Below the pieces are notes generated by a model, which worked only from the letters and a program-made list of their open reading frames with translations, searched no databases and had not been told where the DNA came from. Shown here piece by piece: positions 1 through 64,000 of a DNA stretch of 64,000 bases (position 1 is the first letter of the stretch; every line of letters starts with the position of its first letter). The DNA comes from Bacteroidota bacterium (GTDB lineage: Bacteria; Bacteroidota; Bacteroidia; B-17B0; Aurantibacillaceae): the NCBI GenBank assembly GCA_025363015.1, contig JANYEQ010000006.1, forward strand, positions 1 through 64,000, read 5' to 3'. Both the position numbers and the translations under genes were made by a program.

Positions 1-73
<73 letters not shown>

Positions 74-331
74 AAAAAAAGTTTGATTCCCTTAAAATTA
101 GCCTGTATTGCTACAGGTTAAAATTTGCTAACGCTCATTTCATTTTTATATCATTTTAGGAAATCTTTTGTTATGTCTTTTGCGACATCCCTCAAGGGCT
201 TTTTAGTAATGTTAAATAAAAAATGTTGAATTTTAAATTTAACCTCTATTAAAGTTGTTTGTGATATTCTTTGTATACTTCTATATTTTGCAATATAGCG
301 ATTCACTTGCTATCATTTTAATCTATCAATC

Positions 332-342
332 TGTCAATGAAC
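332..342 (-). promoter_or_regulatory. boxA-like antitermination word in rRNA leader
   Basis: On the minus strand this reads GTTCATTGACA. Bacteroidota rRNA leaders often carry a similar GTTCTTTGA word, and boxA elements recruit the Nus antitermination complex. The match is imperfect and is offered as a candidate only. Confidence 0.3.
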
Positions 343-496
343 GTCTTTATATTTTTAGTTTTAAGTGATAAGTTTTTAGTCCTTAATTAAATAAAACTAC
401 TCTTTTTCCCTTAATCTCAAAATGTCAATCCTTAATTTAGAACGTTTTTTATCCCTTTTATCAATCCCACCATCCAATCTATTCGTTTAGGGGGGG

Positions 497-528
497 CAAA
501 AGTATAAACTCTTTTTTAACTATCCAAA
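497..528 (-). promoter_or_regulatory. rRNA operon promoter (TTTG-N20-TACTTTTG)
   Basis: On the minus strand TTTG (complement of 525-528) is followed after exactly 20 bases by TACTTTTG (complement of 497-504). This matches the -33/-7 consensus of the Bacteroidota primary sigma factor at every fixed position. Transcription should start near base 490, inside a run of seven C, giving a leader of about 415 bases before 16S. Confidence 0.75.
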
Positions 529-669
529 TTTATTTTAATCTTTTTTAAAATAAATTTTTAATCCCTCTATTCTTTCTCTTTTAACGGGCGACAAATTTAA
601 GTGTTTTTTATGAGTTAGCAAGTTTTTACTGCATGTTTTATAAAAAAATTACCTAAGTGGCTTTAAAAC

Positions 670-700
670 AAGGCTATAAAACTATAGTTTTGTATAGCTT
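670..700 (-). terminator. probable terminator after the barrel gene
   Basis: An inverted repeat built around the perfect palindrome AAAACTATAGTTTT (678-691), extended outward by AAGGCTATA (670-678) and TATAGCTT (693-700) with a small bulge, lies 50 bases beyond the stop codon at 751. The minus-strand tail is only moderately T-rich, so this is a moderate call. Confidence 0.35.
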
Positions 701-750
701 TAGTTGTTTTTAGTAGGCATTATAAGGAGGTTTTTATTAAAAATGTGGTG

Positions 751-2490
751 CTAAAAGGGCACAAAGGTTAAGCCTAACATAAAATTAAAACGCTGACTGG
801 GGTTACGTTCCCAGCGGTAATAACGCTGATTGGCAATATTATTAGCTCTTACAAAAAAACTTAGCATTTTACTGTAACGGTATTCTACCTCTAAATTAGC
901 ATCTGCCCAGCCTTGTATTTGCTTTGGTTTTAAAACTGTGGTGCCGTTATCTGACGCTTGTGTTAAGGCCCATTGGTTACCCATAAAAAATAAATCGGCA
1001 CGAGCAATTATTTTGCTTTGTAAATTGTAAATACCACTAAAGGTTATATCAAAATCGGGTTTATGATAGGCCCGTGTTAAGGTTTTTGGTTTCCATAAAT
1101 AGTAATTACCTTTTGCTTGTAAATTTAGTTTTTCTTTAAACTGATATTTTAATTGTGCACTAAGAGTTAAAAGTGTAGTATTATCATACACTACATTGTA
1201 GCGATTATAAATTTGATTTATACCCGCATAATTAGTTACAAAAAAGTGCATACTATCATATTGGGCATAACTTACTTTTGTATCGTAACTTGTATTGCTG
1301 CTTAAATTACCTTTTAATCCTAAAAACACATTGTATTTAGTAATTGTGTTTGTGTATTTTAATGTGGTATCGGCAAAAGCATTTAACTGGCTTAAGCTTC
1401 TAAAACTATTTTTAGTTACATTGCCTCCGTTTACGCCTATGTATGGAATAATAGTATTTTCGAAGGCATTAAAACTTGCATTAATAACTGGGAAAATATA
1501 AAAGCGGGTGGTGTTTTTAAAATTATCCATGCTTGCATTTAAACCCACATTGGCGTGCCATTTGGAGCCTTTAGCCTCAAACGAGGGGTTTAAAACCATA
1601 ATTAAATTGTTTAATGTATCGTTACTTTGTTTGTGGTTATAAAAATCGGTTAAAAAATTAATGTTTAATTTTTCTTTATTTAAAAATAGGCTACCAAAAG
1701 CATTTAACTTAATGTTATTTTCAGCCTCGCGATTTAAATTTTGTAAATTATAAAACCCTAACTGTATATTGTGATTAATATGCGAACTATCTGTATAATG
1801 GCTTTGTAATTGCAGTTTTGGATTAATAAATTGATAACGTTGTTTGGTAAAATTATTATCTAATTTATTTAGTGTGGTATCGTAACCATAATAATGTATT
1901 ACGTTACGTTCGTAATTTATATCGCCACTTAAAGTGTGTTTTTTGTAAAATTGTTTTGCAAATACATTTATTTCATTATCGCTAAAGCCGCCATAACCCA
2001 CATTTTTTAAATGTGGTGTGCCTGAGAAATGTTTTAAATGCGCGCCATAATTATTTTCGCGTGAGCGGGTATTACCAATCCAAAATTCGCCATAGGGCAT
2101 ATTATAAATTGGGCCATAGCCTACTTTTAAAAGCGAATGGTATAATTTGGGTAATGGCTCGTTACTTAATTTAGCAGATTCTATGGGTATTACAGCATAT
2201 TTTGGAAATAAGGGCTGGCTGGCAATACCATATTTTATATTATCAATGCGCTTAACGCTATCTTTAATTTCGGGCAGGTCGCTGTATTTAACAGCGTCTT
2301 TAGTAGTGGGAACGAAGCTGCTTTCGGCAACATAGCTAATGTCGGTACCTGTTGATTGGGCAAACGAAACAAGCGTAAAACCAAATGCCAAAAACAAAAT
2401 TAACAACCATTGTATTTGGTGTTTTTGTTTTTTAGAAAGAGGGTTATCCATTTCTGTTTTTTGTAATTGAACTATGTTTGTTAAACTCAT
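751..2490 (-). CDS. Outer-membrane beta-barrel protein (TonB-receptor-like barrel without plug)
   Basis: This 579-residue exported protein has a signal peptide (hydrophobic stretch about 28-43, probable cleavage after SFA at 44) and a body of alternating polar/aromatic strands. It ends in a TonB-receptor-like C-terminus (NQRYYRWERNP then a final ...MLGLTFVPF) with a terminal aromatic residue. No carboxypeptidase-like or plug domain is visible, so it is probably a porin-like or structural barrel rather than an energised receptor. It follows the TPR gene with 8 bases between them and is probably cotranscribed. M14 (MDNPLSKK) is an equally good start. Its substrate is unknown. Confidence 0.75.
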   Translation of the reverse strand: MSLTNIVQLQKTEMDNPLSKKQKHQIQWLLILFLAFGFTLVSFAQSTGTDISYVAESSFVPTTKDAVKYSDLPEIKDSVKRIDNIKYGIASQPLFPKYAVIPIESAKLSNEPLPKLYHSLLKVGYGPIYNMPYGEFWIGNTRSRENNYGAHLKHFSGTPHLKNVGYGGFSDNEINVFAKQFYKKHTLSGDINYERNVIHYYGYDTTLNKLDNNFTKQRYQFINPKLQLQSHYTDSSHINHNIQLGFYNLQNLNREAENNIKLNAFGSLFLNKEKLNINFLTDFYNHKQSNDTLNNLIMVLNPSFEAKGSKWHANVGLNASMDNFKNTTRFYIFPVINASFNAFENTIIPYIGVNGGNVTKNSFRSLSQLNAFADTTLKYTNTITKYNVFLGLKGNLSSNTSYDTKVSYAQYDSMHFFVTNYAGINQIYNRYNVVYDNTTLLTLSAQLKYQFKEKLNLQAKGNYYLWKPKTLTRAYHKPDFDITFSGIYNLQSKIIARADLFFMGNQWALTQASDNGTTVLKPKQIQGWADANLEVEYRYSKMLSFFVRANNIANQRYYRWERNPSQRFNFMLGLTFVPF

Positions 2491-2498
2491 TTAAAAAA

Positions 2499-5400
2499 TT
2501 AGTTTGGTTGTAGTGGCGTTATAGTATTTGTAGGTGTTGTAGCGTTTTGTTTTTGCGATTCTTCTAATAATTTATCAAATAAATCGCCATCTTTTTTTGT
2601 TTGATTAAACTCAACTTTCATCTCTTTATTTTGCGAATCGGGATTTGCAATCACTCTTGCCTCTTGTTTAGTTTTTAAATCGTTTAGTCGTTTTTGAGCT
2701 TCATCACTATATTCTTGTTTGGGTTTACCATCAATTATAGATTGTAAAATAATTTTAGCATCTGCCTCATCTCCCTTCGCAATATAAGAGTCTGCAAATA
2801 ATAACATGCCTTTATTATTCCAATCATCGTTACTGTATTCGTAACTAATTAATTTATTTATTGTTTTTTCAACCTCTTTATATTCTTGTTTTATGTATTG
2901 AATTTTTGCAATGTGATAATACGCTTCGGCACCTGTATTGTTTTTTGCAGATTTTGTAATGGTTTTAAATTCTAACATGGCATCATCTAAACGATTGGTT
3001 TCGTATAGCGATTTTGCTTTAATGTATTTGGCTTCGGCGGTTTGCTGTGGCGATAATTTTTCTGTACTTAATACTTTTGTGCACTCCGTTAAAGCAATTT
3101 CAAATTGATTGGTATAAAAAGCGCTACGCATGGCGCCAAATCTTCCGGCACTTTTATTAGCAGGTGTTTCAGCAATATCTTGTAATTGTATAAATAAAGG
3201 TAGGGCTTCTTTATATTTTTTATCTTTATAAAGTAAATACGATGTTTTTGCCAATGATACTTCGGTATAAATACTACGAGGTTTTGCAATAATGTATTGA
3301 TAAGCTACTACTGCTTTTTCGAATAAATTTTTATTATATGCACACTCTGCTAAATTAAATTGTGCTTCGTTTATGTACTTACCATTTGGAAATTTAGAAA
3401 TATATGCCTCCCATTTAGGTAGAGCAAGATCGCAATTTTTTTGTATGTAAAATGCGTCGTTGGCGGCTTGATAAGTTGCTTTTTCTAACTCATTTTCGGT
3501 TAATGGATTGCCAACCGACTTCATATAATTATCTAACCCTTCCACATCGCCTTTGGCTTCAAAAATTGTTTTAATAGATTTTAAAACATCTTTAGCCTCT
3601 TCGCTTTTAGAATCTAATTTTACAAATTTATCATAATACTCAAAGGCCTTATCGTCTTGCTTTTTATTAAAATAAATGTTTCCTAATTGGGCGTAACAAT
3701 TAGGTGTAAACGAAGAGTTAGGGTAATTTTTTAAAATTTTATTATAATATAAAATTGCATTTTCTTCGTCTTTTAAGTTTTTTAAATAGGTGTCGGCTAT
3801 TTGATTTAAAGATGCGCTTAAATAATTAGAAGCAGGGTAGCGTGTTTCTATTTTTTTTAATTCTAAAATTTTTTCTTTATAATTTTTATTTAATCCATCG
3901 CATAAGGCTTTTTGAAAAAGGCAATAATCAACATCTAATTTATTTAAGGCAATGGCGGTTTCATAATAATCGGAGCCTTGTAAAAAATCGCGATTCATAA
4001 AATAACAATCGGCAATGCGAATGGTGGCATCGGTAATTTTAGTATCGTCGTATTTATTTTTGGTTAGTAAAAATTTACGAAACGAAACATTTGCCTCGGT
4101 GTAATCTTTCTCTTCTTTCCGATGAAAATAAGCGTAACCAATGGCGTAATTACTTAAATCATATTCCTTTAATTGCACGGCGCCATTAAGAGTTTGAAAG
4201 GTTTTCCATTTTTCAATAGCGGTTGAATAATCTTTACGGATATACGAAATTTCGGCTAACCAATATTGATTAAGCGCATTTAAATTTAAATCGGAGTTTT
4301 GTTGTTGTGATTTTTTAAATTGTTTTTCAGCATTATCTAAATCGCTATTATTAAAATACTCAACCCCTTTAAAATAAATTAATTTTTGATAGGTAACTTT
4401 TAAAATAGGGTCTATGCTTTCTAAACTCTCCATACTTTTTATGGCTTGCTCGTAATTTTTTGTGGTAGAGTAAACATTAATTAAATAGTTGTAACACTCA
4501 TCTTTTTTAACAGATTGCGGATACTCTTTTAAATATTTTTGAAATGCTTTTACCGCTTCGTTATAAGGGCTAAAATCTAACTCGTAACTTAATTTAGCAA
4601 AACTAAATAGCGCATCTTCGGTAGTTTTTTTATCAAAATTTAGTTGGTAGGCACTATAATACGCATTTTTTGCTTTTATTTTTTCGTTTAATTTTAAATG
4701 GCAGTCAGCCATGTGGTACCAAGCATTTTGCGCTAAGGAATCTTTTCCATCTACCGCTTTTTCAAAGTTAGTAATGGCATTAACACAATCGTTTGTTTTG
4801 TAATAACAATAGCCTAGCGCGTAACTACCTTGTGGGTTAAGCCCTGAGGCTAATTCTGTTTTTTTTAAATATGTTAATGCGTTGGTATAATCTTTTAAGT
4901 TAAAATAGCTTTCGCCAATCATTCTATTTATTTCGCCACTTTTTTGTACGTTAATGCTATCGTCTAATAATTTTGGCGCCTCAACAACTACCTTATCGTA
5001 TTTGCCTTGTATAAAATATATTTGCGTAATATAATACGGCACCACACTACCAAAGGTTTCGCTGCCTACCAAGCGATTAAACCCTGCCAAAGCGGTTACA
5101 TAGTTTTTTTCTTTATAAGCTAGGTGCGAGTAATAATAATTTGCCGGAAAGGCGTATTTATTGTCTGTATCTTTAATTTCGTATAAATCAATTTTTGCTT
5201 TTGCATCGTTACCAACCTCTATGTAACTGTATCCACGTTTAAAATACAGTTCGGCTAATTGTTCTTTATCTAATTTATAACTATCTACTTTATCAAAGTA
5301 TTCAATAGTTTCGTTATATTTTTTTTTACGAAAATTATTTTTTCCTAAATAAAAATTAGCGCTATTTAGCTTTGTACTTTCGGGGTATTTAAAAATAAAT

Positions 5401-5675
5401 TGTTTCATTTGCCATTCCCCATCTTTATTAAACAATTCAATGGCACAGGCTGCTGTGTAATACTCGGCATCTGCTTTTAAAATAGTAACGGTAGTTGTGG
5501 CTATATAATCTGCGAAATTTTTTTGGGCAAGGCTGTATTGTTTTTTGTCAAATAACTCTATACCTTGTTTGTACAGCAAATCTTTATCTAAATATATAGC
5601 TGTTTTTTGTGCTTTACTTATTAAAGAAAACAAGCAAACAAAAAGCAATACGCTTAACTTTATATGACGAAACAT
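2499..5675 (-). CDS. Large exported tetratricopeptide-repeat protein
   Basis: The protein has 1058 residues: a signal peptide (about 1-22, ending SKAQ) and then nearly continuous TPR helices, with typical units of the type YxxGxxYFNKKQxDKAFEYYDKF spread from about residue 30 to 1000. The last 50 residues are low-complexity and charged (Q, K, T-rich). The repeats suggest a periplasmic or outer-membrane-associated scaffold. The barrel protein downstream in the same operon is the obvious partner, and a large TPR protein beside a barrel near ftsE is, from memory, a recurrent Bacteroidota arrangement. It has no enzymatic motif, and its function is inferred only from the repeats and the neighbour. 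Confidence 0.8.
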   Translation of the reverse strand: MFRHIKLSVLLFVCLFSLISKAQKTAIYLDKDLLYKQGIELFDKKQYSLAQKNFADYIATTTVTILKADAEYYTAACAIELFNKDGEWQMKQFIFKYPESTKLNSANFYLGKNNFRKKKYNETIEYFDKVDSYKLDKEQLAELYFKRGYSYIEVGNDAKAKIDLYEIKDTDNKYAFPANYYYSHLAYKEKNYVTALAGFNRLVGSETFGSVVPYYITQIYFIQGKYDKVVVEAPKLLDDSINVQKSGEINRMIGESYFNLKDYTNALTYLKKTELASGLNPQGSYALGYCYYKTNDCVNAITNFEKAVDGKDSLAQNAWYHMADCHLKLNEKIKAKNAYYSAYQLNFDKKTTEDALFSFAKLSYELDFSPYNEAVKAFQKYLKEYPQSVKKDECYNYLINVYSTTKNYEQAIKSMESLESIDPILKVTYQKLIYFKGVEYFNNSDLDNAEKQFKKSQQQNSDLNLNALNQYWLAEISYIRKDYSTAIEKWKTFQTLNGAVQLKEYDLSNYAIGYAYFHRKEEKDYTEANVSFRKFLLTKNKYDDTKITDATIRIADCYFMNRDFLQGSDYYETAIALNKLDVDYCLFQKALCDGLNKNYKEKILELKKIETRYPASNYLSASLNQIADTYLKNLKDEENAILYYNKILKNYPNSSFTPNCYAQLGNIYFNKKQDDKAFEYYDKFVKLDSKSEEAKDVLKSIKTIFEAKGDVEGLDNYMKSVGNPLTENELEKATYQAANDAFYIQKNCDLALPKWEAYISKFPNGKYINEAQFNLAECAYNKNLFEKAVVAYQYIIAKPRSIYTEVSLAKTSYLLYKDKKYKEALPLFIQLQDIAETPANKSAGRFGAMRSAFYTNQFEIALTECTKVLSTEKLSPQQTAEAKYIKAKSLYETNRLDDAMLEFKTITKSAKNNTGAEAYYHIAKIQYIKQEYKEVEKTINKLISYEYSNDDWNNKGMLLFADSYIAKGDEADAKIILQSIIDGKPKQEYSDEAQKRLNDLKTKQEARVIANPDSQNKEMKVEFNQTKKDGDLFDKLLEESQKQNATTPTNTITPLQPN

Positions 5676-5838
5676 TAATTTAATTTAAGGTAAATTTTAT
5701 CTCAATAAATTTAGTGTGCTTTAGTTTACCGTTTGTTTATTTGCCCATGCAGTTATTAACTCGCCTATGTTGATATTGGTATAAGTACAAAGTATTAAAA
5801 AAGTTACAATGTATTACATTTATATTTTAGTATAAATT

Positions 5839-6507
5839 ATGCAAAACCTAATTAAATTTAATGGTGTAACTGTTTTTCAGGACGAACGCCCCGTGGTGGG
5901 GAACCTTAGTATTGAAGTAAAGCAGGGCGAGTTTATTTATTTATTAGGCAAAACAGGCAGCGGAAAAAGTAGTTTTTTAAAAACCATTTATGGCGATTTA
6001 GCCTTAACGAATGGCACTGCAAATGTGTGCGGTTTTAATTTATTAAATTTAAAACCTAGCGAAATACCATTTTTGCGCCGAAAGTTAGGCATTGTGTTTC
6101 AAGATTTTCAATTACTAAGTGATAGAAGTATTTACGAAAATTTAAAATTTGTAATGAAAGCTACCGGCTGGAAAGACGAACCTAAAATAAAAACCCGAAT
6201 TACCGAAGTGTTACAAAAAGTAAATTTAGAAGGCAAAGAAACTAAAAAACCACACGAATTAAGCGGTGGCGAACAACAACGTGTAAGCATTGCGCGCGCT
6301 TTAGTAAACGAGCCTGATTTGATTTTAGCAGACGAGCCTACAGGTAATTTAGACCCTGAAACCAGTGAAGAGATTTTAAAACTATTTAAACAAATAAGCG
6401 AAAGTGGTAGAGCTGTTTTATTTGCCACCCACGATATGCTAGTGTATAATAAATTTAAAAGCCGCACCTTATTATTTGAAAATGGTAGAATAGAAGATAA
6501 GGCTTAG
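5839..6507 (+). CDS. ftsE: Cell-division ABC transporter ATPase FtsE
   Basis: This 222-residue ABC ATPase has Walker A GKTGSGKS (about 37-44), signature LSGGEQQR (about 141-148), Walker B LILADEP and the downstream switch histidine in ATHD. Length and text fit FtsE, which with FtsX couples ATP hydrolysis to peptidoglycan hydrolase activation at the septum. No ftsX lies beside it; in Bacteroidota the two are often apart. It is transcribed alone, divergent from the TPR gene and convergent with the PAP2 gene, from which it is separated by 2 bases. LolD-type ATPases look similar, but GKTGSGKSS and the short C-terminus favour FtsE. Confidence 0.9.
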   Translation: MQNLIKFNGVTVFQDERPVVGNLSIEVKQGEFIYLLGKTGSGKSSFLKTIYGDLALTNGTANVCGFNLLNLKPSEIPFLRRKLGIVFQDFQLLSDRSIYENLKFVMKATGWKDEPKIKTRITEVLQKVNLEGKETKKPHELSGGEQQRVSIARALVNEPDLILADEPTGNLDPETSEEILKLFKQISESGRAVLFATHDMLVYNKFKSRTLLFENGRIEDKA

Positions 6508-6509
6508 GT

Positions 6510-7097
6510 TTATTTAGCATTAATCCATTTATCAATTTGCCAGGTTAATAAACCTGCGCCAATGCCAATTACCATACCTCCTAACACATCGCTAGGATAA
6601 TGTACGCCTAAACGCATACGCGAATAACCCACAAAACTTGCATACGCATAAGATGGCAAGGTAACGTACCATTTTTTATAACTTAAACTAACGGCCGTTG
6701 CAGTAGCAAATGCCGCAGTAGTATGCCCACTTGGAAAAGAATAAGGCCCAACCTTATCGCGTTGAATAATATCGTTTGGATATTGAACAAAAGGGCGCGG
6801 ACGATTAAATGCATATTTTAAGCCCGAAGTGGTAGCCAATGCCAAGCCAATAGTAATGGCGCTTTTATAGCCGTTTCGCATCATTACATCATCTTTATTA
6901 AAATAACCTTGGCAAAAAATACCCACCACACTTATTGGCATTACTGGGTAAACCGAAAACGAAACACCTTTCATTGTTTTATCCCATAAGGGCATTTCGC
7001 TTGCATTAATAGATTTTAAAATTTTATAATCTAAACTATTTTGAGCTACTGCACATACAGAAGATAAAACAACAACTATTAAAATTATATTTTTCAT
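6510..7097 (-). CDS. PAP2-family membrane phosphatase
   Basis: All three motifs of the PAP2 (type 2 phosphatidic acid phosphatase) family are present: KYAFNRPRP, SFPSGHTTAAF and SRMRLGVHYPSD. They supply the phosphate-binding Arg/Lys, the acid-base His and the nucleophilic His. The protein has 195 residues, a signal sequence (MKNIILIVVVLSSVCAVAQ) and several hydrophobic helices. Likely substrates are lipid phosphates such as undecaprenyl pyrophosphate or phosphatidate at the outer face of the inner membrane. The reading frame is open to 7133, but that extension runs into a terminator hairpin and spoils the signal peptide, so the ATG at 7097 is preferred. Confidence 0.88.
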   Translation of the reverse strand: MKNIILIVVVLSSVCAVAQNSLDYKILKSINASEMPLWDKTMKGVSFSVYPVMPISVVGIFCQGYFNKDDVMMRNGYKSAITIGLALATTSGLKYAFNRPRPFVQYPNDIIQRDKVGPYSFPSGHTTAAFATATAVSLSYKKWYVTLPSYAYASFVGYSRMRLGVHYPSDVLGGMVIGIGAGLLTWQIDKWINAK

Positions 7098-7120
7098 TTT
7101 ATGCACTTTAATAAAATAAA

Positions 7121-7155
7121 AAAAGGTTGTCAATTATTTTTTTTGACAACCTTTT
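7121..7155 (-). terminator. Rho-independent terminator of the sucC operon
   Basis: Perfect 13-base arms (AAAAGGTTGTCAA at 7121-7133, TTGACAACCTTTT at 7143-7155) enclose a 9-base loop. On the minus strand they are followed by a T-rich tract. It lies 18 bases after the stop of the secreted-protein gene. Confidence 0.88.
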
Positions 7156-7172
7156 AACTATTTTTTTAATTA

Positions 7173-7658
7173 TTAGTACTGTGAAAACCCTTGTTTATCC
7201 GTAACCTTATGTTCAATTAACAAGCCCACGCAAGCTGCATCGGTTGATTTGTGTTTATCTTTTTCGGTAGCGCCTTGTGGCACTACCACTTCAATTACTA
7301 ATTGACGTGTGCTTATGCTTTGAAATTCAAAAATTTGAGTATCTTCAGCAGTACCGTTATCAAATAATAATTCGTTAGTACGTGCGTCGTAAATTTTATA
7401 ACTTACTTTATCGCCTAAAACTGTTTCGCAACATACAGATACGCGGTAATCCATACCTTTGTATATTACGCAACGTAATTTACTAACCATACCTTGGTTA
7501 AATAAGCCGCTTTTACTTTGGGCATTGTATTGCCATTTGGCGCCTTTTTCTTTTTCTAAAATACAATATTTTGTGTGAAATTTACCGCAAACGCCAGCTT
7601 GTGAAAAAACTGAGGTATTTATTAATACGGTTATTAAAATGGATAATATATATTTCAT
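7173..7658 (-). CDS. Small exported protein of unknown function
   Basis: I do not recognise this 161-residue protein. It has a signal peptide (MKYILSILITVLINTSVFSQ), then a compact domain with six cysteines (including VCGKF, KYC, LRC, SVCCE and AACVG), and reads as mixed beta. The cysteines could form disulfides in the periplasm. It begins 11 bases after the lipoprotein gene and ends at a strong terminator, so it is the last gene of the sucC operon. Nothing in the sequence ties it to succinyl-CoA metabolism. Confidence 0.75.
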   Translation of the reverse strand: MKYILSILITVLINTSVFSQAGVCGKFHTKYCILEKEKGAKWQYNAQSKSGLFNQGMVSKLRCVIYKGMDYRVSVCCETVLGDKVSYKIYDARTNELLFDNGTAEDTQIFEFQSISTRQLVIEVVVPQGATEKDKHKSTDAACVGLLIEHKVTDKQGFSQY

Positions 7659-7669
7659 AGCCTTAAATT

Positions 7670-8572
7670 TTATTTAGTTAATGTATAAGAATTACGAATA
7701 GTTTTAATTTTTTCGGCAATTGCTTTATAAACATCTTCGGTTATAACTAATTGTTTGCCTCCGCCAAGCATTGAAGCTTTACCAGCATCTTTTGTTTTTG
7801 CGGCTTCAGCGTCTTTTTCGGTAATTTTATTAAACTCGGCTAATAAGCCGTCAAAATCAGCTTTTATAGCAGCAACATTTGCATCTGCTTCGTGTTTCTT
7901 TAAAAATTCTATTAGGTTTTCTAACGTATATTTTTGATCTGCTAAACGCTCAATTACAGGGCTACCTGCTTGGTATTTTGCTAATTTAGTTGCAATAAAT
8001 ATACTTTCAATCCAGCCGCCGGCTACTACTAATGCTAAAGTTGGGCCTTGTTTACCATCTTCTAAAGCTTCAAACGATGAGAAATAAACATCATCTGTAA
8101 TTACGGCTAAAGAATCGGATGAGCCTAAGTTATTTTGTAATCGTTTTAAAACTTCGGGGCTAATGGCTGTTGAAACGCCAATTTGATCGCCCATAGTTTT
8201 TACGGTACCAAAGTATTTTAATGCTTCTGAGCCAATTTCAAAAATGCTGCAATAGCTTAAATCGCAACTATAAATACCAAAATTTAAAGCTTTTGATTTT
8301 GCATCGGTATAATTTTTATTATTACTGGCTGGGTTTAAAAAACTAGTTTCTTTGTTTTTAGCACCACCTACCATTTTAATAAAAGTAAGCATTTCGCCAG
8401 GTGAAGGCACTTGGAAAAATGTTTCGGAAACAGGATTTGTTTTAGGCTCTTCTGTTTTTGTAGAGTCGGTAGCCTCTAGGTCTTCCGTTTTTCCATCTCC
8501 ACCACAACTAGTTAAAGTTAATGCTGTTAGGCTAGATAAAAAAAGCAAACTTAATTTTTTCATATTTTTCAT
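7670..8572 (-). CDS. Lipoprotein of unknown function
   Basis: A classic lipoprotein signal (hydrophobic stretch, then LTSC as lipobox, Cys near residue 23) is followed by a GGDG turn and a Glu/Thr-rich linker of about 25 residues. The rest of the 300-residue protein is predicted mostly helical, with a Gly-rich break (SMLGGGKQ) near 270. I recognise no catalytic motif. It lies between sucC (20 bases upstream) and the small exported protein (11 bases downstream). M1 and M4 are both possible starts. Confidence 0.75.
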   Translation of the reverse strand: MKNMKKLSLLFLSSLTALTLTSCGGDGKTEDLEATDSTKTEEPKTNPVSETFFQVPSPGEMLTFIKMVGGAKNKETSFLNPASNNKNYTDAKSKALNFGIYSCDLSYCSIFEIGSEALKYFGTVKTMGDQIGVSTAISPEVLKRLQNNLGSSDSLAVITDDVYFSSFEALEDGKQGPTLALVVAGGWIESIFIATKLAKYQAGSPVIERLADQKYTLENLIEFLKKHEADANVAAIKADFDGLLAEFNKITEKDAEAAKTKDAGKASMLGGGKQLVITEDVYKAIAEKIKTIRNSYTLTK

Positions 8573-8592
8573 TGTTTAAATATATAAATTTT

Positions 8593-9789
8593 TTAATTAC
8601 CTTTTATTAATTTATTTACTAATGTAGCTGCCTCATGAAATTCGGTAGCTGAAAACACTTTTAAGCCACTATCATCTATTAATTTTTTTGCAATATCTGC
8701 ATTTGTACCTTGTAAACGCACAATAATAGGCACTGTAATATTCCCCATATTTTTATAGGCATCTACAACGCCTTGTGCTACACGGTCGCAACGCACAATA
8801 CCGCCAAAAATATTAACTAAAATGGCTTTTACATTTTTATCTTTTAAAATAATACGAAACGCTTTTTCAACACGTTCGGCATTAGCCGTACCACCCACAT
8901 CTAAAAAGTTTGCCGGTTCGCCACCGCTTAGTTTAATAATATCCATGGTGGCCATTGCTAAACCTGCGCCATTTACCATACAACCCACGTTACCGTCTAA
9001 CTGCACATAATTTAATTCGGCCTCTCGTGCTTCTACATCAATAGGGTTTTCTTCGGTTACGTCGCGCATGGCTTCGTAATCTTTATGGCGAAATAGGGCA
9101 TTATCATCAAAACTTACTTTACTATCAACGGCTATAATTTTATCATCGCTAGTTTTTAACACTGGGTTAATTTCAAATAAACTGGCATCAATACTTTCGT
9201 AAGCTTTATAAAGACAGGTTACAAATTTTGTCATTTCTTTAAACGCATTACCACTTAAACCTAAGTTAAACGCTATTTTACGTGCCTGAAAGGCTTGTAA
9301 ACCTACGCGAGGGTCAATTTCTTCTTTCCAAATTTTATCGGGGGTAGTTTCGGCAACATGCTCAATATCCATTCCACCTTCGGTACTATATATTATGGTA
9401 TTTCTACCTTTGCTTCTATCTAATAATACACTCATGTAAAACTCTTTAGTAGGCGTTGCACCAGGGTAATACACGTCTTGTGCTACTAATACTTTACTAA
9501 CTAATTTGCCTTCGGCACTTGTTTGTGGGGTTATTAATTGCATACCAATTATGGCTGATGCTTTTTCTTTAACTTCCTCTAAATTTTTTGCTAGCTTAAC
9601 GCCGCCACCTTTACCACGGCCACCAGCGTGTATTTGAGCTTTTATAACTACCCAATCGCTATTGTAATCGGCTTTTAATTTTTTAGCTGCTTCTACGGCT
9701 TGTTCGGCTGTATCGGCTACAATACCTTCTTGTATGGTAACACCAAAACTTTTTAAAATGCTTTTTCCTTGATATTCGTGTATATTCAT
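8593..9789 (-). CDS. sucC: Succinate-CoA ligase (ADP-forming) subunit beta
   Basis: The 398 residues match SucC from end to end: N-terminal ATP-grasp fold starting MNIHEYQGKSILKSFG, the Gly-rich nucleotide loop GGRGKGGGVKLAK, LFEINPV and VDSKVSFDDNA for Mg/nucleotide binding, and the C-terminal CoA-ligase part with GGTANAERVEKAF and VNIFGGIVRCD. With SucD it makes ATP (or GTP) and succinate from succinyl-CoA in the TCA cycle. sucD is not in the window; the two are often separate in Bacteroidota. It is the first gene of a three-gene minus-strand operon, with a good promoter immediately upstream. Confidence 0.97.
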   Translation of the reverse strand: MNIHEYQGKSILKSFGVTIQEGIVADTAEQAVEAAKKLKADYNSDWVVIKAQIHAGGRGKGGGVKLAKNLEEVKEKASAIIGMQLITPQTSAEGKLVSKVLVAQDVYYPGATPTKEFYMSVLLDRSKGRNTIIYSTEGGMDIEHVAETTPDKIWKEEIDPRVGLQAFQARKIAFNLGLSGNAFKEMTKFVTCLYKAYESIDASLFEINPVLKTSDDKIIAVDSKVSFDDNALFRHKDYEAMRDVTEENPIDVEAREAELNYVQLDGNVGCMVNGAGLAMATMDIIKLSGGEPANFLDVGGTANAERVEKAFRIILKDKNVKAILVNIFGGIVRCDRVAQGVVDAYKNMGNITVPIIVRLQGTNADIAKKLIDDSGLKVFSATEFHEAATLVNKLIKGN

Positions 9790-9814
9790 AAACTTAAACC
9801 TAAAATAATTGCTT

Positions 9815-9844
9815 CAAATTTAAGGTTTTATTTGAAATGCCAAA
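9815..9844 (-). promoter_or_regulatory. sucC promoter (TTTG-N18-TAAATTTG)
   Basis: On the minus strand TTTG (complement of 9841-9844) and TAAATTTG (complement of 9815-9822) are 18 bases apart. The predicted start, near 9808, gives a leader of about 19 bases before the sucC ATG. Confidence 0.65.
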
Positions 9845-9881
9845 GTTTAGGCACAAAATTATTAATATTTAAAAAAACAAT

Positions 9882-9889
9882 TACATTTG
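9882..9889 (+). promoter_or_regulatory. gcvH -7 element TACATTTG
   Basis: This is a perfect TANNTTTG word 19 bases before the gcvH start codon. No convincing TTG lies 18-23 bases upstream, so only the -7 half is supported. Confidence 0.45.
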
Positions 9890-9908
9890 TAATCTTAAAA
9901 ATAAAATT

Positions 9909-10289
9909 ATGAATTTTCCTGCAGATTTAAAATACACGAAAGACCACGAGTGGGTTAAAATAGAAGGTGATATTGCAACCATTGGTATTACTGATTTTGC
10001 TCAACGCGAATTAGGTGATATTGTTTATGTGGATGTAAACACCATTGGCGAAACAGTAGATAGGGAAGCTATTTTTGGTACCGTTGAAGCCGTAAAAACC
10101 GTAAGTGATTTATTTATGCCACTAACTGGTGAGGTTTTAGAGATGAATAAAAGTATTGATAGTGCTCCCGAGAGCGTAAATACGGATGCTTATGGTGCAG
10201 GTTGGATGATAAAAATAAAAATTACAAAACCAGAAGAGGTAAGCGACTTATTAAATGTTGATGATTACAAAAAATTAATTGGGGCTTAA
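9909..10289 (+). CDS. gcvH: Glycine cleavage system H protein
   Basis: The 126-residue lipoyl-carrier protein of the glycine cleavage system shuttles the aminomethyl group between the P, T and L proteins. The lipoylated lysine is K63 in the motif EAVKTVSD, in the usual hairpin between two beta strands. The N-terminal text [10 protein letters not shown] and the AGWMIKI strand near the end are typical. Other gcv genes are absent here. It is transcribed alone, divergent from sucC, and is closed by a clear terminator. Confidence 0.96.
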
Positions 10290-10308
10290 TATTTAATTAT
10301 ATAAACTT

Positions 10309-10347
10309 AAACCCTTTCTGTTTTAAAATGGAAAGGGTTTTTTGTTT
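10309..10347 (+). terminator. Rho-independent terminator of gcvH
   Basis: Perfect 10-base arms AAACCCTTTC (10309-10318) and GAAAGGGTTT (10331-10340) are followed by a T-run. It lies 20 bases after the gcvH stop codon. Confidence 0.88.
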
Positions 10348-10503
10348 TGCAGGTCCTCGGCTTTAAATTCTTTTTTTAAGGATGATATAAGAAAACGAAT
10401 TCATTATTTATATTGTTAATTTCAAAATATTCTAATGGTGAAAATTATTTTTATAGAGCAAAATGTTATTTTAATTTGCTAATATTTTTAAAACCTATTT
10501 TTT

Positions 10504-10887
10504 TTGAAAAAAATTATATTAAAATATTGTATTGTACTAAGCGCTTTGTGGGCGTTCTTAATTTTTATTTTGTGCGCTGCACCAGGGCAATTTATCCCAA
10601 GTGCTAATTGGTTAGAATTATTAAGTTTTGATAAACTTGTTCACGCTTCGTTATTTTTTGGCTTATGTACTTTATTATTAATTATTGCAATAAAGCATCA
10701 ACAAAACACAACTACCATACTAATTTATTTTTTAATAAGCATTTTGTATGGTGGGCTATTAGAAATTATGCAAGCCAAATGCTTTAGTAACCGCAGTGCC
10801 GATTGGTTAGATTTTACAGCAAATAGTTTTGGTTGTATATTATCTGTTTTAATTTTAAAAAAAATAAAACAGTATGTTACTAGCTAA
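10504..10887 (+). CDS. VanZ-like membrane protein
   Basis: This 127-residue protein has four hydrophobic helices and the VanZ-family landmarks: DKLVHASLFFGL early, GGLLEIMQ in the third helix, and the closing RSADWLDFTANSFG with its conserved Asp/Asn pair. VanZ itself lowers teicoplanin sensitivity by an unknown route; for the wider family only membrane location is secure. The start codon is TTG (followed by AAAAAAATT, giving MKKII). In several Bacteroidota I recall, such a gene follows gcvH. Here a terminator and about 155 bases separate them. It converges on the DUF2480 gene with a 4-base gap. Confidence 0.75.
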   Translation: MKKIILKYCIVLSALWAFLIFILCAAPGQFIPSANWLELLSFDKLVHASLFFGLCTLLLIIAIKHQQNTTTILIYFLISILYGGLLEIMQAKCFSNRSADWLDFTANSFGCILSVLILKKIKQYVTS

Positions 10888-10891
10888 CGTT

Positions 10892-11398
10892 TTATTTTGG
10901 GGCTTTGTATAAAGGCACTGTGCTGCAAGGTTCGCCATACATAATGCTTTTTGCAATTGGTTTTAATATGGCTGTTAATTGAACATAAGCGTTTTTTGAA
11001 ACATTAATTTTACCACAACCTTTTATAACTACACGGGCATTTTTATAAACAGTGGTATCTAATAAAGCTAATTTTTCGGCAAATAAAATAGTTTCTAATT
11101 CTTGAAGGTTTCCAAAAATAATTTTTTTAGCAAAGGGTTCTAATGCTAGTGTTAACAACATATAAGCCCATGTTGGCACAACGGCATCAGCAGTACACGT
11201 AAGAGCAACTAATTTGTTTTTATAACTACTCCAATCATTTGTTTTTATATATTCTCTAAAATCTTTTTCTTTCAAAATTAATTCTTGAAATAATAAAGGT
11301 TTTATATCAAATAATACCCTTTCGCCATGAATGTAAAATTCTTCAAGGTCAATAGTAATGATGCCGCTCGTTAATACTTTATTTTCTATGTCAGTCAT
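10892..11398 (-). CDS. DUF2480 family protein, last gene of the suf operon
   Basis: This is a 168-residue cytosolic protein. The opening ENKVLTSGIITIDLEEFY, the central VALTCTADAVVPTWAYMLL and the ending GCGKINVSKNAYVQLTAILKPIAKSIMYGEPCSTVPLY are characteristic of DUF2480, a family found almost only in Bacteroidota and usually beside suf genes. It has three or four conserved cysteines. Its role is unknown; operon position suggests a part in iron-sulfur assembly or delivery. An 89-base spacer with short imperfect repeats separates it from the DUF59 gene. Confidence 0.85.
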   Translation of the reverse strand: MTDIENKVLTSGIITIDLEEFYIHGERVLFDIKPLLFQELILKEKDFREYIKTNDWSSYKNKLVALTCTADAVVPTWAYMLLTLALEPFAKKIIFGNLQELETILFAEKLALLDTTVYKNARVVIKGCGKINVSKNAYVQLTAILKPIAKSIMYGEPCSTVPLYKAPK

Positions 11399-11399
11399 A

Positions 11400-11445
11400 C
11401 ATTTTTAGTCATTAGTCGTTAGCATTAGATGTTAGTCACCAGGAA
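11400..11445. repeat. Short imperfect repeat GTCATTAGT / GTCGTTAGC
   Basis: The spacer between the DUF59 and DUF2480 genes contains TTAGTCATTAGTCGTTAGC and then GTTAGTC, variants of one 7-8 base word. The same word recurs at the sufE start (about 12234-12256, TCATTAGTC ... ATTAGTCC). Such strings are, from memory, common filler between Bacteroidota genes. No function is visible. Confidence 0.4.
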
Positions 11446-11487
11446 TATTTCAACTTACGGCTAATATCCAATGATTCTCGACTATTA

Positions 11488-11817
11488 TTACATAAATCCA
11501 AGTTCTAATTGTGCTACTTCACTCATCATTTCTTTTTCCCAAGGCGGTTCAAAAGTTAATTTTAAATCTACCGATGTTATATTGGGTAATAGTTGTAATT
11601 TACTTTTTATATCTGCTGGTAAACTCTCGGCTACCGGACAATTGGGTGAAGTTAGTGTCATTACAACTTTTAAGTCGTTGGTCTCGTTTAAATCTAATTC
11701 GTAAATTAAACCTAATTCCCAAATATCAACAGGTATTTCGGGGTCAAAACAGGTTTTAATTTCGTCAATTACTCGCTGCATTCGTTCGGTATTTTTTGTA
11801 ATTATTATTGCGGGCAT
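11488..11817 (-). CDS. DUF59 (MIP18/PaaD-like) iron-sulfur assembly protein
   Basis: The protein has 109 residues. The family signature is clear: FDPEIPVDIWELGLIYEL (the DPE-NI-LGL motif), MTLTSPNCPVAESLP with the conserved cysteine, and the closing FEPPW. Proteins of this family (SufT, and eukaryotic MIP18/CIA2) help mature iron-sulfur proteins. It is the usual short SUF-operon member. It starts 3 bases after the sufE stop and is surely cotranscribed. Confidence 0.9.
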   Translation of the reverse strand: MPAIIITKNTERMQRVIDEIKTCFDPEIPVDIWELGLIYELDLNETNDLKVVMTLTSPNCPVAESLPADIKSKLQLLPNITSVDLKLTFEPPWEKEMMSEVAQLELGFM

Positions 11818-11820
11818 TTT

Positions 11821-12237
11821 TTATTTGTTTAATGTTATTGCATCTAATTTCATTCTATTTATCATACTTACTAAACCGTTGGCGCGAGTAGGAGACAAAT
11901 GTTCTTTTAATCCTACTTTATCTATAAATTGTAATTTGGCATCTATTATATTTTGCGCTGTTTGTTTATTTAAAACTCTAATCATTAAAGCTACCATGCC
12001 TTTTGTAATAATTGCATCTGCTTGGGCAGTAAAAATAATGTTGTTTTCTTCTTTTTCTGAATGCAACCAAACTCTACTCTGACAACCTTTTATAATATTT
12101 TCTTCTGTTTTAAATTCTTCTTTTAGTGGCGGTAAACTTTTTCCCAAATCAATTAAATGCTCGTACTTGCCTTCCCAGTCATCGCCAAAAATTTCAAATT
12201 CTTCAATTATTTCTTGTTCTATTTCGTTTATAGTCAT
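11821..12237 (-). CDS. sufE: Cysteine desulfurase activator SufE
   Basis: This 138-residue SufE takes the persulfide sulfur from SufS on C52, which lies in the conserved loop KGCQSRVW, and hands it to the SufBCD scaffold. The start MTINEIEQEIIEEF, the segment GKSLPPL and the ending SPTRANGLVSMINRMK all match the family. It lies between sufS (108-base spacer) and the DUF59 gene (3 bases). The spacer toward sufS is AT-rich filler without an evident promoter. Confidence 0.95.
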   Translation of the reverse strand: MTINEIEQEIIEEFEIFGDDWEGKYEHLIDLGKSLPPLKEEFKTEENIIKGCQSRVWLHSEKEENNIIFTAQADAIITKGMVALMIRVLNKQTAQNIIDAKLQFIDKVGLKEHLSPTRANGLVSMINRMKLDAITLNK

Positions 12238-12345
12238 TAGTCTTTTGTATTAGTCCTATATGTGCATTTAAAATCTCTCATTTAACCTATTTCTAAATTT
12301 CTTTTTACTCTAAATTATATTACTTTCCAAACTATTGACTTCCGA

Positions 12346-13590
12346 CTAACTTAACATTGTTATTACTTTCTTTAATTTTTCAATAAAAAAATCTATTTCT
12401 TGTTTTGTATTATATATTGCAAATGAGATTCTGACTGTACCTTGAATGCCTAATAAACTCATTAAGGGCTGAGTACAGTGATGCCCAGTACGAACGGCAA
12501 TGCCATATTTGTCGAGTAAAGTGCCTAAATCAAAGGGATGATGATTTTTTATGTTGAAAGAAATTACACCTGCTTTATTTAAACTTTTGCCATATAGAAT
12601 TACCTCATCTATTTCAGATAATTTAATTTGCGCATAATTAACCAATTCTGATTCATGCTTATGAATCGCTTCCATACCAAATTGATTTAAGTAATCAATG
12701 GCAGCAGCAAATCCTATAGCTCCTTCAATATTAGGTGTGCCAGGTTCAAATCTTAGCGCACCTTCGGCATATTCTGTTTTTTTAAAACTTACGGTTTTTA
12801 TTGTTCCGCCACCAGGCTTACTAATTGGTAAGTTTTTCAACCATTTTTCAGTCATATATAAAATGCCTGTTCCGGTTGGGCCATATATTTTATGTGCACT
12901 ACAAACAAAAAAATCGGCATCTAATTTTTCAAGATCAACAGCCATGTGCGGTGCAGATTGTGCTCCATCAACTATCAAAATTAAATTATGTTTTTTTGCA
13001 ATGGTTTTTACTTTATCTAAATCAGTAATTAAGCCTAAAGTATTTGAAACGTGAGCAATTGAAATTATTTTTGTTTTTTGTGAAATTAAATTTTCAAGGG
13101 CATCCATATCTAAACTCTCATCACTATTAAGGGGGATGATTTTTAGCTGTCCATTATTTTCTTGAGCCCATAATTGCCAGGGTAAAATATTTGAATGATG
13201 CTCGTAAGATGAAAGAATAATTTCATCGCCTTTTTTTAAAATTGATTTTGCTAAACCATTACAAATAATATTTAACGAATCGGTAGTGCCCGATGTAAAA
13301 ATTAGTTGTTGATTGTTTTTTATATTAAAGTAATTGGCAATTGTTTTTCTGGCTTGTTCAAAAGCCTCTGTTGCCTCTCGGCTAAGGGTGTGCACACCAC
13401 GATGAATGTTTGAATTTGTATTTGAATAGTAATTGCCTATCGCCTCAATTACCTGAATAGGTTTTTGAGAAGTGGCCCCGTTATCAAAATAAATTAATGG
13501 GTAATTATTTATTTGCCTATTTAAAATAGGAAAGTCTTTCCTAATTAAATCAGTATTTAATTCAATATGTTTTAACTCTTTTAATTGCAT
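12346..13590 (-). CDS. sufS: Cysteine desulfurase SufS
   Basis: This 414-residue class V PLP enzyme releases sulfur from cysteine as a persulfide. The PLP lysine is K234 in SAHKIYGPTG, the catalytic cysteine is C372 in RTGHHCTQPLM, and the PLP-contacting HVSNTLG and IVDGAQSAPH segments are present. The short loop before C372 is of the group II (SufS) type rather than IscS. Its ATG overlaps the last base of the sufD stop codon, so translation is probably coupled. Confidence 0.96.
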   Translation of the reverse strand: MQLKELKHIELNTDLIRKDFPILNRQINNYPLIYFDNGATSQKPIQVIEAIGNYYSNTNSNIHRGVHTLSREATEAFEQARKTIANYFNIKNNQQLIFTSGTTDSLNIICNGLAKSILKKGDEIILSSYEHHSNILPWQLWAQENNGQLKIIPLNSDESLDMDALENLISQKTKIISIAHVSNTLGLITDLDKVKTIAKKHNLILIVDGAQSAPHMAVDLEKLDADFFVCSAHKIYGPTGTGILYMTEKWLKNLPISKPGGGTIKTVSFKKTEYAEGALRFEPGTPNIEGAIGFAAAIDYLNQFGMEAIHKHESELVNYAQIKLSEIDEVILYGKSLNKAGVISFNIKNHHPFDLGTLLDKYGIAVRTGHHCTQPLMSLLGIQGTVRISFAIYNTKQEIDFFIEKLKKVITMLS

Positions 13591-14861
13591 TAATTAAATC
13601 CTAATTTTTTTTCAATAAGCAGTTTTAACGATTCAATTTCAATTTTATCAATCACTTCTTTTGCAAAAGCATTTAATAAAATTCGTTTCGCGGTTTCTTT
13701 TCCAATACCTCTGGCATTTAAATAAAACATAGCCGCATCGTCAATTTTACCTGTAGACGTGCCATGCGAACATTTTACATCATCAGCATAAATTTCTAAT
13801 TCAGGTTTTGTGTTTATTATGGCATCATCGCTTAATAATATGTTTTTACTACTTTGGTAGGCATTAGTTTTTTGCGCATCTCGTCTTACAAAAATTTTAC
13901 CATTAAAAACGCCTATGCTTTTATCGTTAATAATTCCTTTATACAATTCGTTGCTTTGGCAATTTGGCACTTGATGATCCATTAACGTATGATTATCTAC
14001 CAATTGCGAACCACTTGTTACAAATAATCCGTTTAAATGAGCAGCAGCATTTTCTCCGCTAATTACAATGTTATGATTGTTTCTAACTAATTGGCCACTT
14101 AAAATAACGGTTGTATTATCGTATGTTGAGTTACGATTAATTTTTACTTGATTCGTATTTACAGAGTACCCGTTTTCATTTTCATCTTGAATAGTATAGG
14201 AAATTAATTTAGCATTATCCTGTACTAATTTTTCGCTTAAAAAATTTGTAAAAGTTTTTCCTTTGCCTATTTTTACTTGATGCTCAATAATTATTGCTTC
14301 AGCGTTTTCGCAAATTTCAATTATGTTTCTTGGGTTTGTTAAAGCTTGTTCATCAGATGAAGAAACATATAAAATATGAATAGGAATTTGAAGTTGTATG
14401 TTTTTTTCTACTTTTAAATGAAAACCTTGTCCACTGAATGCTGTATTTAAAGCAATAAAAGCGTCATTCTCAACATTGGCTTGTGATGCTAAAATAGTTT
14501 TTCCGTTTTGATCTAAATTTGCAAACGCATTAATGTGTAATCCTTTTAAAATTATTTTATCGCTTAAAGCTTCGGAGTAATTTCCGTTAACTACAACTAA
14601 AGTTAAGGTATCGGCTAGCTTAAACTCATTTATAGAAGTAACATTATTTAATTGTTGAGTTAAGGTTTTAAATTCTTTTTTAAAAACAGCATCCAAATTA
14701 CAATATTTGTAATCTTCGTGTTTGCTAGTGGGAATACCTTTATTTTCTAAATATAATAATGCTTTTGTAAGCGCTGTATCATTAATAAAATTAACCTTTT
14801 GGGCGCTTTCTGAAATTTTATCAATTATAAATTGTGCGGTATATGATTTTTCAGCTATCAT
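13590..14861 (-). CDS. sufD: Fe-S scaffold protein SufD
   Basis: This 423-residue partner of SufB in the SufBC2D scaffold has a divergent helical N-terminus and, in the C-terminal half, the right-handed beta-helix typical of SufB/SufD. The family landmarks DHQVPNCQSNELYKGI, GKIFVRRDAQKTNAYQ and DDVKCSHGTSTGKID are all visible; the last includes the cysteine-histidine pair near the SufB interface. It is 3 bases downstream of sufC and overlaps sufS by 1 base. Confidence 0.95.
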   Translation of the reverse strand: MIAEKSYTAQFIIDKISESAQKVNFINDTALTKALLYLENKGIPTSKHEDYKYCNLDAVFKKEFKTLTQQLNNVTSINEFKLADTLTLVVVNGNYSEALSDKIILKGLHINAFANLDQNGKTILASQANVENDAFIALNTAFSGQGFHLKVEKNIQLQIPIHILYVSSSDEQALTNPRNIIEICENAEAIIIEHQVKIGKGKTFTNFLSEKLVQDNAKLISYTIQDENENGYSVNTNQVKINRNSTYDNTTVILSGQLVRNNHNIVISGENAAAHLNGLFVTSGSQLVDNHTLMDHQVPNCQSNELYKGIINDKSIGVFNGKIFVRRDAQKTNAYQSSKNILLSDDAIINTKPELEIYADDVKCSHGTSTGKIDDAAMFYLNARGIGKETAKRILLNAFAKEVIDKIEIESLKLLIEKKLGFN

Positions 14862-14864
14862 TTT

Positions 14865-15626
14865 CTAACCCTCTATGCTTTCAAATTGTTTTTTAATTTC
14901 ATCGTAACCTTTTGCTTCCAATTCAAGCGCTAACTCTTTAGTGCCACTTTTTACAATTTTACCGTTATATAAAATATGAACAAAGTCGGGCACAATGTGG
15001 TCTAACAAACGCTGATAGTGTGTAATTACAATATAGGCGTTGTCTTTTGTTTTTAATTTGTTAACACCACTAGCTACAATTCTTAAGGCATCAATATCTA
15101 AACCAGAATCGGTTTCATCTAATATTGCTAGTTTTGGGTTTAGCATTGCCATTTGAAAAATTTCGTTTCGTTTTTTTTCGCCTCCACTAAAACCTTCATT
15201 TACACTGCGATTAGTAAGCTTGGCATCTAACTCTACTAGTTTTTGTTTTTCTTTTAATAAAACCAAAAAGTCTTTTGCTTCCATGGGTTCTAAACCTTCG
15301 TGCGCACGTTTTTCGTTTAAAGCAGTTTTTAAAAAGTTAACATTGCTTACTCCCGGAATTTCTACAGGATACTGAAATGCTAAAAATACACCTTCTCGTG
15401 CACGAACTTCGGGCTCCATTTCCAACAAGTTTTTGCCGTTAAATATAACTTCTCCTTCGGTTACTTCGTAATCTGACTTACCAGCTAAAACATTTGATAA
15501 GGTTGATTTTCCTGAGCCATTTGGCCCCATAATTGCGTGAATTTCTCCCGCTTTTACTTCTAAATTAATGCCGCGTAAAATTTCTTTTCCGTCAACCGAT
15601 GCGTGTAGGTTTTTTATACTGATCAT
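14865..15626 (-). CDS. sufC: Fe-S assembly ATPase SufC
   Basis: This 253-residue ABC-type ATPase drives conformational change in the SufBCD scaffold. It has Walker A GPNGSGKST, the SufC-specific text AFQYPVEIPGVSN, signature GFSGGEKKRNEIFQ, Walker B AILDETDSGLD and the H-motif ITHYQRLL. The frame is open for ten more codons upstream (MQSAICNLKN), but that stretch is the translation of an intergenic CAAATTGCAGATTGCAAATT-type repeat. The ATG at 15626 (MISIKNLHAS) is the start. Confidence 0.96.
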   Translation of the reverse strand: MISIKNLHASVDGKEILRGINLEVKAGEIHAIMGPNGSGKSTLSNVLAGKSDYEVTEGEVIFNGKNLLEMEPEVRAREGVFLAFQYPVEIPGVSNVNFLKTALNEKRAHEGLEPMEAKDFLVLLKEKQKLVELDAKLTNRSVNEGFSGGEKKRNEIFQMAMLNPKLAILDETDSGLDIDALRIVASGVNKLKTKDNAYIVITHYQRLLDHIVPDFVHILYNGKIVKSGTKELALELEAKGYDEIKKQFESIEG

Positions 15627-15635
15627 ATTTTTTAA

Positions 15636-15660
15636 GTTACAAATTGCAGATTGCAAATTA
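15636..15660. repeat. AATTTGCAATCTGCAATTTG intergenic repeat word
   Basis: Between the four-helix-bundle gene and sufC the plus strand reads ACAAATTGCAGATTGCAAATT, nearly self-complementary and made of two copies of a CAAATT/GCAGATTG word. From memory this string is a frequent intergenic filler in Bacteroidota. It lies just before the SufC start and explains the spurious N-terminal extension. Confidence 0.4.
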
Positions 15661-15700
15661 GGCTATCGCAAAATGCTATTTTTATTTTTTAATTGTTGAT

Positions 15701-16066
15701 TTATATTGCTTTAAATACGTAATGTAGCCCCCCTAATTTTTTACTTGTTGAAAGGCACTTTTTATTTAATATATTGTATTCTTCTTCTTTTATGTAATTT
15801 AGAGATTTAGCAATTTTTAATTGGGTTCTTAATTCCCCGCAAGAGCCTTTTGCTATTGCTAAAAAGTAAAGAAATTGATTTTTGCCATCTCTCTCATCTC
15901 CTTCAGAAATATTAGATGGAACAGAAACAGCTGAACGATGAATCTGGTCTTTTAATCCAAAATATCTGCTAAACAAATCTGTATTTGTTATTTTATATGT
16001 ATCTGAACATAACTCCATACTTATCTTCCAAACCTCTAATTCTTCAAATTTTTCAATCGTGGCCAT
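15701..16066 (-). CDS. Four-helix-bundle protein (23S rRNA intervening-sequence family)
   Basis: This 121-residue protein has the TIGR02436/S23-type text: FEELEVWKISMELC at the start, FGLKDQIHRSAVSVPSNISEGDERDGKNQFLYFLAIAKGSCGELRTQL in the middle, ending LSTSKKLGGL. Members fold as four-helix bundles; some are encoded in intervening sequences of 23S rRNA genes and others are free-standing. No activity is established. It sits between sufB (41 bases) and sufC (74 bases) on the same strand. It is not a known SUF component and looks like an insertion into the operon. Confidence 0.9.
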   Translation of the reverse strand: MATIEKFEELEVWKISMELCSDTYKITNTDLFSRYFGLKDQIHRSAVSVPSNISEGDERDGKNQFLYFLAIAKGSCGELRTQLKIAKSLNYIKEEEYNILNKKCLSTSKKLGGLHYVFKAI

Positions 16067-16107
16067 CTTAATTTATAATCTGTCTCTGTAATTTATTAAT
16101 TTGCATA

Positions 16108-17562
16108 CTAACCTACACTTCCTTCTAATGAAATGGCAAGTAACTTTTGTGCTTCTACAGCAAATTCCATTGGTAATTTATTTAATACTTCTTTACAATA
16201 TCCGTTTACAATTAATCCAACTGCTTTTTCAGTATCTAACCCACGCGATTTGCAATAAAAAAGTTGGTCTTCACCAATTTTACTTGTTGTGGCTTCGTGT
16301 TCCACTACCGCACTTTTATCTTTAATTTCAATATACGGAAAAGTATGTGCGCCACATTTATCGCCCATTAACAAACTATCGCATTGCGAAAAATTACGTG
16401 AGTTGGTTGCACCTTTTCGTATTTGCACCAAACCCCGGTAACTGTTGTTACTAAAGCCTGCCGAAATTCCTTTTGATATAATTGTTGAACGTGTATTTTT
16501 ACCAATATGAATCATTTTTGTTCCGGTATCTGCCTCTTGCATATTATTTGTAACGGCCACTGAATAAAATTCGCCAACACTATTGTTACCTTTTAAAATT
16601 ACAGATGGGTACTTCCAAGTAATAGCAGAACCTGTTTCAACCTGTGTCCAACTAATTTTAGAATTATCTTCTAAACAAATACCGCGTTTTGTAACAAAAT
16701 TATAAATTCCACCTTTGCCATTTTTATCGCCAGGGTACCAATTTTGTACGGTGCTATATTTTACTTCGGCATTTTTGTGTGCAATAATTTCTACAACCGC
16801 AGCGTGTAATTGGTTTTCATCACGTTGTGGCGCAGTGCAACCTTCTAAGTAAGAAACATAAGAGTCTTCGTCGGCCACAATTAAAGTGCGCTCAAACTGC
16901 CCAGTACCACTAGCGTTAATTCTGAAATAGGTTGAGAGCTCCATAGGGCAGCGCACACCTTTTGGTATGTAACAAAACGAACCATCGCTAAAAACTGCTG
17001 CATTTAAAGCGGCATAATAATTATCGGTTGGCGGCACAACCATTCCCATATATTTTTTAATTAGATCGGGATGATCTTGCACAGCTTCGCTAAACGAACA
17101 GAAAATAATTCCTTTTTCGGCAAGAGTTTCTCTAAACGTTGTTTTTACCGAAACGCTGTCAAACACAGCATCAACAGCAATGTTAGATTTTACGCCACTT
17201 AAGCGTTTTTGTTCTTCTAAACTAATACCCAATTTTGCAAAGGTTTTTAAAAGTTCGGGGTCAACCTCGTCTAAGCTTGCTAATTCTAATTTTTGTTTTG
17301 GGGCAGAGTAATATGAAATATTTTGAAAATCTATTTTTGGATATGTAATTTGTGCCCAATTTGTAGGTTCGGGCATGTTTTGCCATATTTTAAAGGCCTT
17401 TAAGCGATTTTCGAGCATCCACTCGGGCTCGTTTTTCTTTTTACTTAAGGCACGAATTACGTTTTCGTTTAAGCCTGGTGCAAAGGTTTCGGTATCAATG
17501 TTGGTAATAAAACCCCATTCGTACTCTTTACTTATATGTTCTTGTAATAATTCGTTTGCCAT
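16108..17562 (-). CDS. sufB: Fe-S scaffold protein SufB
   Basis: This 484-residue scaffold subunit assembles the nascent iron-sulfur cluster. Highly conserved SufB text is present throughout: [72 protein letters not shown] and [17 protein letters not shown], then [17 protein letters not shown] with the glutamate and cysteine positions important for cluster assembly. The start [17 protein letters not shown] is normal. It follows the nucleotidyltransferase gene by only 2 bases. Confidence 0.97.
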
Positions 17563-17564
17563 TT

Positions 17565-18038
17565 TTATAATTGATGTAATTTTTTTAATTCTTGAGCATC
17601 TAAATTGTCTTTAGGACGATTTGATTTTTCTTTTTCTGAAATTAATGTATTTATGTGTAATACTTTTATTGTAATATTTTCGAATATATTAAATTTTGGT
17701 GCTAAACGGTAACACTCTTCAAAATTTTCTTTTTTAAAAAATTGTAAATCGCTCATTAAATCAATATACACACCATTGTCTAATGTAATTTCGGTATAAC
17801 CTGCCACAAAAGGTGATTTATAAAAAATTTCTGCCCCCTCTATTCCATAGTTGTTTAACGCATTTACAAAATTGTTTCTATTAGTTTTAGAGTCATCAAT
17901 CCAAACATCTACATCGCCTGTGGAACGAATAAAGCCATGATAATTTACAGCTAAGCCTCCTACCAAAATATATTTAACAGCTTGTTCGTTTAAACTTTTA
18001 AATAAAGAAATTATCTCACTATCAAATAAATCTGCCAT
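17565..18038 (-). CDS. Minimal nucleotidyltransferase-fold protein
   Basis: This 157-residue protein has a nucleotidyltransferase core: [11 protein letters not shown] (GG at 27-28), then DVDVWID with D42 and D44 as the first metal ligands, and YIDLMSD (D93) as the likely third carboxylate. All three acidic residues are present, so it could be active. Relatives include MNT and AbiEii-type toxins of toxin-antitoxin pairs and other orphan nucleotidyltransferases. It overlaps the small upstream ORF by 17 bases and ends 2 bases before sufB, inside an otherwise essential operon. Substrate unknown. An AMP/NMP-transferring role is an inference from the fold. Confidence 0.75.
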
Positions 18039-18216
18039 TAATTCTTATTCCTTTTTTAAAAATTATTTTATCTTTTTTAGAAAACAAAATAGATAATTTC
18101 ATTAACTCAAAAGCTTTACGCATACGTTCCTGATAAGATAATTTAAAATTCTTTTTTAAACGTAAATCGCTTACCTCTTCGTTTGTTAAATTAGTATGTA
18201 TTACAATTTTAGCCAA
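18022..18216 (-). CDS. Small basic protein paired with the nucleotidyltransferase
   Basis: I do not recognise this protein. The frame is open from an ATG at 18258, but that start would overlap the end of the A-type carrier gene by 31 bases. A TTG at 18216 (giving MAKIVIHTNL...) lies 11 bases past the carrier's stop and yields 64 residues, rich in Lys/Arg, with the helical segment YQERMRKAFELMKLSILFSKKDK. The 3' end overlaps the nucleotidyltransferase start by 17 bases, which suggests translational coupling. It may be the partner of that protein (antitoxin, or adaptor), but only the arrangement says so. Confidence 0.5.
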   Translation of the reverse strand: MAKIVIHTNLTNEEVSDLRLKKNFKLSYQERMRKAFELMKLSILFSKKDKIIFKKGIRINGRFI

Positions 18217-18227
18217 AAGTAATTTAT

Positions 18228-18554
18228 TTAAACCGAAAAGCTTTCGCCACAGCCACAAGTACGATTAGCATTAGGATTATTAAACACAAAACCTTTTCCG
18301 TTTAATCCACCAGTGTACTCTAACTCGGTGCCAACTAGGTATAAAAAACTTTTTTTATCTACCATAATTTTAATGCCCTTGTCTTCAAACTCTTGGTCGC
18401 CTTCTTTTTTTATGTTGTCAAATTCTAATTTGTAAGATAAACCCGAACAACCTCCACCCTCAACACCCACTCTAATAAACGACCCTTCTGGTCGGTTTTC
18501 TTCTTTAATTAATGCTAAGGCATGATTCTTTGCATTTTCGCTAACTGTTATCAT
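18228..18554 (-). CDS. A-type iron-sulfur carrier (IscA/SufA/ErpA family)
   Basis: This 108-residue carrier accepts clusters from the scaffold and passes them to apo-proteins. The three ligand cysteines are C36 (GGGCSGLSYKLEF), C100 and C102 (NRTCGCGESF). It is the first gene of the suf operon, immediately behind its promoter. Family members cannot be assigned to SufA, IscA or ErpA by sequence alone, so no symbol is given; position makes a SufA-like role likely. Confidence 0.93.
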   Translation of the reverse strand: MITVSENAKNHALALIKEENRPEGSFIRVGVEGGGCSGLSYKLEFDNIKKEGDQEFEDKGIKIMVDKKSFLYLVGTELEYTGGLNGKGFVFNNPNANRTCGCGESFSV

Positions 18555-18616
18555 AACTATTTGTTTTTTAGATATTTATATCAATAAACTTAATTAGATT
18601 AATTCTAAACTTAATA

Positions 18617-18648
18617 CAAATATACCGCTTTTGTGGTATATATGCAAA
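18617..18648 (-). promoter_or_regulatory. suf operon promoter (TTTG-N20-TATATTTG) with palindrome in the spacer
   Basis: On the minus strand TTTG (complement of 18645-18648) and TATATTTG (complement of 18617-18624) are separated by exactly 20 bases. A perfect inverted repeat, ATATACC (18620-18626) and GGTATAT (18635-18641) with 8 bases between, fills the spacer and overlaps the -7 element. A protein bound there would block polymerase, so it is a likely operator for the iron-sulfur operon. Predicted start near 18610, leader about 55 bases. Confidence 0.75.
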
Positions 18649-18812
18649 TTTTTTAGGTATTAAAAAATGTAAAAACTGAAACCTTTTTTATGCACATTAA
18701 GTATGACTATAAATATATTTATGATGTTTTTACTATTAACACTTATATGATTATAACCTTTTAGTTTAAACCCATTAAGCTTTAATTTTTAAAATACCTT
18801 CATATATTAATT

Positions 18813-19622
18813 GTGAGAAAAACTTTTGCTATACTTTTATTTTTTATTGGTTGTAATTTTTTTGTTGCACAAACAAATGATACACTTGTCATAAACTATT
18901 ATGAGCACATCCCCTTTAGTGTAAAGGAAGGCGAGCAAATAAAAGGATTAGAAATTGACATTGTAAATGAATATGTTTTGTGGCTAAAGTTGGCTAAAAA
19001 ACAAAGTATTGCCATTAAATACATACCCTTTACTGATTTTGATTTGTTTTATAAAACAACAAAAACAGGCACAAAAAACACAATAGGCTTAGGCTCAGTA
19101 ACTATTACACAAGACCGCGCGAAGGAAATAGACTTTACTGCTGCCTATTTAAAAAATGTTAGTTTTTGTATTACCAATGGTAATGCGCCCGATATTAAAA
19201 CCAAAACCCCCGAAGAAATAATAAAAACATTGGGCAGTATGACGGCCTTAACCATTACCAACACTACAATTAGCAAATATGTTTTAGAACTTAAAAAAAT
19301 GTATATTAAAGATTTAAAAATAAATTATCAATCCTTAGAAACATCTATACTAGATGAAATTGCCCGAAATGTTTTAAACTTTGGATATGTTGATGCCTTG
19401 GCTTTTTGGTTTTACTTAAAGGCCAATCCTAGTAAATTTTTAAAAATGCAAAAAATACTAAACCAATCTAAAGAAGAGTTTGGTTTTATTGTGCCTAAAG
19501 GCAGCCCACACAAAGTGTTGTTTAACGAGTTTTTTACCACCTTTAAGGCCTCGCGCAATTACCGTGCTATTTTAGAAAAATACATGGGCTCGTACATGAC
19601 ACAGAATATGGCCATTAATTAA
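18813..19622 (+). CDS. Periplasmic solute-binding-protein-like (SBP_bac_3 family)
   Basis: The 269 residues include a signal peptide (about 1-19, ending FVAQ). The body resembles family 3 solute-binding proteins: NYYEHIPFSVKEGEQIKGLEIDIVNEY for the first lobe, GLGSVTITQDRAKEIDFTAAYLKN for the hinge and ligand region, and FGFIVPKGSPHKVLFNEFF near the end. No transporter genes lie beside it, so it may be an orphan sensor or binding protein. It starts at GTG (giving MRKTFAILL). DUF3109 follows 16 bases later, probably cotranscribed. Confidence 0.75.
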   Translation: MRKTFAILLFFIGCNFFVAQTNDTLVINYYEHIPFSVKEGEQIKGLEIDIVNEYVLWLKLAKKQSIAIKYIPFTDFDLFYKTTKTGTKNTIGLGSVTITQDRAKEIDFTAAYLKNVSFCITNGNAPDIKTKTPEEIIKTLGSMTALTITNTTISKYVLELKKMYIKDLKINYQSLETSILDEIARNVLNFGYVDALAFWFYLKANPSKFLKMQKILNQSKEEFGFIVPKGSPHKVLFNEFFTTFKASRNYRAILEKYMGSYMTQNMAIN

Positions 19623-19638
19623 TTGCTTTAATAACCTA

Positions 19639-20214
19639 ATGATAGCAATTGACCATACACTTATAAGCGAAGATATTTTAGAAAAAAAATTTGTGTGCGA
19701 CCTTAATGCTTGCAAAGGCGCATGCTGTGTGGCGGGAGATAGTGGAGCCCCTTTAGATGAAGAAGAATTACCCCTATTAAAAGCTGTGCTAAAAGATGTA
19801 CAACCTTATATGGTAGGAAAAGGCATTATGGCTATTGAAAAAAGTGGCGCTTATGTAATTGATGCTGATGGCGATTACACCACCACACTTGTAAGCCCAG
19901 GAGCAGAATGTGCTTTTGTTTTTTTTGATGAACATAAAATTGCTAAATGTGCTATAGACCAAGCTTACCGAGATGGAAAAATAAATTGGCAAAAACCTAT
20001 TAGCTGCCACTTATACCCTATACGTATAAAAAAATTTAAAGATTATGAGGCTGTAAACTACGATAAATGGGATGTTTGCAAACCTGCTTGTGAATGTGGT
20101 AAAAAATTAGATGTACCCGTTTACAAATTTTTAAAAGGACCTTTAATTCGTAAATATGGCAAGGCCTGGTTTAAGCAATTGGAACAAAGTGCTAAACTTT
20201 ATTTAAAGGATTAA
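19639..20214 (+). CDS. DUF3109 family cysteine-rich protein
   Basis: This 191-residue cytosolic protein matches DUF3109. The cysteine motifs are VCDLNACKGACC, PGAECAF, AKCAIDQ, SCHLYPIR and WDVCKPACECG, a pattern related to YkgJ-like proteins thought to bind iron-sulfur clusters or zinc. Its function is unknown. The family is common in Bacteroidota, usually about 190 residues, as here. It follows the solute-binding-like gene and converges on dapB with a 51-base gap. Confidence 0.87.
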   Translation: MIAIDHTLISEDILEKKFVCDLNACKGACCVAGDSGAPLDEEELPLLKAVLKDVQPYMVGKGIMAIEKSGAYVIDADGDYTTTLVSPGAECAFVFFDEHKIAKCAIDQAYRDGKINWQKPISCHLYPIRIKKFKDYEAVNYDKWDVCKPACECGKKLDVPVYKFLKGPLIRKYGKAWFKQLEQSAKLYLKD

Positions 20215-20265
20215 TTAACAAAACATTATCACTCGTCATTATTAGTTTAATCTGTATTTCAATAA

Positions 20266-20973
20266 TTATATAATATCGCTCATTGTATAAATTCCTTTTT
20301 TGTGTTGTAAAAATTCGGCAGCGATAACGGCCCCTAATGCAAAGCCTTTTCGGTTATGCGCTTTGTGCATAATTTCAATATCGTCAATTAAACTTTGGTA
20401 TTTTATAATGTGCGTACCTGGTACTTCACCTTGGCGTATATCTTTAATGTATAAGGTTTCAGGGCTTTGTATTTCGGTACTAAAATTTGTTTTTCGTTCT
20501 ATTTTATCAATTATTTGATTTGCAAGTGTAATGGCAGTACCGCTTGGTTTATCTAGTTTATGTATATGATGTATTTCTTCCATACTTACATTATAATCGT
20601 TATACTTATTCATTAAATGGGCTAAATACGTATTTACTTTAAAAAATAGGTTAACACCTAAACTAAAATTAGTGGCATAAAACAAACTAGCATTTTTAGC
20701 ACTACAGTGCTTTTTTATTTCTTCAAAATTATCGTACCAGCCTGTAGTGCCTACTACAATAGGTAAATTAGCATTAAAACACGTTTCAATATTTGTGAGC
20801 ACGGTTTGGGGTGTACTAAACTCAATGGCTACATCAGCCTTTTGCAAATCTACCTCAGTAATTAAATGCTTGTTTTGGTTTGTAATTTTTAAAACAATTG
20901 TGTGGTTACGTTGCAGGGCAATGTCTTCAATCTCTTTACCCATTTTACCGTATCCAAAAAGTGCTATATTCAT
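20266..20973 (-). CDS. dapB: 4-hydroxy-tetrahydrodipicolinate reductase
   Basis: This 235-residue enzyme of the diaminopimelate/lysine pathway reduces (hydroxy)tetrahydrodipicolinate with NAD(P)H. It has the N-terminal Rossmann loop GYGKMGKE, GTTGWYDN, the substrate-binding segment ATNFSLGVNLFF, and the catalytic histidine region EEIHHIHKLDKPSGTA. It is slightly short, as is usual in Bacteroidota. It lies 9 bases after the DUF5683 gene, a gene order I recall as conserved in the phylum. Confidence 0.94.
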   Translation of the reverse strand: MNIALFGYGKMGKEIEDIALQRNHTIVLKITNQNKHLITEVDLQKADVAIEFSTPQTVLTNIETCFNANLPIVVGTTGWYDNFEEIKKHCSAKNASLFYATNFSLGVNLFFKVNTYLAHLMNKYNDYNVSMEEIHHIHKLDKPSGTAITLANQIIDKIERKTNFSTEIQSPETLYIKDIRQGEVPGTHIIKYQSLIDDIEIMHKAHNRKGFALGAVIAAEFLQHKKGIYTMSDII

Positions 20974-20982
20974 TTTAAAATA

Positions 20983-21561
20983 TTATTTAAAATTTAATGT
21001 TAATGATAAGCCATAGGCCGTTTTATAATTATTATTACCCAAATAATATTTATTTTGCCAAGGATTTATGTTTAAACTTAAATCATCACTTACATCAAAG
21101 GTTTTTAAATGCCCGTCCACATTGGCATCAATAATGTTTAATAAATAAACAATACCCATTCCTATTACGCCATAATCTCTATATTTTTTGTAATCTAATT
21201 TTAATATTTGTAATTGATCGGTTGAATAATTTCTGCCATCCGCCTGGGCTACTCCATTATTATTTATAGATAGTAGTAACGCACTTCTATAATAATTATA
21301 TTTTTTATTATTGGCATAAAACATATATCCAAAACCTGCTAAACCAGCATAAATAATAGGTATTTTAAAATACTTTTTATTGTAACCCTGCCCTAAACCT
21401 GGCAAACAAGCGCTATATATGGCTGCTCGCCTGGCTTTAGAATATGTTTTTTTAATGGCAATTTTTTGCTGAATAGTATCGTTTATTTTTAGCGAATCTA
21501 TTTGCTGCGCAAAATTGTTGAACCCAAAAAAAACAAAAAATATAAAGAAATACTTTAGCAT
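20983..21561 (-). CDS. DUF5683 domain protein
   Basis: This 192-residue exported protein starts with a signal peptide (about 1-18, ending FAQ). The conserved core is SKARRAAIYSACLPGLGQGYNKKYFKIPIIYAG, typical of DUF5683, followed by two or three hydrophobic helices (GLAGFGYMFYA, GVIGMGIVYLLNIIDANVDGHL) and a beta-type C-terminus ending in Phe-Lys. Its function is unknown. A DUF5683 gene beside dapB is a repeated arrangement in Bacteroidota. It directly abuts the YihY gene. Confidence 0.85.
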   Translation of the reverse strand: MLKYFFIFFVFFGFNNFAQQIDSLKINDTIQQKIAIKKTYSKARRAAIYSACLPGLGQGYNKKYFKIPIIYAGLAGFGYMFYANNKKYNYYRSALLLSINNNGVAQADGRNYSTDQLQILKLDYKKYRDYGVIGMGIVYLLNIIDANVDGHLKTFDVSDDLSLNINPWQNKYYLGNNNYKTAYGLSLTLNFK

Positions 21562-22884
21562 TTATTTAACAATATCTTTTACTAATAAATGGCCAAGGTC
21601 TGTGTTCATTGTATTATTTAGCTCTTGCATTAAGGCATTAATATGTAGTAATTCAGTACTATCGTTTATTGGTAATGCGTTAACGCCCTTTTCTTCTAAA
21701 CAATCAAAAATATATTTTACTGTAAATTTACTTTCGGTAATGGCAGGTTGGTACAAAACTTCTTTTTCGTTTTCTGTTTTAATTTCTACAAAAATTTTTG
21801 TTTCAATAAAATCGTTTAAAATATGGCGCGTTAAGCGTATTGGTAAATCTAAGGTATTTGTAATTTCTGTTGCGGTTAAAGCTTTTTCGCCATTATAAAA
21901 TCGTTTGGCTACTACATTTGCAATCATTAAAGCAATTACTTTTTTATAACGAATACTTAATTTTTGTATTTCGTTTTCTAATTCGTAATGGTCAATGTTT
22001 TGATTTGCAAAAGCAAACTCTGCCCCAAACAAAACAACATACCAGCTATATTGTATCCAAATTAAAAATAACGGCAAGGCAGCAAAACCGCCATAAATAG
22101 CATTTAAACTACTTGCCCCAATTTGAAATTTAATGTAACCCCATTGTAATAATTCAAATAAAAATGTTGCTACTAAGGCAGCTGCCACTGCAGATTTAAA
22201 ATTTACTTTAGTGTTTGGCAATACCATATATAAAAAAGTAAATACGCCTGTAATTAAAGCATAAGCTATTAATTTAATAAAAGCTGTGCCAAAGAAACCT
22301 ATCATGTGAATATTACCAATTTTTGTGTGAATAGCAACCGTTAAACTACCCGAAACTATTAAGAACAATGGGCTTATAAACATAATGGTTAAGTAATCGG
22401 TTACTTTACGTATCCAAGTTCGGCCACGTTTAATTTCCCATATTTCGTTAAAATTAGCTTCAATACTTACTAATAATTTCATCACACTCCATAATAACAA
22501 CACTATACCAAAACCAGCAATTAGCCCGCCTTTTGTAGTAGCAAGTAACGAATCGGCATACACAAAAGCATTGTTTAAAATAGAAGCGTATTCGCTATAT
22601 TGGTTAGCTAACATTTGCTTTAAATTAGCATCAAAACCAACAGCCTTAGCTATTGCAAATACTAAAGCCAAAATTGGAACGATAGAAAAAAGTGTATAAA
22701 ACGTAAGCGCAGAAGCTTTAGTAAAACATTTATCCTCATTAAAGCCTTTTATGGCTAAAGAAAACACACGCAATTGCTTTAATAAAAAACCCCTCCGACC
22801 ACTAACTTTTGATATACGTATATGCCAAAGCGTGGTAGAAACAAATTGCCAACCTCTTTTTAGTTTAGTAATTGCATTTGCCAT
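21562..22884 (-). CDS. YihY/BrkB-family inner-membrane protein
   Basis: The protein has six hydrophobic helices and the YihY landmarks ASALTFYTLFSIVPILALVFAIA, WSVMKLLVSIEANFNEIWEIKRGRTWIRKVTDYL and YGGFAALPLFLIWIQYSWYVVLFGAEFAF. The C-terminal 130 residues look like a winged helix (ALTATEITNTLDLPIRLTRHILNDF), as in many Bacteroidota relatives. Biochemical role unsettled; once called ribonuclease BN in error. The frame opens at 22950, which would leave 16 bases to the divergent neighbour. The ATG at 22884 (MANAITKLKR) leaves room for promoters and is preferred, giving 440 residues. Confidence 0.87.
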   Translation of the reverse strand: MANAITKLKRGWQFVSTTLWHIRISKVSGRRGFLLKQLRVFSLAIKGFNEDKCFTKASALTFYTLFSIVPILALVFAIAKAVGFDANLKQMLANQYSEYASILNNAFVYADSLLATTKGGLIAGFGIVLLLWSVMKLLVSIEANFNEIWEIKRGRTWIRKVTDYLTIMFISPLFLIVSGSLTVAIHTKIGNIHMIGFFGTAFIKLIAYALITGVFTFLYMVLPNTKVNFKSAVAAALVATFLFELLQWGYIKFQIGASSLNAIYGGFAALPLFLIWIQYSWYVVLFGAEFAFANQNIDHYELENEIQKLSIRYKKVIALMIANVVAKRFYNGEKALTATEITNTLDLPIRLTRHILNDFIETKIFVEIKTENEKEVLYQPAITESKFTVKYIFDCLEEKGVNALPINDSTELLHINALMQELNNTMNTDLGHLLVKDIVK

Positions 22885-22966
22885 AGTAAACAAAAATAAC
22901 AATAAATTTTTATAGCCTCTAATCCATATAAAAAAATCCTTTATCTTCATACATTGTTAAATTAGT

Positions 22967-24424
22967 TTGGAAGGAAATAAAAAATACATTTTTCAACTAT
23001 TAGGCCCCTTGTTAGCCTGTTTACTGTGGTTTGGGCCAGAGCTAGACGCAAACAACCATAGCGTTAATTTAATGGCGGGTGTTGCTATTTGGATGTGTAC
23101 TTGGTGGTTTACCGAAGCTGTAAGTTTAGCCATTACCGCTTTAGTACCTGTTTTAATGTTGCCAATTTTAGGTATTGCCGATTGTAAAAGTGTGTCGCAA
23201 CAATATACAGATAGTATTATTTTTTTATTTATTGGCGGTTTTATGCTGGCCTTTGCTATAGAAAAATGGAATTTACACAAACGTATAGCCTTAAAAATAT
23301 TATCAATAGTAGGTACAAAACCCAGCACCATTTTATTAGGCGTAATGGTTAGTACATATTTAATTAGTAACTGGATTAGTAATACAGCAACAACAATGAT
23401 GTTGTTTAGTGCTGTATTTGCATTAATTCAAGAAACAAAAATTTACATTACCAAACACGAACAAAAATTTGCAGCCGCATTATTATTAGGCTTAGCATTT
23501 TCTGCTACTATTGGTGGCATGGCTACACCTGTTGGTACACCGCCAAATATGTATTTTTTTAAAGCCTACAAAGAAGCATTTCCTAACAATACCGATTTAA
23601 ATTTTTTACAATGGAGTAAAATTGGCTATCCGGTTTCCTTATGTTTTTTAATGTGTACTTATTTTGTGTTAAATTTTTATTTTATAAAAAACAAAGTTGT
23701 TCTTACCATCGAAAAATCGTTTTTTGTAAATTCATATAAAAAATTAGGAAAGTTTAGTTGGGAAGAAAAATGGGTATTTAGTATATTTATTTCGTGCATT
23801 GTTTTGTGGTTTACACGCGCAGATATTGATTTTGGTGCCTTTAAGTTTAAAGGCTGGAACAACCTTTTTATTAAACCAAAATTTGTAGATGATGCATCTG
23901 TTGCCTTGGTAGCCGCATTATTACTATTTTTAATCCCATCAAGACAAAGTAAAGGACATGGCTTATTAATATGGGAAGACGCTAAAAAATTACGTTACGA
24001 TATTATTTTAATGTTTGGCAGTGGCTTTGCGTTGGCTTATGGCTTCGAGGTATCGGGCTTAAGCAATTGGTTAGCGGCCAGTTTAGTAGTATTAAAAGGC
24101 GTTTCGCCTATATTTATTATTTTAGGTATTTGTATTATTGTTACCATTATTAGCGAGTTTGCTTCAAACATTGCAAGTATACAATTAGCCATACCAGTAA
24201 TGATTGCCCTACAAAAAGATTTAGAATTACCACCCTTACTGTTAATGATTCCGGCTACTTTTGCTGCCTCATTAGGTTTTATGTTACCCGTTGCAACAGC
24301 AGCAAATACTATTGTTTTTGGTACTAAACAAATTAATATAAAAGATATGTTTAAAGTAGGAATAGTATTAGATTGTATTGGTATTTTATTAATTACCTTT
24401 ATTTGTTATTTATTTTTAGGTTAA
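22967..24424 (+). CDS. SLC13/DASS family sodium-coupled anion transporter
   Basis: This 485-residue membrane protein has about eleven helices and both DASS signature regions: SNWISNTATTMM with GMATPVGTPPNM, and SEFASNIASIQLAIPVM with LPVATAANTIVFG. These paired Ser-Asn-Thr motifs bind sodium and the carboxylate, sulfate or phosphate substrate. The exact anion cannot be told; dicarboxylate is the commonest in this subgroup. Start codon TTG (MEGNKKY). First gene of a plus-strand run with lolD 6 bases behind it. Confidence 0.88.
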   Translation: MEGNKKYIFQLLGPLLACLLWFGPELDANNHSVNLMAGVAIWMCTWWFTEAVSLAITALVPVLMLPILGIADCKSVSQQYTDSIIFLFIGGFMLAFAIEKWNLHKRIALKILSIVGTKPSTILLGVMVSTYLISNWISNTATTMMLFSAVFALIQETKIYITKHEQKFAAALLLGLAFSATIGGMATPVGTPPNMYFFKAYKEAFPNNTDLNFLQWSKIGYPVSLCFLMCTYFVLNFYFIKNKVVLTIEKSFFVNSYKKLGKFSWEEKWVFSIFISCIVLWFTRADIDFGAFKFKGWNNLFIKPKFVDDASVALVAALLLFLIPSRQSKGHGLLIWEDAKKLRYDIILMFGSGFALAYGFEVSGLSNWLAASLVVLKGVSPIFIILGICIIVTIISEFASNIASIQLAIPVMIALQKDLELPPLLLMIPATFAASLGFMLPVATAANTIVFGTKQINIKDMFKVGIVLDCIGILLITFICYLFLG

Positions 24425-24430
24425 ATTAAC

Positions 24431-25081
24431 ATGATTGTTGGAAAAAATATACATAAAAAATATGCCGATTTAGAAATTTTAAAGGGCGTAGATTTAGAAA
24501 TTAAACAGGGCGAAATTGTGAGTATTGTGGGCTCCTCAGGGGCTGGTAAAACCACTCTATTAACTATTTTAGGCACTTTAGATAAACCCACCCAGGGCGA
24601 AGTTTTTATAAATAACGAATCGGTGTTTGCATTAAACGATAAAAAACTTGCTGCTTTTCGTAATCAGCATATTGGTTTTGTTTTTCAATTTCATCAATTA
24701 TTACCCGAATTTACAGCACTTGAAAACGTATCCATTCCTGCATTAATTGCTAAAAAAAATAAAAAAGAAAGCGAACAGCGTGCCGTTGAATTATTAGATT
24801 TATTAAATTTAAAAGATAGAATAAACCATAAGCCATCAGAGTTAAGTGGCGGTGAGCAACAGCGTGTTGCCGTTGCACGCGCCTTGATGAATAATCCAAA
24901 AGTAATTTTTGCTGATGAACCAAGTGGGAATTTAGATAGTAAAAACGCCGAAGAATTACACCAACTATTTTTTAAACTGCGCGATACTTTTAACCAAACC
25001 TTTATAATTGTAACACACAATAACGATTTGGCTAAAATGGCCGATAGAACTTTAGTGATGAAAGATGGAAGAATTGTATGA
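24431..25081 (+). CDS. lolD: Lipoprotein-releasing ABC ATPase LolD
   Basis: The 216 residues include Walker [28 protein letters not shown] (the Q-loop text typical of LolD/MacB ATPases), signature [15 protein letters not shown], Walker [13 protein letters not shown] and the switch ITVTHN-type histidine ([15 protein letters not shown]). LolD powers LolC/E extraction of lipoproteins from the inner membrane; no permease is adjacent, which is normal in Bacteroidota. MacB-like ATPases cannot be excluded by sequence. Second gene of the SLC13-lolD-ispD-PHP run. Confidence 0.88.
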
Positions 25082-25135
25082 TAATTTTTTTGTACTAAAC
25101 ATTACTAAAAAAATAATTTAAACTTCTTTAAAAAA

Positions 25136-25801
25136 ATGGAAAACCAATACCTAATAATTGTTGCGGGAGGAACTGGAAGCCGAATGGAACAGGTGTTACC
25201 AAAACAATTTATACTATTAAATAACGAGCCAATAATTATAAAAACTATTAATTGTTTTTTAAAATATAATCCAACCATTAACATAATAATTTCTGTACAT
25301 AAAAACTTTAAAACATACTTAGAAGAATTGCTGAAGGCAAACAACATTATAAATGTAAAAATTACTTTGGGTGGCACAACCCGTTTTCAATCTGTAAAAA
25401 ATGGGCTAAAATTAATTACTGATACACTTGCTATAGTTGCTATTCATGATGCCGCCCGACCATTTGTAAGTTTACAAACTATAAAAAATTGTTTTGAAAC
25501 TGCTACTTTAAAAGGCAATGCTATTCCTTGTATTTCGTTAAACGAAAGTATTAGAGAAGTTAAAATAAAAAAAAATACGGCTGTAAATAGAGCCAACTAC
25601 AAAATAATTCAAACCCCACAGTGTTTTTTGGTTAGCAAACTTAAAAAAGCATTCAATCAGCCCTACAACCCTTTATTTACAGATGATGCCACCGTTTTAG
25701 AAAGTATTAAAGAGCCTATTTTTTTAGTAGAGGGAAATATAGAAAATATTAAAATTACAAACCCACACGATTTATTAATTGCAAACGCTTTTTTAAAATG
25801 A
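25136..25801 (+). CDS. ispD: 2-C-methyl-D-erythritol 4-phosphate cytidylyltransferase
   Basis: This 221-residue MEP-pathway enzyme joins CTP and methylerythritol phosphate on the way to isoprenoids. The nucleotide-binding loop IVAGGTGSRM, LPKQFILLNNEPII, GGTTRFQSVKNGL, HDAARPFVS and the TPQCF and TDDATVLE segments are all present, so the active site looks intact. The stop codon overlaps the next start (ATGA), so it is coupled to the PHP gene. Confidence 0.95.
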   Translation: MENQYLIIVAGGTGSRMEQVLPKQFILLNNEPIIIKTINCFLKYNPTINIIISVHKNFKTYLEELLKANNIINVKITLGGTTRFQSVKNGLKLITDTLAIVAIHDAARPFVSLQTIKNCFETATLKGNAIPCISLNESIREVKIKKNTAVNRANYKIIQTPQCFLVSKLKKAFNQPYNPLFTDDATVLESIKEPIFLVEGNIENIKITNPHDLLIANAFLK

Positions 25802-27399
25802 GTAACAGCGATATTATAAACGCTTTAGATATAACAGCAAAGTTATTAGAACTGCATAGCGAAAATTCCTTTAAAACTAAAGCTTACACCAATGCTGCCT
25901 ATAAATTAAACAAGCTACGTTATGATTTTGAAAATAAAACCGATGAAGATATTGAGCAAATAGAAGGCATTGGCAAAGGCATAGCCACAAAAATTAAAGA
26001 ATTAATTAAAACTGGTTCCACTACCGAACTAAATGATTTATACACCAAAACCCCACAAGGCGTTATACAAATGTTAAGTATAAAAGGCTTAGGACCTAAA
26101 AAAATTAGGCAGCTTTGGCAAGAATTAGAGTTAGAAAGTATTGGCGAATTATTATATGCTTGTAACGAAAATCGTTTAGTTACATTAAAAGGCTTTGGCG
26201 AAAAAACACAAACGCAAGTAAAATTAAATATAGAATTTAAATTAGCCAACAGTAATAAATTTCATTTTGCAACGCTCGAAAAACCTACTAATAATTTAGT
26301 TGCATTTATTTTAGAACAACAGCCGCAATTACAAATAGCTGTAGTTGGCCAATTAGCTCGTAAATGCGAGATAATTGACAAAATAGAAATTTTAATAGAT
26401 GGTGCACTAGAAACGGATGTTTCAGAACTTGAAAAAAACATTCCCTTAAAATTAAATTTTATAGTATGTGAGCCGCACGAATTTTTTTATAAACTAATAG
26501 AACTAACATCAACAGAACAACACTTAGAAAAAATAAATTTTAATAGCTTAACCACTACAGAATTTTTTGAAGAAGAAGAAATTTACCAAGCTTTAAATCT
26601 TCCATACATAGAACCCGAACTGCGAGAAGGATTAACAGAGGTTGATTTAGCAGAACAAAATAACCTACCACAATTAATTGAACTAAATGATTTAAAGGGT
26701 GTTTTGCATAACCATACTACCTATAGCGATGGCGTGCATACGTTAAAACAAATGGCCGATTATTGTAAAGAGTTAGGTTATGAATATTTAGGTATTTGCG
26801 ACCACTCAAAAACGGCTGTATATGCTAATGGTTTAGATATTGATAAGGTTTTACAACAGCAAAATGAGATAGATAAACTTAATTCTTCTTATCAAAATTT
26901 TAAAATTTTAAAAGGCATTGAAAGTGATATTTTAAATGATGGTAGTTTAGATTATGAAGAAGATATTTTAAAAACATTTGATTTTATTGTAGCCTCTGTG
27001 CATTCTAATTTAAAAATGAACGAAGAGAAAGCAACCGAACGCTTAATAAAAGCTATTGAAAATCCTTACACTTCAATACTCGGTCATCCAACGGGGCGGT
27101 TGTTATTAGCCCGTCAGGGTTATCCTATTAATCACAAAAAAGTAATAGATGCATGTGCGGCAAATAAGGTAAGTATTGAGTTAAACGCACATCCTTATCG
27201 TTTAGATATTGATTGGCGCTGGATACCATATTGTTTAAATAAGGGTGTAATGATTTCTATAAATCCTGATGCGCATCATAAAGAAGGCTATCACGATATG
27301 TATTATGGCATTTGTGCCGCTCGTAAAGGGCTTCTGTTTAAGGAAATGTGCTTAAATAGTTTAGGGTTAAGTGCCTTACTCTTAAAATTTCAAAAATAA
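25798..27399 (+). CDS. PolX-like protein: HhH domain, degenerate polymerase fold, PHP phosphoesterase
   Basis: This 533-residue protein has the bacterial PolX layout: helical 8-kDa and helix-hairpin-helix region (about 1-150, with EGIGKGIATKIKEL and IKGLGPKKIRQLW), a central nucleotidyltransferase-like part (150-290) and a C-terminal PHP domain. The PHP metal sites are intact: HNHTTYSDG (304-312), CDHSKT, GIESDIL, SVHSNL, GHPTGR, NAHPYRLD and PDAH. In the polymerase part, however, the GS-x-RR and paired-aspartate motifs are replaced by VGQLARKCEIIDKIEIL near 182-199. It is therefore probably a 3'-5' exonuclease or repair phosphoesterase without polymerase activity. Confidence 0.87.
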   Translation: MSNSDIINALDITAKLLELHSENSFKTKAYTNAAYKLNKLRYDFENKTDEDIEQIEGIGKGIATKIKELIKTGSTTELNDLYTKTPQGVIQMLSIKGLGPKKIRQLWQELELESIGELLYACNENRLVTLKGFGEKTQTQVKLNIEFKLANSNKFHFATLEKPTNNLVAFILEQQPQLQIAVVGQLARKCEIIDKIEILIDGALETDVSELEKNIPLKLNFIVCEPHEFFYKLIELTSTEQHLEKINFNSLTTTEFFEEEEIYQALNLPYIEPELREGLTEVDLAEQNNLPQLIELNDLKGVLHNHTTYSDGVHTLKQMADYCKELGYEYLGICDHSKTAVYANGLDIDKVLQQQNEIDKLNSSYQNFKILKGIESDILNDGSLDYEEDILKTFDFIVASVHSNLKMNEEKATERLIKAIENPYTSILGHPTGRLLLARQGYPINHKKVIDACAANKVSIELNAHPYRLDIDWRWIPYCLNKGVMISINPDAHHKEGYHDMYYGICAARKGLLFKEMCLNSLGLSALLLKFQK

Positions 27400-27401
27400 T
27401 T

Positions 27402-27836
27402 TTACTTTCCTGTACTACCAAAGCCTCCAGCGCCCCTGCGGCTTTCTTCTAATACCTCAACTTGCTGCCACGTTATCTGTTCATGTTTTGCAATTACTAA
27501 TTGTGCAATGCGCTCGCCATCATTTACACTAAAATCATCGCTACTCAAATTAACCAACAAAACCTTTACTTCTCCTCTGTAATCAGCATCAATAGTGCCG
27601 GGCGAGTTAAGAACCGTTATGCCATTTTTAAATGCTAATCCGCTACGAGGCCTAATTTGCGCTTCGTAACCTTCTGGTAATTCAATAAATAAGCCTGTTG
27701 AAACCAATTGGCGTTGCAAAGGTTTTAAAACTATAGGTTCTGTAATGTTTGCCTTTAAATCTAGGCCTGCTGCTAAAGCGGTAGCGTAATGAGGTAATTC
27801 GTGTTTACTTTTATTAATTACTTTAAGCGTTAGCAT
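27402..27836 (-). CDS. dut: dUTP diphosphatase
   Basis: This 144-residue trimeric dUTPase hydrolyses dUTP to dUMP and pyrophosphate. All five motifs are seen: [34 protein letters not shown] with the catalytic aspartate, GERIAQLVI, and the C-terminal P-loop-like [11 protein letters not shown]. Its start overlaps the end of the flippase gene by 14 bases, so it is the second gene of that operon. It converges with the PHP gene with a 2-base gap. Confidence 0.97.
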
Positions 27837-29319
27837 GTGTATTTATTTTTTTTAGATTATTAATTTCTAACTTATAAACCACAAAAGCAAAAATTACTAC
27901 TAACATATTATTCAACATTAATTTAATAATAGTAGATTCTATTGCAGAATACGAACACGAAATTAAAAACAACAGGCCAACTAACAAACCATAAACTGTT
28001 ATAGCTTTTAAATTATATTTTATTGGAAAATATTTTTGTCCTAATATGTACGATAAAATCATCATGCCTGCATAGGCCGCTAATGTGGCCCAAGCACAGG
28101 CTATATAGGAATATTTAGGGACAAAAATTACATTTATAATAATAGTTATTGCCGCGCCAAACAAGGCAATTATAGCGCCAAATTTTGTTTGCCCACTTAA
28201 TTTATACCAATACGATAAATTATATACTACACCCAAACATAAATTTGCTACTAATAAAATAGGTACTACTTTTAAACCTTCCCAATAAGGTTCGGCAACT
28301 AAGTATTTTATCCAATGCAAATTCATTAAGGTGCCAAATAATAAAAATAGGCAAAAAATTATAAAAAATTTCATTACAACAGCATACATGTTTTTAGAAT
28401 CTTTATCCTTTACTTTTCCAAAAAAGAAGGGTTCTGCCGCAAACCTAAACGCTTGAATAAAAATAGTCATTAAAATAGCAATTTTATAACAAGCACCGTA
28501 AATGCCTTGTGCAATTTGGGCTTCAGACTTATCAGCCATTAATTTACTTAAAATAATACGGTCTAACACTTCGTTAATCATTCCTGCTAAACCTAAAATT
28601 ATTAAGGGCCAGGTGTAAGTAAGCATTTCTTTTAAAAGATCTTTATTAATATAAAATTTTAAAGTACTAAATTGTTTACTCAACAAAATTAACGTAAAAA
28701 TATTAGCTAAAAGGTTGGCTAAAAAACAATAACCAATGCCAATTTCGGGCTTATAAAGTGTAGCGAAAAAATTCTGTTCATTATTATCGTAAGCATTTTT
28801 ACACACCTTAACAAAAAATAATGTTAAGCCAAAATTTACAATTACATTAGTCAATTTAATTATTGAAAATTTGAGTGCTTTGTTTTCGGTGCGTAATTTT
28901 GCAAAGGGAATTGCCGTGATAGCGTCGGTACCAATTATTAAAATACACCAAACTATAAATTGTACTGGGTATATGGCATTTGGTGTTGAAAGTACCCCTG
29001 CAATGGGCACTGAAAGGGCTAATAAAATTACACTAAGTACAAATGTTGAGGTAATTAACGAGAGTACAGCTGTATTAAAAACACTTTGCTTATCTTCTAA
29101 TTTAGAGTTAAAATTAAAAAACGTAGTCTCCATTCCATATATAAAAATTATGTTTAAAAACGAAATATAGGCATACAGCAAGCTGTTAATACCATATTCG
29201 GCTGGTAAAAACTCACGTGTTAAAATAGGGGTTAAAAAATAATTTAAAAAACGGGGCAGTATTGTTCCTAAACCATAAATTACAGTTTGACCAGCTAATT
29301 TTTTTAAAGGATTACTCAC
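27823..29319 (-). CDS. Polysaccharide flippase (Wzx/MurJ-like, MOP superfamily)
   Basis: This 498-residue protein has about 14 hydrophobic helices and the opening [41 protein letters not shown], typical of Bacteroidota oligosaccharide flippases that move lipid-linked sugars across the inner membrane. The frame is open to a TTG at 29346, but relatives begin at the [11 protein letters not shown] text. The GTG at 29319 gives that start and leaves room for a promoter. dut follows in overlap; no sugar-biosynthesis genes are near, so the cargo is unknown. Confidence 0.85.
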
Positions 29320-29391
29320 AATTTTCTTTCTACATAAAATTACCAAGAGTTTTAAGATAAATTATAAGCAATAAAAATACTTTTTAACGAT

Positions 29392-29424
29392 TTTAGTTTA
29401 ATAACGTATCTTTACTAAACTAAA
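29392..29424. repeat. Inverted repeat just upstream of the radical SAM gene
   Basis: Perfect 9-base arms TTTAGTTTA (29392-29400) and TAAACTAAA (29416-29424) enclose 15 bases and end 2 bases before the ATG at 29427. It could be an operator or a 5' mRNA hairpin. The AT-rich arms make chance plausible. Confidence 0.35.
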
Positions 29425-29426
29425 CC

Positions 29427-31094
29427 ATGCAAGTATTATTAACAACTCTTAACGCAAAATACATTCATCTTAATTTAGCAATTAGGTTGTTTTACGAACT
29501 ATTCAAAAAAAATCACAACCTTCATTTAAAAGAATTTACCATAAAAGAAGATAAAGATGCTATTGCCAATTACTCTAAAGATTTTACGGTGGTTGCCTTT
29601 AGCTGTTATATTTGGAATATTACACAAACTATAGAAGTGTGTAAAAAAATCAAAGCGTTAAATCCAAATACAAAAATTTTGTTAGGCGGACCCGAGGTTA
29701 GTTATGAGTGGCAAGAAGTGATTGCTTTAGATTGTGTTGATTATATAATTACTGGCGAAGGCGAAATTCCTTTAGAGCAATTTTTAAATAACTTTCCTAC
29801 TCAGTTGCAGGCCGTTAGTAATTTAGTACGAAAAGAAAACGGTACTGTAATCCACAATCAAAAAGCCGAAACCTTTGATTTAATAAGATATAAAGATATT
29901 AATCCTTATATAAATGATAGCCCCGAGGAATTAAACAACAAGGTATGCTACATTGAAACATCACGCGGATGCCCTTATAAATGCGAGTTTTGCTTAGCCA
30001 GTTTAGATAATAAAGTACGTTATTTGCCAAATGATACCATTAAACAACATTTGCTTTATTTGATGCAACATGGTAAAACGATTAAGTTTTTAGATAGAAC
30101 CTTTAATATTAAAAAAGATTTTACGCTTGATATTTTTAAGTTTATTTTAGAACATCATCGCCCCGAAAATGTTTTTCAATTTGAAATTACAGCCGATATT
30201 TTACACCAAGATATTATTAATTATATTAACGAAAAGGTGCCAAAAGGCTTATTTCGCTTTGAAATTGGAATACAAACCGTAAACCAAAAAGCAAATTTAG
30301 AAGTAAGTCGCAAACAAAATTTTGATAAAACAAAAAATATCATCTTAGCTCTCAATCATAAAGTAGAAATGCACTTAGATTTAATTGTGGGCTTGCCTTT
30401 AGATTATTGGGAGGATATAAAATACAGTATTGAAGAAGTTTTTAAACTGCATCCGCCCGAAATGCAGCTGGGTTTTTTAAAATTTTTAAAAGGTACTCCT
30501 ATGCGGGATAAGGCGCAACACGGTTTTATTTTTGATCCCAGTCCCCCTTACCAGTTAATAGAAAGTAACTATTTAAGCAAACAAAAACTTGCAGATATTG
30601 TAAAGTTAGAAAATGCCCTAGAAATTTATTGGAACGATAAGCGAGGAACAAATTTATTAAAATATGCATCTCAACACTATAGTGTTTTTGAGTTTTTACT
30701 AGAATTAGGTAAATACTTTGGTACCGTTAGAGATTATCATAAATATAGTTTAGACGATGTATATACTATTGCTGCTGCCTTTGTAGATAAAAATTACACA
30801 AACGATAAAATTTTAAAACAGCTCATTGCCATTGATTATTATGTTCATCATAAAGTAAAGCCAAAGCCATTAATTTTAGAGGATTTAGAGCGCCCTTTAA
30901 AAATTAAACTAATTGAAACATTAAAACTTAACCATCACAAATACCGCTTTGTGATTTTACCTTTAACCTTTAATTACGAAATTTTTGATCAAGAAAATAG
31001 AATTGTTTTAGAGGATTATAATTTAATAATACAATACAATGGTGTTACAAAGGCTAGCGTTTTAAAGCATAAAACAGAGGGTGCTTTAGTATAA
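29427..31094 (+). CDS. B12-binding-domain radical SAM protein
   Basis: The 555 residues include an N-terminal cobalamin-binding Rossmann fold (about 1-130, with ILLGGPEVSYEW), then a radical SAM barrel with the cluster cysteines C182, C186 and C189 (SRGCPYKCEFC). Then come a SAM-binding region (FRFEIGIQTVN, DLIVGLPLDYWEDI) and a C-terminal DUF4080-like extension (about 390-555). No DxHxxG cobalamin loop is obvious, as in many of this class. The reaction is unknown, though relatives perform methylations or ring formation. Monocistronic; divergent from the flippase. Confidence 0.88.
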   Translation: MQVLLTTLNAKYIHLNLAIRLFYELFKKNHNLHLKEFTIKEDKDAIANYSKDFTVVAFSCYIWNITQTIEVCKKIKALNPNTKILLGGPEVSYEWQEVIALDCVDYIITGEGEIPLEQFLNNFPTQLQAVSNLVRKENGTVIHNQKAETFDLIRYKDINPYINDSPEELNNKVCYIETSRGCPYKCEFCLASLDNKVRYLPNDTIKQHLLYLMQHGKTIKFLDRTFNIKKDFTLDIFKFILEHHRPENVFQFEITADILHQDIINYINEKVPKGLFRFEIGIQTVNQKANLEVSRKQNFDKTKNIILALNHKVEMHLDLIVGLPLDYWEDIKYSIEEVFKLHPPEMQLGFLKFLKGTPMRDKAQHGFIFDPSPPYQLIESNYLSKQKLADIVKLENALEIYWNDKRGTNLLKYASQHYSVFEFLLELGKYFGTVRDYHKYSLDDVYTIAAAFVDKNYTNDKILKQLIAIDYYVHHKVKPKPLILEDLERPLKIKLIETLKLNHHKYRFVILPLTFNYEIFDQENRIVLEDYNLIIQYNGVTKASVLKHKTEGALV

Positions 31095-31115
31095 ATACTT
31101 TTTAAATAACCTATA

Positions 31116-33419
31116 CTAATTTAACAAAGTAACATGCCCTGTAAACATTTTTGGGATGCCTTTTTGGTAGCCGTTTGAAAACTTTAATGATATTTGATAC
31201 ACATAAACCCCCAACTCACAGTCTTGCCCTTTGTATTTACCATCCCAACCCTGATTTGGGTCATTTGTTTCTGCTATTTTTTGCCCCCAACGATTAAAAA
31301 TTAGCATTTTAAAATCATAAAAATTAATGCCTTTTGGTATAAATATATCGTTTAATCCATCAGCATTTAAAGGCGTAAACGTATTTGGTATATAAACTAC
31401 TGGTGCATCTTTTATTTCAACTGCTTTGGTAATAGAATCTACACAATTATTAATAGTAGAAACCACTAACGTTACATTAAATGTAGCAACATCATAAAAT
31501 AAATGCGAAGGATGAGTTTGTGTTGATACTTCTTGGTCGCCAAAATTCCAATGAGAGCTCGTAAAGTTGATAGATGTATTTTGAAAATCAATTTTAGGGT
31601 TTAATATATCTACATCTCCTATTTGTGGCGAAAATATAAAACTTGCCGTTGGCTTTTTATAAACGGTTATAAAATTATTTTTTACAACAGAATTTACACA
31701 ACCACTATCTGAGGTGGCTATTAACGTTACATTATAAATACCCGCTTCAGTATATATTATAGTAGGGCTAACTAAATTAGAGGTTGCGACTTGAGAAAAT
31801 TGCCATTGATAACTAGTTATAGTTGGGTTAGACGCTGATTGATTAATAAAATTTACTAATAAGGGTTGGCAGCCTTGTTTAATATCAGCATTAAAATTTA
31901 CTACAGGTAATTGGTTTACGTTAATGTAAACGGTATCTTTTGTAATACAATTGTTTTTATCAGTTAAAGTACTAATGTACTGCGTACTAATGTTTGGCGT
32001 TACTGCTAAGGTGCTTGTAGCATTTGTTAAATTAGTAAATGTAGGGCCCGTACTCCAATTTAAAACATAAGGCTTTATACCACCAGCGTAATTTGAAATT
32101 AATTGTATGGTTTGGTTTTTACAAATAGAATAATCTGACGCTGTTAACCCTTGTACTAACAATGATGGCTCAAAAACTTGTACGTTGTTAATTGTATCCT
32201 TACAACCTAGTGCATCTGAAGCAATAATGGTATAAGTGCCTGCCACTAAATTTGTTTTTATAGTATCGGTTGATATTACTGAATTCCAACTATATGAATT
32301 ACCATCATAACCTACTGTTGATGAAAATTGGATAACCCCATTACTTTGCCCAAAACAAATTACACTATCTACGTTTAACAACGTAATGCTAAGTTGCTTA
32401 AACTCCCCTAAAGTAAAAACGCCGTAATTTGTATTTGTGGTAACAGTTTGTTCGTTTAAAGTTGAATTATTACTGCCACCAATAGGCATCCAAACACCCG
32501 AATTATAATGCCAAGTATTTAATATGGATTCTGTAATTACATTAGTGCTAGCGGCACTTGTATTCCACTCATTATCTACATAGGTATATTTTGTATTAAC
32601 AACGGGCGTTGTTGCATAATTATTTGCATTAATTACCCAAAACCTATCTAGCATTTTTGTAGCATGTTCTGTACCACAATTATTAATTAAATTATTAACC
32701 CCTGTAGGTAAAGGGCGATTATTAATAGCTACTGCGGGGTTGGTAGGATAGGTAGATGCACTTATACTGCCAATACCCGTTTGTGTACCTGCACCAGATA
32801 TTGAATAATAATACGGAATATAAGATGCTGTGGTTGTACCAAAGGGAAACTCATAATTACCTATATTACTAGCCAATCGCCAATCAATGGTTCCATAACC
32901 AGGTGCAGCAGGAGTTTCGCTAATAATGTAACCGCTTGTTCTAATAATAGCTGCTGGTAAAGGATTAGTAACGATTAACGTATTGCTATTTAAATCTAAA
33001 GGGCGAGATGTTAAATTTAAAATACCGTTTGTGCCGCCTACAAACGTATTGATATTTAATATTTTTGTGTTAGTACCTACCAGTGTTAAATTATTAAAAG
33101 TAGTAGGGGTTGTCCCTTTAATTACCTGTAACGCTCCATTTAATACAACATTACCTAAAGTTGGTGTTAATGCTGATGAGGTTGAGTTATTTGTCCAATC
33201 TCCTGATAAAGTAATGCTGCCCGAATTGGCTATTAATCCTATATTTGAACCATTATCTGTATTTATTACCTCTCCTTGTACAAAAACTAATCCTCCAGTT
33301 TGAACGGTTATTGCGCTCCCACTATTAAAAAACTCGTTTTGACAAAAACCAGTATTTGAAAAAATAATAAAAAGATAAAAAATCTTTAGTTTATGTTGTA
33401 TACATTTTATATCAATCAT
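31116..33419 (-). CDS. Secreted PKD / SprB-repeat protein with CHU_C gliding-type C-terminus
   Basis: This 767-residue exported protein has a signal peptide (ending TGFCQ, about 27). A beta-rich N-terminal half is followed by a SprB-like repeat (about 350-425, ICFGQSNGVIQF ... LVAGTYTIIASDALGCKD) and two PKD-type domains (about 505-680, SYQWQFSQ and SSHWNFGDQ). The C-terminus is a CHU_C domain (IPNTFTPLNADGLNDIF ... FNRWGQKIAETNDPNQGWDGKYKG) that sends proteins through type IX secretion to the surface. Likely an adhesin or matrix protein. It follows the collar-domain protein by 4 bases and is probably cotranscribed. Confidence 0.88.
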   Translation of the reverse strand: MIDIKCIQHKLKIFYLFIIFSNTGFCQNEFFNSGSAITVQTGGLVFVQGEVINTDNGSNIGLIANSGSITLSGDWTNNSTSSALTPTLGNVVLNGALQVIKGTTPTTFNNLTLVGTNTKILNINTFVGGTNGILNLTSRPLDLNSNTLIVTNPLPAAIIRTSGYIISETPAAPGYGTIDWRLASNIGNYEFPFGTTTASYIPYYYSISGAGTQTGIGSISASTYPTNPAVAINNRPLPTGVNNLINNCGTEHATKMLDRFWVINANNYATTPVVNTKYTYVDNEWNTSAASTNVITESILNTWHYNSGVWMPIGGSNNSTLNEQTVTTNTNYGVFTLGEFKQLSITLLNVDSVICFGQSNGVIQFSSTVGYDGNSYSWNSVISTDTIKTNLVAGTYTIIASDALGCKDTINNVQVFEPSLLVQGLTASDYSICKNQTIQLISNYAGGIKPYVLNWSTGPTFTNLTNATSTLAVTPNISTQYISTLTDKNNCITKDTVYINVNQLPVVNFNADIKQGCQPLLVNFINQSASNPTITSYQWQFSQVATSNLVSPTIIYTEAGIYNVTLIATSDSGCVNSVVKNNFITVYKKPTASFIFSPQIGDVDILNPKIDFQNTSINFTSSHWNFGDQEVSTQTHPSHLFYDVATFNVTLVVSTINNCVDSITKAVEIKDAPVVYIPNTFTPLNADGLNDIFIPKGINFYDFKMLIFNRWGQKIAETNDPNQGWDGKYKGQDCELGVYVYQISLKFSNGYQKGIPKMFTGHVTLLN

Positions 33420-33423
33420 TTTT

Positions 33424-35517
33424 TTAATACTTAATACAAGGCATTAGGGCAACGTTTCTTGGCCTCGATCCACTAATCATTCCTTGTGCATTTGCGCCCG
33501 AATATACTACCCAATTACCAACAGGTGATGCGGCATTGCCCCTCCCCCAATAAGCGTTGGGAATAGAACCAACGGTTGCAGTTGGCCAAGGATCTGATAA
33601 GGCCGTTGCCGCGTTATCCATTGAAAAATCTGTATCCTGAGCAGCTGCGCCAGCAGTATCGTCGTGAACAAGTGGCGATGGGCTTTGAAACGTTCCTATT
33701 ACCCTTCCTGGATCGGAACCCTTACCGTTATCAAAACTTCTAATAAACTCTCCCCTTAAATCAGGCAAATTAAACGTAGTGCTACCATTACCAGCTCCGT
33801 ATGTAATGCCAATAGCATTAAAAAGTTCGGCGTATGTTGTGCGGTTTACTGCAGCACCATTACACTCTAAATAACCATTAGGAGGGGTAGTATTTGCAAA
33901 ATATTGTACAGTTCCTGCAGGGTTATTTGCACAATCCCATTTTGTTCCGTCCCAATAGTAAAAGCCCAAAAGGTTGGTATCATATACTTGCAAACCGGCA
34001 ATAGGCGCAACAATTGCTTTTCTTTGCGCACTAGTCATACGAGGCATTGCAAAGCCATTAGTAGTACTTACAACATCTAAAAAGGCTTGTGGAGCAGCTG
34101 TGCCAACTCCAACATTGCCGCCATAAGGATTAATGGACAAAACGCCTGTTGTAACCGCATTTTCTATAGCTGGTGGCGCACTACCTGCTGGTGTATAAAA
34201 TTGAATAACACCAACTGTATTGGCATCAAATGTAATGTGAGAGTTAGAATTATTATCGTAAATTCTTAAACTATTGTCGGTAAAGGGTTTTAAGTTATCT
34301 ACAAAAATACTTGTGGCAGAGCGCCCAACACCATAATTGCTTGGTGCAAAAACATTATCAGCTACATACGCATCGCCATTTAAGACGTCAAATTTTGCAC
34401 GGGGAACATTAGTGCCTACGCCTACGTAACCATTGCCTTTAGCCGTTAATACTGGGCTTCCGGCAACTCCCTGCGCCCCTGTAGACGCATCAAAAATAGT
34501 ATTACTTGTACCTGTAGCTAGTATTTTTACCGCTAAACCATCTGCGTTGCCTAACACACTTTGATTATAAAATATTCCAGCATAACCCCCATTATTTAAT
34601 CGCCATGATAAAGAGGCACCCCCGCCAGCATTTGCATTTATTCCTTGGCCATCTGAACCAATAGTATTTAAAAAGGCGCCTTGCATATTATGAAAAAGCC
34701 CTACGGTTGATAACCTTGCATGCTCAATATTGTTAGCTCTAAATACCAAATCATTATTATCGGTGGTTCCTAAAAAATTAGTGGCTGGGCTAGTACCTGC
34801 GTTGCCTAATAAATTCCAAAATGTACCATTACTTGGTGTCCAGTTTGTGCCATTAAATTGTAATATTTGTCCTGCGGTTGGCGTAACGGCTGATACTGGT
34901 GTTGTTTGTAAACCTGTAACAGTTAAAGTGGGGTAAGTACCCATTACATCCACCGAGCCTGGCGGTAATGGTGGCACGCAAAGCGATTGCCATGAAATTG
35001 TGCCGGCATTATAAAAAAATAAACAGTTTACCGTTATATCGTATACCAATAAGCCACTTGCGGGTGTTACAATAGCCGTACGTTGGGCGGTTGTCATACG
35101 TGGAATTAAAACTCCGCTTTGTGTTGAAACCATATCTACCAATGCCGATGCATTTGGTAAAGCCGTGCCAATACCCATATTACCCGCCGACCTAAAGCGA
35201 GCCACCTCGCTATTATTCGTTTTAAAAATTAAATCATTTGCGTTTAGTGTTCCTAAAAAATTAGCAGCGCCAATGTTAGCGTTACCGTTAATTAACCAAG
35301 CTGGTAATGGAGCAACTAAACTATCGTAAATACGACCATTAGGGCTAGCAAATACATTGCGTACTATGCCCGTACTTGTGTATACCAAGGTATCTGAACG
35401 AATGGCGCCTGTTACGTGTAATTTTGATTGGGGATTATTATTACCTATACCCACGTTTTGTGAGTATGATAAATAAGTGAAAATACAATAAACAATAACA
35501 AGTAATTTTTTTTTCAT
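33424..35517 (-). CDS. Secreted repeat protein with phage tail-collar domain
   Basis: This 697-residue protein has a signal peptide (about 1-19, ending YSQ) and then NVGIGNNNPQSKLHVTG, the repeat text of Bacteroidota tail-fibre-like surface proteins. Two copies of a longer module occur near residues 137 and 489 (GVLIPRMTTAQRTAI and GFAMPRMTSAQRKAI, each followed by xGLxVYD). Residues about 540-600 are a phage tail-collar domain (PPNGYLECNGAAVNRTTY ... FNLPDLRGEFIRSFD), and the last residues NVALMPCIKY complete it. No T9SS C-terminal domain is seen. Probably a surface fibre; no phage genes surround it. Confidence 0.83.
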   Translation of the reverse strand: MKKKLLVIVYCIFTYLSYSQNVGIGNNNPQSKLHVTGAIRSDTLVYTSTGIVRNVFASPNGRIYDSLVAPLPAWLINGNANIGAANFLGTLNANDLIFKTNNSEVARFRSAGNMGIGTALPNASALVDMVSTQSGVLIPRMTTAQRTAIVTPASGLLVYDITVNCLFFYNAGTISWQSLCVPPLPPGSVDVMGTYPTLTVTGLQTTPVSAVTPTAGQILQFNGTNWTPSNGTFWNLLGNAGTSPATNFLGTTDNNDLVFRANNIEHARLSTVGLFHNMQGAFLNTIGSDGQGINANAGGGASLSWRLNNGGYAGIFYNQSVLGNADGLAVKILATGTSNTIFDASTGAQGVAGSPVLTAKGNGYVGVGTNVPRAKFDVLNGDAYVADNVFAPSNYGVGRSATSIFVDNLKPFTDNSLRIYDNNSNSHITFDANTVGVIQFYTPAGSAPPAIENAVTTGVLSINPYGGNVGVGTAAPQAFLDVVSTTNGFAMPRMTSAQRKAIVAPIAGLQVYDTNLLGFYYWDGTKWDCANNPAGTVQYFANTTPPNGYLECNGAAVNRTTYAELFNAIGITYGAGNGSTTFNLPDLRGEFIRSFDNGKGSDPGRVIGTFQSPSPLVHDDTAGAAAQDTDFSMDNAATALSDPWPTATVGSIPNAYWGRGNAASPVGNWVVYSGANAQGMISGSRPRNVALMPCIKY

Positions 35518-35870
35518 ATTTAAAATATTATTTTAACTTTAGATAGTAACGCCCGTTTTTTTGTTACTAAAAAAAGAAATCCTTTAAAAACAAATTTATT
35601 AAAAATAAGCTTACAAGGCTAGTATTTAAATAATTAACTATTATTTAAAAACAAAAGTTTAGGTTTAAACCCTTTGGTTATTAGATTATTACATAAAAAA
35701 TATTGTTTATTTGTGTTTCTAAATCCTTTTAAATTGTTTGTTTGTTAGATACCCGGAATTAAGCCTGGATTTGTTTAAATTGGATTTTTTTAACTTCCTT
35801 AATAATTTTTTATGGAATTTAAGTGTAACTTTAATCTAAACTAAGATTATACTCATTTAAACATCTTAAC
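35518..35870. other. Intergenic region between divergent surface-protein genes
   Basis: This AT-rich stretch of 353 bases holds the two divergent promoters and no gene. On the minus strand a perfect -7 word TAAATTTG (complement of 35591-35598) could serve the collar-protein gene with a leader of about 65 bases, though its -33 partner is only a TTG 15 bases away. I found no consensus promoter for the plus-strand gene and no clear inverted repeat. Confidence 0.5.
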
Positions 35871-37358
35871 ATGAAAAAAATTACTCTTTTAGTTTCGCTC
35901 ACAATGTCGTCGCTTTTTATTAATGCGCAAGAAAACTCAACCTTTAAAGTATACAAGCCACAGCCTAACGGTGCTTATACCTTACAACAAATGTTACAAA
36001 ACTTAGTAGGCGATGGTGTGGTGCTAAAAAGCTATAGTGTTTCTAAAACGTGGAGCGATGAAGCATTTGGGTATTTTGAAGATAAAAAATCGCGCTTAGG
36101 CATGAGCAAAGGTTTGTTAATGACAACTGGCGGTGTTTCGGGACTTTGTGGCTCAAACACAAAATCAAATATGAGCAATTACACGCACGCTACTGCTGAT
36201 AGAAATTACCGTGTGATACCCAATCAACCCACTTTTACAAGCTCTGACTTGGAGAAATATTTAGGAAAAAACCAAAAAACATTTGATGCCGTGGTTATTG
36301 AAATGGATATTGTACCCACTGCCGATACTTTAAATTTTAATTATGTATTTGGTAGCGAAGAATACGACGAGTTTGTAGGCACAGCTTATAACGATGTGTT
36401 TGCGTTTTTTATTTCGGGTAAAGGGGTTGAGGGGCAGGTAAATTTAGCCGTTGTGCCAAATACACAAAGCCCTGTAAGTGTTAATAGTATTAATGGTGGA
36501 AGCACCTACAATCGTCAATCATCAAACCCAACCTATTATGTTAGTAATATGGATGGGCATTTGGGTATTGAATACGATGGTGTAACCAAATTAATGGAAA
36601 TAAAAAAAGCAGTAACGCCATACGAAACCTATCATTTAAAATTAGCCATTGCCGATGTAAGCGATAATAGTTACGATAGTGGCGTTTTAATTGAAGGACA
36701 TAGCATTGTAAGTTACGAAAAAAGTTACAGCGTATTGTACAATAAAAGCGAAATCACCATTAGCGAACCCTATAAAAATTTATTAAATGCTTTGGTAAAA
36801 GAATATAAAACAAAAACAAACAGCAATATTAGTATTACTGGGCATACCGATAATGAAGGCGAATTAGATTTTAATAAAGAGTTAAGTTGTAAACGTTCCA
36901 ACGAAGTAAAAGAGTATTTATTAAGTAAAGGCATTGCAGAAAATAGACTAATTATTGATTGTAAAGGCGAAACAATGCCTGCTTATGCTAATAATACCGA
37001 CGAAGGCAAGCACATGAACCGCCGAGTAGAATTAAAGTTATTAGGTAACGATAAAAAATATATTGCTGATAAAAAAGGCGAAACAATTGCTCAAGAAAAA
37101 TCTACCTTAATTAATAATACGCCAAACCCTTTTACTGATAATACATTAATAAATGTTTCTATTTTAGAAAATGTAAAACAGGCGCAATTAATTATTACTG
37201 ATTTAAGTGGTAAACAAATTAAAACCATTTATATGTTAGAGCGTGGTAACACCAACGTAAATTTTAATTCGCAAAATTTAACTAACGGCATTTACATTGT
37301 GAATTTAATTTGTGATGGCCTTGGTTGTGGCGCTATTAAAATGATTGTAGAGAAGTAG
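35871..37358 (+). CDS. Choice-of-anchor-L + OmpA + T9SS sorting-domain surface protein
   Basis: This 495-residue protein has a signal peptide (ending FINAQ, about 19), then a choice-of-anchor-L domain (about 40-275, NFNYVFGSEEYDEFVGTAYNDVFAFFISG). An OmpA C-terminal domain follows (about 290-395, ITGHTDNEGELDFNKELSCKRSNEVKEYL with the usual Asp, and NRRVELK with the usual Arg, that grip diaminopimelate). Last is a type A T9SS sorting domain (about 412-495, NTPNPFTDNT ... ITDLSGKQI ... GIYIVNLI). Peptidoglycan-binding and surface-export domains in one chain are unusual, since the two imply different sides of the outer membrane. Confidence 0.85.
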   Translation: MKKITLLVSLTMSSLFINAQENSTFKVYKPQPNGAYTLQQMLQNLVGDGVVLKSYSVSKTWSDEAFGYFEDKKSRLGMSKGLLMTTGGVSGLCGSNTKSNMSNYTHATADRNYRVIPNQPTFTSSDLEKYLGKNQKTFDAVVIEMDIVPTADTLNFNYVFGSEEYDEFVGTAYNDVFAFFISGKGVEGQVNLAVVPNTQSPVSVNSINGGSTYNRQSSNPTYYVSNMDGHLGIEYDGVTKLMEIKKAVTPYETYHLKLAIADVSDNSYDSGVLIEGHSIVSYEKSYSVLYNKSEITISEPYKNLLNALVKEYKTKTNSNISITGHTDNEGELDFNKELSCKRSNEVKEYLLSKGIAENRLIIDCKGETMPAYANNTDEGKHMNRRVELKLLGNDKKYIADKKGETIAQEKSTLINNTPNPFTDNTLINVSILENVKQAQLIITDLSGKQIKTIYMLERGNTNVNFNSQNLTNGIYIVNLICDGLGCGAIKMIVEK

Positions 37359-37478
37359 TAGTTTTTTGGGTTTTAATCTTTAACAAAAAACATCTATTAA
37401 AACCTTACTGTTAGTTAAAAATACTTAATTGTGTGTTTTAAAAACGCAATTATTGTAAATTAGTAACTTAAAATTACT

Positions 37479-38798
37479 ATGAAAAAATTTCTTTCCTCAA
37501 ACATATTCCGTTTTATATGGAGTGTAGGCTTAGCAGCTTTGCTATACATGGTTTGCCCACCTTGCTTCAGCAAAACAACCTTGGCAGTATTATTAGCCAT
37601 TCAATTAATTTTAGTTAATGGTTCTAACTTTATTGGCAAAATTGCTATTCTTACTCATATTTCCCGCTTTTTAGTGGGAGGATTATTTATTTTTTCGGGT
37701 TTTATAAAAGCTAACGACCCTGTAGGCTTTAGCTATAAATTAAAAGAATATTTTGAAGTATTTACTGCCGCTACAGGTTGGGGTATTTTTGAATCTTTTG
37801 CACACATTGCCCTGCCATTAGCCGTATTGCTTTGCGCCAGCGAAATTATTTTAGGTGCCATGTTATTAATTGGCTTTAAATCAAACCTAACCCTATGGCT
37901 ATTATTTGCTCAAATTGCATTTTTTACCTTTTTAACGTTTTACAGTGCTTGCTTTAATAAGGTAACGACCTGCGGTTGTTTTGGCGATTTTTTAGTGCTA
38001 AAGCCTTGGACAAGTTTTTGGAAAGATGTTTTGTTAATGATTTTAATTACACTTTTATTTGCCGGCCGAAACAATATTAATGCACTTACAAACCCTTTGG
38101 TAACAAACACCTTGTTTATTTTAGCCTTAGCGTTTTCAATAGGCTTTCCAATATATGCCATTCGAAATTTACCACCTTTAGATTTTAGAGCCTATAAAAT
38201 TGGCAATAACTTAAAAGAACAAATGAAAAAAGGCGAAGGTTACCAAGAAGCGGTAATTGAAACAGGTTTTATTTACGAAAATATAAAAACAGGCGAAAAA
38301 AAACATTTCGATTTAAAAAATTACCCTTGGCAAGACACCCTTAATTGGAAATGGTTTGCAACCGATAACGTGGTTGTAAAAGAAGCTGTAAACGCCCCAA
38401 AAATAACCGATTTTACAGTAAATAATGCCGAAGGTGTAAATTATACCGATACTATTTTAAACGATAAAAATTATAGTTTTTGGTTAATTATGTACGATAT
38501 AAATTTAACCGCCGATGACGAAACCTTAATGGCAAAACTAAACGATTTTTATAAATTAGCCACACAAAGTAAATACAAAGTAATTGCTTTAACAGCAAGC
38601 GGACCAGCCGATGTAGACAAATTTAAACACAAACATAATTTTTTAGCCGATTTTTATTCAGTGGACGCTACTGTTTTAAAAACAATGATACGAAGCAACC
38701 CAGGCTTAATGCTTATAAAAGATGGTACCGTTATTATGAACTGGCACCACAACAATATACCAACATTTAGCGATGCCAAACAAAAATACATGAAATAA
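37479..38798 (+). CDS. BT_3928-type DoxX/MauE-like membrane protein with thioredoxin-like tail
   Basis: In this 439-residue protein the N-terminal half has seven or eight hydrophobic helices with DoxX/MauE features (SRFLVGGLFIFSGFIKANDPVGFSYKLKEYFEVF) and the redox-type motif TTCGCFGDFL. The C-terminal 180 residues are soluble and resemble a thioredoxin fold lacking the CxxC pair (NYSFWLIMYDINLTADDE ... SNPGLMLIKDGTVIMNW). This matches the BT_3928 family of Bacteroidota. The function is unknown; membrane redox work is plausible. batE follows after 21 bases. Confidence 0.82.
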   Translation: MKKFLSSNIFRFIWSVGLAALLYMVCPPCFSKTTLAVLLAIQLILVNGSNFIGKIAILTHISRFLVGGLFIFSGFIKANDPVGFSYKLKEYFEVFTAATGWGIFESFAHIALPLAVLLCASEIILGAMLLIGFKSNLTLWLLFAQIAFFTFLTFYSACFNKVTTCGCFGDFLVLKPWTSFWKDVLLMILITLLFAGRNNINALTNPLVTNTLFILALAFSIGFPIYAIRNLPPLDFRAYKIGNNLKEQMKKGEGYQEAVIETGFIYENIKTGEKKHFDLKNYPWQDTLNWKWFATDNVVVKEAVNAPKITDFTVNNAEGVNYTDTILNDKNYSFWLIMYDINLTADDETLMAKLNDFYKLATQSKYKVIALTASGPADVDKFKHKHNFLADFYSVDATVLKTMIRSNPGLMLIKDGTVIMNWHHNNIPTFSDAKQKYMK

Positions 38799-38819
38799 AA
38801 AAATAAAAACGTAAACAAA

Positions 38820-39569
38820 ATGAAACCAATTAAATACATACTTATTTTTTTAGTTGTATTTACAACAAAAAATTACAGTAACAATACTTTACAAGATGCT
38901 GAGAAAGCTTATGATTCTAAAAACTACAAAGAAGCCATTGTAAATTACGAGCAATTGGTAAAAGATGGATTTAAATCTTACCAACTATATTATAACTTAG
39001 GCAATGCTTATTTTAGAAATAACCAATTAGGTAAAACCATTTATTATTACGAATTGGCGCGTAAAATAAACCCTAACGATGAAGATGTTAGAATAAATTT
39101 GGGCATTGCATCTGCAAAAACCGTTGATAAAATTGACGCTAAAGAAAATTTTTTTATCAGTGCTGTTAAATCAAATGTATTATCGTCGTTTACAACCCAA
39201 AGCTGGGCTTGGTTTAGCATTTTAACGTTGGGTGTAGCCTGTGTTTTATTTTTTGTGTTTGTAAGCTCTAAAAGTATTGGCGTAAAGCGTTTTGCTTTTA
39301 CGTTAAGTTGTTTATTGCTAATTACCTTTGCCGTTACTTATGCTTTAGGCTATTCGGCATTAAAATCAAAAAGTGAAAATAAATTTGCAATTATTACTAC
39401 TAAAGAAATTAAAATAATGAACGAGCCTACTGTTTCGGCATCAAGCAAATTTAGTTTACACGAAGGCACAAAAATTAGAGTAGTAGAAAACAATGGCGAT
39501 TGGCTTTTAATTAAATTAGATAATGGCAACGAAGGCTGGGTAAAGGTTTTAGACGTTGGAATTATTTAA
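38820..39569 (+). CDS. batE: BatE-like TPR and SH3-domain protein
   Basis: The 249 residues are a signal sequence (about 1-20), two or three TPR units (25-110, AEKAYDSKNYKEAIVNYEQL and YNLGNAYFRNNQLGKTIYYYELARKINP), two transmembrane helices (about 130-180) and a bacterial SH3-like domain at the end (EIKIMNEPTVSASSKFSLHEGTKIRVVENNGDWLLIKLDNGNEGWV). This is the BatE architecture of the Bacteroides aerotolerance cluster. The other bat genes are not here, so its link to that complex is by homology only. Cotranscribed with the BT_3928-like gene. Confidence 0.85.
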   Translation: MKPIKYILIFLVVFTTKNYSNNTLQDAEKAYDSKNYKEAIVNYEQLVKDGFKSYQLYYNLGNAYFRNNQLGKTIYYYELARKINPNDEDVRINLGIASAKTVDKIDAKENFFISAVKSNVLSSFTTQSWAWFSILTLGVACVLFFVFVSSKSIGVKRFAFTLSCLLLITFAVTYALGYSALKSKSENKFAIITTKEIKIMNEPTVSASSKFSLHEGTKIRVVENNGDWLLIKLDNGNEGWVKVLDVGII

Positions 39570-39572
39570 AAG

Positions 39573-39608
39573 TTACCCCCTTATTAGCCATAGCCAATAA
39601 AGGGAGTA
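39573..39608. terminator. Bidirectional terminator hairpin between batE and the plug protein
   Basis: TTACCCCCTTATT (39573-39585) pairs with AATAAAGGGAGTAA (39595-39608), with one mismatch and one bulge, around a 9-base loop. It lies between two convergent stop codons, 3 and 13 bases away. The following tracts are only modestly T-rich. Confidence 0.55.
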
Positions 39609-39621
39609 AAACAATAAACTA

Positions 39622-40470
39622 CTAATCTACTTTTAATTTTTTTTCGTCTTCAATTTCTTTTTTGCGTTTTTCTTCGTCTTGTTTGGCTTTTTGTTTTGCT
39701 TTTTCGTCAACTATTTTTTCACGCACTTGTGCTAATCTTATATTTTTATCGCGTATGCCTGTAAAATAACTTTTGGTAGTAACAATTACTGCGCCGCTAG
39801 TTAAATCACCATACATAGCGGGTACACCACCACTAAAAAAAGTTAAATTTTCTATCGATAAATTTGGGATGGTGTTTGCCCCCAAAGTTCTAACCCCATC
39901 CACATAATAAGCCGTCGCATCTCCACGCGAACCACGCACGTGCACATCGCCATTTTGATCTTCTACCACGTCTGATTTTAACGACACTAACGAACCCTTA
40001 ATATCTCCAGCCGAAAACCCCGAAAGCTTTAACAAATCTTTAGCATCAATGCTTACAAAAGTGTACATCGTTTTATCAACCCCTGATTTTGTGTAATCAT
40101 AGGCTTTTGCGGTTACAACAACTTCTGAAAATGTATTTAAAGCCAAATTTACATCTACATATGTAGCTTCATTTGGCATTACGGTAATTTTGTTTATGGG
40201 TTGGGTTTGGTGTCCGGCTTCATATACTACCATTTCGTAAGTGCCAGGGTTTAAGGGCTTGTATTTGTATTTCCCTTCGGCATCAGTAGTGGTGCCTCCT
40301 ACCAAAAAATTACCTTGTGTAATCTTCACAGTTGCAAAAGGTACAGGCTCAAACTCGGTATCTTTTACAATGCCTCTAATTTCGCCATAGCCCGTTTGGG
40401 CCTGTGTATTAAATGTTGTACTAACGAATACAATTAGTAAGCTTGTTATTTTTAAAATTGATTTTTTCAT
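39622..40470 (-). CDS. Barrel-less TonB plug protein with carboxypeptidase-like domain
   Basis: The 282 residues are a signal peptide (ending NTQAQ, about 25), a carboxypeptidase-regulatory-like domain (27-110, GIVKDTEFEPVPFATVKITQG ... DAEGKYKYKPLNPGTY), then a TonB-receptor plug (about 115-235). The plug shows VHVRGSRGDATAYYVDGVR and FFSGGVPAMYGDLTSGAVIVTTK. Where a receptor would begin its 22-strand barrel this protein instead has a charged helix of about 40 residues, rich in Lys and Glu, and stops. The end is clean: a terminator follows. It therefore lacks a transport pore. It is divergent from an ECF sigma factor, which suggests signalling. Confidence 0.82.
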   Translation of the reverse strand: MKKSILKITSLLIVFVSTTFNTQAQTGYGEIRGIVKDTEFEPVPFATVKITQGNFLVGGTTTDAEGKYKYKPLNPGTYEMVVYEAGHQTQPINKITVMPNEATYVDVNLALNTFSEVVVTAKAYDYTKSGVDKTMYTFVSIDAKDLLKLSGFSAGDIKGSLVSLKSDVVEDQNGDVHVRGSRGDATAYYVDGVRTLGANTIPNLSIENLTFFSGGVPAMYGDLTSGAVIVTTKSYFTGIRDKNIRLAQVREKIVDEKAKQKAKQDEEKRKKEIEDEKKLKVD

Positions 40471-40541
40471 GATTTCTGTTTTTTTATAAGGTTAGTATTT
40501 AAGTTGTTGTTTTGAAGCGCTTTCACAAATAAGACGAAAGA

Positions 40542-40578
40542 CAAAACTAATTCCATAAAAAAAATTAATTTTATGGAA
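40542..40578 (-). promoter_or_regulatory. -7 element and inverted repeat upstream of the plug-protein gene
   Basis: On the minus strand TAGTTTTG (complement of 40542-40549) is a perfect -7 word. Directly upstream lies a perfect 10-base inverted repeat, TTCCATAAAA (40551-40560) and TTTTATGGAA (40569-40578), where the -33 element would be. No TTG is present, so an activator may substitute. The repeat also precedes the divergent sigma-factor gene. Confidence 0.45.
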
Positions 40579-40618
40579 AAATTAAATCTTATCGTCTTAA
40601 TAATACAAATACCTTTTT

Positions 40619-41215
40619 ATGTGGTTATTTAAAAAAAAACAGTTTAATACTGATGAAGAAATTACCCGTGAATATTACGTTACAGGCAATAAAGCATTGG
40701 TAGGCGATTTGTTTGAAAAATATGTAAAAACAGTGTTTGGCGTTTGCCTTTTTTATTTTAAAGATAAGGATGTAGCCAAAGATATGGTTATGCAAATTTT
40801 TGAAAAACTAATAATAGAGCTTAGAAAATCGGAAGTAAAGAATTTTAAGGCGTGGTTAAGTTTTGTAGTACGAAATTATTGCATTAGTGAATTACGAAAA
40901 AATAAAAACAAACATTTTGTAAGCGAAAAATATTTAGATTTTGAAATAACTTCAACAAGCTATTTAGAGGAAGAAAAAATTAACAGTATAAACAATGATG
41001 TATTATTAGATTATATGAAAGAATGCTTGCCCTTATTAAAAGAAAATCAGAAAATATGTGTTGAGTTATTTTATTTACAAAACCTTTCGTACCAACAAAT
41101 AAGTATAAAAACAGCATTAAGTTTAAACGAAATTAAAAGCTACATACAAAATGGTAAACGAAATTTAAAATTATTAATTGAACAAAAACAAAACTCTACT
41201 AAACATGCAACCTAA
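40619..41215 (+). CDS. ECF-type RNA polymerase sigma factor
   Basis: This 198-residue sigma-70-family protein has region 2 (about 25-95, LFEKYVKTVFGVCLFYFKDKDVAKDMVMQIFEKL, then FKAWLSFVVRNYCISELRKNKNK) and region 4 (about 130-185, LKENQKICVELFYLQNLSYQQISIKTALSLNEIKSYIQNGKRNLK), whose helix-turn-helix reads the -35. The next gene overlaps it by 11 bases and encodes a membrane protein, the usual position of an anti-sigma factor. The barrel-less plug protein is transcribed divergently. Confidence 0.88.
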   Translation: MWLFKKKQFNTDEEITREYYVTGNKALVGDLFEKYVKTVFGVCLFYFKDKDVAKDMVMQIFEKLIIELRKSEVKNFKAWLSFVVRNYCISELRKNKNKHFVSEKYLDFEITSTSYLEEEKINSINNDVLLDYMKECLPLLKENQKICVELFYLQNLSYQQISIKTALSLNEIKSYIQNGKRNLKLLIEQKQNSTKHAT

Positions 41216-42200
41216 TAATAAACATATAGATGAATTAGAGTACTTAGCTAACTTAGGTTTTGAAAAAACTACTGTTACTGATGCTGATTTAAATGAACTA
41301 CGTTTAAAAATAAAGAGTAAAACTTTTAGTTATAACAACGGCCTGTACTTTAGTTTTATAAGTTTGGTGGTAGGTGTTTTTATAGGAATTTCTTGTTTTT
41401 TTACATTATATAATCAGCCAAAAAATGTTGCTTCAAAAAACAATTTTGTTTTTAAAGATACCGCAACTACAACGCCTAAAAAGATTAACCAAATTATTTT
41501 ATTAGACACTGTAAAACTGCAGCACGAAAACTTTATAAATCCCAAAAAAACAACGCTTGTTGATTCATTAATTTCAACTACAAATAGTTACGATTCCATT
41601 AGCGTTAACACTATTCAACCATTAGTTATTACAACCTTAAGTGATAAAAATTTGAATCCTGCCAAAATAAAATATATTCCAAATGCTTCTATTATTTATC
41701 TTCACGATTTAAAAATTACAAATTATAGTTTGTTATATTTTAAAAAAAATGAGCAAATTTTATTTCCCAACAGTTCTGGGGTATCGGCAAACTATTCCAC
41801 TTTAAAAGATATAAATCATCAGCCCCTAAAACAAACTGCGAATTATTACCTACATGAAGCCATTGCCGAAGCTATGTTGTATTATAAAAAAGCAAATTAC
41901 AACCAATGTATGAATTTATTAAATACGCTTTGGGAATACAATAAAGAAGATATTAATTGTAAATTTTATTATGGAATGTGTTATTACAATAAAAATAATT
42001 TTAGCGAAGCAAAAAAACAGTTTGAAGATTGTGTTACAAACCCAAACAATGCATTTTTACAAGAAGCGCAATATTACAATGCCCTCTGTTTAATAGAATT
42101 GGGTAATATTACCGAGGCAAAAACGCAACTAAAACAAATTGTAGAAGATGCTGAATTTTACTCTCAAAAAGCATTAATAAAATTAAATGAATTAAAATAA
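41205..42200 (+). CDS. Single-pass membrane TPR protein, candidate anti-sigma partner
   Basis: This 331-residue protein has a cytosolic N-terminus of about 40 residues, one transmembrane helix (GLYFSFISLVVGVFIGISCF), a low-complexity Thr/Asn-rich linker and C-terminal TPR units (about 220-325, AEAMLYYKKANYNQCMNLLNTLW ... GMCYYNKNNFSEAKKQFEDC ... LCLIELGNITEAKTQLKQI). The layout fits a sigma regulator that senses the periplasm, but no known anti-sigma domain is recognised. A longer frame from a TTG at 41178 exists; the ATG at 41205, overlapping the sigma stop, is preferred. Confidence 0.7.
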   Translation: MQPNNKHIDELEYLANLGFEKTTVTDADLNELRLKIKSKTFSYNNGLYFSFISLVVGVFIGISCFFTLYNQPKNVASKNNFVFKDTATTTPKKINQIILLDTVKLQHENFINPKKTTLVDSLISTTNSYDSISVNTIQPLVITTLSDKNLNPAKIKYIPNASIIYLHDLKITNYSLLYFKKNEQILFPNSSGVSANYSTLKDINHQPLKQTANYYLHEAIAEAMLYYKKANYNQCMNLLNTLWEYNKEDINCKFYYGMCYYNKNNFSEAKKQFEDCVTNPNNAFLQEAQYYNALCLIELGNITEAKTQLKQIVEDAEFYSQKALIKLNELK

Positions 42201-42217
42201 TAACTGATTGTATAAAT

Positions 42218-42225
42218 TAATTTTG
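42218..42225 (+). promoter_or_regulatory. -7 element TAATTTTG before the ACMSD-like gene
   Basis: A perfect TANNTTTG word lies 28 bases before the start codon and predicts a leader of about 22 bases. No TTG lies at the proper distance upstream. Confidence 0.4.
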
Positions 42226-42253
42226 GCAAAAAATTTATACTTAAATTTATACC

Positions 42254-43243
42254 ATGTTTACAATAGATACTCACACTCACATTATACCCAAGCATATTCC
42301 CGATTTTAAAAAGCAGTTTGGCTATGGCGACTTTATTCAACTAAACCATCACCAAGAAGGCAAAGCGTGGATGATGCAAGGCGATGTAAAGTTTAGAGAA
42401 ATTTTAGCCAACTGTTGGGATGCGGAGATTCGCATACAAGAAATGGTACAGCACAAAGCGGATATGCAAGTTATTTGCACCATTCCCGTAATGTTTAGTT
42501 ATTGGGCAAAAGCAAAAAATTGCTTAGAGGTAAGTAAATTTTTAAACGATGATATTGCACTTACGGTTTCTAACTTTCCTAATAAGTTTATTGGTTTGGC
42601 AACTGTGCCTATGCAAGATACGCAACTTGCCATTAATGAGTTAGAACGCTGTATGGCAAATGGTTTTAAAGGCGTACAAATTGGTAGTAATGTAAATAAT
42701 TTAAATTTAAGTGAAACGCAGTTTGACGAATTTTTTGCAGCCTGCGAAAAATTAAATGCGGCCGTTTTAATTCACCCATGGCAAATGATGGGGCAAGAAC
42801 ACATGACAAAGTATTGGCTACCTTGGTTGGTAGGTATGCCTTCCGAAATTAGCCGTGCTATTTGTAGTTTTATTTTTGGTGGTATTTTCGAAAAATATAA
42901 AAATCTTAAAGTGTGTTTTGCACATGGTGGCGGCTCTTTTTTACCAACACTTAGTCGTATTGTACATGGTTGGGAGTGTAGGCCAGACTTGGTTGCAATA
43001 GATAACCCCATTAATCCAAAAGAATATTTAGGTAAATTTTGGGTAGATAGTCACGTGTGCGATCATAAATTATTACAGTACATTATTGATATGGTTGGTG
43101 CCGATAAAATTTTACAAGGTAGCGATTACCCTTTTCCGTTAGGCGAAGCCATCCCTGGCGAATTAGTACGTACGGCGCCCATAAGTACTTTAGAAAAAGA
43201 AAAAATTTTAGGTTTATCTGCTAAAAACTGGTTAGGCGTTTAA
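42254..43243 (+). CDS. Aminocarboxymuconate-semialdehyde decarboxylase (ACMSD)-like amidohydrolase
   Basis: This 329-residue protein of the amidohydrolase superfamily is close to ACMSD, which decarboxylates 2-amino-3-carboxymuconate semialdehyde in tryptophan and nitrobenzoate breakdown. The zinc ligands are where ACMSD has them: H7 and H9 (DTHTHIIP), H174 (IHPWQ) and D291 (GSDYPFPLGE); H224 in CFAHGGGSF is the conserved base. The substrate-specific GKAWMMQGDVKFREI loop also fits. No other kynurenine-pathway gene is in the window. It converges with the next gene with no gap. Confidence 0.85.
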   Translation: MFTIDTHTHIIPKHIPDFKKQFGYGDFIQLNHHQEGKAWMMQGDVKFREILANCWDAEIRIQEMVQHKADMQVICTIPVMFSYWAKAKNCLEVSKFLNDDIALTVSNFPNKFIGLATVPMQDTQLAINELERCMANGFKGVQIGSNVNNLNLSETQFDEFFAACEKLNAAVLIHPWQMMGQEHMTKYWLPWLVGMPSEISRAICSFIFGGIFEKYKNLKVCFAHGGGSFLPTLSRIVHGWECRPDLVAIDNPINPKEYLGKFWVDSHVCDHKLLQYIIDMVGADKILQGSDYPFPLGEAIPGELVRTAPISTLEKEKILGLSAKNWLGV

Positions 43244-44197
43244 CTAATACAAAAAAGGTTTTATTAAAGGGTCATTTAATTCGCCCTGAGAAGGCAGTGG
43301 CGATAACTGAAAATATTGCCTTAAATTTTCATCTAATTGCTGAATAGATACTGCTAGTTGTTCATATAAAAACTGTTTTTTTACAACAACAATTTTTGTA
43401 GTTTCGGTTTCTCTTAATACTACTGCTTTACGCTTTCTATCTTTAATTTCCTGTTGTTCAAATAAAAAATATTTATTTACTACAAAATAAACGAAGATAC
43501 TACCGTTTGTATTTTGATATATATTAATTGGAAAATCAAATTCAGAACCAGAGATTGACTTAACACTCATGTAATTTTTAATAAAGTACGGAAAAGGTTT
43601 TTTTAATTGGTGCCCAAATTTATTTTTTAAAACAAAGGCCATTTCATTTCCTATATTCCCTTTTTCTGTTTCATATTTAGCCGAATCTTCTTTAATAAAC
43701 CCAATAGATGAATTATACACATTATCTTTATCTGCCAATAAATAAAAATTTTCTTTCAACTCAATTGTTGGATTAACCGTCATATTTGTATCTAAAAAAA
43801 TATTTGTTCTATGCCCATTTAATAGGCTATCGCTACTATTACTATATATAAAATAAAGTTTACAAAACTTGAAATTATCAATAAAAGCAATCATTGTATT
43901 TTTATTAATAGCATATTGTTCCAATAGTTTTTGCTGTGCTAATTTTGTATTTCCCTGTTGTGTTAAAGCGTCAATTAGTTTTTTATTTGTTTTTAAACGT
44001 ACCACTAAGGCACCTGTTTTAAACTGATGTATTTGCCAAGCGCTTATCACATTTCGGCGTTTAGCATATTTTTCAAATTGCTTTGGGTCTTTATAATCGC
44101 TATAATCTGTAGCTACGGCATCACTTTGCGAAAAAGAAAATTGATGTATTAAAAAAAAAATACACAAAAATAAAATCTTATTTAACTTCGCTACCAT
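43244..44197 (-). CDS. Exported protein of unknown function
   Basis: I do not recognise this 317-residue protein. It has a signal peptide (about 1-23, ending FSFSQ) and a mixed alpha/beta body with [24 protein letters not shown] early, and a Lys/Arg-rich, probably helical segment ([19 protein letters not shown]) around 255-275. No catalytic motif is visible. Its start overlaps the end of metG by 20 bases, so it is expressed with metG. Its last codon directly abuts the ACMSD-like stop. Confidence 0.7.
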
Positions 44198-46217
44198 TGT
44201 TAATTTGTATTTTGGTTGGGGATATAAAACTTAATTCGCCATCGGCATTTTCTGCCATTAAAATCATTCCTTGGCTTTCAATACCTTTTATTTTACGAGG
44301 GGCTAAATTAGCTAATAAACATACTTTTTGTCCTATAACGTCTTGCGGCTTGTAATAGGTGGCAATACCACTAACTACAGTACGTGTATCTATACCCGTA
44401 TCTAAGGTAAGCTTTAATAATTTATCTGTTTTTGGAACGACTTCAGCAGCAACAATTGTAGCTGTTCTAATATCCATTTTTGTAAAGTCATCAAAAGTTG
44501 TTTCGACTTTAATTTCTTTTATTGTGGCAGGAATGGCATTATCTAGTTTGCTTTGTTGTAGTTTATTTAGTTGTAATTGAATAGAATCATCTTCTACTTT
44601 TGCAAATAATAATTCTTCTTTATTAATAATGTGTCCGCTATGAATATTAGATGTTTGTAAGGCGGCATTCCAATTTAATGGTTGAATATTTAATAAACCA
44701 AATAGTTTTTTAGATGTAAATGGCAAAAAAGGTTCGGCTAATATTGCCAAATTGCAAGAAATCTGAAGTGCAATATTCATAATGGTTTTAACACGCTCTT
44801 CATCTGTTTTAATAAGCTTCCAAGGTTCTGTTTCTGCTAAATATTTATTTCCAATTCGGGCAACATTCATCCATTCGGTAATGGCTTCTCTAAATTTAAA
44901 TTGCTCAATGGCTTTACTAATTTTTTGAGGAGCGCTTGCCAATTCCTCTAGGGTTAGTAAATCTTCTTTGGTATAATTTGTAGCAATTGGCACTTTGCCT
45001 TCGTAAAATTTATGCGTTAAAACTAATGTTCTATTTATAAAATTTCCAAAAATAGCCACCAACTCACTATTGTTTTTTGTTTGAAAATCTTTCCACGTAA
45101 AATCATTATCCTTTGTTTCTGGTGCATTAGCGCACAACGTGTAACGCAATACATCTTGCTGTCCTTTAAATTCTTGTAAATACTCGTGTAACCATACTGC
45201 CCAATTGCGTGAGGTAGAGATTTTATCCCCTTCTAAATTTAAAAATTCGTTTGCAGGAACGTTATCTGCTAATATAAATTCGCCATGTTCCATTAACATC
45301 GCTGGAAAAATAATGCAGTGAAATACAATATTATCCTTTCCAATAAAATGTATTAAACGGCTATCATCTTTTTTCCAATAATCTTCCCAATTATTTGGCA
45401 ACAACTCTTTTGTAGCGCTAATGTAGCCAATAGGCGCATCAAACCAAACATACAATACTTTTCCATCTGCGCCCTTTATTGGAACGGCGACACCCCAATC
45501 CAAATCACGTGTCATGGCTCTTGGTTGTAATCCATCACCACTTTCTATCCAACTCCTACATTGCCCATAAACATTGGCTTTCCAATCTTTATGTTGTTCA
45601 ATATATTCTTTTATTTTGGGTTGTAATTTATCTAAAGGCAAAAACCAATTTTTTGTTTCTTTTAAAATTGGTTTGTTGCCACTTAACGTCGACTTTGGGT
45701 TTATTAAATCTGTAGCGTTTAAAGTGCTACCACATTTTTCGCATTGGTCGCCATAAGCATTGGGGTTAGCGCACTTTGGACAGGTGCCCGTAATGTATCT
45801 ATCTGCTAAAAATTGGTTTGCTGTCTCATCAAAATACTGTTCGGTAATTTGTTCGGTAAAACTACCTTTATTGTATAAAGTACTAAAAAAATCAGAAGCA
45901 GTTTGATGATGAATTTTAGAGGAAGTGCGCGAATAAACATCAAACGAAATACCAAATTCATTAAAGGCATCGCCCATAATTTTATGATATTTATCTACCA
46001 CTTGTTGTGGTGTACTATTTTCTTTTTTAGCCTTAATAGTAATTGGCACACCATGCTCATCACTTCCACAAACAAATTTTACATCGTGGCCAATACTTCG
46101 TAAATATCTTACATAAATATCGGCTGGTAAATAGCAACCAGCCAAATGCCCTATATGAACAGGCCCGTTGGCATAGGGTAAAGCTGCGGTAACAAGCGTA
46201 CGTTTATATTTTGTCAT
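44178..46217 (-). CDS. metG: Methionine-tRNA ligase
   Basis: This 679-residue class I synthetase charges tRNA-Met. The HIGH motif is PVHIGHLAG (residues about 19-27), the zinc knuckle [17 protein letters not shown] lies in the connective peptide (about 144-160), and the KMSKS loop is [13 protein letters not shown]. The C-terminal 100 residues are a tRNA-binding (Trbp111/EMAP) domain ([28 protein letters not shown] ... [18 protein letters not shown]). All parts are complete. The upstream region is shared with the HNH-like gene's promoter. Confidence 0.97.
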
Positions 46218-46259
46218 ATTATTAAATTACAAATTGTTGGTTTAAAATTATACTAACGG

Positions 46260-46292
46260 TTTGCAGTTATGTAATTTATAATGTTAATTTTG
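46260..46292 (+). promoter_or_regulatory. Promoter of the HNH-like gene (TTTG-N21-TAATTTTG)
   Basis: TTTG (46260-46263) and TAATTTTG (46285-46292) are 21 bases apart and match the Bacteroidota consensus. The predicted start near 46298 gives a leader of about 25 bases before the ATG at 46324. Confidence 0.65.
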
Positions 46293-46323
46293 TATAAAGA
46301 TAGTATAAAAATTATATTTAACG

Positions 46324-47055
46324 ATGGGTAAAAATAACGAAATTTGGAAATCGGTTTTGGTAAATTCTAAAAAAACAAATTTACCTTTAATAGTTTCTTC
46401 TAGTGGACTTTACGGTATTAAAAAGCCAAAAGGCGAGGTAGAAGTGCGCGTTAAGAAAATTAAAAATGGCAATGTCCGCCATAAAATAAGAGTTGGCAAA
46501 ACAGCATATTCATTATCCCTTGCAAAAATTGTAGCCACAGCATTTGTCAAAAAATCAAACGCTAAACAAAGTATGATTATTCACAAAGATTATGATTATA
46601 CAAATAATAGCGCCAGTAATTTAAAATGGGTAACACCTAAAGAACACAGAGCACACAGTAATAAAAGTCCAAATACATTATTAGCACGCAAAAAAAAGGC
46701 ATTTACCAAAAGTGTACACAACAGGGTATTAAATGAAAAAAGCGTTGTTGAATTAAAAAAAATGATTTGGGATCCAAAACGTAATTTATCTTATGCGCAA
46801 CTGGCCAAAAAATTTGGTGTATCGCAAATGCAAATTTATCGCATAAAAAGCGGAGAAATTTGGTTTCATGTAAAAGTTGAAAATGAACCTTTAAATGCAC
46901 GCTACGAAGAGAATTTAAAAAACATTGCTTACCAACAAAAAAATAAGTTGTTAAACAAAAAAGATATTAAAAAGAAAGATAAAGATGTAAAGGGTTTGAA
47001 GGACAAAAAGAAAAAAGATAAAAAAAGAAAAAAACTAAAAAAGAAAAAACACTAA
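46324..47055 (+). CDS. HNH/NUMOD-type DNA-binding protein with lysine-rich tail
   Basis: The protein has 243 residues. The N-terminus resembles a NUMOD4 module (EIWKSVLVN ... SSSGLYGIKKPKGEVEV), followed by an HNH-like segment at about 86-105 (IIHKDYDYTNNSASNLKWVT, preceded by SLAKIVATAF). These are the parts of phage and intron HNH endonucleases, but the first residue of the usual N-H pair is Ile here. Next comes a helix-turn-helix (about 139-180, LSYAQLAKKFGVSQMQIYRIKSGEIW). The last 40 residues are almost all Lys and Asp. It could be a nuclease or a domesticated DNA-binding protein. The stop overlaps the LD-carboxypeptidase start by 1 base. Confidence 0.72.
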   Translation: MGKNNEIWKSVLVNSKKTNLPLIVSSSGLYGIKKPKGEVEVRVKKIKNGNVRHKIRVGKTAYSLSLAKIVATAFVKKSNAKQSMIIHKDYDYTNNSASNLKWVTPKEHRAHSNKSPNTLLARKKKAFTKSVHNRVLNEKSVVELKKMIWDPKRNLSYAQLAKKFGVSQMQIYRIKSGEIWFHVKVENEPLNARYEENLKNIAYQQKNKLLNKKDIKKKDKDVKGLKDKKKKDKKRKKLKKKKH

Positions 47056-47948
47056 TGATTGTGCCACCCTATTTAATAAAAGGTGATACCATACTAGTTA
47101 TTGGTACCGCAAGAGCAAGAAACAAAGAGCTACTATTGCCGGCTTTTGCTATTTTAAAAAATTGGGGATTAGTTGTTGAAATTGGGGAAAACCTTTTTAA
47201 AACACATCATCAATTTGCAGGAACTGATGCGGAACGAACACACGATTTGCAATGGGCCATAAATCATAAAGGTGCAAAAGCCATTTTAATTGCGGGCGGA
47301 GGTTATGGTACTTTAAGAATAATTGATTCCGTAAACTTTTCTCCCTTAAAAAAACATCCTAAATGGTTGATTGGTTATAGCGATACCACTGTTATTCACA
47401 GCCGATTACAAAAATTAAACATTGCCTGTATTCATGGCACAATGGCGTTTCAGTTTCCTAAAAACAAAATAGCTACAACTTCTATAAAAAAATTATTATT
47501 TAACGAAGCTGTAAATTATTTTATACCAAAAAATAAATTGAACAAAATAGGTACTGCCCAAGCTCAAATTGTTGGAGGGAATTTATCTTTACTATATGCG
47601 TTAAGTGGGAGTATTGATGATTTAAACACAAAAAATAAAATTTTATTTATAGAAGATTTAGACGAGCAATTATATCATATTGATAGAATGATGTTGCAAT
47701 TAAAACGTAGTGGAAAGTTAAAAAACATTAAAGGACTTATTGTTGGTGGTATGAGTGACATGAAGGATAATGCTATACCATTTGGAAAAACAGCTGAAGA
47801 AATTATTTTAGATACTGTAAAAGAATATAATTACCCTGTTTGTTTTGGTTTTCCTTCAGGACATATTGAAAAAAATATGGCTATTTACATAGGAAAAACA
47901 GCTAGCCTGTTGGTTGAAAAAAACAAAGTACAATTTAATTACCTATAA
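47055..47948 (+). CDS. LD-carboxypeptidase (peptidase S66)
   Basis: This 297-residue serine peptidase of family S66 trims L,D-bonds of murein tetrapeptides during recycling. The nucleophile is S109 in IGYSDTTVI, with the oxyanion text GGGYGTLR (81-88) before it. The partner Glu and His lie in FIEDLDEQLYHIDRM and GFPSGHIEKNMAIYIG. It begins on the last base of the HNH-like stop and is followed after 1 base by the hydrolase gene. Confidence 0.92.
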   Translation: MIVPPYLIKGDTILVIGTARARNKELLLPAFAILKNWGLVVEIGENLFKTHHQFAGTDAERTHDLQWAINHKGAKAILIAGGGYGTLRIIDSVNFSPLKKHPKWLIGYSDTTVIHSRLQKLNIACIHGTMAFQFPKNKIATTSIKKLLFNEAVNYFIPKNKLNKIGTAQAQIVGGNLSLLYALSGSIDDLNTKNKILFIEDLDEQLYHIDRMMLQLKRSGKLKNIKGLIVGGMSDMKDNAIPFGKTAEEIILDTVKEYNYPVCFGFPSGHIEKNMAIYIGKTASLLVEKNKVQFNYL

Positions 47949-47949
47949 T

Positions 47950-48744
47950 ATGATTTGCAAAACCATAGACAATTTAGATGTTTATTACGACGTGCAAGGC
48001 AACTTGCAAGGTCAAGAGACGTTGGTATTTTTAAACGGGCTAACACAATCTACCGTATCGTGGTACTTTGTATTGCCCTATTTTAAAGAAAAATATAAAC
48101 TTATTTTAATTGATTTTATTTTTCAGGGGCAAAGTGCCAAAAATGCGGATTGGCGAAATTTTGATACACACGCACAAGACGTTAGTACCATTCTAAACAT
48201 TGAAAAAATTAATAAAGCCACCGTTATCGGCTTGTCCTATGGTAGTTTGGTGGCCCAGCATTTTGCGGTTTTATATCCGCAACAATTAAATAAATTAATA
48301 TTAGTATCAACCTTTGCTCATAAAACGCCTTATTACGAGGCGATTGAGTTAAGTTGGTGGCGCGCCTTAGAGTTTGGTGGCTACAATTTAATGTTAGATA
48401 TTATGTTGCCCAGTGTACTAAGCGAAAATTATTTTTCGAAACCGATAATACCTATTGAGTTAATGAAAGAATCTCGTAAGGATTTAAATCAAAATAAAGA
48501 CGCTATTTTTAATTTGATGCGTGCTACTAAAGAGCGAAAAGATTTTAGAAAAGAGTTAGAAAAAATTACTGCACAAACGCTTATTATACAGGGCGAGAAA
48601 GACTTATTGCTGCCAGTACATTTGGCAAATGAAGTACATTTACATATTAAAAACTCTAAATTCGAAATTATAAAAAGTGCTGGTCATACTTTAAATTTAG
48701 AGCATGTGCCCGAAGTATGCAAACACATTATTAATTTTTTATAA
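47950..48744 (+). CDS. Alpha/beta hydrolase
   Basis: The 264 residues fold as an alpha/beta hydrolase: oxyanion loop FLNGLTQS, nucleophile elbow GLSYGS with S96, acid in GEKDLLLP and histidine in GHTLNLEH. Substrate cannot be inferred; the closest style is 3-oxoadipate enol-lactonase/BioH-like esterases. The frame is open from 47914, but that start lies inside the previous gene. The ATG at 47950, 1 base after its stop, is used. Confidence 0.87.
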   Translation: MICKTIDNLDVYYDVQGNLQGQETLVFLNGLTQSTVSWYFVLPYFKEKYKLILIDFIFQGQSAKNADWRNFDTHAQDVSTILNIEKINKATVIGLSYGSLVAQHFAVLYPQQLNKLILVSTFAHKTPYYEAIELSWWRALEFGGYNLMLDIMLPSVLSENYFSKPIIPIELMKESRKDLNQNKDAIFNLMRATKERKDFRKELEKITAQTLIIQGEKDLLLPVHLANEVHLHIKNSKFEIIKSAGHTLNLEHVPEVCKHIINFL

Positions 48745-48746
48745 TT

Positions 48747-49622
48747 TTGAATAAATTATTATATATTATTTTTTTTATTTCAACACTTACAGCACAAACG
48801 CTGCCATTTAAAACTGGCACAAAGTGGGGTATAAAGCAATCAGATAAAATAATTATTAATGCGGTATACGATACAGTTTTAAATTTTGATATTAATACTA
48901 AGGCCTGTTTAGCTTGTAATAAAACGAAAATTGCCTCAACTAATAAATTTATAAAGGCATTTACAACCGTTTACACGTGTAACTATTTAAATTTTAATAA
49001 CAAACCCTTAAGCATAAAAACTGACACTAAAGATACGTGCAGTGTTTTTTCGTTAAGTAAAAATAGCGCTAAAGAATTGTATGATAATACAAACTATTTT
49101 ATTGTTACGCATAAAAGTAAAAAATATTTAATTGATAAAAATTTTAATCAAATTACTTTTAATGGCTATCACAACATAGCTTTTAGTAGCGAACCAAATT
49201 TTTTAATTGTAGAAGAAAAACAAATAACTGGACAAATATTAACTGGCTTAATTAATTTAAAAGAAAAAATAATAATTGATTTTAATTACTCTGGCATAAA
49301 AATAAACACAACCGACTCTTTAATAATTACCTGTACAAGTGGCATTAATGCGGGGATAAACGACGATGTGTATGATTATTATGGAAAAAAAATAAATAGT
49401 TTTAGGCGACATATAGATTTAGCTACAAAAAAATTTATTATTCACAAAATTTTTGAACCTAACGAATATTATATTGTTTATAACATAAATACTAAAGCTG
49501 AAAAAATATTAAATGCTACCGAAGTTAAATTACAAAACTCAAATGAATTATTAATTAAACTAAAAAACGAATGGCTTGTTTACGATTTAAATAGCGGGGA
49601 AATAAAACCATTACCAAAATAA
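48747..49622 (+). CDS. Exported WG-repeat-like protein of unknown function
   Basis: This 291-residue protein starts at TTG (MNKLLYIIFFISTLTAQ) with a signal peptide of about 17 residues. The opening KTGTKWGIKQSDKIIINAVYDTV and later GLINLKEKIIIDFNYSGI resemble degenerate WG repeats, which form beta propeller-like or sheet structures of unknown role. Four cysteines lie in the first 90 residues. It begins 2 bases after the hydrolase stop and ends the four-gene HNH operon. Confidence 0.65.
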   Translation: MNKLLYIIFFISTLTAQTLPFKTGTKWGIKQSDKIIINAVYDTVLNFDINTKACLACNKTKIASTNKFIKAFTTVYTCNYLNFNNKPLSIKTDTKDTCSVFSLSKNSAKELYDNTNYFIVTHKSKKYLIDKNFNQITFNGYHNIAFSSEPNFLIVEEKQITGQILTGLINLKEKIIIDFNYSGIKINTTDSLIITCTSGINAGINDDVYDYYGKKINSFRRHIDLATKKFIIHKIFEPNEYYIVYNINTKAEKILNATEVKLQNSNELLIKLKNEWLVYDLNSGEIKPLPK

Positions 49623-49646
49623 AAAAGCCTTAAACTTATATATGGT

Positions 49647-50648
49647 TTATGTTACTTGTTGTAGTTTTAAAGTTAAATCAACCAAGCGATTGCTATAACC
49701 CCATTCATTATCGTACCAACCAATAATTTTTACTAAGTTGCCTACAATGCTTGTAAATTCCGCATCGTATAAAACACTATGTGGATTGCCAATAACATCT
49801 ACACTTACAATTGGGTCTTCGGTATATTCTAAAATACCTTTTAAATGTGTTTGTGCCGCCAATTTATACGCAGTATTTATCTGTTCAACACTTGGAGCTT
49901 TAGTTAGTACACAGGTGATATCCGTAAGCGAGCCATCGGGCACAGGCACACGCATACCACAACCTCCTATTTTACCTTCTAGTTGTGGGAATATTTTTGT
50001 AATTGCTTTGGCCGCCCCTGTTGAAGTAGGGATAATGCTTAACGCAGCTGCCCTTGCTCGTCGTAAATCTTTGTGTGGGGCATCGTGTATGCGTTGGTCA
50101 TTGGTATAGGAGTGTACGGTTGTAATATAAGCCTCTTCAATACCAAATTGCTCTAATACTTTAAGCATTGGCGCAGCACAGTTTGTTGTGCAACTTGCGT
50201 TAGATACAATTATATCTTGTGCATTAAGCAGCGCATCATTTACACCCAACACAATGGTTTTAATATCATCATCTTTTGCTGGAGCGCTTAATATTACTTT
50301 TTTTGCGCCTGCGAATATATGTTTTTTTAAACTTTCATTATCTATAAAAAGACCTGTGCATTCAATGACAATATCAACATTGTTTTCTTTCCAGGGTAAT
50401 AAGGCGGGGTCTTTACTATTTGTAATTTTAATAGTATGTCCATTAACCACTAAATTATTTTGCTGTACACTAATTGTACCATCAAAAGCACGGTGTACGG
50501 AATCGTATTTTAATAAATGCGCCAAGGTAGCGGTATCTGTAACATCATTAATGGCAACAATTTCAATATTAGGATTGTTAATCGCATTTCGAAGATACAT
50601 TCTACCTATTCTTCCAAAACCGTTTATGGCTACTTTTATTTTTTTCAT
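49647..50648 (-). CDS. gap: Glyceraldehyde-3-phosphate dehydrogenase, type I
   Basis: This 333-residue glycolytic enzyme is complete. The NAD-binding loop is INGFGRIGR (8-16), the catalytic cysteine is C153 in SNASCTTNCAAP, the paired histidine lies in TTVHSYTNDQ, and the phosphate-binding S-loop and WYDNEWGYSNR near the end are present. The aspartate after the second strand of the Rossmann fold (AINDVTD) indicates NAD rather than NADP. Transcribed alone; convergent with the WG-like gene. Confidence 0.97.
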   Translation of the reverse strand: MKKIKVAINGFGRIGRMYLRNAINNPNIEIVAINDVTDTATLAHLLKYDSVHRAFDGTISVQQNNLVVNGHTIKITNSKDPALLPWKENNVDIVIECTGLFIDNESLKKHIFAGAKKVILSAPAKDDDIKTIVLGVNDALLNAQDIIVSNASCTTNCAAPMLKVLEQFGIEEAYITTVHSYTNDQRIHDAPHKDLRRARAAALSIIPTSTGAAKAITKIFPQLEGKIGGCGMRVPVPDGSLTDITCVLTKAPSVEQINTAYKLAAQTHLKGILEYTEDPIVSVDVIGNPHSVLYDAEFTSIVGNLVKIIGWYDNEWGYSNRLVDLTLKLQQVT

Positions 50649-50723
50649 TAAATTTTATTTTAATTGTATTAACTAAATTTTGTAAAAAATGCTACTCAGC
50701 AAATTGGTATTTGGTATAAAAAA

Positions 50724-51725
50724 CTAAAGTCCTTTTGAGGTCTCTTGCTCAAAAGTACTGGCAGTAATAGGTTGTTTATCTCTAAAATATGAAATGCCCC
50801 CCCAATTAAAAATTTTCTTTTCATATACCCACGCTTCTTGGTCGCGAACAACTACGCGCTTAATAATTATTATCCCATCGCCTTCTATTTTTTCTTCGGT
50901 AACCCCAGGTTTGTATTTTAGCAATAAATCATTAATTTTTTTTTCAATTATTTTTTTACTTACGGTAGCATCAGCTACTAAAATGTTTAATTTAATATCG
51001 TTTTTTATTTCATTTTTTTTTGTATTGGCTTTAGCTGAAGCAATTTTTTTAGATTCTAATTCCAATTTTTTTAACATTTCATTTTCAAATGCTAATCGTT
51101 CTTCCAGCATCTTTTTTTCTTCGGCTAGCTTATCCGTTTCGGCTTTTTGATTCGCTAGTTTTTGTGCCTCTAATTGCTGAGCTTTATTTTTTTGAAGCGC
51201 TAATCGTATAGCATCTCTTTCGGCCTTTTTAATTTCTTTCATTGCCGCAATCATATCGTTTAAATAATATTTATCGTAATCAATATTATCTTTTTTACTA
51301 TTATAAAAATATTTATTTACGGGTTGATTAAACAATGAGTAGTCCACACCTTCGTAATATTTAAACAAATCTACATTTGCTTCAATAATAGGAAATTTAT
51401 TTTTTGCTTTATCTGCCGGAATTCCTGTGGTACTTATGCTAAAGTATTTTTTTACATAATCTTTTTTGGTAACCGAAATAATATAATCGCCACCCAAAGG
51501 AAGATAAACATTATAACTTCCGTCCTTATCCGTTTTAAACGAGGTGAGCACTTTACCGTTTTGAATTACTTGCACAATGGCTTCAGAGAGGTTAACATTA
51601 TCGTTAGATATTTTGCCTTCAAAATCAACTGTAACATCTTGTGAAAAACTGTAATTAAAACAAAATAATAAAGCTAAAATTAGACTTATTTTTTTTATAA
51701 ATATGTGATAAAGTTTAATGTGCAT
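50724..51725 (-). CDS. Exported protein with carboxypeptidase-like domain and coiled coil
   Basis: The 333 residues are a signal peptide (ending NYSFSQ, about 29), a carboxypeptidase-regulatory-like Ig fold (about 32-115, SNDNVNLSEAIVQVIQNGKVLTSFKTDKDGSYNVYLP), then a long Lys/Glu/Ala-rich coiled coil (about 165-250). The C-terminal globular part contains DGIIIIKRVVVRDQEAWVYEKKIFNWGGISYFRD. I recognise the layout from other Bacteroidota but no function. A cell-envelope scaffold is likely. It stands alone on the minus strand between gap and the hemoglobin. Confidence 0.72.
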   Translation of the reverse strand: MHIKLYHIFIKKISLILALLFCFNYSFSQDVTVDFEGKISNDNVNLSEAIVQVIQNGKVLTSFKTDKDGSYNVYLPLGGDYIISVTKKDYVKKYFSISTTGIPADKAKNKFPIIEANVDLFKYYEGVDYSLFNQPVNKYFYNSKKDNIDYDKYYLNDMIAAMKEIKKAERDAIRLALQKNKAQQLEAQKLANQKAETDKLAEEKKMLEERLAFENEMLKKLELESKKIASAKANTKKNEIKNDIKLNILVADATVSKKIIEKKINDLLLKYKPGVTEEKIEGDGIIIIKRVVVRDQEAWVYEKKIFNWGGISYFRDKQPITASTFEQETSKGL

Positions 51726-51829
51726 TTAGTATAACAAAGGTAGTTATTATACGTAATTATTAGGTTATGTGGTTTTAAATTATGCACAAAAATGTGTTAA
51801 AACTAATACTAAATTGATTTATTTATAAG

Positions 51830-52189
51830 TTATTCTTCTTTAATTTTTTGCCATTTGCTTTTAAATGTATGTGTTAGCACTGTAGCGCGTTGTTTTGCCA
51901 ACTCGGCTTTTTCGCCTTCAAATAACTCGTTAATAGTAGCAATAAATGTATTTAGCCAAATATTAAATTGGTGAAGTTTTATAGGTAAGTGAACATGTTT
52001 GTCAAATACATTTGTTTTATAACCCTCTTCATCTAACAATATAAAACTCCAAAAGTGTACAATTTGTGGTACATGACTTTTAAAATCAATACCTTCAAAC
52101 ACCGTCTTCATTTCGAGATTTTGAAGTAATTTATCGTAAAAAGTATTTATAAGTAATTCAATGTCTTTCTTAATGGTAATATCTTTCAT
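51830..52189 (-). CDS. Group III truncated hemoglobin
   Basis: This 119-residue protein has a truncated 2-over-2 globin fold. The proximal (F8) histidine is H73 in LPIKLHQFNIWL, the B10 tyrosine is Y18 (NTFYDKLL), and HFWSFILLDEEGY before it is the typical group III text. Such proteins bind oxygen or NO and may handle NO stress or ligand transfer. It is monocistronic between two hairpins. Confidence 0.87.
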   Translation of the reverse strand: MKDITIKKDIELLINTFYDKLLQNLEMKTVFEGIDFKSHVPQIVHFWSFILLDEEGYKTNVFDKHVHLPIKLHQFNIWLNTFIATINELFEGEKAELAKQRATVLTHTFKSKWQKIKEE

Positions 52190-52230
52190 ATTGCTGTTTT
52201 ACTGAAGATTATACTTTAGTGATACTTACA

Positions 52231-52264
52231 AAAAAACCTTCTTAAAAAATTAAGAAGGTTTTTT
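52231..52264. terminator. Strong bidirectional terminator after the DksA-like gene
   Basis: Perfect 15-base arms, AAAAAACCTTCTTAA (52231-52245) and TTAAGAAGGTTTTTT (52250-52264), enclose a 4-base loop, with A- and T-tracts on both sides. It ends transcription of ileS / DksA-like, 23 bases past the stop. Confidence 0.9.
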
Positions 52265-52287
52265 TGTTCGCTTATTTTTTTAAATAA

Positions 52288-53370
52288 TTACTGATTTAAT
52301 TTAGCATCAATACCCAAAGTAGCATGAGGCACAGAACGTAAACGTTCTTTTGGAATTAATTTGCCCGTTACACGACAAATACCATAGGTTTTATTTTCAA
52401 TACGCACTAAGGCATTTTTTAAATTAACAATGTATTTTTCTTGGCGTTGGGCTAATTGAGCAGTTTCTTCTTTACTCATTACATCGCTTCCATCTTCTAG
52501 TAATTTAAATGATGGAGAGGTGTCGTCGGTACCGTGATCATCCTCATTACTAAGTGTTTGTTTTAATAAATCGTAATCGGTTTGTGCTTCTTTTAGTTTA
52601 CCTAAAATTAATGCTTTAAACTCCGCTAATTCTTTATCAGCATAACGGCTACGTTTATCATCAGTATTTATAAATGGTTTTGGAGCTGCCTCTAAACTTT
52701 TTTTAATTAAAACTCTATTGATATCTATTTGTAATGGGCGATTGCGAATATAGGCTTCCATACTTCCGCCGCTTGATTTACCGTCATTTTTTTTGCGACG
52801 GCCACGGCCACGTTTTTCAGGAACCTCGTCTTCATCTTCATCAATTTCTGGTGGTCCAGCACCTTCTAAATCAACTAATCCAACTTCATCTAATTCTACA
52901 TCAGCAACAATATCGTCATCTTCGTTTTTTTCGTAATCGTCTTTTACATCCACATCACTATCATCATCTTCTTCGGCTGGCAAATCATCATCTTCTGAAT
53001 CATCTCCCTTTTTGCCTTTTTTACTTGATTTTTTTGATTTTTTACCAGGTTTAGCGCCTTTTTTAGCTATGGCATCAATTGGTTTACTTGCTATTTTTAC
53101 AATTGACTTGGTTACTTTTTTTGGTTCTTCTTTTTTCTTAGCAACGGGTTTAGTTACTTTTTTTGGTGCAGATTTTGTCAATTTTTTATCTATTTTTTTA
53201 GCAACAGGTTTTGCTGTTACTTTTTTAGTAGCAGGTTTTGGTGCGGGTTTACTTATTTTTTTTGCAGGCTTCGCCACAACCTTTTTTGCTACAGGTTTAC
53301 TTACTTTTTTTGCTGATTTTGCAACAGGCTTGGCTTTTGCAATCTTTTTTTTATCTATTTTTTTAGCCAT
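52288..53370 (-). CDS. TraR/DksA-like protein fused to a histone-like tail and an acidic domain
   Basis: The protein has 360 residues. Residues 1 to about 120 are Lys/Ala/Pro repeats (AKPVAKSAKKVSKPVAKK and similar) like histone H1 or AlgP tails. About 121-190 is almost all Asp and Glu. About 205-360 is a DksA/TraR-type coiled coil and end domain (EFKALILGKLKEAQTDYDLLKQTL ... YGICRVTGKLIPKERLRSVPHAT). As in most Bacteroidota relatives, only one of the four zinc cysteines remains (CRVTG). Typical family members have about 125-130 residues, so the tail is an addition. It starts 1 base after the ileS stop. Confidence 0.87.
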   Translation of the reverse strand: MAKKIDKKKIAKAKPVAKSAKKVSKPVAKKVVAKPAKKISKPAPKPATKKVTAKPVAKKIDKKLTKSAPKKVTKPVAKKKEEPKKVTKSIVKIASKPIDAIAKKGAKPGKKSKKSSKKGKKGDDSEDDDLPAEEDDDSDVDVKDDYEKNEDDDIVADVELDEVGLVDLEGAGPPEIDEDEDEVPEKRGRGRRKKNDGKSSGGSMEAYIRNRPLQIDINRVLIKKSLEAAPKPFINTDDKRSRYADKELAEFKALILGKLKEAQTDYDLLKQTLSNEDDHGTDDTSPSFKLLEDGSDVMSKEETAQLAQRQEKYIVNLKNALVRIENKTYGICRVTGKLIPKERLRSVPHATLGIDAKLNQ

Positions 53371-53371
53371 G

Positions 53372-56300
53372 TTAATTTAATTTTTCGATGGATATTAGTG
53401 TTGTTATTAATTCGTCAACCTCAATAGTATTAGCGTTTGTGGTTAATAAAGTAGCTACCAATTGCAAATCGCCCGTTAAGGTTTCATTACAAATATAGCT
53501 TAAATTATTTTTTATTGCGTTATCTAATTGGTCATTTTGTTGAATTTTTACTAAAATTTTATCCGTAACGTTTAAACCGCTCTCTTTTCGTAGGTTTTGT
53601 ATGCGATTTACAACTTCGCGGGCCAATCCCTCGTTTTTTAGTTCTTCGGTTAAAATTATGTCTAAAGCTACTGTAATAGCGCCACTGTTAGCTACTTTCC
53701 AGCCTGGAATATCTACTGGAATAATCTCTACATCTTCGTTTTCTAAAATTATTTCATCGCCTTCAATATTTAGCTTAAATAAGCCTATTTTTTCAATTTC
53801 AGTGATAATTAAAGCACCATTATCATTGGCATAAGCCTGTACGGTTTTCATGTGTTTACCACATTTTTTACCTAAGGTTTTAAAATTAAGTTTTAAATTT
53901 TTTATAATGTGTGCTTCTTCAGGAGTAACAAATTCAATTTCCTTAACATTTACTTCACTTAAAATTAATTCTTTAACGGCTTCAATATCTGCTTGAATTT
54001 CTTTATCTAAAATAGGAATACGAATTTTTTGCAATGGCTGACGAACACGTAAATTTTCTTTTTTACGAATAGATAAAATCATTGAAGAAATTTTTTGAGC
54101 CAATTCCATACGTTTTTCTAAACGCAAATTAATAAGTTCAACATTTACTTTTGGATAATTAGTTAAATGAACCGAATCGATATGCGCTTCGACTCCGCTC
54201 AGCGTGACATGAGAAACATCGTTTAAGTTTTGATACAACCAATCGGAAAAAAATGGTGCAATTGGACTCATTAATTGTGATAAGGTATTTAAACATTCAT
54301 ACAAGGTTTCGTAAGCGGCTTTTTTATCTTCGCTCATATCACCTTTCCAAAAACGGCGGCGAGATAAACGAATATACCAGTTACTTAAATGTTCGTCAAC
54401 AAACTCCTCAATATAACGTGCGGCTTTATGTGGCTCAAACGTTTCGTATTGTTCGGTTACATCTTTTACTAATGAATTTAATTTTGATAAAATCCATCTG
54501 TCTAATTCCGAACGGTTACTAACATTTAGCGTACTATTTACATCAACCACAAAATTATCAACGTTTGCATATAAAGCAAAGAAACCATACGTGTTATACA
54601 AAGTCCCAAATAATTTACGTTGCACTTCGGCAATACCCTCTACATCAAATTTTAAATTATCCCATGGTGCAGCGTTAGCAATCATATACCAACGTGTGGC
54701 GTCAGCACCATATTTTTCAATAGTTTCAAAAGGATCAACGGCGTTACCTAAACGCTTACTCATTTTGTTTCCGTTCTTATCAAGCACTAATCCATTGGAT
54801 ACAACATTTTTATAGGCCACAGAATCAAAATTCATAACGGCAATGGCGTGCAAAGTAAAAAACCAGCCACGGGTTTGGTCAACACCTTCAGCAATAAAAT
54901 CTGCGGGATAGTATTTTCTATCATCAATTAATTCTTTGTTCTCAAATGGATAATGAACTTGTGCATAAGGCATAGCGCCGCTATCAAACCAGACATCAAT
55001 TAAATCTGGTTCGCGGAATAATTTTTTTCCATTTTTTTCTAATATAATATTATCTGCATAAGGCTTGTGCAAATCAAAGGTGTTATAATTCTCTGCTGTA
55101 AAATTTCCAGAAACAAATTTGCTTAATGGATTTTCTGCCATAAAGCCTTTAGCAACTGAATTATCAATTTGATTTTTTAATTCTTCAGCACTTCCAATCA
55201 CTATTTGTTCCAATTTATCTTCGCTTGTCCAAATAGGAATTGGAATACCCCAAAAACGCGAACGTGATAAATTCCAATCGTTTAAATTTTCTAACCAATT
55301 GCCAAAACGCCCAGTTCCAGTAGCTTCGGGCTTCCAGTTAATTGTTTTATTTAATTCAATCATACGGTCTTTTACCGCTGTTGATTTAATAAACCACGAA
55401 TCTAACGGATAATACAAAACAGGTTTATCCGTTCTCCAGCAGTGTGGGTAACTGTGCTCGTAGGTTTCTTTTTTAAATAATTTACCTTCTTCCTGTAATT
55501 TTAAAACAATACGTTCGTCAACACTTAAGTAAGTTTTTAATTCTTTTATTTTTCCAGAAGCTTCTAAAATTTGTTTTTGTTTTTCAAATTCAATTTGTTT
55601 TTCAGCATCTGTATTGTAGGCTTCTTTTACATATTCTTCGCCATACAAAAATATCCCATCTTTTATTTCTGGCAAAAAACGTCCGCGTTTATCAACCAGA
55701 GTTAATGAACCAATTCCGTTTTGCTTGGCTACTCTAAAATCATCGGCACCAAAGCTTGGCGCAATGTGTACAATACCTGTACCATCGGTGGTAGTTACAA
55801 AATCGCCTATAATTACTTTAAACGCATCGCCATCTGTTGGTTGTACAAATGGTAGCAGTTGCTCGTAACACAATCCTTCTAATTGAAATCCTGTGTACTT
55901 AACTTCTTCTATAAAAAAAGGAATGTTTTTATCCCCAGGTTTATAGTCATCTAATTTCAATTCTGAATTCTTATCTGCAAAATATTTTCCAACTAAATCT
56001 TCTGCGAGAATAACTGTTATTTTTTCTCCTGTCCCTTGTTGGTTAAATGTTCTAACAGCAACATAATTAATATTGCCTCCAACTGCTAGAGCTGTATTAG
56101 ACGGCAATGTCCATGGTGTAGTAGTCCAAGCTAAAACATAAGCATCATTCGACCAACCTTCTCCAATATTTAAAACATTTGATATTTGCGCTTTTTTATC
56201 TTCTATTGTTTGCTTAGGATTAAACTTAAACATTGCAACAGCCGTTCTATCCTTCACATCACGGTAACATCCCGGTTGGTTTAATTCGTGAGAAGATAGT

Positions 56301-56881
56301 CCTGTGCCTGCAGCAGGCGAGTATGGCTGAATGGTAAAGCCTTTATATAATAATCCTTTATTATTTAAATTTTGTAATAACCACCAAACGCTTTCAATGT
56401 ATTTATTATCGTAGGTGATGTATGGGTCTTTCATATCCACCCAATAGCCCATCTTCGCCGTTACGTCTTCCCACTTATCGGTATATTTCATTACTTCCTT
56501 GCGGCAAGCTTTGTTATAATCTTCAACCGAAATAAATTTTTTACTGTTTGGATTTCCGATATCTTCTTTTGTAATTCCTAACGATTTTTCTACGCCTAAC
56601 TCAATAGGCAAACCGTGAGTATCCCATCCTGCTTTACGCTTTACCTGAAAACCTTGCAAGGTTTTGTAACGACAAAAAATATCTTTAATAGTACGCGCCA
56701 TTACGTGATGGATACCAGGCATACCATTAGCACTTGGTGGTCCTTCGTAAAATACCCAAGGGGTTTTGCCTTCGCGGGTGGAAATGGATTTACCGAACGT
56801 GTCTTTCTCTTTCCAATAATGTAAAATATCTTTACTTATTTGCGATAAGTTAAGTTGGCTATATGTAGGGTACTTTTTCAT
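53372..56881 (-). CDS. ileS: Isoleucine-tRNA ligase
   Basis: This 1169-residue class I synthetase is of the longer eukaryote-like type (with a C-terminal extension ending in NTIEVDELITTLISIEKLN) and is complete. It has the HIGH-equivalent motif PSANGMPGIHHVMART, HGLPIELGVEK, the editing domain (about 190-400, WTTTPWTLPSNTALAV), KMSKR in NGNKMSKRLGNAVDP, and the anticodon-binding domain. Near residues 890-898 the frame reads VTLSGVEAH, encoded by a GC-rich repeat-like element. The DksA-like gene follows with a 1-base gap. Confidence 0.97.
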   Translation of the reverse strand: MKKYPTYSQLNLSQISKDILHYWKEKDTFGKSISTREGKTPWVFYEGPPSANGMPGIHHVMARTIKDIFCRYKTLQGFQVKRKAGWDTHGLPIELGVEKSLGITKEDIGNPNSKKFISVEDYNKACRKEVMKYTDKWEDVTAKMGYWVDMKDPYITYDNKYIESVWWLLQNLNNKGLLYKGFTIQPYSPAAGTGLSSHELNQPGCYRDVKDRTAVAMFKFNPKQTIEDKKAQISNVLNIGEGWSNDAYVLAWTTTPWTLPSNTALAVGGNINYVAVRTFNQQGTGEKITVILAEDLVGKYFADKNSELKLDDYKPGDKNIPFFIEEVKYTGFQLEGLCYEQLLPFVQPTDGDAFKVIIGDFVTTTDGTGIVHIAPSFGADDFRVAKQNGIGSLTLVDKRGRFLPEIKDGIFLYGEEYVKEAYNTDAEKQIEFEKQKQILEASGKIKELKTYLSVDERIVLKLQEEGKLFKKETYEHSYPHCWRTDKPVLYYPLDSWFIKSTAVKDRMIELNKTINWKPEATGTGRFGNWLENLNDWNLSRSRFWGIPIPIWTSEDKLEQIVIGSAEELKNQIDNSVAKGFMAENPLSKFVSGNFTAENYNTFDLHKPYADNIILEKNGKKLFREPDLIDVWFDSGAMPYAQVHYPFENKELIDDRKYYPADFIAEGVDQTRGWFFTLHAIAVMNFDSVAYKNVVSNGLVLDKNGNKMSKRLGNAVDPFETIEKYGADATRWYMIANAAPWDNLKFDVEGIAEVQRKLFGTLYNTYGFFALYANVDNFVVDVNSTLNVSNRSELDRWILSKLNSLVKDVTEQYETFEPHKAARYIEEFVDEHLSNWYIRLSRRRFWKGDMSEDKKAAYETLYECLNTLSQLMSPIAPFFSDWLYQNLNDVSHVTLSGVEAHIDSVHLTNYPKVNVELINLRLEKRMELAQKISSMILSIRKKENLRVRQPLQKIRIPILDKEIQADIEAVKELILSEVNVKEIEFVTPEEAHIIKNLKLNFKTLGKKCGKHMKTVQAYANDNGALIITEIEKIGLFKLNIEGDEIILENEDVEIIPVDIPGWKVANSGAITVALDIILTEELKNEGLAREVVNRIQNLRKESGLNVTDKILVKIQQNDQLDNAIKNNLSYICNETLTGDLQLVATLLTTNANTIEVDELITTLISIEKLN
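54185..54210. repeat. GC-rich REP-like element inside ileS
   Basis: On the minus strand GTCACGCTGAGCGG and then AGTCGAAGCGC form a GC-rich block (about 68%) in a gene near one-third GC. Its core CGCT-G-AGCG is palindromic. From memory the same string (often seen as CACGCTGAGCGGAGTCGAA) is a widespread dispersed element in Bacteroidota genomes, usually intergenic. Here it is read in frame as VTLSGVEA. Confidence 0.6.
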
Positions 56882-56953
56882 TTTATATTATTTTTAACCA
56901 TTAAGGTTTTAAAAACGGAAAGCGAATTTACATATTTTTTTGGACAAAAAATA

Positions 56954-56992
56954 ACCTTGTAAAACCAACAATAAATGCTGATTTTACAAGGT
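56954..56992 (-). terminator. Terminator of the PadR operon
   Basis: Perfect 11-base arms ACCTTGTAAAA (56954-56964) and TTTTACAAGGT (56982-56992) surround 17 bases. On the minus strand a T-rich tract (TATTTTTTG) follows. It lies 28 bases past the stop at 57020. Confidence 0.8.
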
Positions 56993-57019
56993 AAACTGTT
57001 TTTAAATTAATCAAAAAAA

Positions 57020-58246
57020 TTAGCGCATACAATTAGATTCTATTAACCTAACTTCTAACTGTAATTGGGTTAGGTTTCTTAAAATACACACTAAAGGCAT
57101 GTGGTAATAGTTTGATTTTTCCCATGTTTCTGGCAATCCAGAGTCTGTATTTGTAATATCTGATAAATTGATAAGTATTGCGCTATTTTGCTTAAAATTT
57201 TCTAAAATAAATGTATTAAAATTATTTAAGTTTGTTTTTAAAGCTTGTAATTGGGGTTTAGCCGTAGCGTTTTCGCCAAATAAAATATTAGTTGGAATAT
57301 CATAATTATCAGGCATTGTAAGTTCGCTATACGTAATAACCGTAGCTATATTTTGTTCGGTTAACTGTAATACGTTTAATTTAATTACCTCTATAGCATT
57401 ACACAACTCGTTACATTTTTTGTTTAGTTCGATATTATTTTTTTTGTTTGTTAAAGTATCTATAATAGTTTTATTAAAAATTAAACTATTTTGTTGTGTA
57501 GCATAGTTATAACACTCTTCTAAATGTTGGTTTATTTTTTCGGAAGCTTTTACAATTGTGAAACCTGGGCGAAAATTTATTAAGGTTAAAAACAAGCCAC
57601 AACCCATTACTAATAAAATTGTAATCATAATGGTATTAGTTTTATTTTCGGGATTACGAATGCCCGTAAAATAATACAGTGGTGTAAAAACCAACAACAT
57701 AATAGCAACAGATATAAGCCCCATAATGTTTGCGCCAGGCCAGTGAAATATTTTAAACAACACTGCAAAACTTATTAAAACGCCAAATACCGCACCAAAT
57801 ACAATTATTAATTTGTCGTTTTTATTCTGTTTTTCTTTAGTTTTTAAAACAGACATTAATGGTAAAAAAATTAAACCCAAGGATGCTACACCCATTAGTA
57901 TCATTGGTGATGCTCCTGGCCAATGCATAAATTTAAAAATTAGACCAGCCGTCATTGTTATTGCGGAAAATAATCCGCTAATTATCATCGTTTTTTTCAT
58001 TTTATAATAATTTTTAAAAGTTAATAATAGGAGTGTTTCTTCTTCTATTTCCCATAAAGCATCTTTGTAAAATGTTTTTATGGTTTTTTGGTAGAAGCTC
58101 TCAAAGTCTCCATCTACTTCAAGATTTTGTTCAACAATACAACAAATATGATCGAGGAGGTTTTGCTGCAGCGCCTCCATTTCAACGCCACGTGTACTAA
58201 TGTCGTTGATAATATAATCTATTTGTTTATCGCTAAGACAATACAT
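57020..58246 (-). CDS. PadR-associated membrane protein with two GldL-like HWPGA hairpins
   Basis: The protein has 408 residues. Residues 1-90 form a cytosolic helical domain (LSDKQIDYIINDISTRGVEMEALQQNLLDHICC) like the helical prefixes of membrane proteins controlled by PadR repressors. There are about five transmembrane helices between 90 and 225, with the motif twice, FKFMHWPGAS (about 106) and FKIFHWPGAN (about 162), as seen once in gliding-motor protein GldL. The periplasmic tail, ending WEKSNYYHMPLVCILRNLTQLQLEV, resembles the N-terminal part of GldM's outer domain. I infer a GldL/M-related envelope protein. Its start is immediately after the padR stop. Confidence 0.75.
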   Translation of the reverse strand: MYCLSDKQIDYIINDISTRGVEMEALQQNLLDHICCIVEQNLEVDGDFESFYQKTIKTFYKDALWEIEEETLLLLTFKNYYKMKKTMIISGLFSAITMTAGLIFKFMHWPGASPMILMGVASLGLIFLPLMSVLKTKEKQNKNDKLIIVFGAVFGVLISFAVLFKIFHWPGANIMGLISVAIMLLVFTPLYYFTGIRNPENKTNTIMITILLVMGCGLFLTLINFRPGFTIVKASEKINQHLEECYNYATQQNSLIFNKTIIDTLTNKKNNIELNKKCNELCNAIEVIKLNVLQLTEQNIATVITYSELTMPDNYDIPTNILFGENATAKPQLQALKTNLNNFNTFILENFKQNSAILINLSDITNTDSGLPETWEKSNYYHMPLVCILRNLTQLQLEVRLIESNCMR

Positions 58247-58588
58247 TTATACAGTTTTTGTTTTTATATTTAATAAAAATTTCATTGTATTCATAAAGTC
58301 GGCCAACTCGCTTACCTTTTCTTTTGTTTTAATTTTTCCTTGTGGGCTTAAGCGATAATATTTACGAACTCTCTTCCCAATAAATTCTATTTCGGTAGTT
58401 ACTAAGCCATCCGCCTCTAAAGAATGTAAAGTTGGATAAAGTGCGCCTTCAGTAATTAAAATTTTATCTAAGGTTTGTTCTTTAACCGTTTGCGTAATTT
58501 CGTAACCATACATTTTTTTGTTATCGGCTAATAGCTTTAACACGATGGTTTTAAGAGTTCCTTTTATTAATTCTGATGAGTAATTCAT
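58247..58588 (-). CDS. PadR-family transcriptional regulator
   Basis: This 113-residue winged-helix repressor has the family text ELIKGTLKTIVLKLLADNKKMYGYEITQTVKEQT, GALYPTLHSLEADGLVTTE, and RKYYRLSPQGKIKTKEK, then one short C-terminal helix for dimerisation (short PadR-s2 type). It abuts the membrane-protein gene it probably controls. Its own promoter contains a perfect palindrome, so autorepression is likely. Confidence 0.92.
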   Translation of the reverse strand: MNYSSELIKGTLKTIVLKLLADNKKMYGYEITQTVKEQTLDKILITEGALYPTLHSLEADGLVTTEIEFIGKRVRKYYRLSPQGKIKTKEKVSELADFMNTMKFLLNIKTKTV

Positions 58589-58634
58589 TTTATCTTTTTG
58601 CTTTTAAGTTAATTTTTATACTTTTATGGCTAAT

Positions 58635-58674
58635 TACATAAGACAAATATACATAAGTTTCTTATGTATACAAA
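58635..58674 (-). promoter_or_regulatory. padR promoter and operator: palindrome in the spacer, three TACATAAG boxes
   Basis: On the minus strand TTTG (complement of 58671-58674) and TATATTTG (complement of 58644-58651), 19 bases apart, form a consensus promoter for padR. A perfect inverted repeat with 10-base arms, TATACATAAG (58648-58657) and CTTATGTATA (58661-58670), spaced by TTT, covers the spacer and the -7 element. A third copy of the half-site, TACATAAG, lies at 58635-58642 just downstream. The same region must serve the divergent GAF gene. Confidence 0.82.
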
Positions 58675-58694
58675 TTATTTTTAAAATATTTTAT

Positions 58695-59960
58695 ATGCTT
58701 AATAAGATTGGTAAATTTTTAATTGTGTTTGGTTTAGTAGGCTTAAGTTATAATATTGTAATAACTACATCGTTTGAAAGTGTTTTTGAGAGCATACCTA
58801 AGCCTTTATTTATTACTATGCTTTTAATTCCAATCATTAGTTTTTGCCTAAGTTTTAGTTTTATTTATTATAATTCATTGCCACAAAAAAGAAAAAAAGT
58901 AATTCGTGTTATTTCAATTGTTAGTTGTATTATTTTGTTTTTTGGTCTTTTTAGTAAAGGCATGCACTGGGCAGGGGCTTCTGCAGAAGCTATTATTAGT
59001 ATTTTTTTGTTTTCGTTTGGGTGTTTACCATTAATAATAAAATCACGTTACGAAAAAAGAAAATCTATTATTTCTAAAACTGCTTTAAGGTTGAGTATAG
59101 TAGACTTATTAGCCATTTTATTTTTGTGCTTAGGTGCCTTATTTAAATTTATGCATTGGCCAGGTTGGTTATTTTTAACTATACCAGGTTGTATTTTATT
59201 AGTAATATCTATTTTTGGGTGGAATGTTTCCTTTAGAAAAGAAGTGAATCTTAGGCAAGAAGCTGAAGAAAAATTAAAAGAAAGTTTAAAAAATTTAGAA
59301 ATTTTAAACACAATAAGTAACGAAATTACTTCAACGCTAAACCTTAATAGTGTAATGAATTTAATTTACCAAAATATTAGTAAGTTAATGGATGCACCCT
59401 TTTTTATTATTGGTTCGTACCATAGTGATGAAGAAAACGTATCTGTAAGGTATTGTGTAAAAGAAGGGCAAATTGCTCCTGTAGAATTTAATAGAATACC
59501 CGTAAATCATTCAAATAGCTACATGGCTTTAGCTATTAAAAATAAAAAAGAAATTATTATTAATGATGAAGAAAAAGAACGTGATCAATATTTATCTGGT
59601 AGGCCACAGCTGCATGGCAAGGAAGATATTTACACTAATTCATTAATATTTATTCCTTTAATAATTCAAGAAGATGTAATTGGTTTATTTTCTGTTCAAA
59701 GTACAATAAAACAAGTTTATTCTAACTCTAATATTGCTTTATTACGATCGTTAGCCCCTGTAATTGCTGTAGCTTTAAACAACGCAAACGCATATAATAA
59801 AATTAATGCAGCAAATGCTTTAGTTGAAGAGCAGAAAAAAGCAGTTGAAGAAAAACAAAAAGAAATTTTAGATAGTATTAGATATGCTAAACGCATACAA
59901 CAAGCCTTATTGCCAACCGAAAAATTTATAGAAAGAAATGTTAATAAACTAAAAAAGTAA
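58695..59960 (+). CDS. Membrane GAF sensor with HWPGA hairpins, ending before a SpoIIE domain
   Basis: This 421-residue protein has six hydrophobic helices (1-175) including two HWPG-type hairpins, KGMHWAGAS (about 89) and FKFMHWPGW (about 153). A coiled coil (185-210) and a GAF domain (about 210-370, LNTISNEITSTLNLNSVMNLIYQNISKLM ... LIFIPLIIQEDVIGLFSVQS) follow, then a second coil ending DSIRYAKRIQQALLPTEKF (about 391-409). In longer Bacteroidota relatives that last motif leads into a SpoIIE phosphatase; here the chain stops 13 residues later. The frame also opens at 58626, but that would run through the padR operator, so the ATG at 58695 is used. Confidence 0.78.
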   Translation: MLNKIGKFLIVFGLVGLSYNIVITTSFESVFESIPKPLFITMLLIPIISFCLSFSFIYYNSLPQKRKKVIRVISIVSCIILFFGLFSKGMHWAGASAEAIISIFLFSFGCLPLIIKSRYEKRKSIISKTALRLSIVDLLAILFLCLGALFKFMHWPGWLFLTIPGCILLVISIFGWNVSFRKEVNLRQEAEEKLKESLKNLEILNTISNEITSTLNLNSVMNLIYQNISKLMDAPFFIIGSYHSDEENVSVRYCVKEGQIAPVEFNRIPVNHSNSYMALAIKNKKEIIINDEEKERDQYLSGRPQLHGKEDIYTNSLIFIPLIIQEDVIGLFSVQSTIKQVYSNSNIALLRSLAPVIAVALNNANAYNKINAANALVEEQKKAVEEKQKEILDSIRYAKRIQQALLPTEKFIERNVNKLKK

Positions 59961-59962
59961 TG

Positions 59963-60709
59963 TTACTTAAAATGCCCCCCAGATAACTCAATAAAAATTG
60001 AGTTTTTTGGTGCGCTTACAACAGAGATTAGTTCTGCAGAATTATTATTCACTACTAAAAGTTTGGTACAGTATTTTAACACTAAATCTAAATCGTGCGA
60101 ACTTACTAAAACACATTTTTGTTGTTGTATGGTAAATTTTTGGAGTAATAAAAACAACTCGTGTTTACTAGCATAATCTAAAAATGCCGAAGGTTCATCT
60201 AGTAACATAATAGGCGTTTGTTGAGCCACGCATTTTGCAATCATTGTTTTTTGAAACAAGCCATCACTTAATTCGTTTAATAATTTATATTGATGATTTT
60301 TTAAGCCACACAGTTCAATAGCATTATTTATTACAGTATAGTTTTGTGCGGTTAACGTATTAAATAAACTTGTGTATGGCAATTGTCCCATGGCTACTGC
60401 ATCGAAACAAGTTAAATTAAAACCAGAAATTTTTTCGGTTAACACCACCGAAATTTGTTTTGCTAATTCGAGGGTTGTAAGCTGATTATAGTTTTTATTG
60501 TTTATATATATGTTACCATTTAAGGGTGCTAATAAACCACATAGTGTTTTTAGTAAGGTTGATTTTCCGGTGCCGTTTAAACCCACAATACCAATAAAAT
60601 CGGTAGCATTAAAATTCAAATTAATGTTTTTTAAAACCTCAACATTTTGTTTATTTTTTTTATACCCAAGCGTGGCTTCGCTTATCGTTATATACGTTTT
60701 AGTTTCCAT
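59963..60709 (-). CDS. ABC importer ATPase (siderophore/cobalamin type)
   Basis: The 248 residues include Walker A GLNGTGKST (about 43-51), Q-loop in SVVLTEKISGFNLTCFDAVAMGQLPYTS (FecE/BtuD-like text), and a weakened signature LSDGLFQK in place of LSGGQxQ. Walker B is IMLLDEPSAFLD, and the switch histidine is SSHDLDLVLKYC. LSDG-type signatures are, from memory, common in Bacteroidota members of this family, so it is probably active. It is the third gene of a permease/binding-protein operon and ends 2 bases from the divergent GAF gene's stop. Confidence 0.87.
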   Translation of the reverse strand: METKTYITISEATLGYKKNKQNVEVLKNINLNFNATDFIGIVGLNGTGKSTLLKTLCGLLAPLNGNIYINNKNYNQLTTLELAKQISVVLTEKISGFNLTCFDAVAMGQLPYTSLFNTLTAQNYTVINNAIELCGLKNHQYKLLNELSDGLFQKTMIAKCVAQQTPIMLLDEPSAFLDYASKHELFLLLQKFTIQQQKCVLVSSHDLDLVLKYCTKLLVVNNNSAELISVVSAPKNSIFIELSGGHFK

Positions 60710-61696
60710 TTACCATTGTTTGCTTTTAAAAAGTAAGTAAATAACTAATGGGGCTCCAACAAAAGTTGTAATCATATTTATTGGCAATATTGCAGTTTTT
60801 GAAAGGTGGTGGCACAATGCATCTGAAAATAATAAAACGCAACTGCCAATTAATATACAGCTTATTACGTGTGTTTTTTGGTTAGATGTTTTAAAAATTA
60901 TTCGCGATAAGATTGGAACAGCAATGCCTACAAATGCTATTGGACCACAAAAAGCAGTAGTTACCCCTGTTAATATTGATGAAATTAAAATTAAGTAAAA
61001 TCTATTTTTACTATAGTTAATTCCAGAATTAGTAGCATAATTTTCACCCAACAAAAATGCGGTAAGAGGTTTTATAAAAAATAAAACAGCCACTAAACCT
61101 ATTATTGCAATTGGAGAATAAATTAATACATCTAAATTAGTTGTTCCACCTAACGAACCCATTCCCCAAATAACAAATGCTTTTAAACTATTTGGGTTGG
61201 CAAAATACTCTAAAAAGCCTTGTAATGCGCCACAAATTTGTGATAACATTAAACCTATTAATAATAAAATTACATTGTTACTAATTTTTTTTGAAAGTGC
61301 TAAAATTAAAAATGTAATTATTAAACTTCCAAAAATAGAAGAAATAACAACCATGCTTTTGCCAAAAAAATAATTAGAAAATAAGTGAAACGAGTTGCCA
61401 GCTAAAAAAGTAATCGCTACAAATAATGATGCTCCTGAGCTAATACCCAATACATAGGGCCCTGCCAGGGGATTGCGAAACATTAATTGTAAAATTAAAC
61501 CCGCAATTGATAAAGTACTTCCTGCTAAAATTGCCGTTATTGTTTTTGGGAAACGAATTTGCCAAAAAATAAAATTATTTGTGTCGGCATCTAAAACATT
61601 AAATGATTGACTTCCCCCCATAGTTAGGCTTAGTAAAGCTCCTACTAAAAAAAGAGTAAGTAAAATTATAAATTTAGATATGTTAGATTTAAACAC
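60710..61696 (-). CDS. FecCD/BtuC-type ABC permease
   Basis: This 328-residue inner-membrane permease has about nine or ten helices and the family text LQLMFRNPLAGPYVLGISSGASLFVA, LLLIGLMLSQICGALQGFLEYFANPN and GPIAFVGIAVPILSRIIF. Such permeases import iron-siderophore, heme or cobalamin as homodimers. The gene directly precedes the ATPase gene and follows the binding-protein gene by 2 bases. The ligand cannot be fixed. Confidence 0.92.
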   Translation of the reverse strand: MFKSNISKFIILLTLFLVGALLSLTMGGSQSFNVLDADTNNFIFWQIRFPKTITAILAGSTLSIAGLILQLMFRNPLAGPYVLGISSGASLFVAITFLAGNSFHLFSNYFFGKSMVVISSIFGSLIITFLILALSKKISNNVILLLIGLMLSQICGALQGFLEYFANPNSLKAFVIWGMGSLGGTTNLDVLIYSPIAIIGLVAVLFFIKPLTAFLLGENYATNSGINYSKNRFYLILISSILTGVTTAFCGPIAFVGIAVPILSRIIFKTSNQKTHVISCILIGSCVLLFSDALCHHLSKTAILPINMITTFVGAPLVIYLLFKSKQW

Positions 61697-61698
61697 GC

Positions 61699-62868
61699 TT
61701 ATTCTAATTTTTTATAATAAAACAACTCTCTTTTATCAATATTAGCTTCTATTAAATTTTTAATTTCAGGATGAAAAATTAGAATTAAATCACTTAAAAC
61801 TTTATTTGGGTATAGTATTCCAGTTTCCCAATAATTGCTATATCCTTTACTATTAGTGGTTTTATTGTTGTTAAATAAATTACCAGTTTTAAAGGCTTTA
61901 AAATTTGCGTAACGTGGCTCAAAAGCTAATAATTCTTTTTTACTAGTTACCGATGCAAAGTTTAACCAAAAATTAGCATCTTTTGCTTTTGAGTAAACCT
62001 CTTCAAAACTTAAATTTAAACTACCCGTTTTTAAATTATTTTCAAAAACATAACTAGCGCTTGCATCTTTTAAAAATGTGGCGGCAAAACTTTTTCCGGC
62101 TGGCACATACCAAACATCGCCATACTTTATTTCAGTAAAAACAGTTGGTAGTGATTTAGTATTGGACGCAATTAATTTTAATTCTAAATAATTTTTTTCT
62201 ACTGCCTTAAAAATAGAGTCTGCTAAAGTTTCTTTCCCCACAAAAGCTGCATAAAATTTAATCCATTCGGCACGGGCTAAAGGGCTTTCCTCTAAATGAT
62301 CTAAACACAAAACGGTAGGTATATTGGCTTGGTTTATTTTTTTATTTTCACTACTTTCATCATTCCCCATCCCGAATGAAAAAATAATATCTGGATTTAA
62401 ACTAATTGTTCTTTCAACATCAATTTTTGGGCTTTTAACTAATTCTATTATTTGATTATTGGCAATTTTTTTTAAAACCTCTGTATTACAGTAATAATCG
62501 CTATTTTCAATAGCAACAATGTGTTGCAGCTCGTTTAGTTGATAAAGCATATTGGTATAAACACTACTTAGCGATGCAATTTTTTTTACATACTGTTTAA
62601 AAATAAATTCGTTTTTTGCTTTTTTTAAACTGAGTGTCGAATCTTTTAAGATAATATAAACCGCCGTTGTATCATTAATTTCAATATTGCCAAACAAATA
62701 AATTAATTTGAATTGTTGGTTTTGCGAAACTGAAAAACGTTTTGCATACCGTATACTGGTATCTTTTTTTGTAGGGAAGTTTAAATACGAAGATTGATTA
62801 TTTTTTTGATCTGTAGTAGAACAGGAAAAAAAAATTACTCCAAAAAAAATATAAATTAATTTATACAA
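61699..62868 (-). CDS. ABC-importer substrate-binding lipoprotein
   Basis: This 389-residue lipoprotein starts at TTG (MYKLIYIFFGVIFFSC; lipobox FFSC, Cys 16). The fold is a BtuF/FhuD-type two-lobe protein: HIVAIENSDYYCNTEVLKKI, SLNPDIIFSFGMGN, FYAAFVGKETLADSIF and FTEIKYGDVWYVPAGKSF. It delivers ligand to the FecCD permease next to it. No cobalamin riboswitch is visible upstream, which slightly favours iron. First gene of the operon. Confidence 0.85.
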   Translation of the reverse strand: MYKLIYIFFGVIFFSCSTTDQKNNQSSYLNFPTKKDTSIRYAKRFSVSQNQQFKLIYLFGNIEINDTTAVYIILKDSTLSLKKAKNEFIFKQYVKKIASLSSVYTNMLYQLNELQHIVAIENSDYYCNTEVLKKIANNQIIELVKSPKIDVERTISLNPDIIFSFGMGNDESSENKKINQANIPTVLCLDHLEESPLARAEWIKFYAAFVGKETLADSIFKAVEKNYLELKLIASNTKSLPTVFTEIKYGDVWYVPAGKSFAATFLKDASASYVFENNLKTGSLNLSFEEVYSKAKDANFWLNFASVTSKKELLAFEPRYANFKAFKTGNLFNNNKTTNSKGYSNYWETGILYPNKVLSDLILIFHPEIKNLIEANIDKRELFYYKKLE

Positions 62869-63161
62869 CCCTTTATTTTATTAAAGCCTTGAAGATACAA
62901 AATAAAATTTACTACCATAATTTACAAAGCCATCATACGCCACTGTATTTATATCTTTATATACAGTTTGTGAATACACTTGGTTATAATTTTGTGTTTA
63001 CTTTTTTGAATTATGATGATTTCATATCTTAATCTTAATTAAAAATATAACAATATACCTAAAACGCAAAGTTTAAAGGCTATAATATATATTTAAAACA
63101 AAAAAATGCCTGTCTTAACTAAAAAGACAGGCATTTAATAAAGTTTGTATTTTATTTATAC
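62869..63161. other. Intergenic region between helicase and ABC operon
   Basis: These 293 bases hold the helicase terminator (63104-63136) and the promoter region of the binding-protein gene. No consensus TANNTTTG promoter is seen for it. A pair ACTGTAT (62942-62948) and ATACAGT (62961-62967), 12 bases apart, is a possible but weak operator. No riboswitch or RNA gene is apparent. Confidence 0.5.
63104..63136 (-). terminator. Rho-independent terminator of the helicase gene
   Basis: Perfect 13-base arms AAATGCCTGTCTT (63104-63116) and AAGACAGGCATTT (63124-63136) enclose a 7-base loop. On the minus strand a T-run follows. It lies 25 bases past the stop. Confidence 0.92.
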
Positions 63162-64000
63162 TTAAAACTTACTTTTTCCGAATGATTTTTTCTTTTCGCC
63201 ACCCGCACTTTTATCTTTGTCTCTACTTCCTCCAAACGATTTTTCTCTGCTAAAGCCACTTTTTTCTGATGATGAACCACCGTCACCAGTACGAGGGCGT
63301 TTAAAGCCACCTTCGCGTTTTTCGCCACCCTTGTAGCCGCCACCTCCGCTACCATAACTCTTACGTTCGCCACCTTTGTAACCGCCTCCACTACCACCGT
63401 AGCTCTTACGTTCTCCACCACCACTGTAACTTTTACGTTCGCCGCCTCCATCTTTCATTTTACGATTACTAACTTCTAAACTAATTTTACGACCATTAAA
63501 TTCAACATCTTGCGAATTTATGCCCATAAAATTATCTACAAACTTGCTTTCAGTTTCAAAAAACGAAAAGCTACTTTTTACATCTACGTTAAATACCATA
63601 CGAGGATGTAACTTAGCCGTATCGCTCATAAAATCTTTTAAACTATTGATATTAAAGCCATCCATTTGACCCATATTTACAAAAAAGCGAGTGGTTCGTC
63701 CGTTTCCAAAAGCACCATCAACACTGCCTTTAACGATGTTTAAATCAGGTGCGTTTTGATAGTATTCGTGAAAGCGGTTAAACTCTTCGCTAATAAAGCG
63801 TTTTATTAATTCTTCTTTACTTAAGTCTTTTAACTCTTCGTAAATAGCTGGTAAAAACGATTCTATTTCAACATCTTTTACCTCCACATTATGTAATTTA
63901 TGTACTAGATTAAACAGTTGTTTTTCGCACACATCTAAACCATTGGGTACATCTTTTTTAACAAATTGTTTTTTAAGAATGCGCTCAATATCTTTTATTT
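63162..64000 (-). CDS. DEAD-box RNA helicase, C-terminal part only
   Basis: The frame runs off the right edge. Reading inward from the edge, the chain begins IKDIERILKKQFVKKDVPNGLDVCEKQL, the post-core linker of Bacteroidota DEAD-box helicases. An in-frame GTG at 63932 could be mistaken for a start, but homology upstream rules it out. Next is a DbpA-like RNA-binding domain (GRTTRFFVNMGQMDGFNINSLKDFM ... GRKISLEVSNRKMKD) and a tail of GGERKSYGG-type repeats, rich in Gly, Lys, Arg and Ser. The tail probably binds RNA loosely. The helicase core lies outside the window. Confidence 0.93.
   Translation of the reverse strand, partial: IKDIERILKKQFVKKDVPNGLDVCEKQLFNLVHKLHNVEVKDVEIESFLPAIYEELKDLSKEELIKRFISEEFNRFHEYYQNAPDLNIVKGSVDGAFGNGRTTRFFVNMGQMDGFNINSLKDFMSDTAKLHPRMVFNVDVKSSFSFFETESKFVDNFMGINSQDVEFNGRKISLEVSNRKMKDGGGERKSYSGGGERKSYGGSGGGYKGGERKSYGSGGGGYKGGEKREGGFKRPRTGDGGSSSEKSGFSREKSFGGSRDKDKSAGGEKKKSFGKSKF

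Follow-up and report, generated by a model that had tools for sequence, protein, structure and literature searches.

We asked whether a perfect palindrome in front of a putative padR gene is the operator through which the encoded PadR protein controls its own transcription, and how far such a reading can be carried from the letters of the DNA and of its relatives. The window, that is, the whole stretch of 64,000 nucleotides that was analysed, contains the following genes and predicted promoter features at this locus:

58247-58588, minus strand: padR, 113 aa, PadR family (PF03551) by profile match, putative autorepressor
57020-58246, minus strand: second gene of the presumed padR operon, 408 aa, with LLDHICC, HWPG/GldL_N and GldM_1st parts
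58695-59960, plus strand: divergent gene, HWPG membrane part and GAF, start placed from relatives
58671-58674, minus strand: -33 element TTTG, by the Bacteroidota promoter consensus, not conserved in orthologues
58644-58651, minus strand: -7 element TATATTTG, by the consensus and the distance to the start reported in PMC6847099
58639, minus strand: predicted padR transcription start, with the G of the -7 set as -5 according to PMC6847099
58648-58670, no strand assigned: predicted core operator, a perfect 10+10 dyad, from the sequence and its retention upstream of orthologues

The padR product belongs to the PadR family with a PF03551 score of 65.8 bits (cut-off 27), and at 113 aa it gives sequence matches to solved small PadR proteins; members of the PadR-s2 subfamily have about 110 aa and a short C-terminal domain of a single helix. 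It contains EGALYPTLHSLE, a version of the PadR-s2 alpha-3 motif EGT(L/I)YPxLxRLE given in PMC3506622 in which two fixed places differ. The partner gene follows padR directly, with zero gap. Its N-terminal domain is conserved, with the consensus DxQIDxIL...LLDHICC in 62 proteins, and is modelled as three short helices plus a long helix (mean pLDDT 71, a modest confidence). The membrane helices that follow match GldL_N in 44 of the 62 proteins, and a C-terminal part matches GldM_1st in 15. HAAS/DUF1700 is absent among the Pfam families listed (25 of 38) for the 62 N-termini, and in the whole proteins, and a fold search with the N-terminal model returned no match with E up to 0.001. An assignment of this domain to HAAS was set aside, as it has neither a match in the Pfam families listed nor a fold match, an absence that does not amount to exclusion.

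The letters of the window bear out the 10+10 palindrome with a three-base spacer described in the earlier note: the arms TATACATAAG (58648-58657) and CTTATGTATA (58661-58670) enclose the loop TTT. The third half-site is equally real: TACATAAG at 58635-58642 lies in direct orientation 15 bp from the copy at 58650 and, as set out below, is conserved in orthologues as a rung of a 15-bp array. On the minus strand, TTTG (58674-58671), 19 bp and TATATTTG (58651-58644) together agree in 10 of 10 letters with TTTG/TAnnTTTG, the consensus reported for Bacteroidota, in which the G of the -7 is position -5 (PMC6847099). The arrangement is thus that of a Bacteroidota sigma-A promoter, a TAnnTTTG -7 with a TTTG -33. 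The previous placement of the palindrome between these elements held in the window, where the dyad occupies the spacer and overlaps the -7, but the -33 itself lacks conservation: a TTTG-like -33 (at least three of four letters, spacer 18-20) is present in only 23 of 104 orthologue promoters, the 104 being those of 137 orthologue upstreams in which the dyad adjoins a -7. An inverted repeat overlapping the regulator's own promoter, one feature expected of a PadR autoregulatory operator, is present. Reading the dyad as an RNA hairpin was set aside, since it lies upstream of the predicted start.

Taken alone, the palindrome is weak evidence and suggestive only. The octamer TACATAAG is itself not rare, since it occurs 5 times in the window compared to 3.48 expected, and perfect arm-10 dyads (loop up to 10) begin at 13 positions in the window compared to 0-15 in 20 shuffles. 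When the 106-bp intergenic stretch was shuffled 2000 times, 29 of the shuffles contained an equally good dyad. In the 3.3-Mb genome all 16 letters of the dyad are matched at a single place; if up to 3 mismatches are allowed, there are 36 sites per strand, compared to 30 with the reversed control. A site with 2 mismatches (L002), the only one of its kind, was considered as a second regulon member and set aside, as it lies inside an ORF. It is conservation, not rarity, that makes the dyad more than a chance event.

This conservation emerged when the upstream regions of orthologous padR genes were compared, as the earlier note had proposed. A PadR search of 199 relatives gave matches in 159, distant paralogues included; 84 were close matches with E below 1e-20, of which 83 were taken (G029 was left out). 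A further 80 loci came from named genomes of Flavobacterium, Chitinophagaceae, Fluviicola, Taibaiella and other Bacteroidetes. Partly because these overlap with the first set of relatives, duplicate upstreams were removed, which reduced the 163 loci to 137. The dyad TACATAAG-N3-CTTATGTA, with at most 3 mismatches in 16 letters, is found in 113 of these 137 distinct upstreams, and orthologues with as little as about 50% identity at the protein level still have it. At the same threshold it is found in about 0.3% of dinucleotide shuffles and in none of 16 distant PadR paralogues, the best of which has 4 mismatches (21 control loci, 5 of them without a usable match). Forty held-out loci fetched afterwards, a hand-picked subset of the matches of a further search and mostly from genomes new to the analysis, gave the dyad at the same threshold in 32 cases, compared to 0.4% of shuffles. 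No dyad within 3 mismatches was seen in the remaining 24 of the 137 and 8 of the 40 upstreams.

The pattern is also close to exclusive to padR. A search of 120 genomes for exact ATACATN9ATGTATNTTTG returned 21 matches, 20 of which are at a padR start; 19 of the 21 adjoin padR matches from the PadR search of relatives. At a contig end (G056:C92) the match is followed by ATGTATTCATCTGAA, which resembles the beginning of a PadR protein, and the one match elsewhere lies near the end of contig G021:C132. The reversed pattern, used as a control in the same search, gave 4 matches.

A third line of evidence comes from the protein. Among 177 orthologues from the two sets (137 and 40), 168 have Glu and 9 have Phe at residue 47, where the motif of the recognition helix starts, and a stricter helix pattern left one orthologue untyped; motifs of the EGT(L/I)YPxLxRLE type are placed in the recognition helix in PMC3506622. 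In all nine Phe47 cases, four of which come from the held-out set, both arms have T instead of C as their third letter (TATAT, not TACAT). With Glu47, none of 148 dyads had T in both arms when the consensus was used for scanning, and 2 of 152 did when the scan was neutral at that letter. Two genomes carry more than one PadR paralogue of this kind, three in G406 (L203, L223 and L237) and two in G321 (L206 and L231). In both, Phe and Glu paralogues are found in one genome, each beside its own type of operator. Since the Phe47 proteins form one clade (support 97/89), the change to Phe47 and TATAT is to be read as one event kept over wide divergence, not as nine, and the co-change is not independently replicated. 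Glu47 may contact the cytosine of the operator. Because the operator letter changes with residue 47 and nearly all exact sites are at padR, PadR very probably binds the dyad. The earlier proposal of an autoregulatory operator is strongly supported by orthologue conservation, the near-exclusive location and the co-change with the recognition helix.

The third half-site points to a larger array, whose hexamers in the window are:

58664-58669, minus strand: hexamer B, ATACAT in padR sense, predicted -30 to -25
58649-58654, minus strand: hexamer C, ATGTAT in padR sense, predicted -15 to -10, overlapping the -7
58634-58639, minus strand: hexamer D, ATGTAA in padR sense, predicted +1 to +6, 15 bp from C and part of the third half-site

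Exact ATACAT/ATGTAT hexamers in 69 non-redundant upstreams form 59 pairs spaced by 15 bp and 23 spaced by 30 bp, compared to 0.02 per spacing in shuffles. Offsets of extra half-sites were scanned in 46 of 54 representatives, the others having no good -7 or no ATG. In the leader group (28 upstreams) the best offset in direct orientation was +26, where 16 of the 28 matched 6 or more of the 8 letters, and the best offset in inverted orientation was -15 (10 of 28); the two are mirror images about the dyad. Combined with the 15-bp spacing, these offsets yield a full form of four hexamers, A> B> <C <D, with a single pitch of 15 bp and starts at about -45, -30, -15 and +1. B, C and D are present in the window, whose own padR upstream shows no recognisable copy of A (-45 to -40 in some relatives). 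As 15 bp is about 1.4 turns, neighbouring dimers would lie almost on opposite sides of the double helix.

The last hexamer coincides with the beginning of the message. In 17 of 24 ATGTAT-15-ATGTAT pairs the second hexamer is an in-frame start codon, and in 27 of the 104 promoters the ATG at the predicted +1 is the padR start codon, giving an apparently leaderless mRNA. In flavobacteria, leaderless mRNAs are reported to be a minority, amounting to 5.5% in F. psychrophilum (PMC9723704). Among the other 77 promoters, 37 are within one letter of ATGTAT at the predicted +1. D is coding sequence in the leaderless group and is therefore not conserved there for regulatory reasons alone; the leader group is the cleaner evidence for D. 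The predicted padR transcript of the window begins with AUGUAA, a start codon followed directly by a stop. Five of the 77 leader-type promoters have such a beginning, which, besides the window, is seen upstream of padR at L014, L017, L026 and L027. In a scan of 46 of the 69 upstreams, an element TTGA-N3-TCAA was found anywhere in the scanned stretch in 11 of 46, compared to 9% of shuffles; at six loci (L172, L046, L048, L148, L034 and L053) it lies 44-46 bp before the dyad. None was seen in the window's padR upstream stretch.

The same 40 bases had been thought to drive the divergent GAF gene as well, a claim for which the sequence gave no direct support: no good plus-strand promoter was found within them. 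A plus-strand candidate before the operator, TTTG at 58597 with TACTTTTA at 58619, was set aside, as its 9 of 10 letters are no better than those of an intra-coding candidate. The operator does lie upstream of the divergent gene, since relatives place the start of this gene at about 58695. The gene stands beside padR, in divergent orientation, in 10 other distinct loci, and in the three of these that were scanned it has a SpoIIE phosphatase domain (3 of 3). The window's copy keeps the HWPG part and the linker, has the GAF domain and ends before the SpoIIE domain of its relatives; no SpoIIE domain was found after GAF in the window. The HWPG part of the divergent relative at L193 aligns over 109 residues with the partner gene of the window, at 29% identity and with E 1.5e-10. 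With two related membrane proteins encoded side by side, a control region common to both genes is plausible. Elsewhere in the window, at 63152-63932 on the minus strand, an ORF of 256 aa has a Gly/Ser/Lys-rich repetitive C-terminus, and a second long frame (99 aa) is open across the repeat.

We consider it highly likely that PadR uses the palindrome as an operator to repress its own operon, comprising padR and the membrane-protein gene. In the mechanism that we infer from these sequences, one PadR dimer would occupy ATACAT-N9-ATGTAT (predicted -30 to -10); because it would cover the spacer and part of the -7, it is proposed to block the sigma-A polymerase. Further dimers may be recruited to the outer hexamers 15 bp away, namely D (+1 to +6) and, in some relatives, A (-45 to -40), and a signal from the membrane protein may release PadR. 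A broader picture can be offered only tentatively: the operator might be a one-dimensional lattice with dimers every 15 bp and with the first six mRNA nucleotides as its last rung, the same letters then being half-site, transcription start and, in leaderless mRNAs, start and second codons, within a class-wide Bacteroidia circuit of GldL-like membrane proteins that uses a Glu/Phe code at position 47.

Several other explanations have to be weighed against autorepression. Another DNA-binding protein might use the site, with padR merely its target, and an octamer that is itself not rare would suit this; it is nevertheless unlikely, since 20 of the 21 exact sites, found blind, are at padR and not at other genes, and since the third operator letter shifts with residue 47 of PadR's own recognition helix. 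We regard it as just as improbable that PadR binds but mainly activates, or is a signal-dependent dual regulator. A PadR-like positive regulator, PrhP, has been reported (PMC6804342), but a site over the -7 and the predicted start is in a position to block the polymerase, and LltR, LstR and LftR are reported to repress their own genes (PMC6624303).

Conservation might also reflect the core promoter and the initially transcribed sequence, with no operator at all, given that the -7 overlaps arm C and that D includes the start codon in those 27 promoters. This is very improbable: conservation of the upstream arm (-30 to -25) is similar to that of C (both having been chosen by match), whereas the -33 is not conserved, the reversed pattern is rare and the dyad is absent from paralogue promoters. 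Finally, a chance palindrome in AT-rich DNA, for which the frequency of equally good dyads in intergenic shuffles might speak, has a negligible probability, being refuted by conservation in orthologues and by pattern sites that are found almost only at padR.

Autorepression through this dyad would be, by kind, the work of a PadR autoregulatory operator like that of cdPadR1 from Clostridioides difficile, which is reported to bind TACT-N11-AGTA in its own promoter (PMC5050560). Both are small PadR proteins, the present one probably of the PadR-s2 subfamily like cdPadR1, with inverted repeats in their own promoters, the counterpart here, predicted from sequence, being TACA-N11-TGTA. cdPadR1 has two sets of repeats and forms several gel-shift complexes, and its motif is described in 200 other genome regions (PMC5050560), in contrast to the one perfect site and 15-bp ladder seen here. 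LmrR of Lactococcus lactis is likewise a PadR-s2 autoregulator with a site over promoter elements and ATGT/ACAT half-sites, but it senses drugs and its half-sites are reported in the order ATGT/ACAT with a spacer of 8-10 nt (PMC3506622, PMC5050560), compared to the order ACAT-N9-ATGT here. The order of padR and a membrane protein with an N-terminal helical domain recalls the HAAS-PadR dyad and Listeria LltR (PMC11237479, PMC6624303); LltR and LstR are reported to repress their own genes, and the LltR operon encodes a membrane protein (PMC6624303). Unlike in the HAAS-PadR dyad, no Pfam HAAS/DUF1700 is among the families listed for the partner, whose membrane part is GldL/GldM-like, and, unlike in HAAS-PadR and LltR as described in these sources, a divergent gene with SpoIIE is often present. 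Among the matches listed in the open-licence literature, we found no paper on this operator, nor did the literature searched describe the ladder, the overlap with the start codon or the co-change of helix and operator.

To our knowledge, few regulator-operator pairs of Bacteroidia have been defined. The present pair can be read from sequence and comes with a built-in test of specificity, E47 with TACAT versus F47 with TATAT, sometimes in one genome. It leads to a membrane-protein operon that appears to be unstudied and has parts resembling the motor of gliding and type IX secretion. If the ladder reading is true, it would provide a clear case of bases shared between the half-site of a repressor and the start codon of an mRNA.
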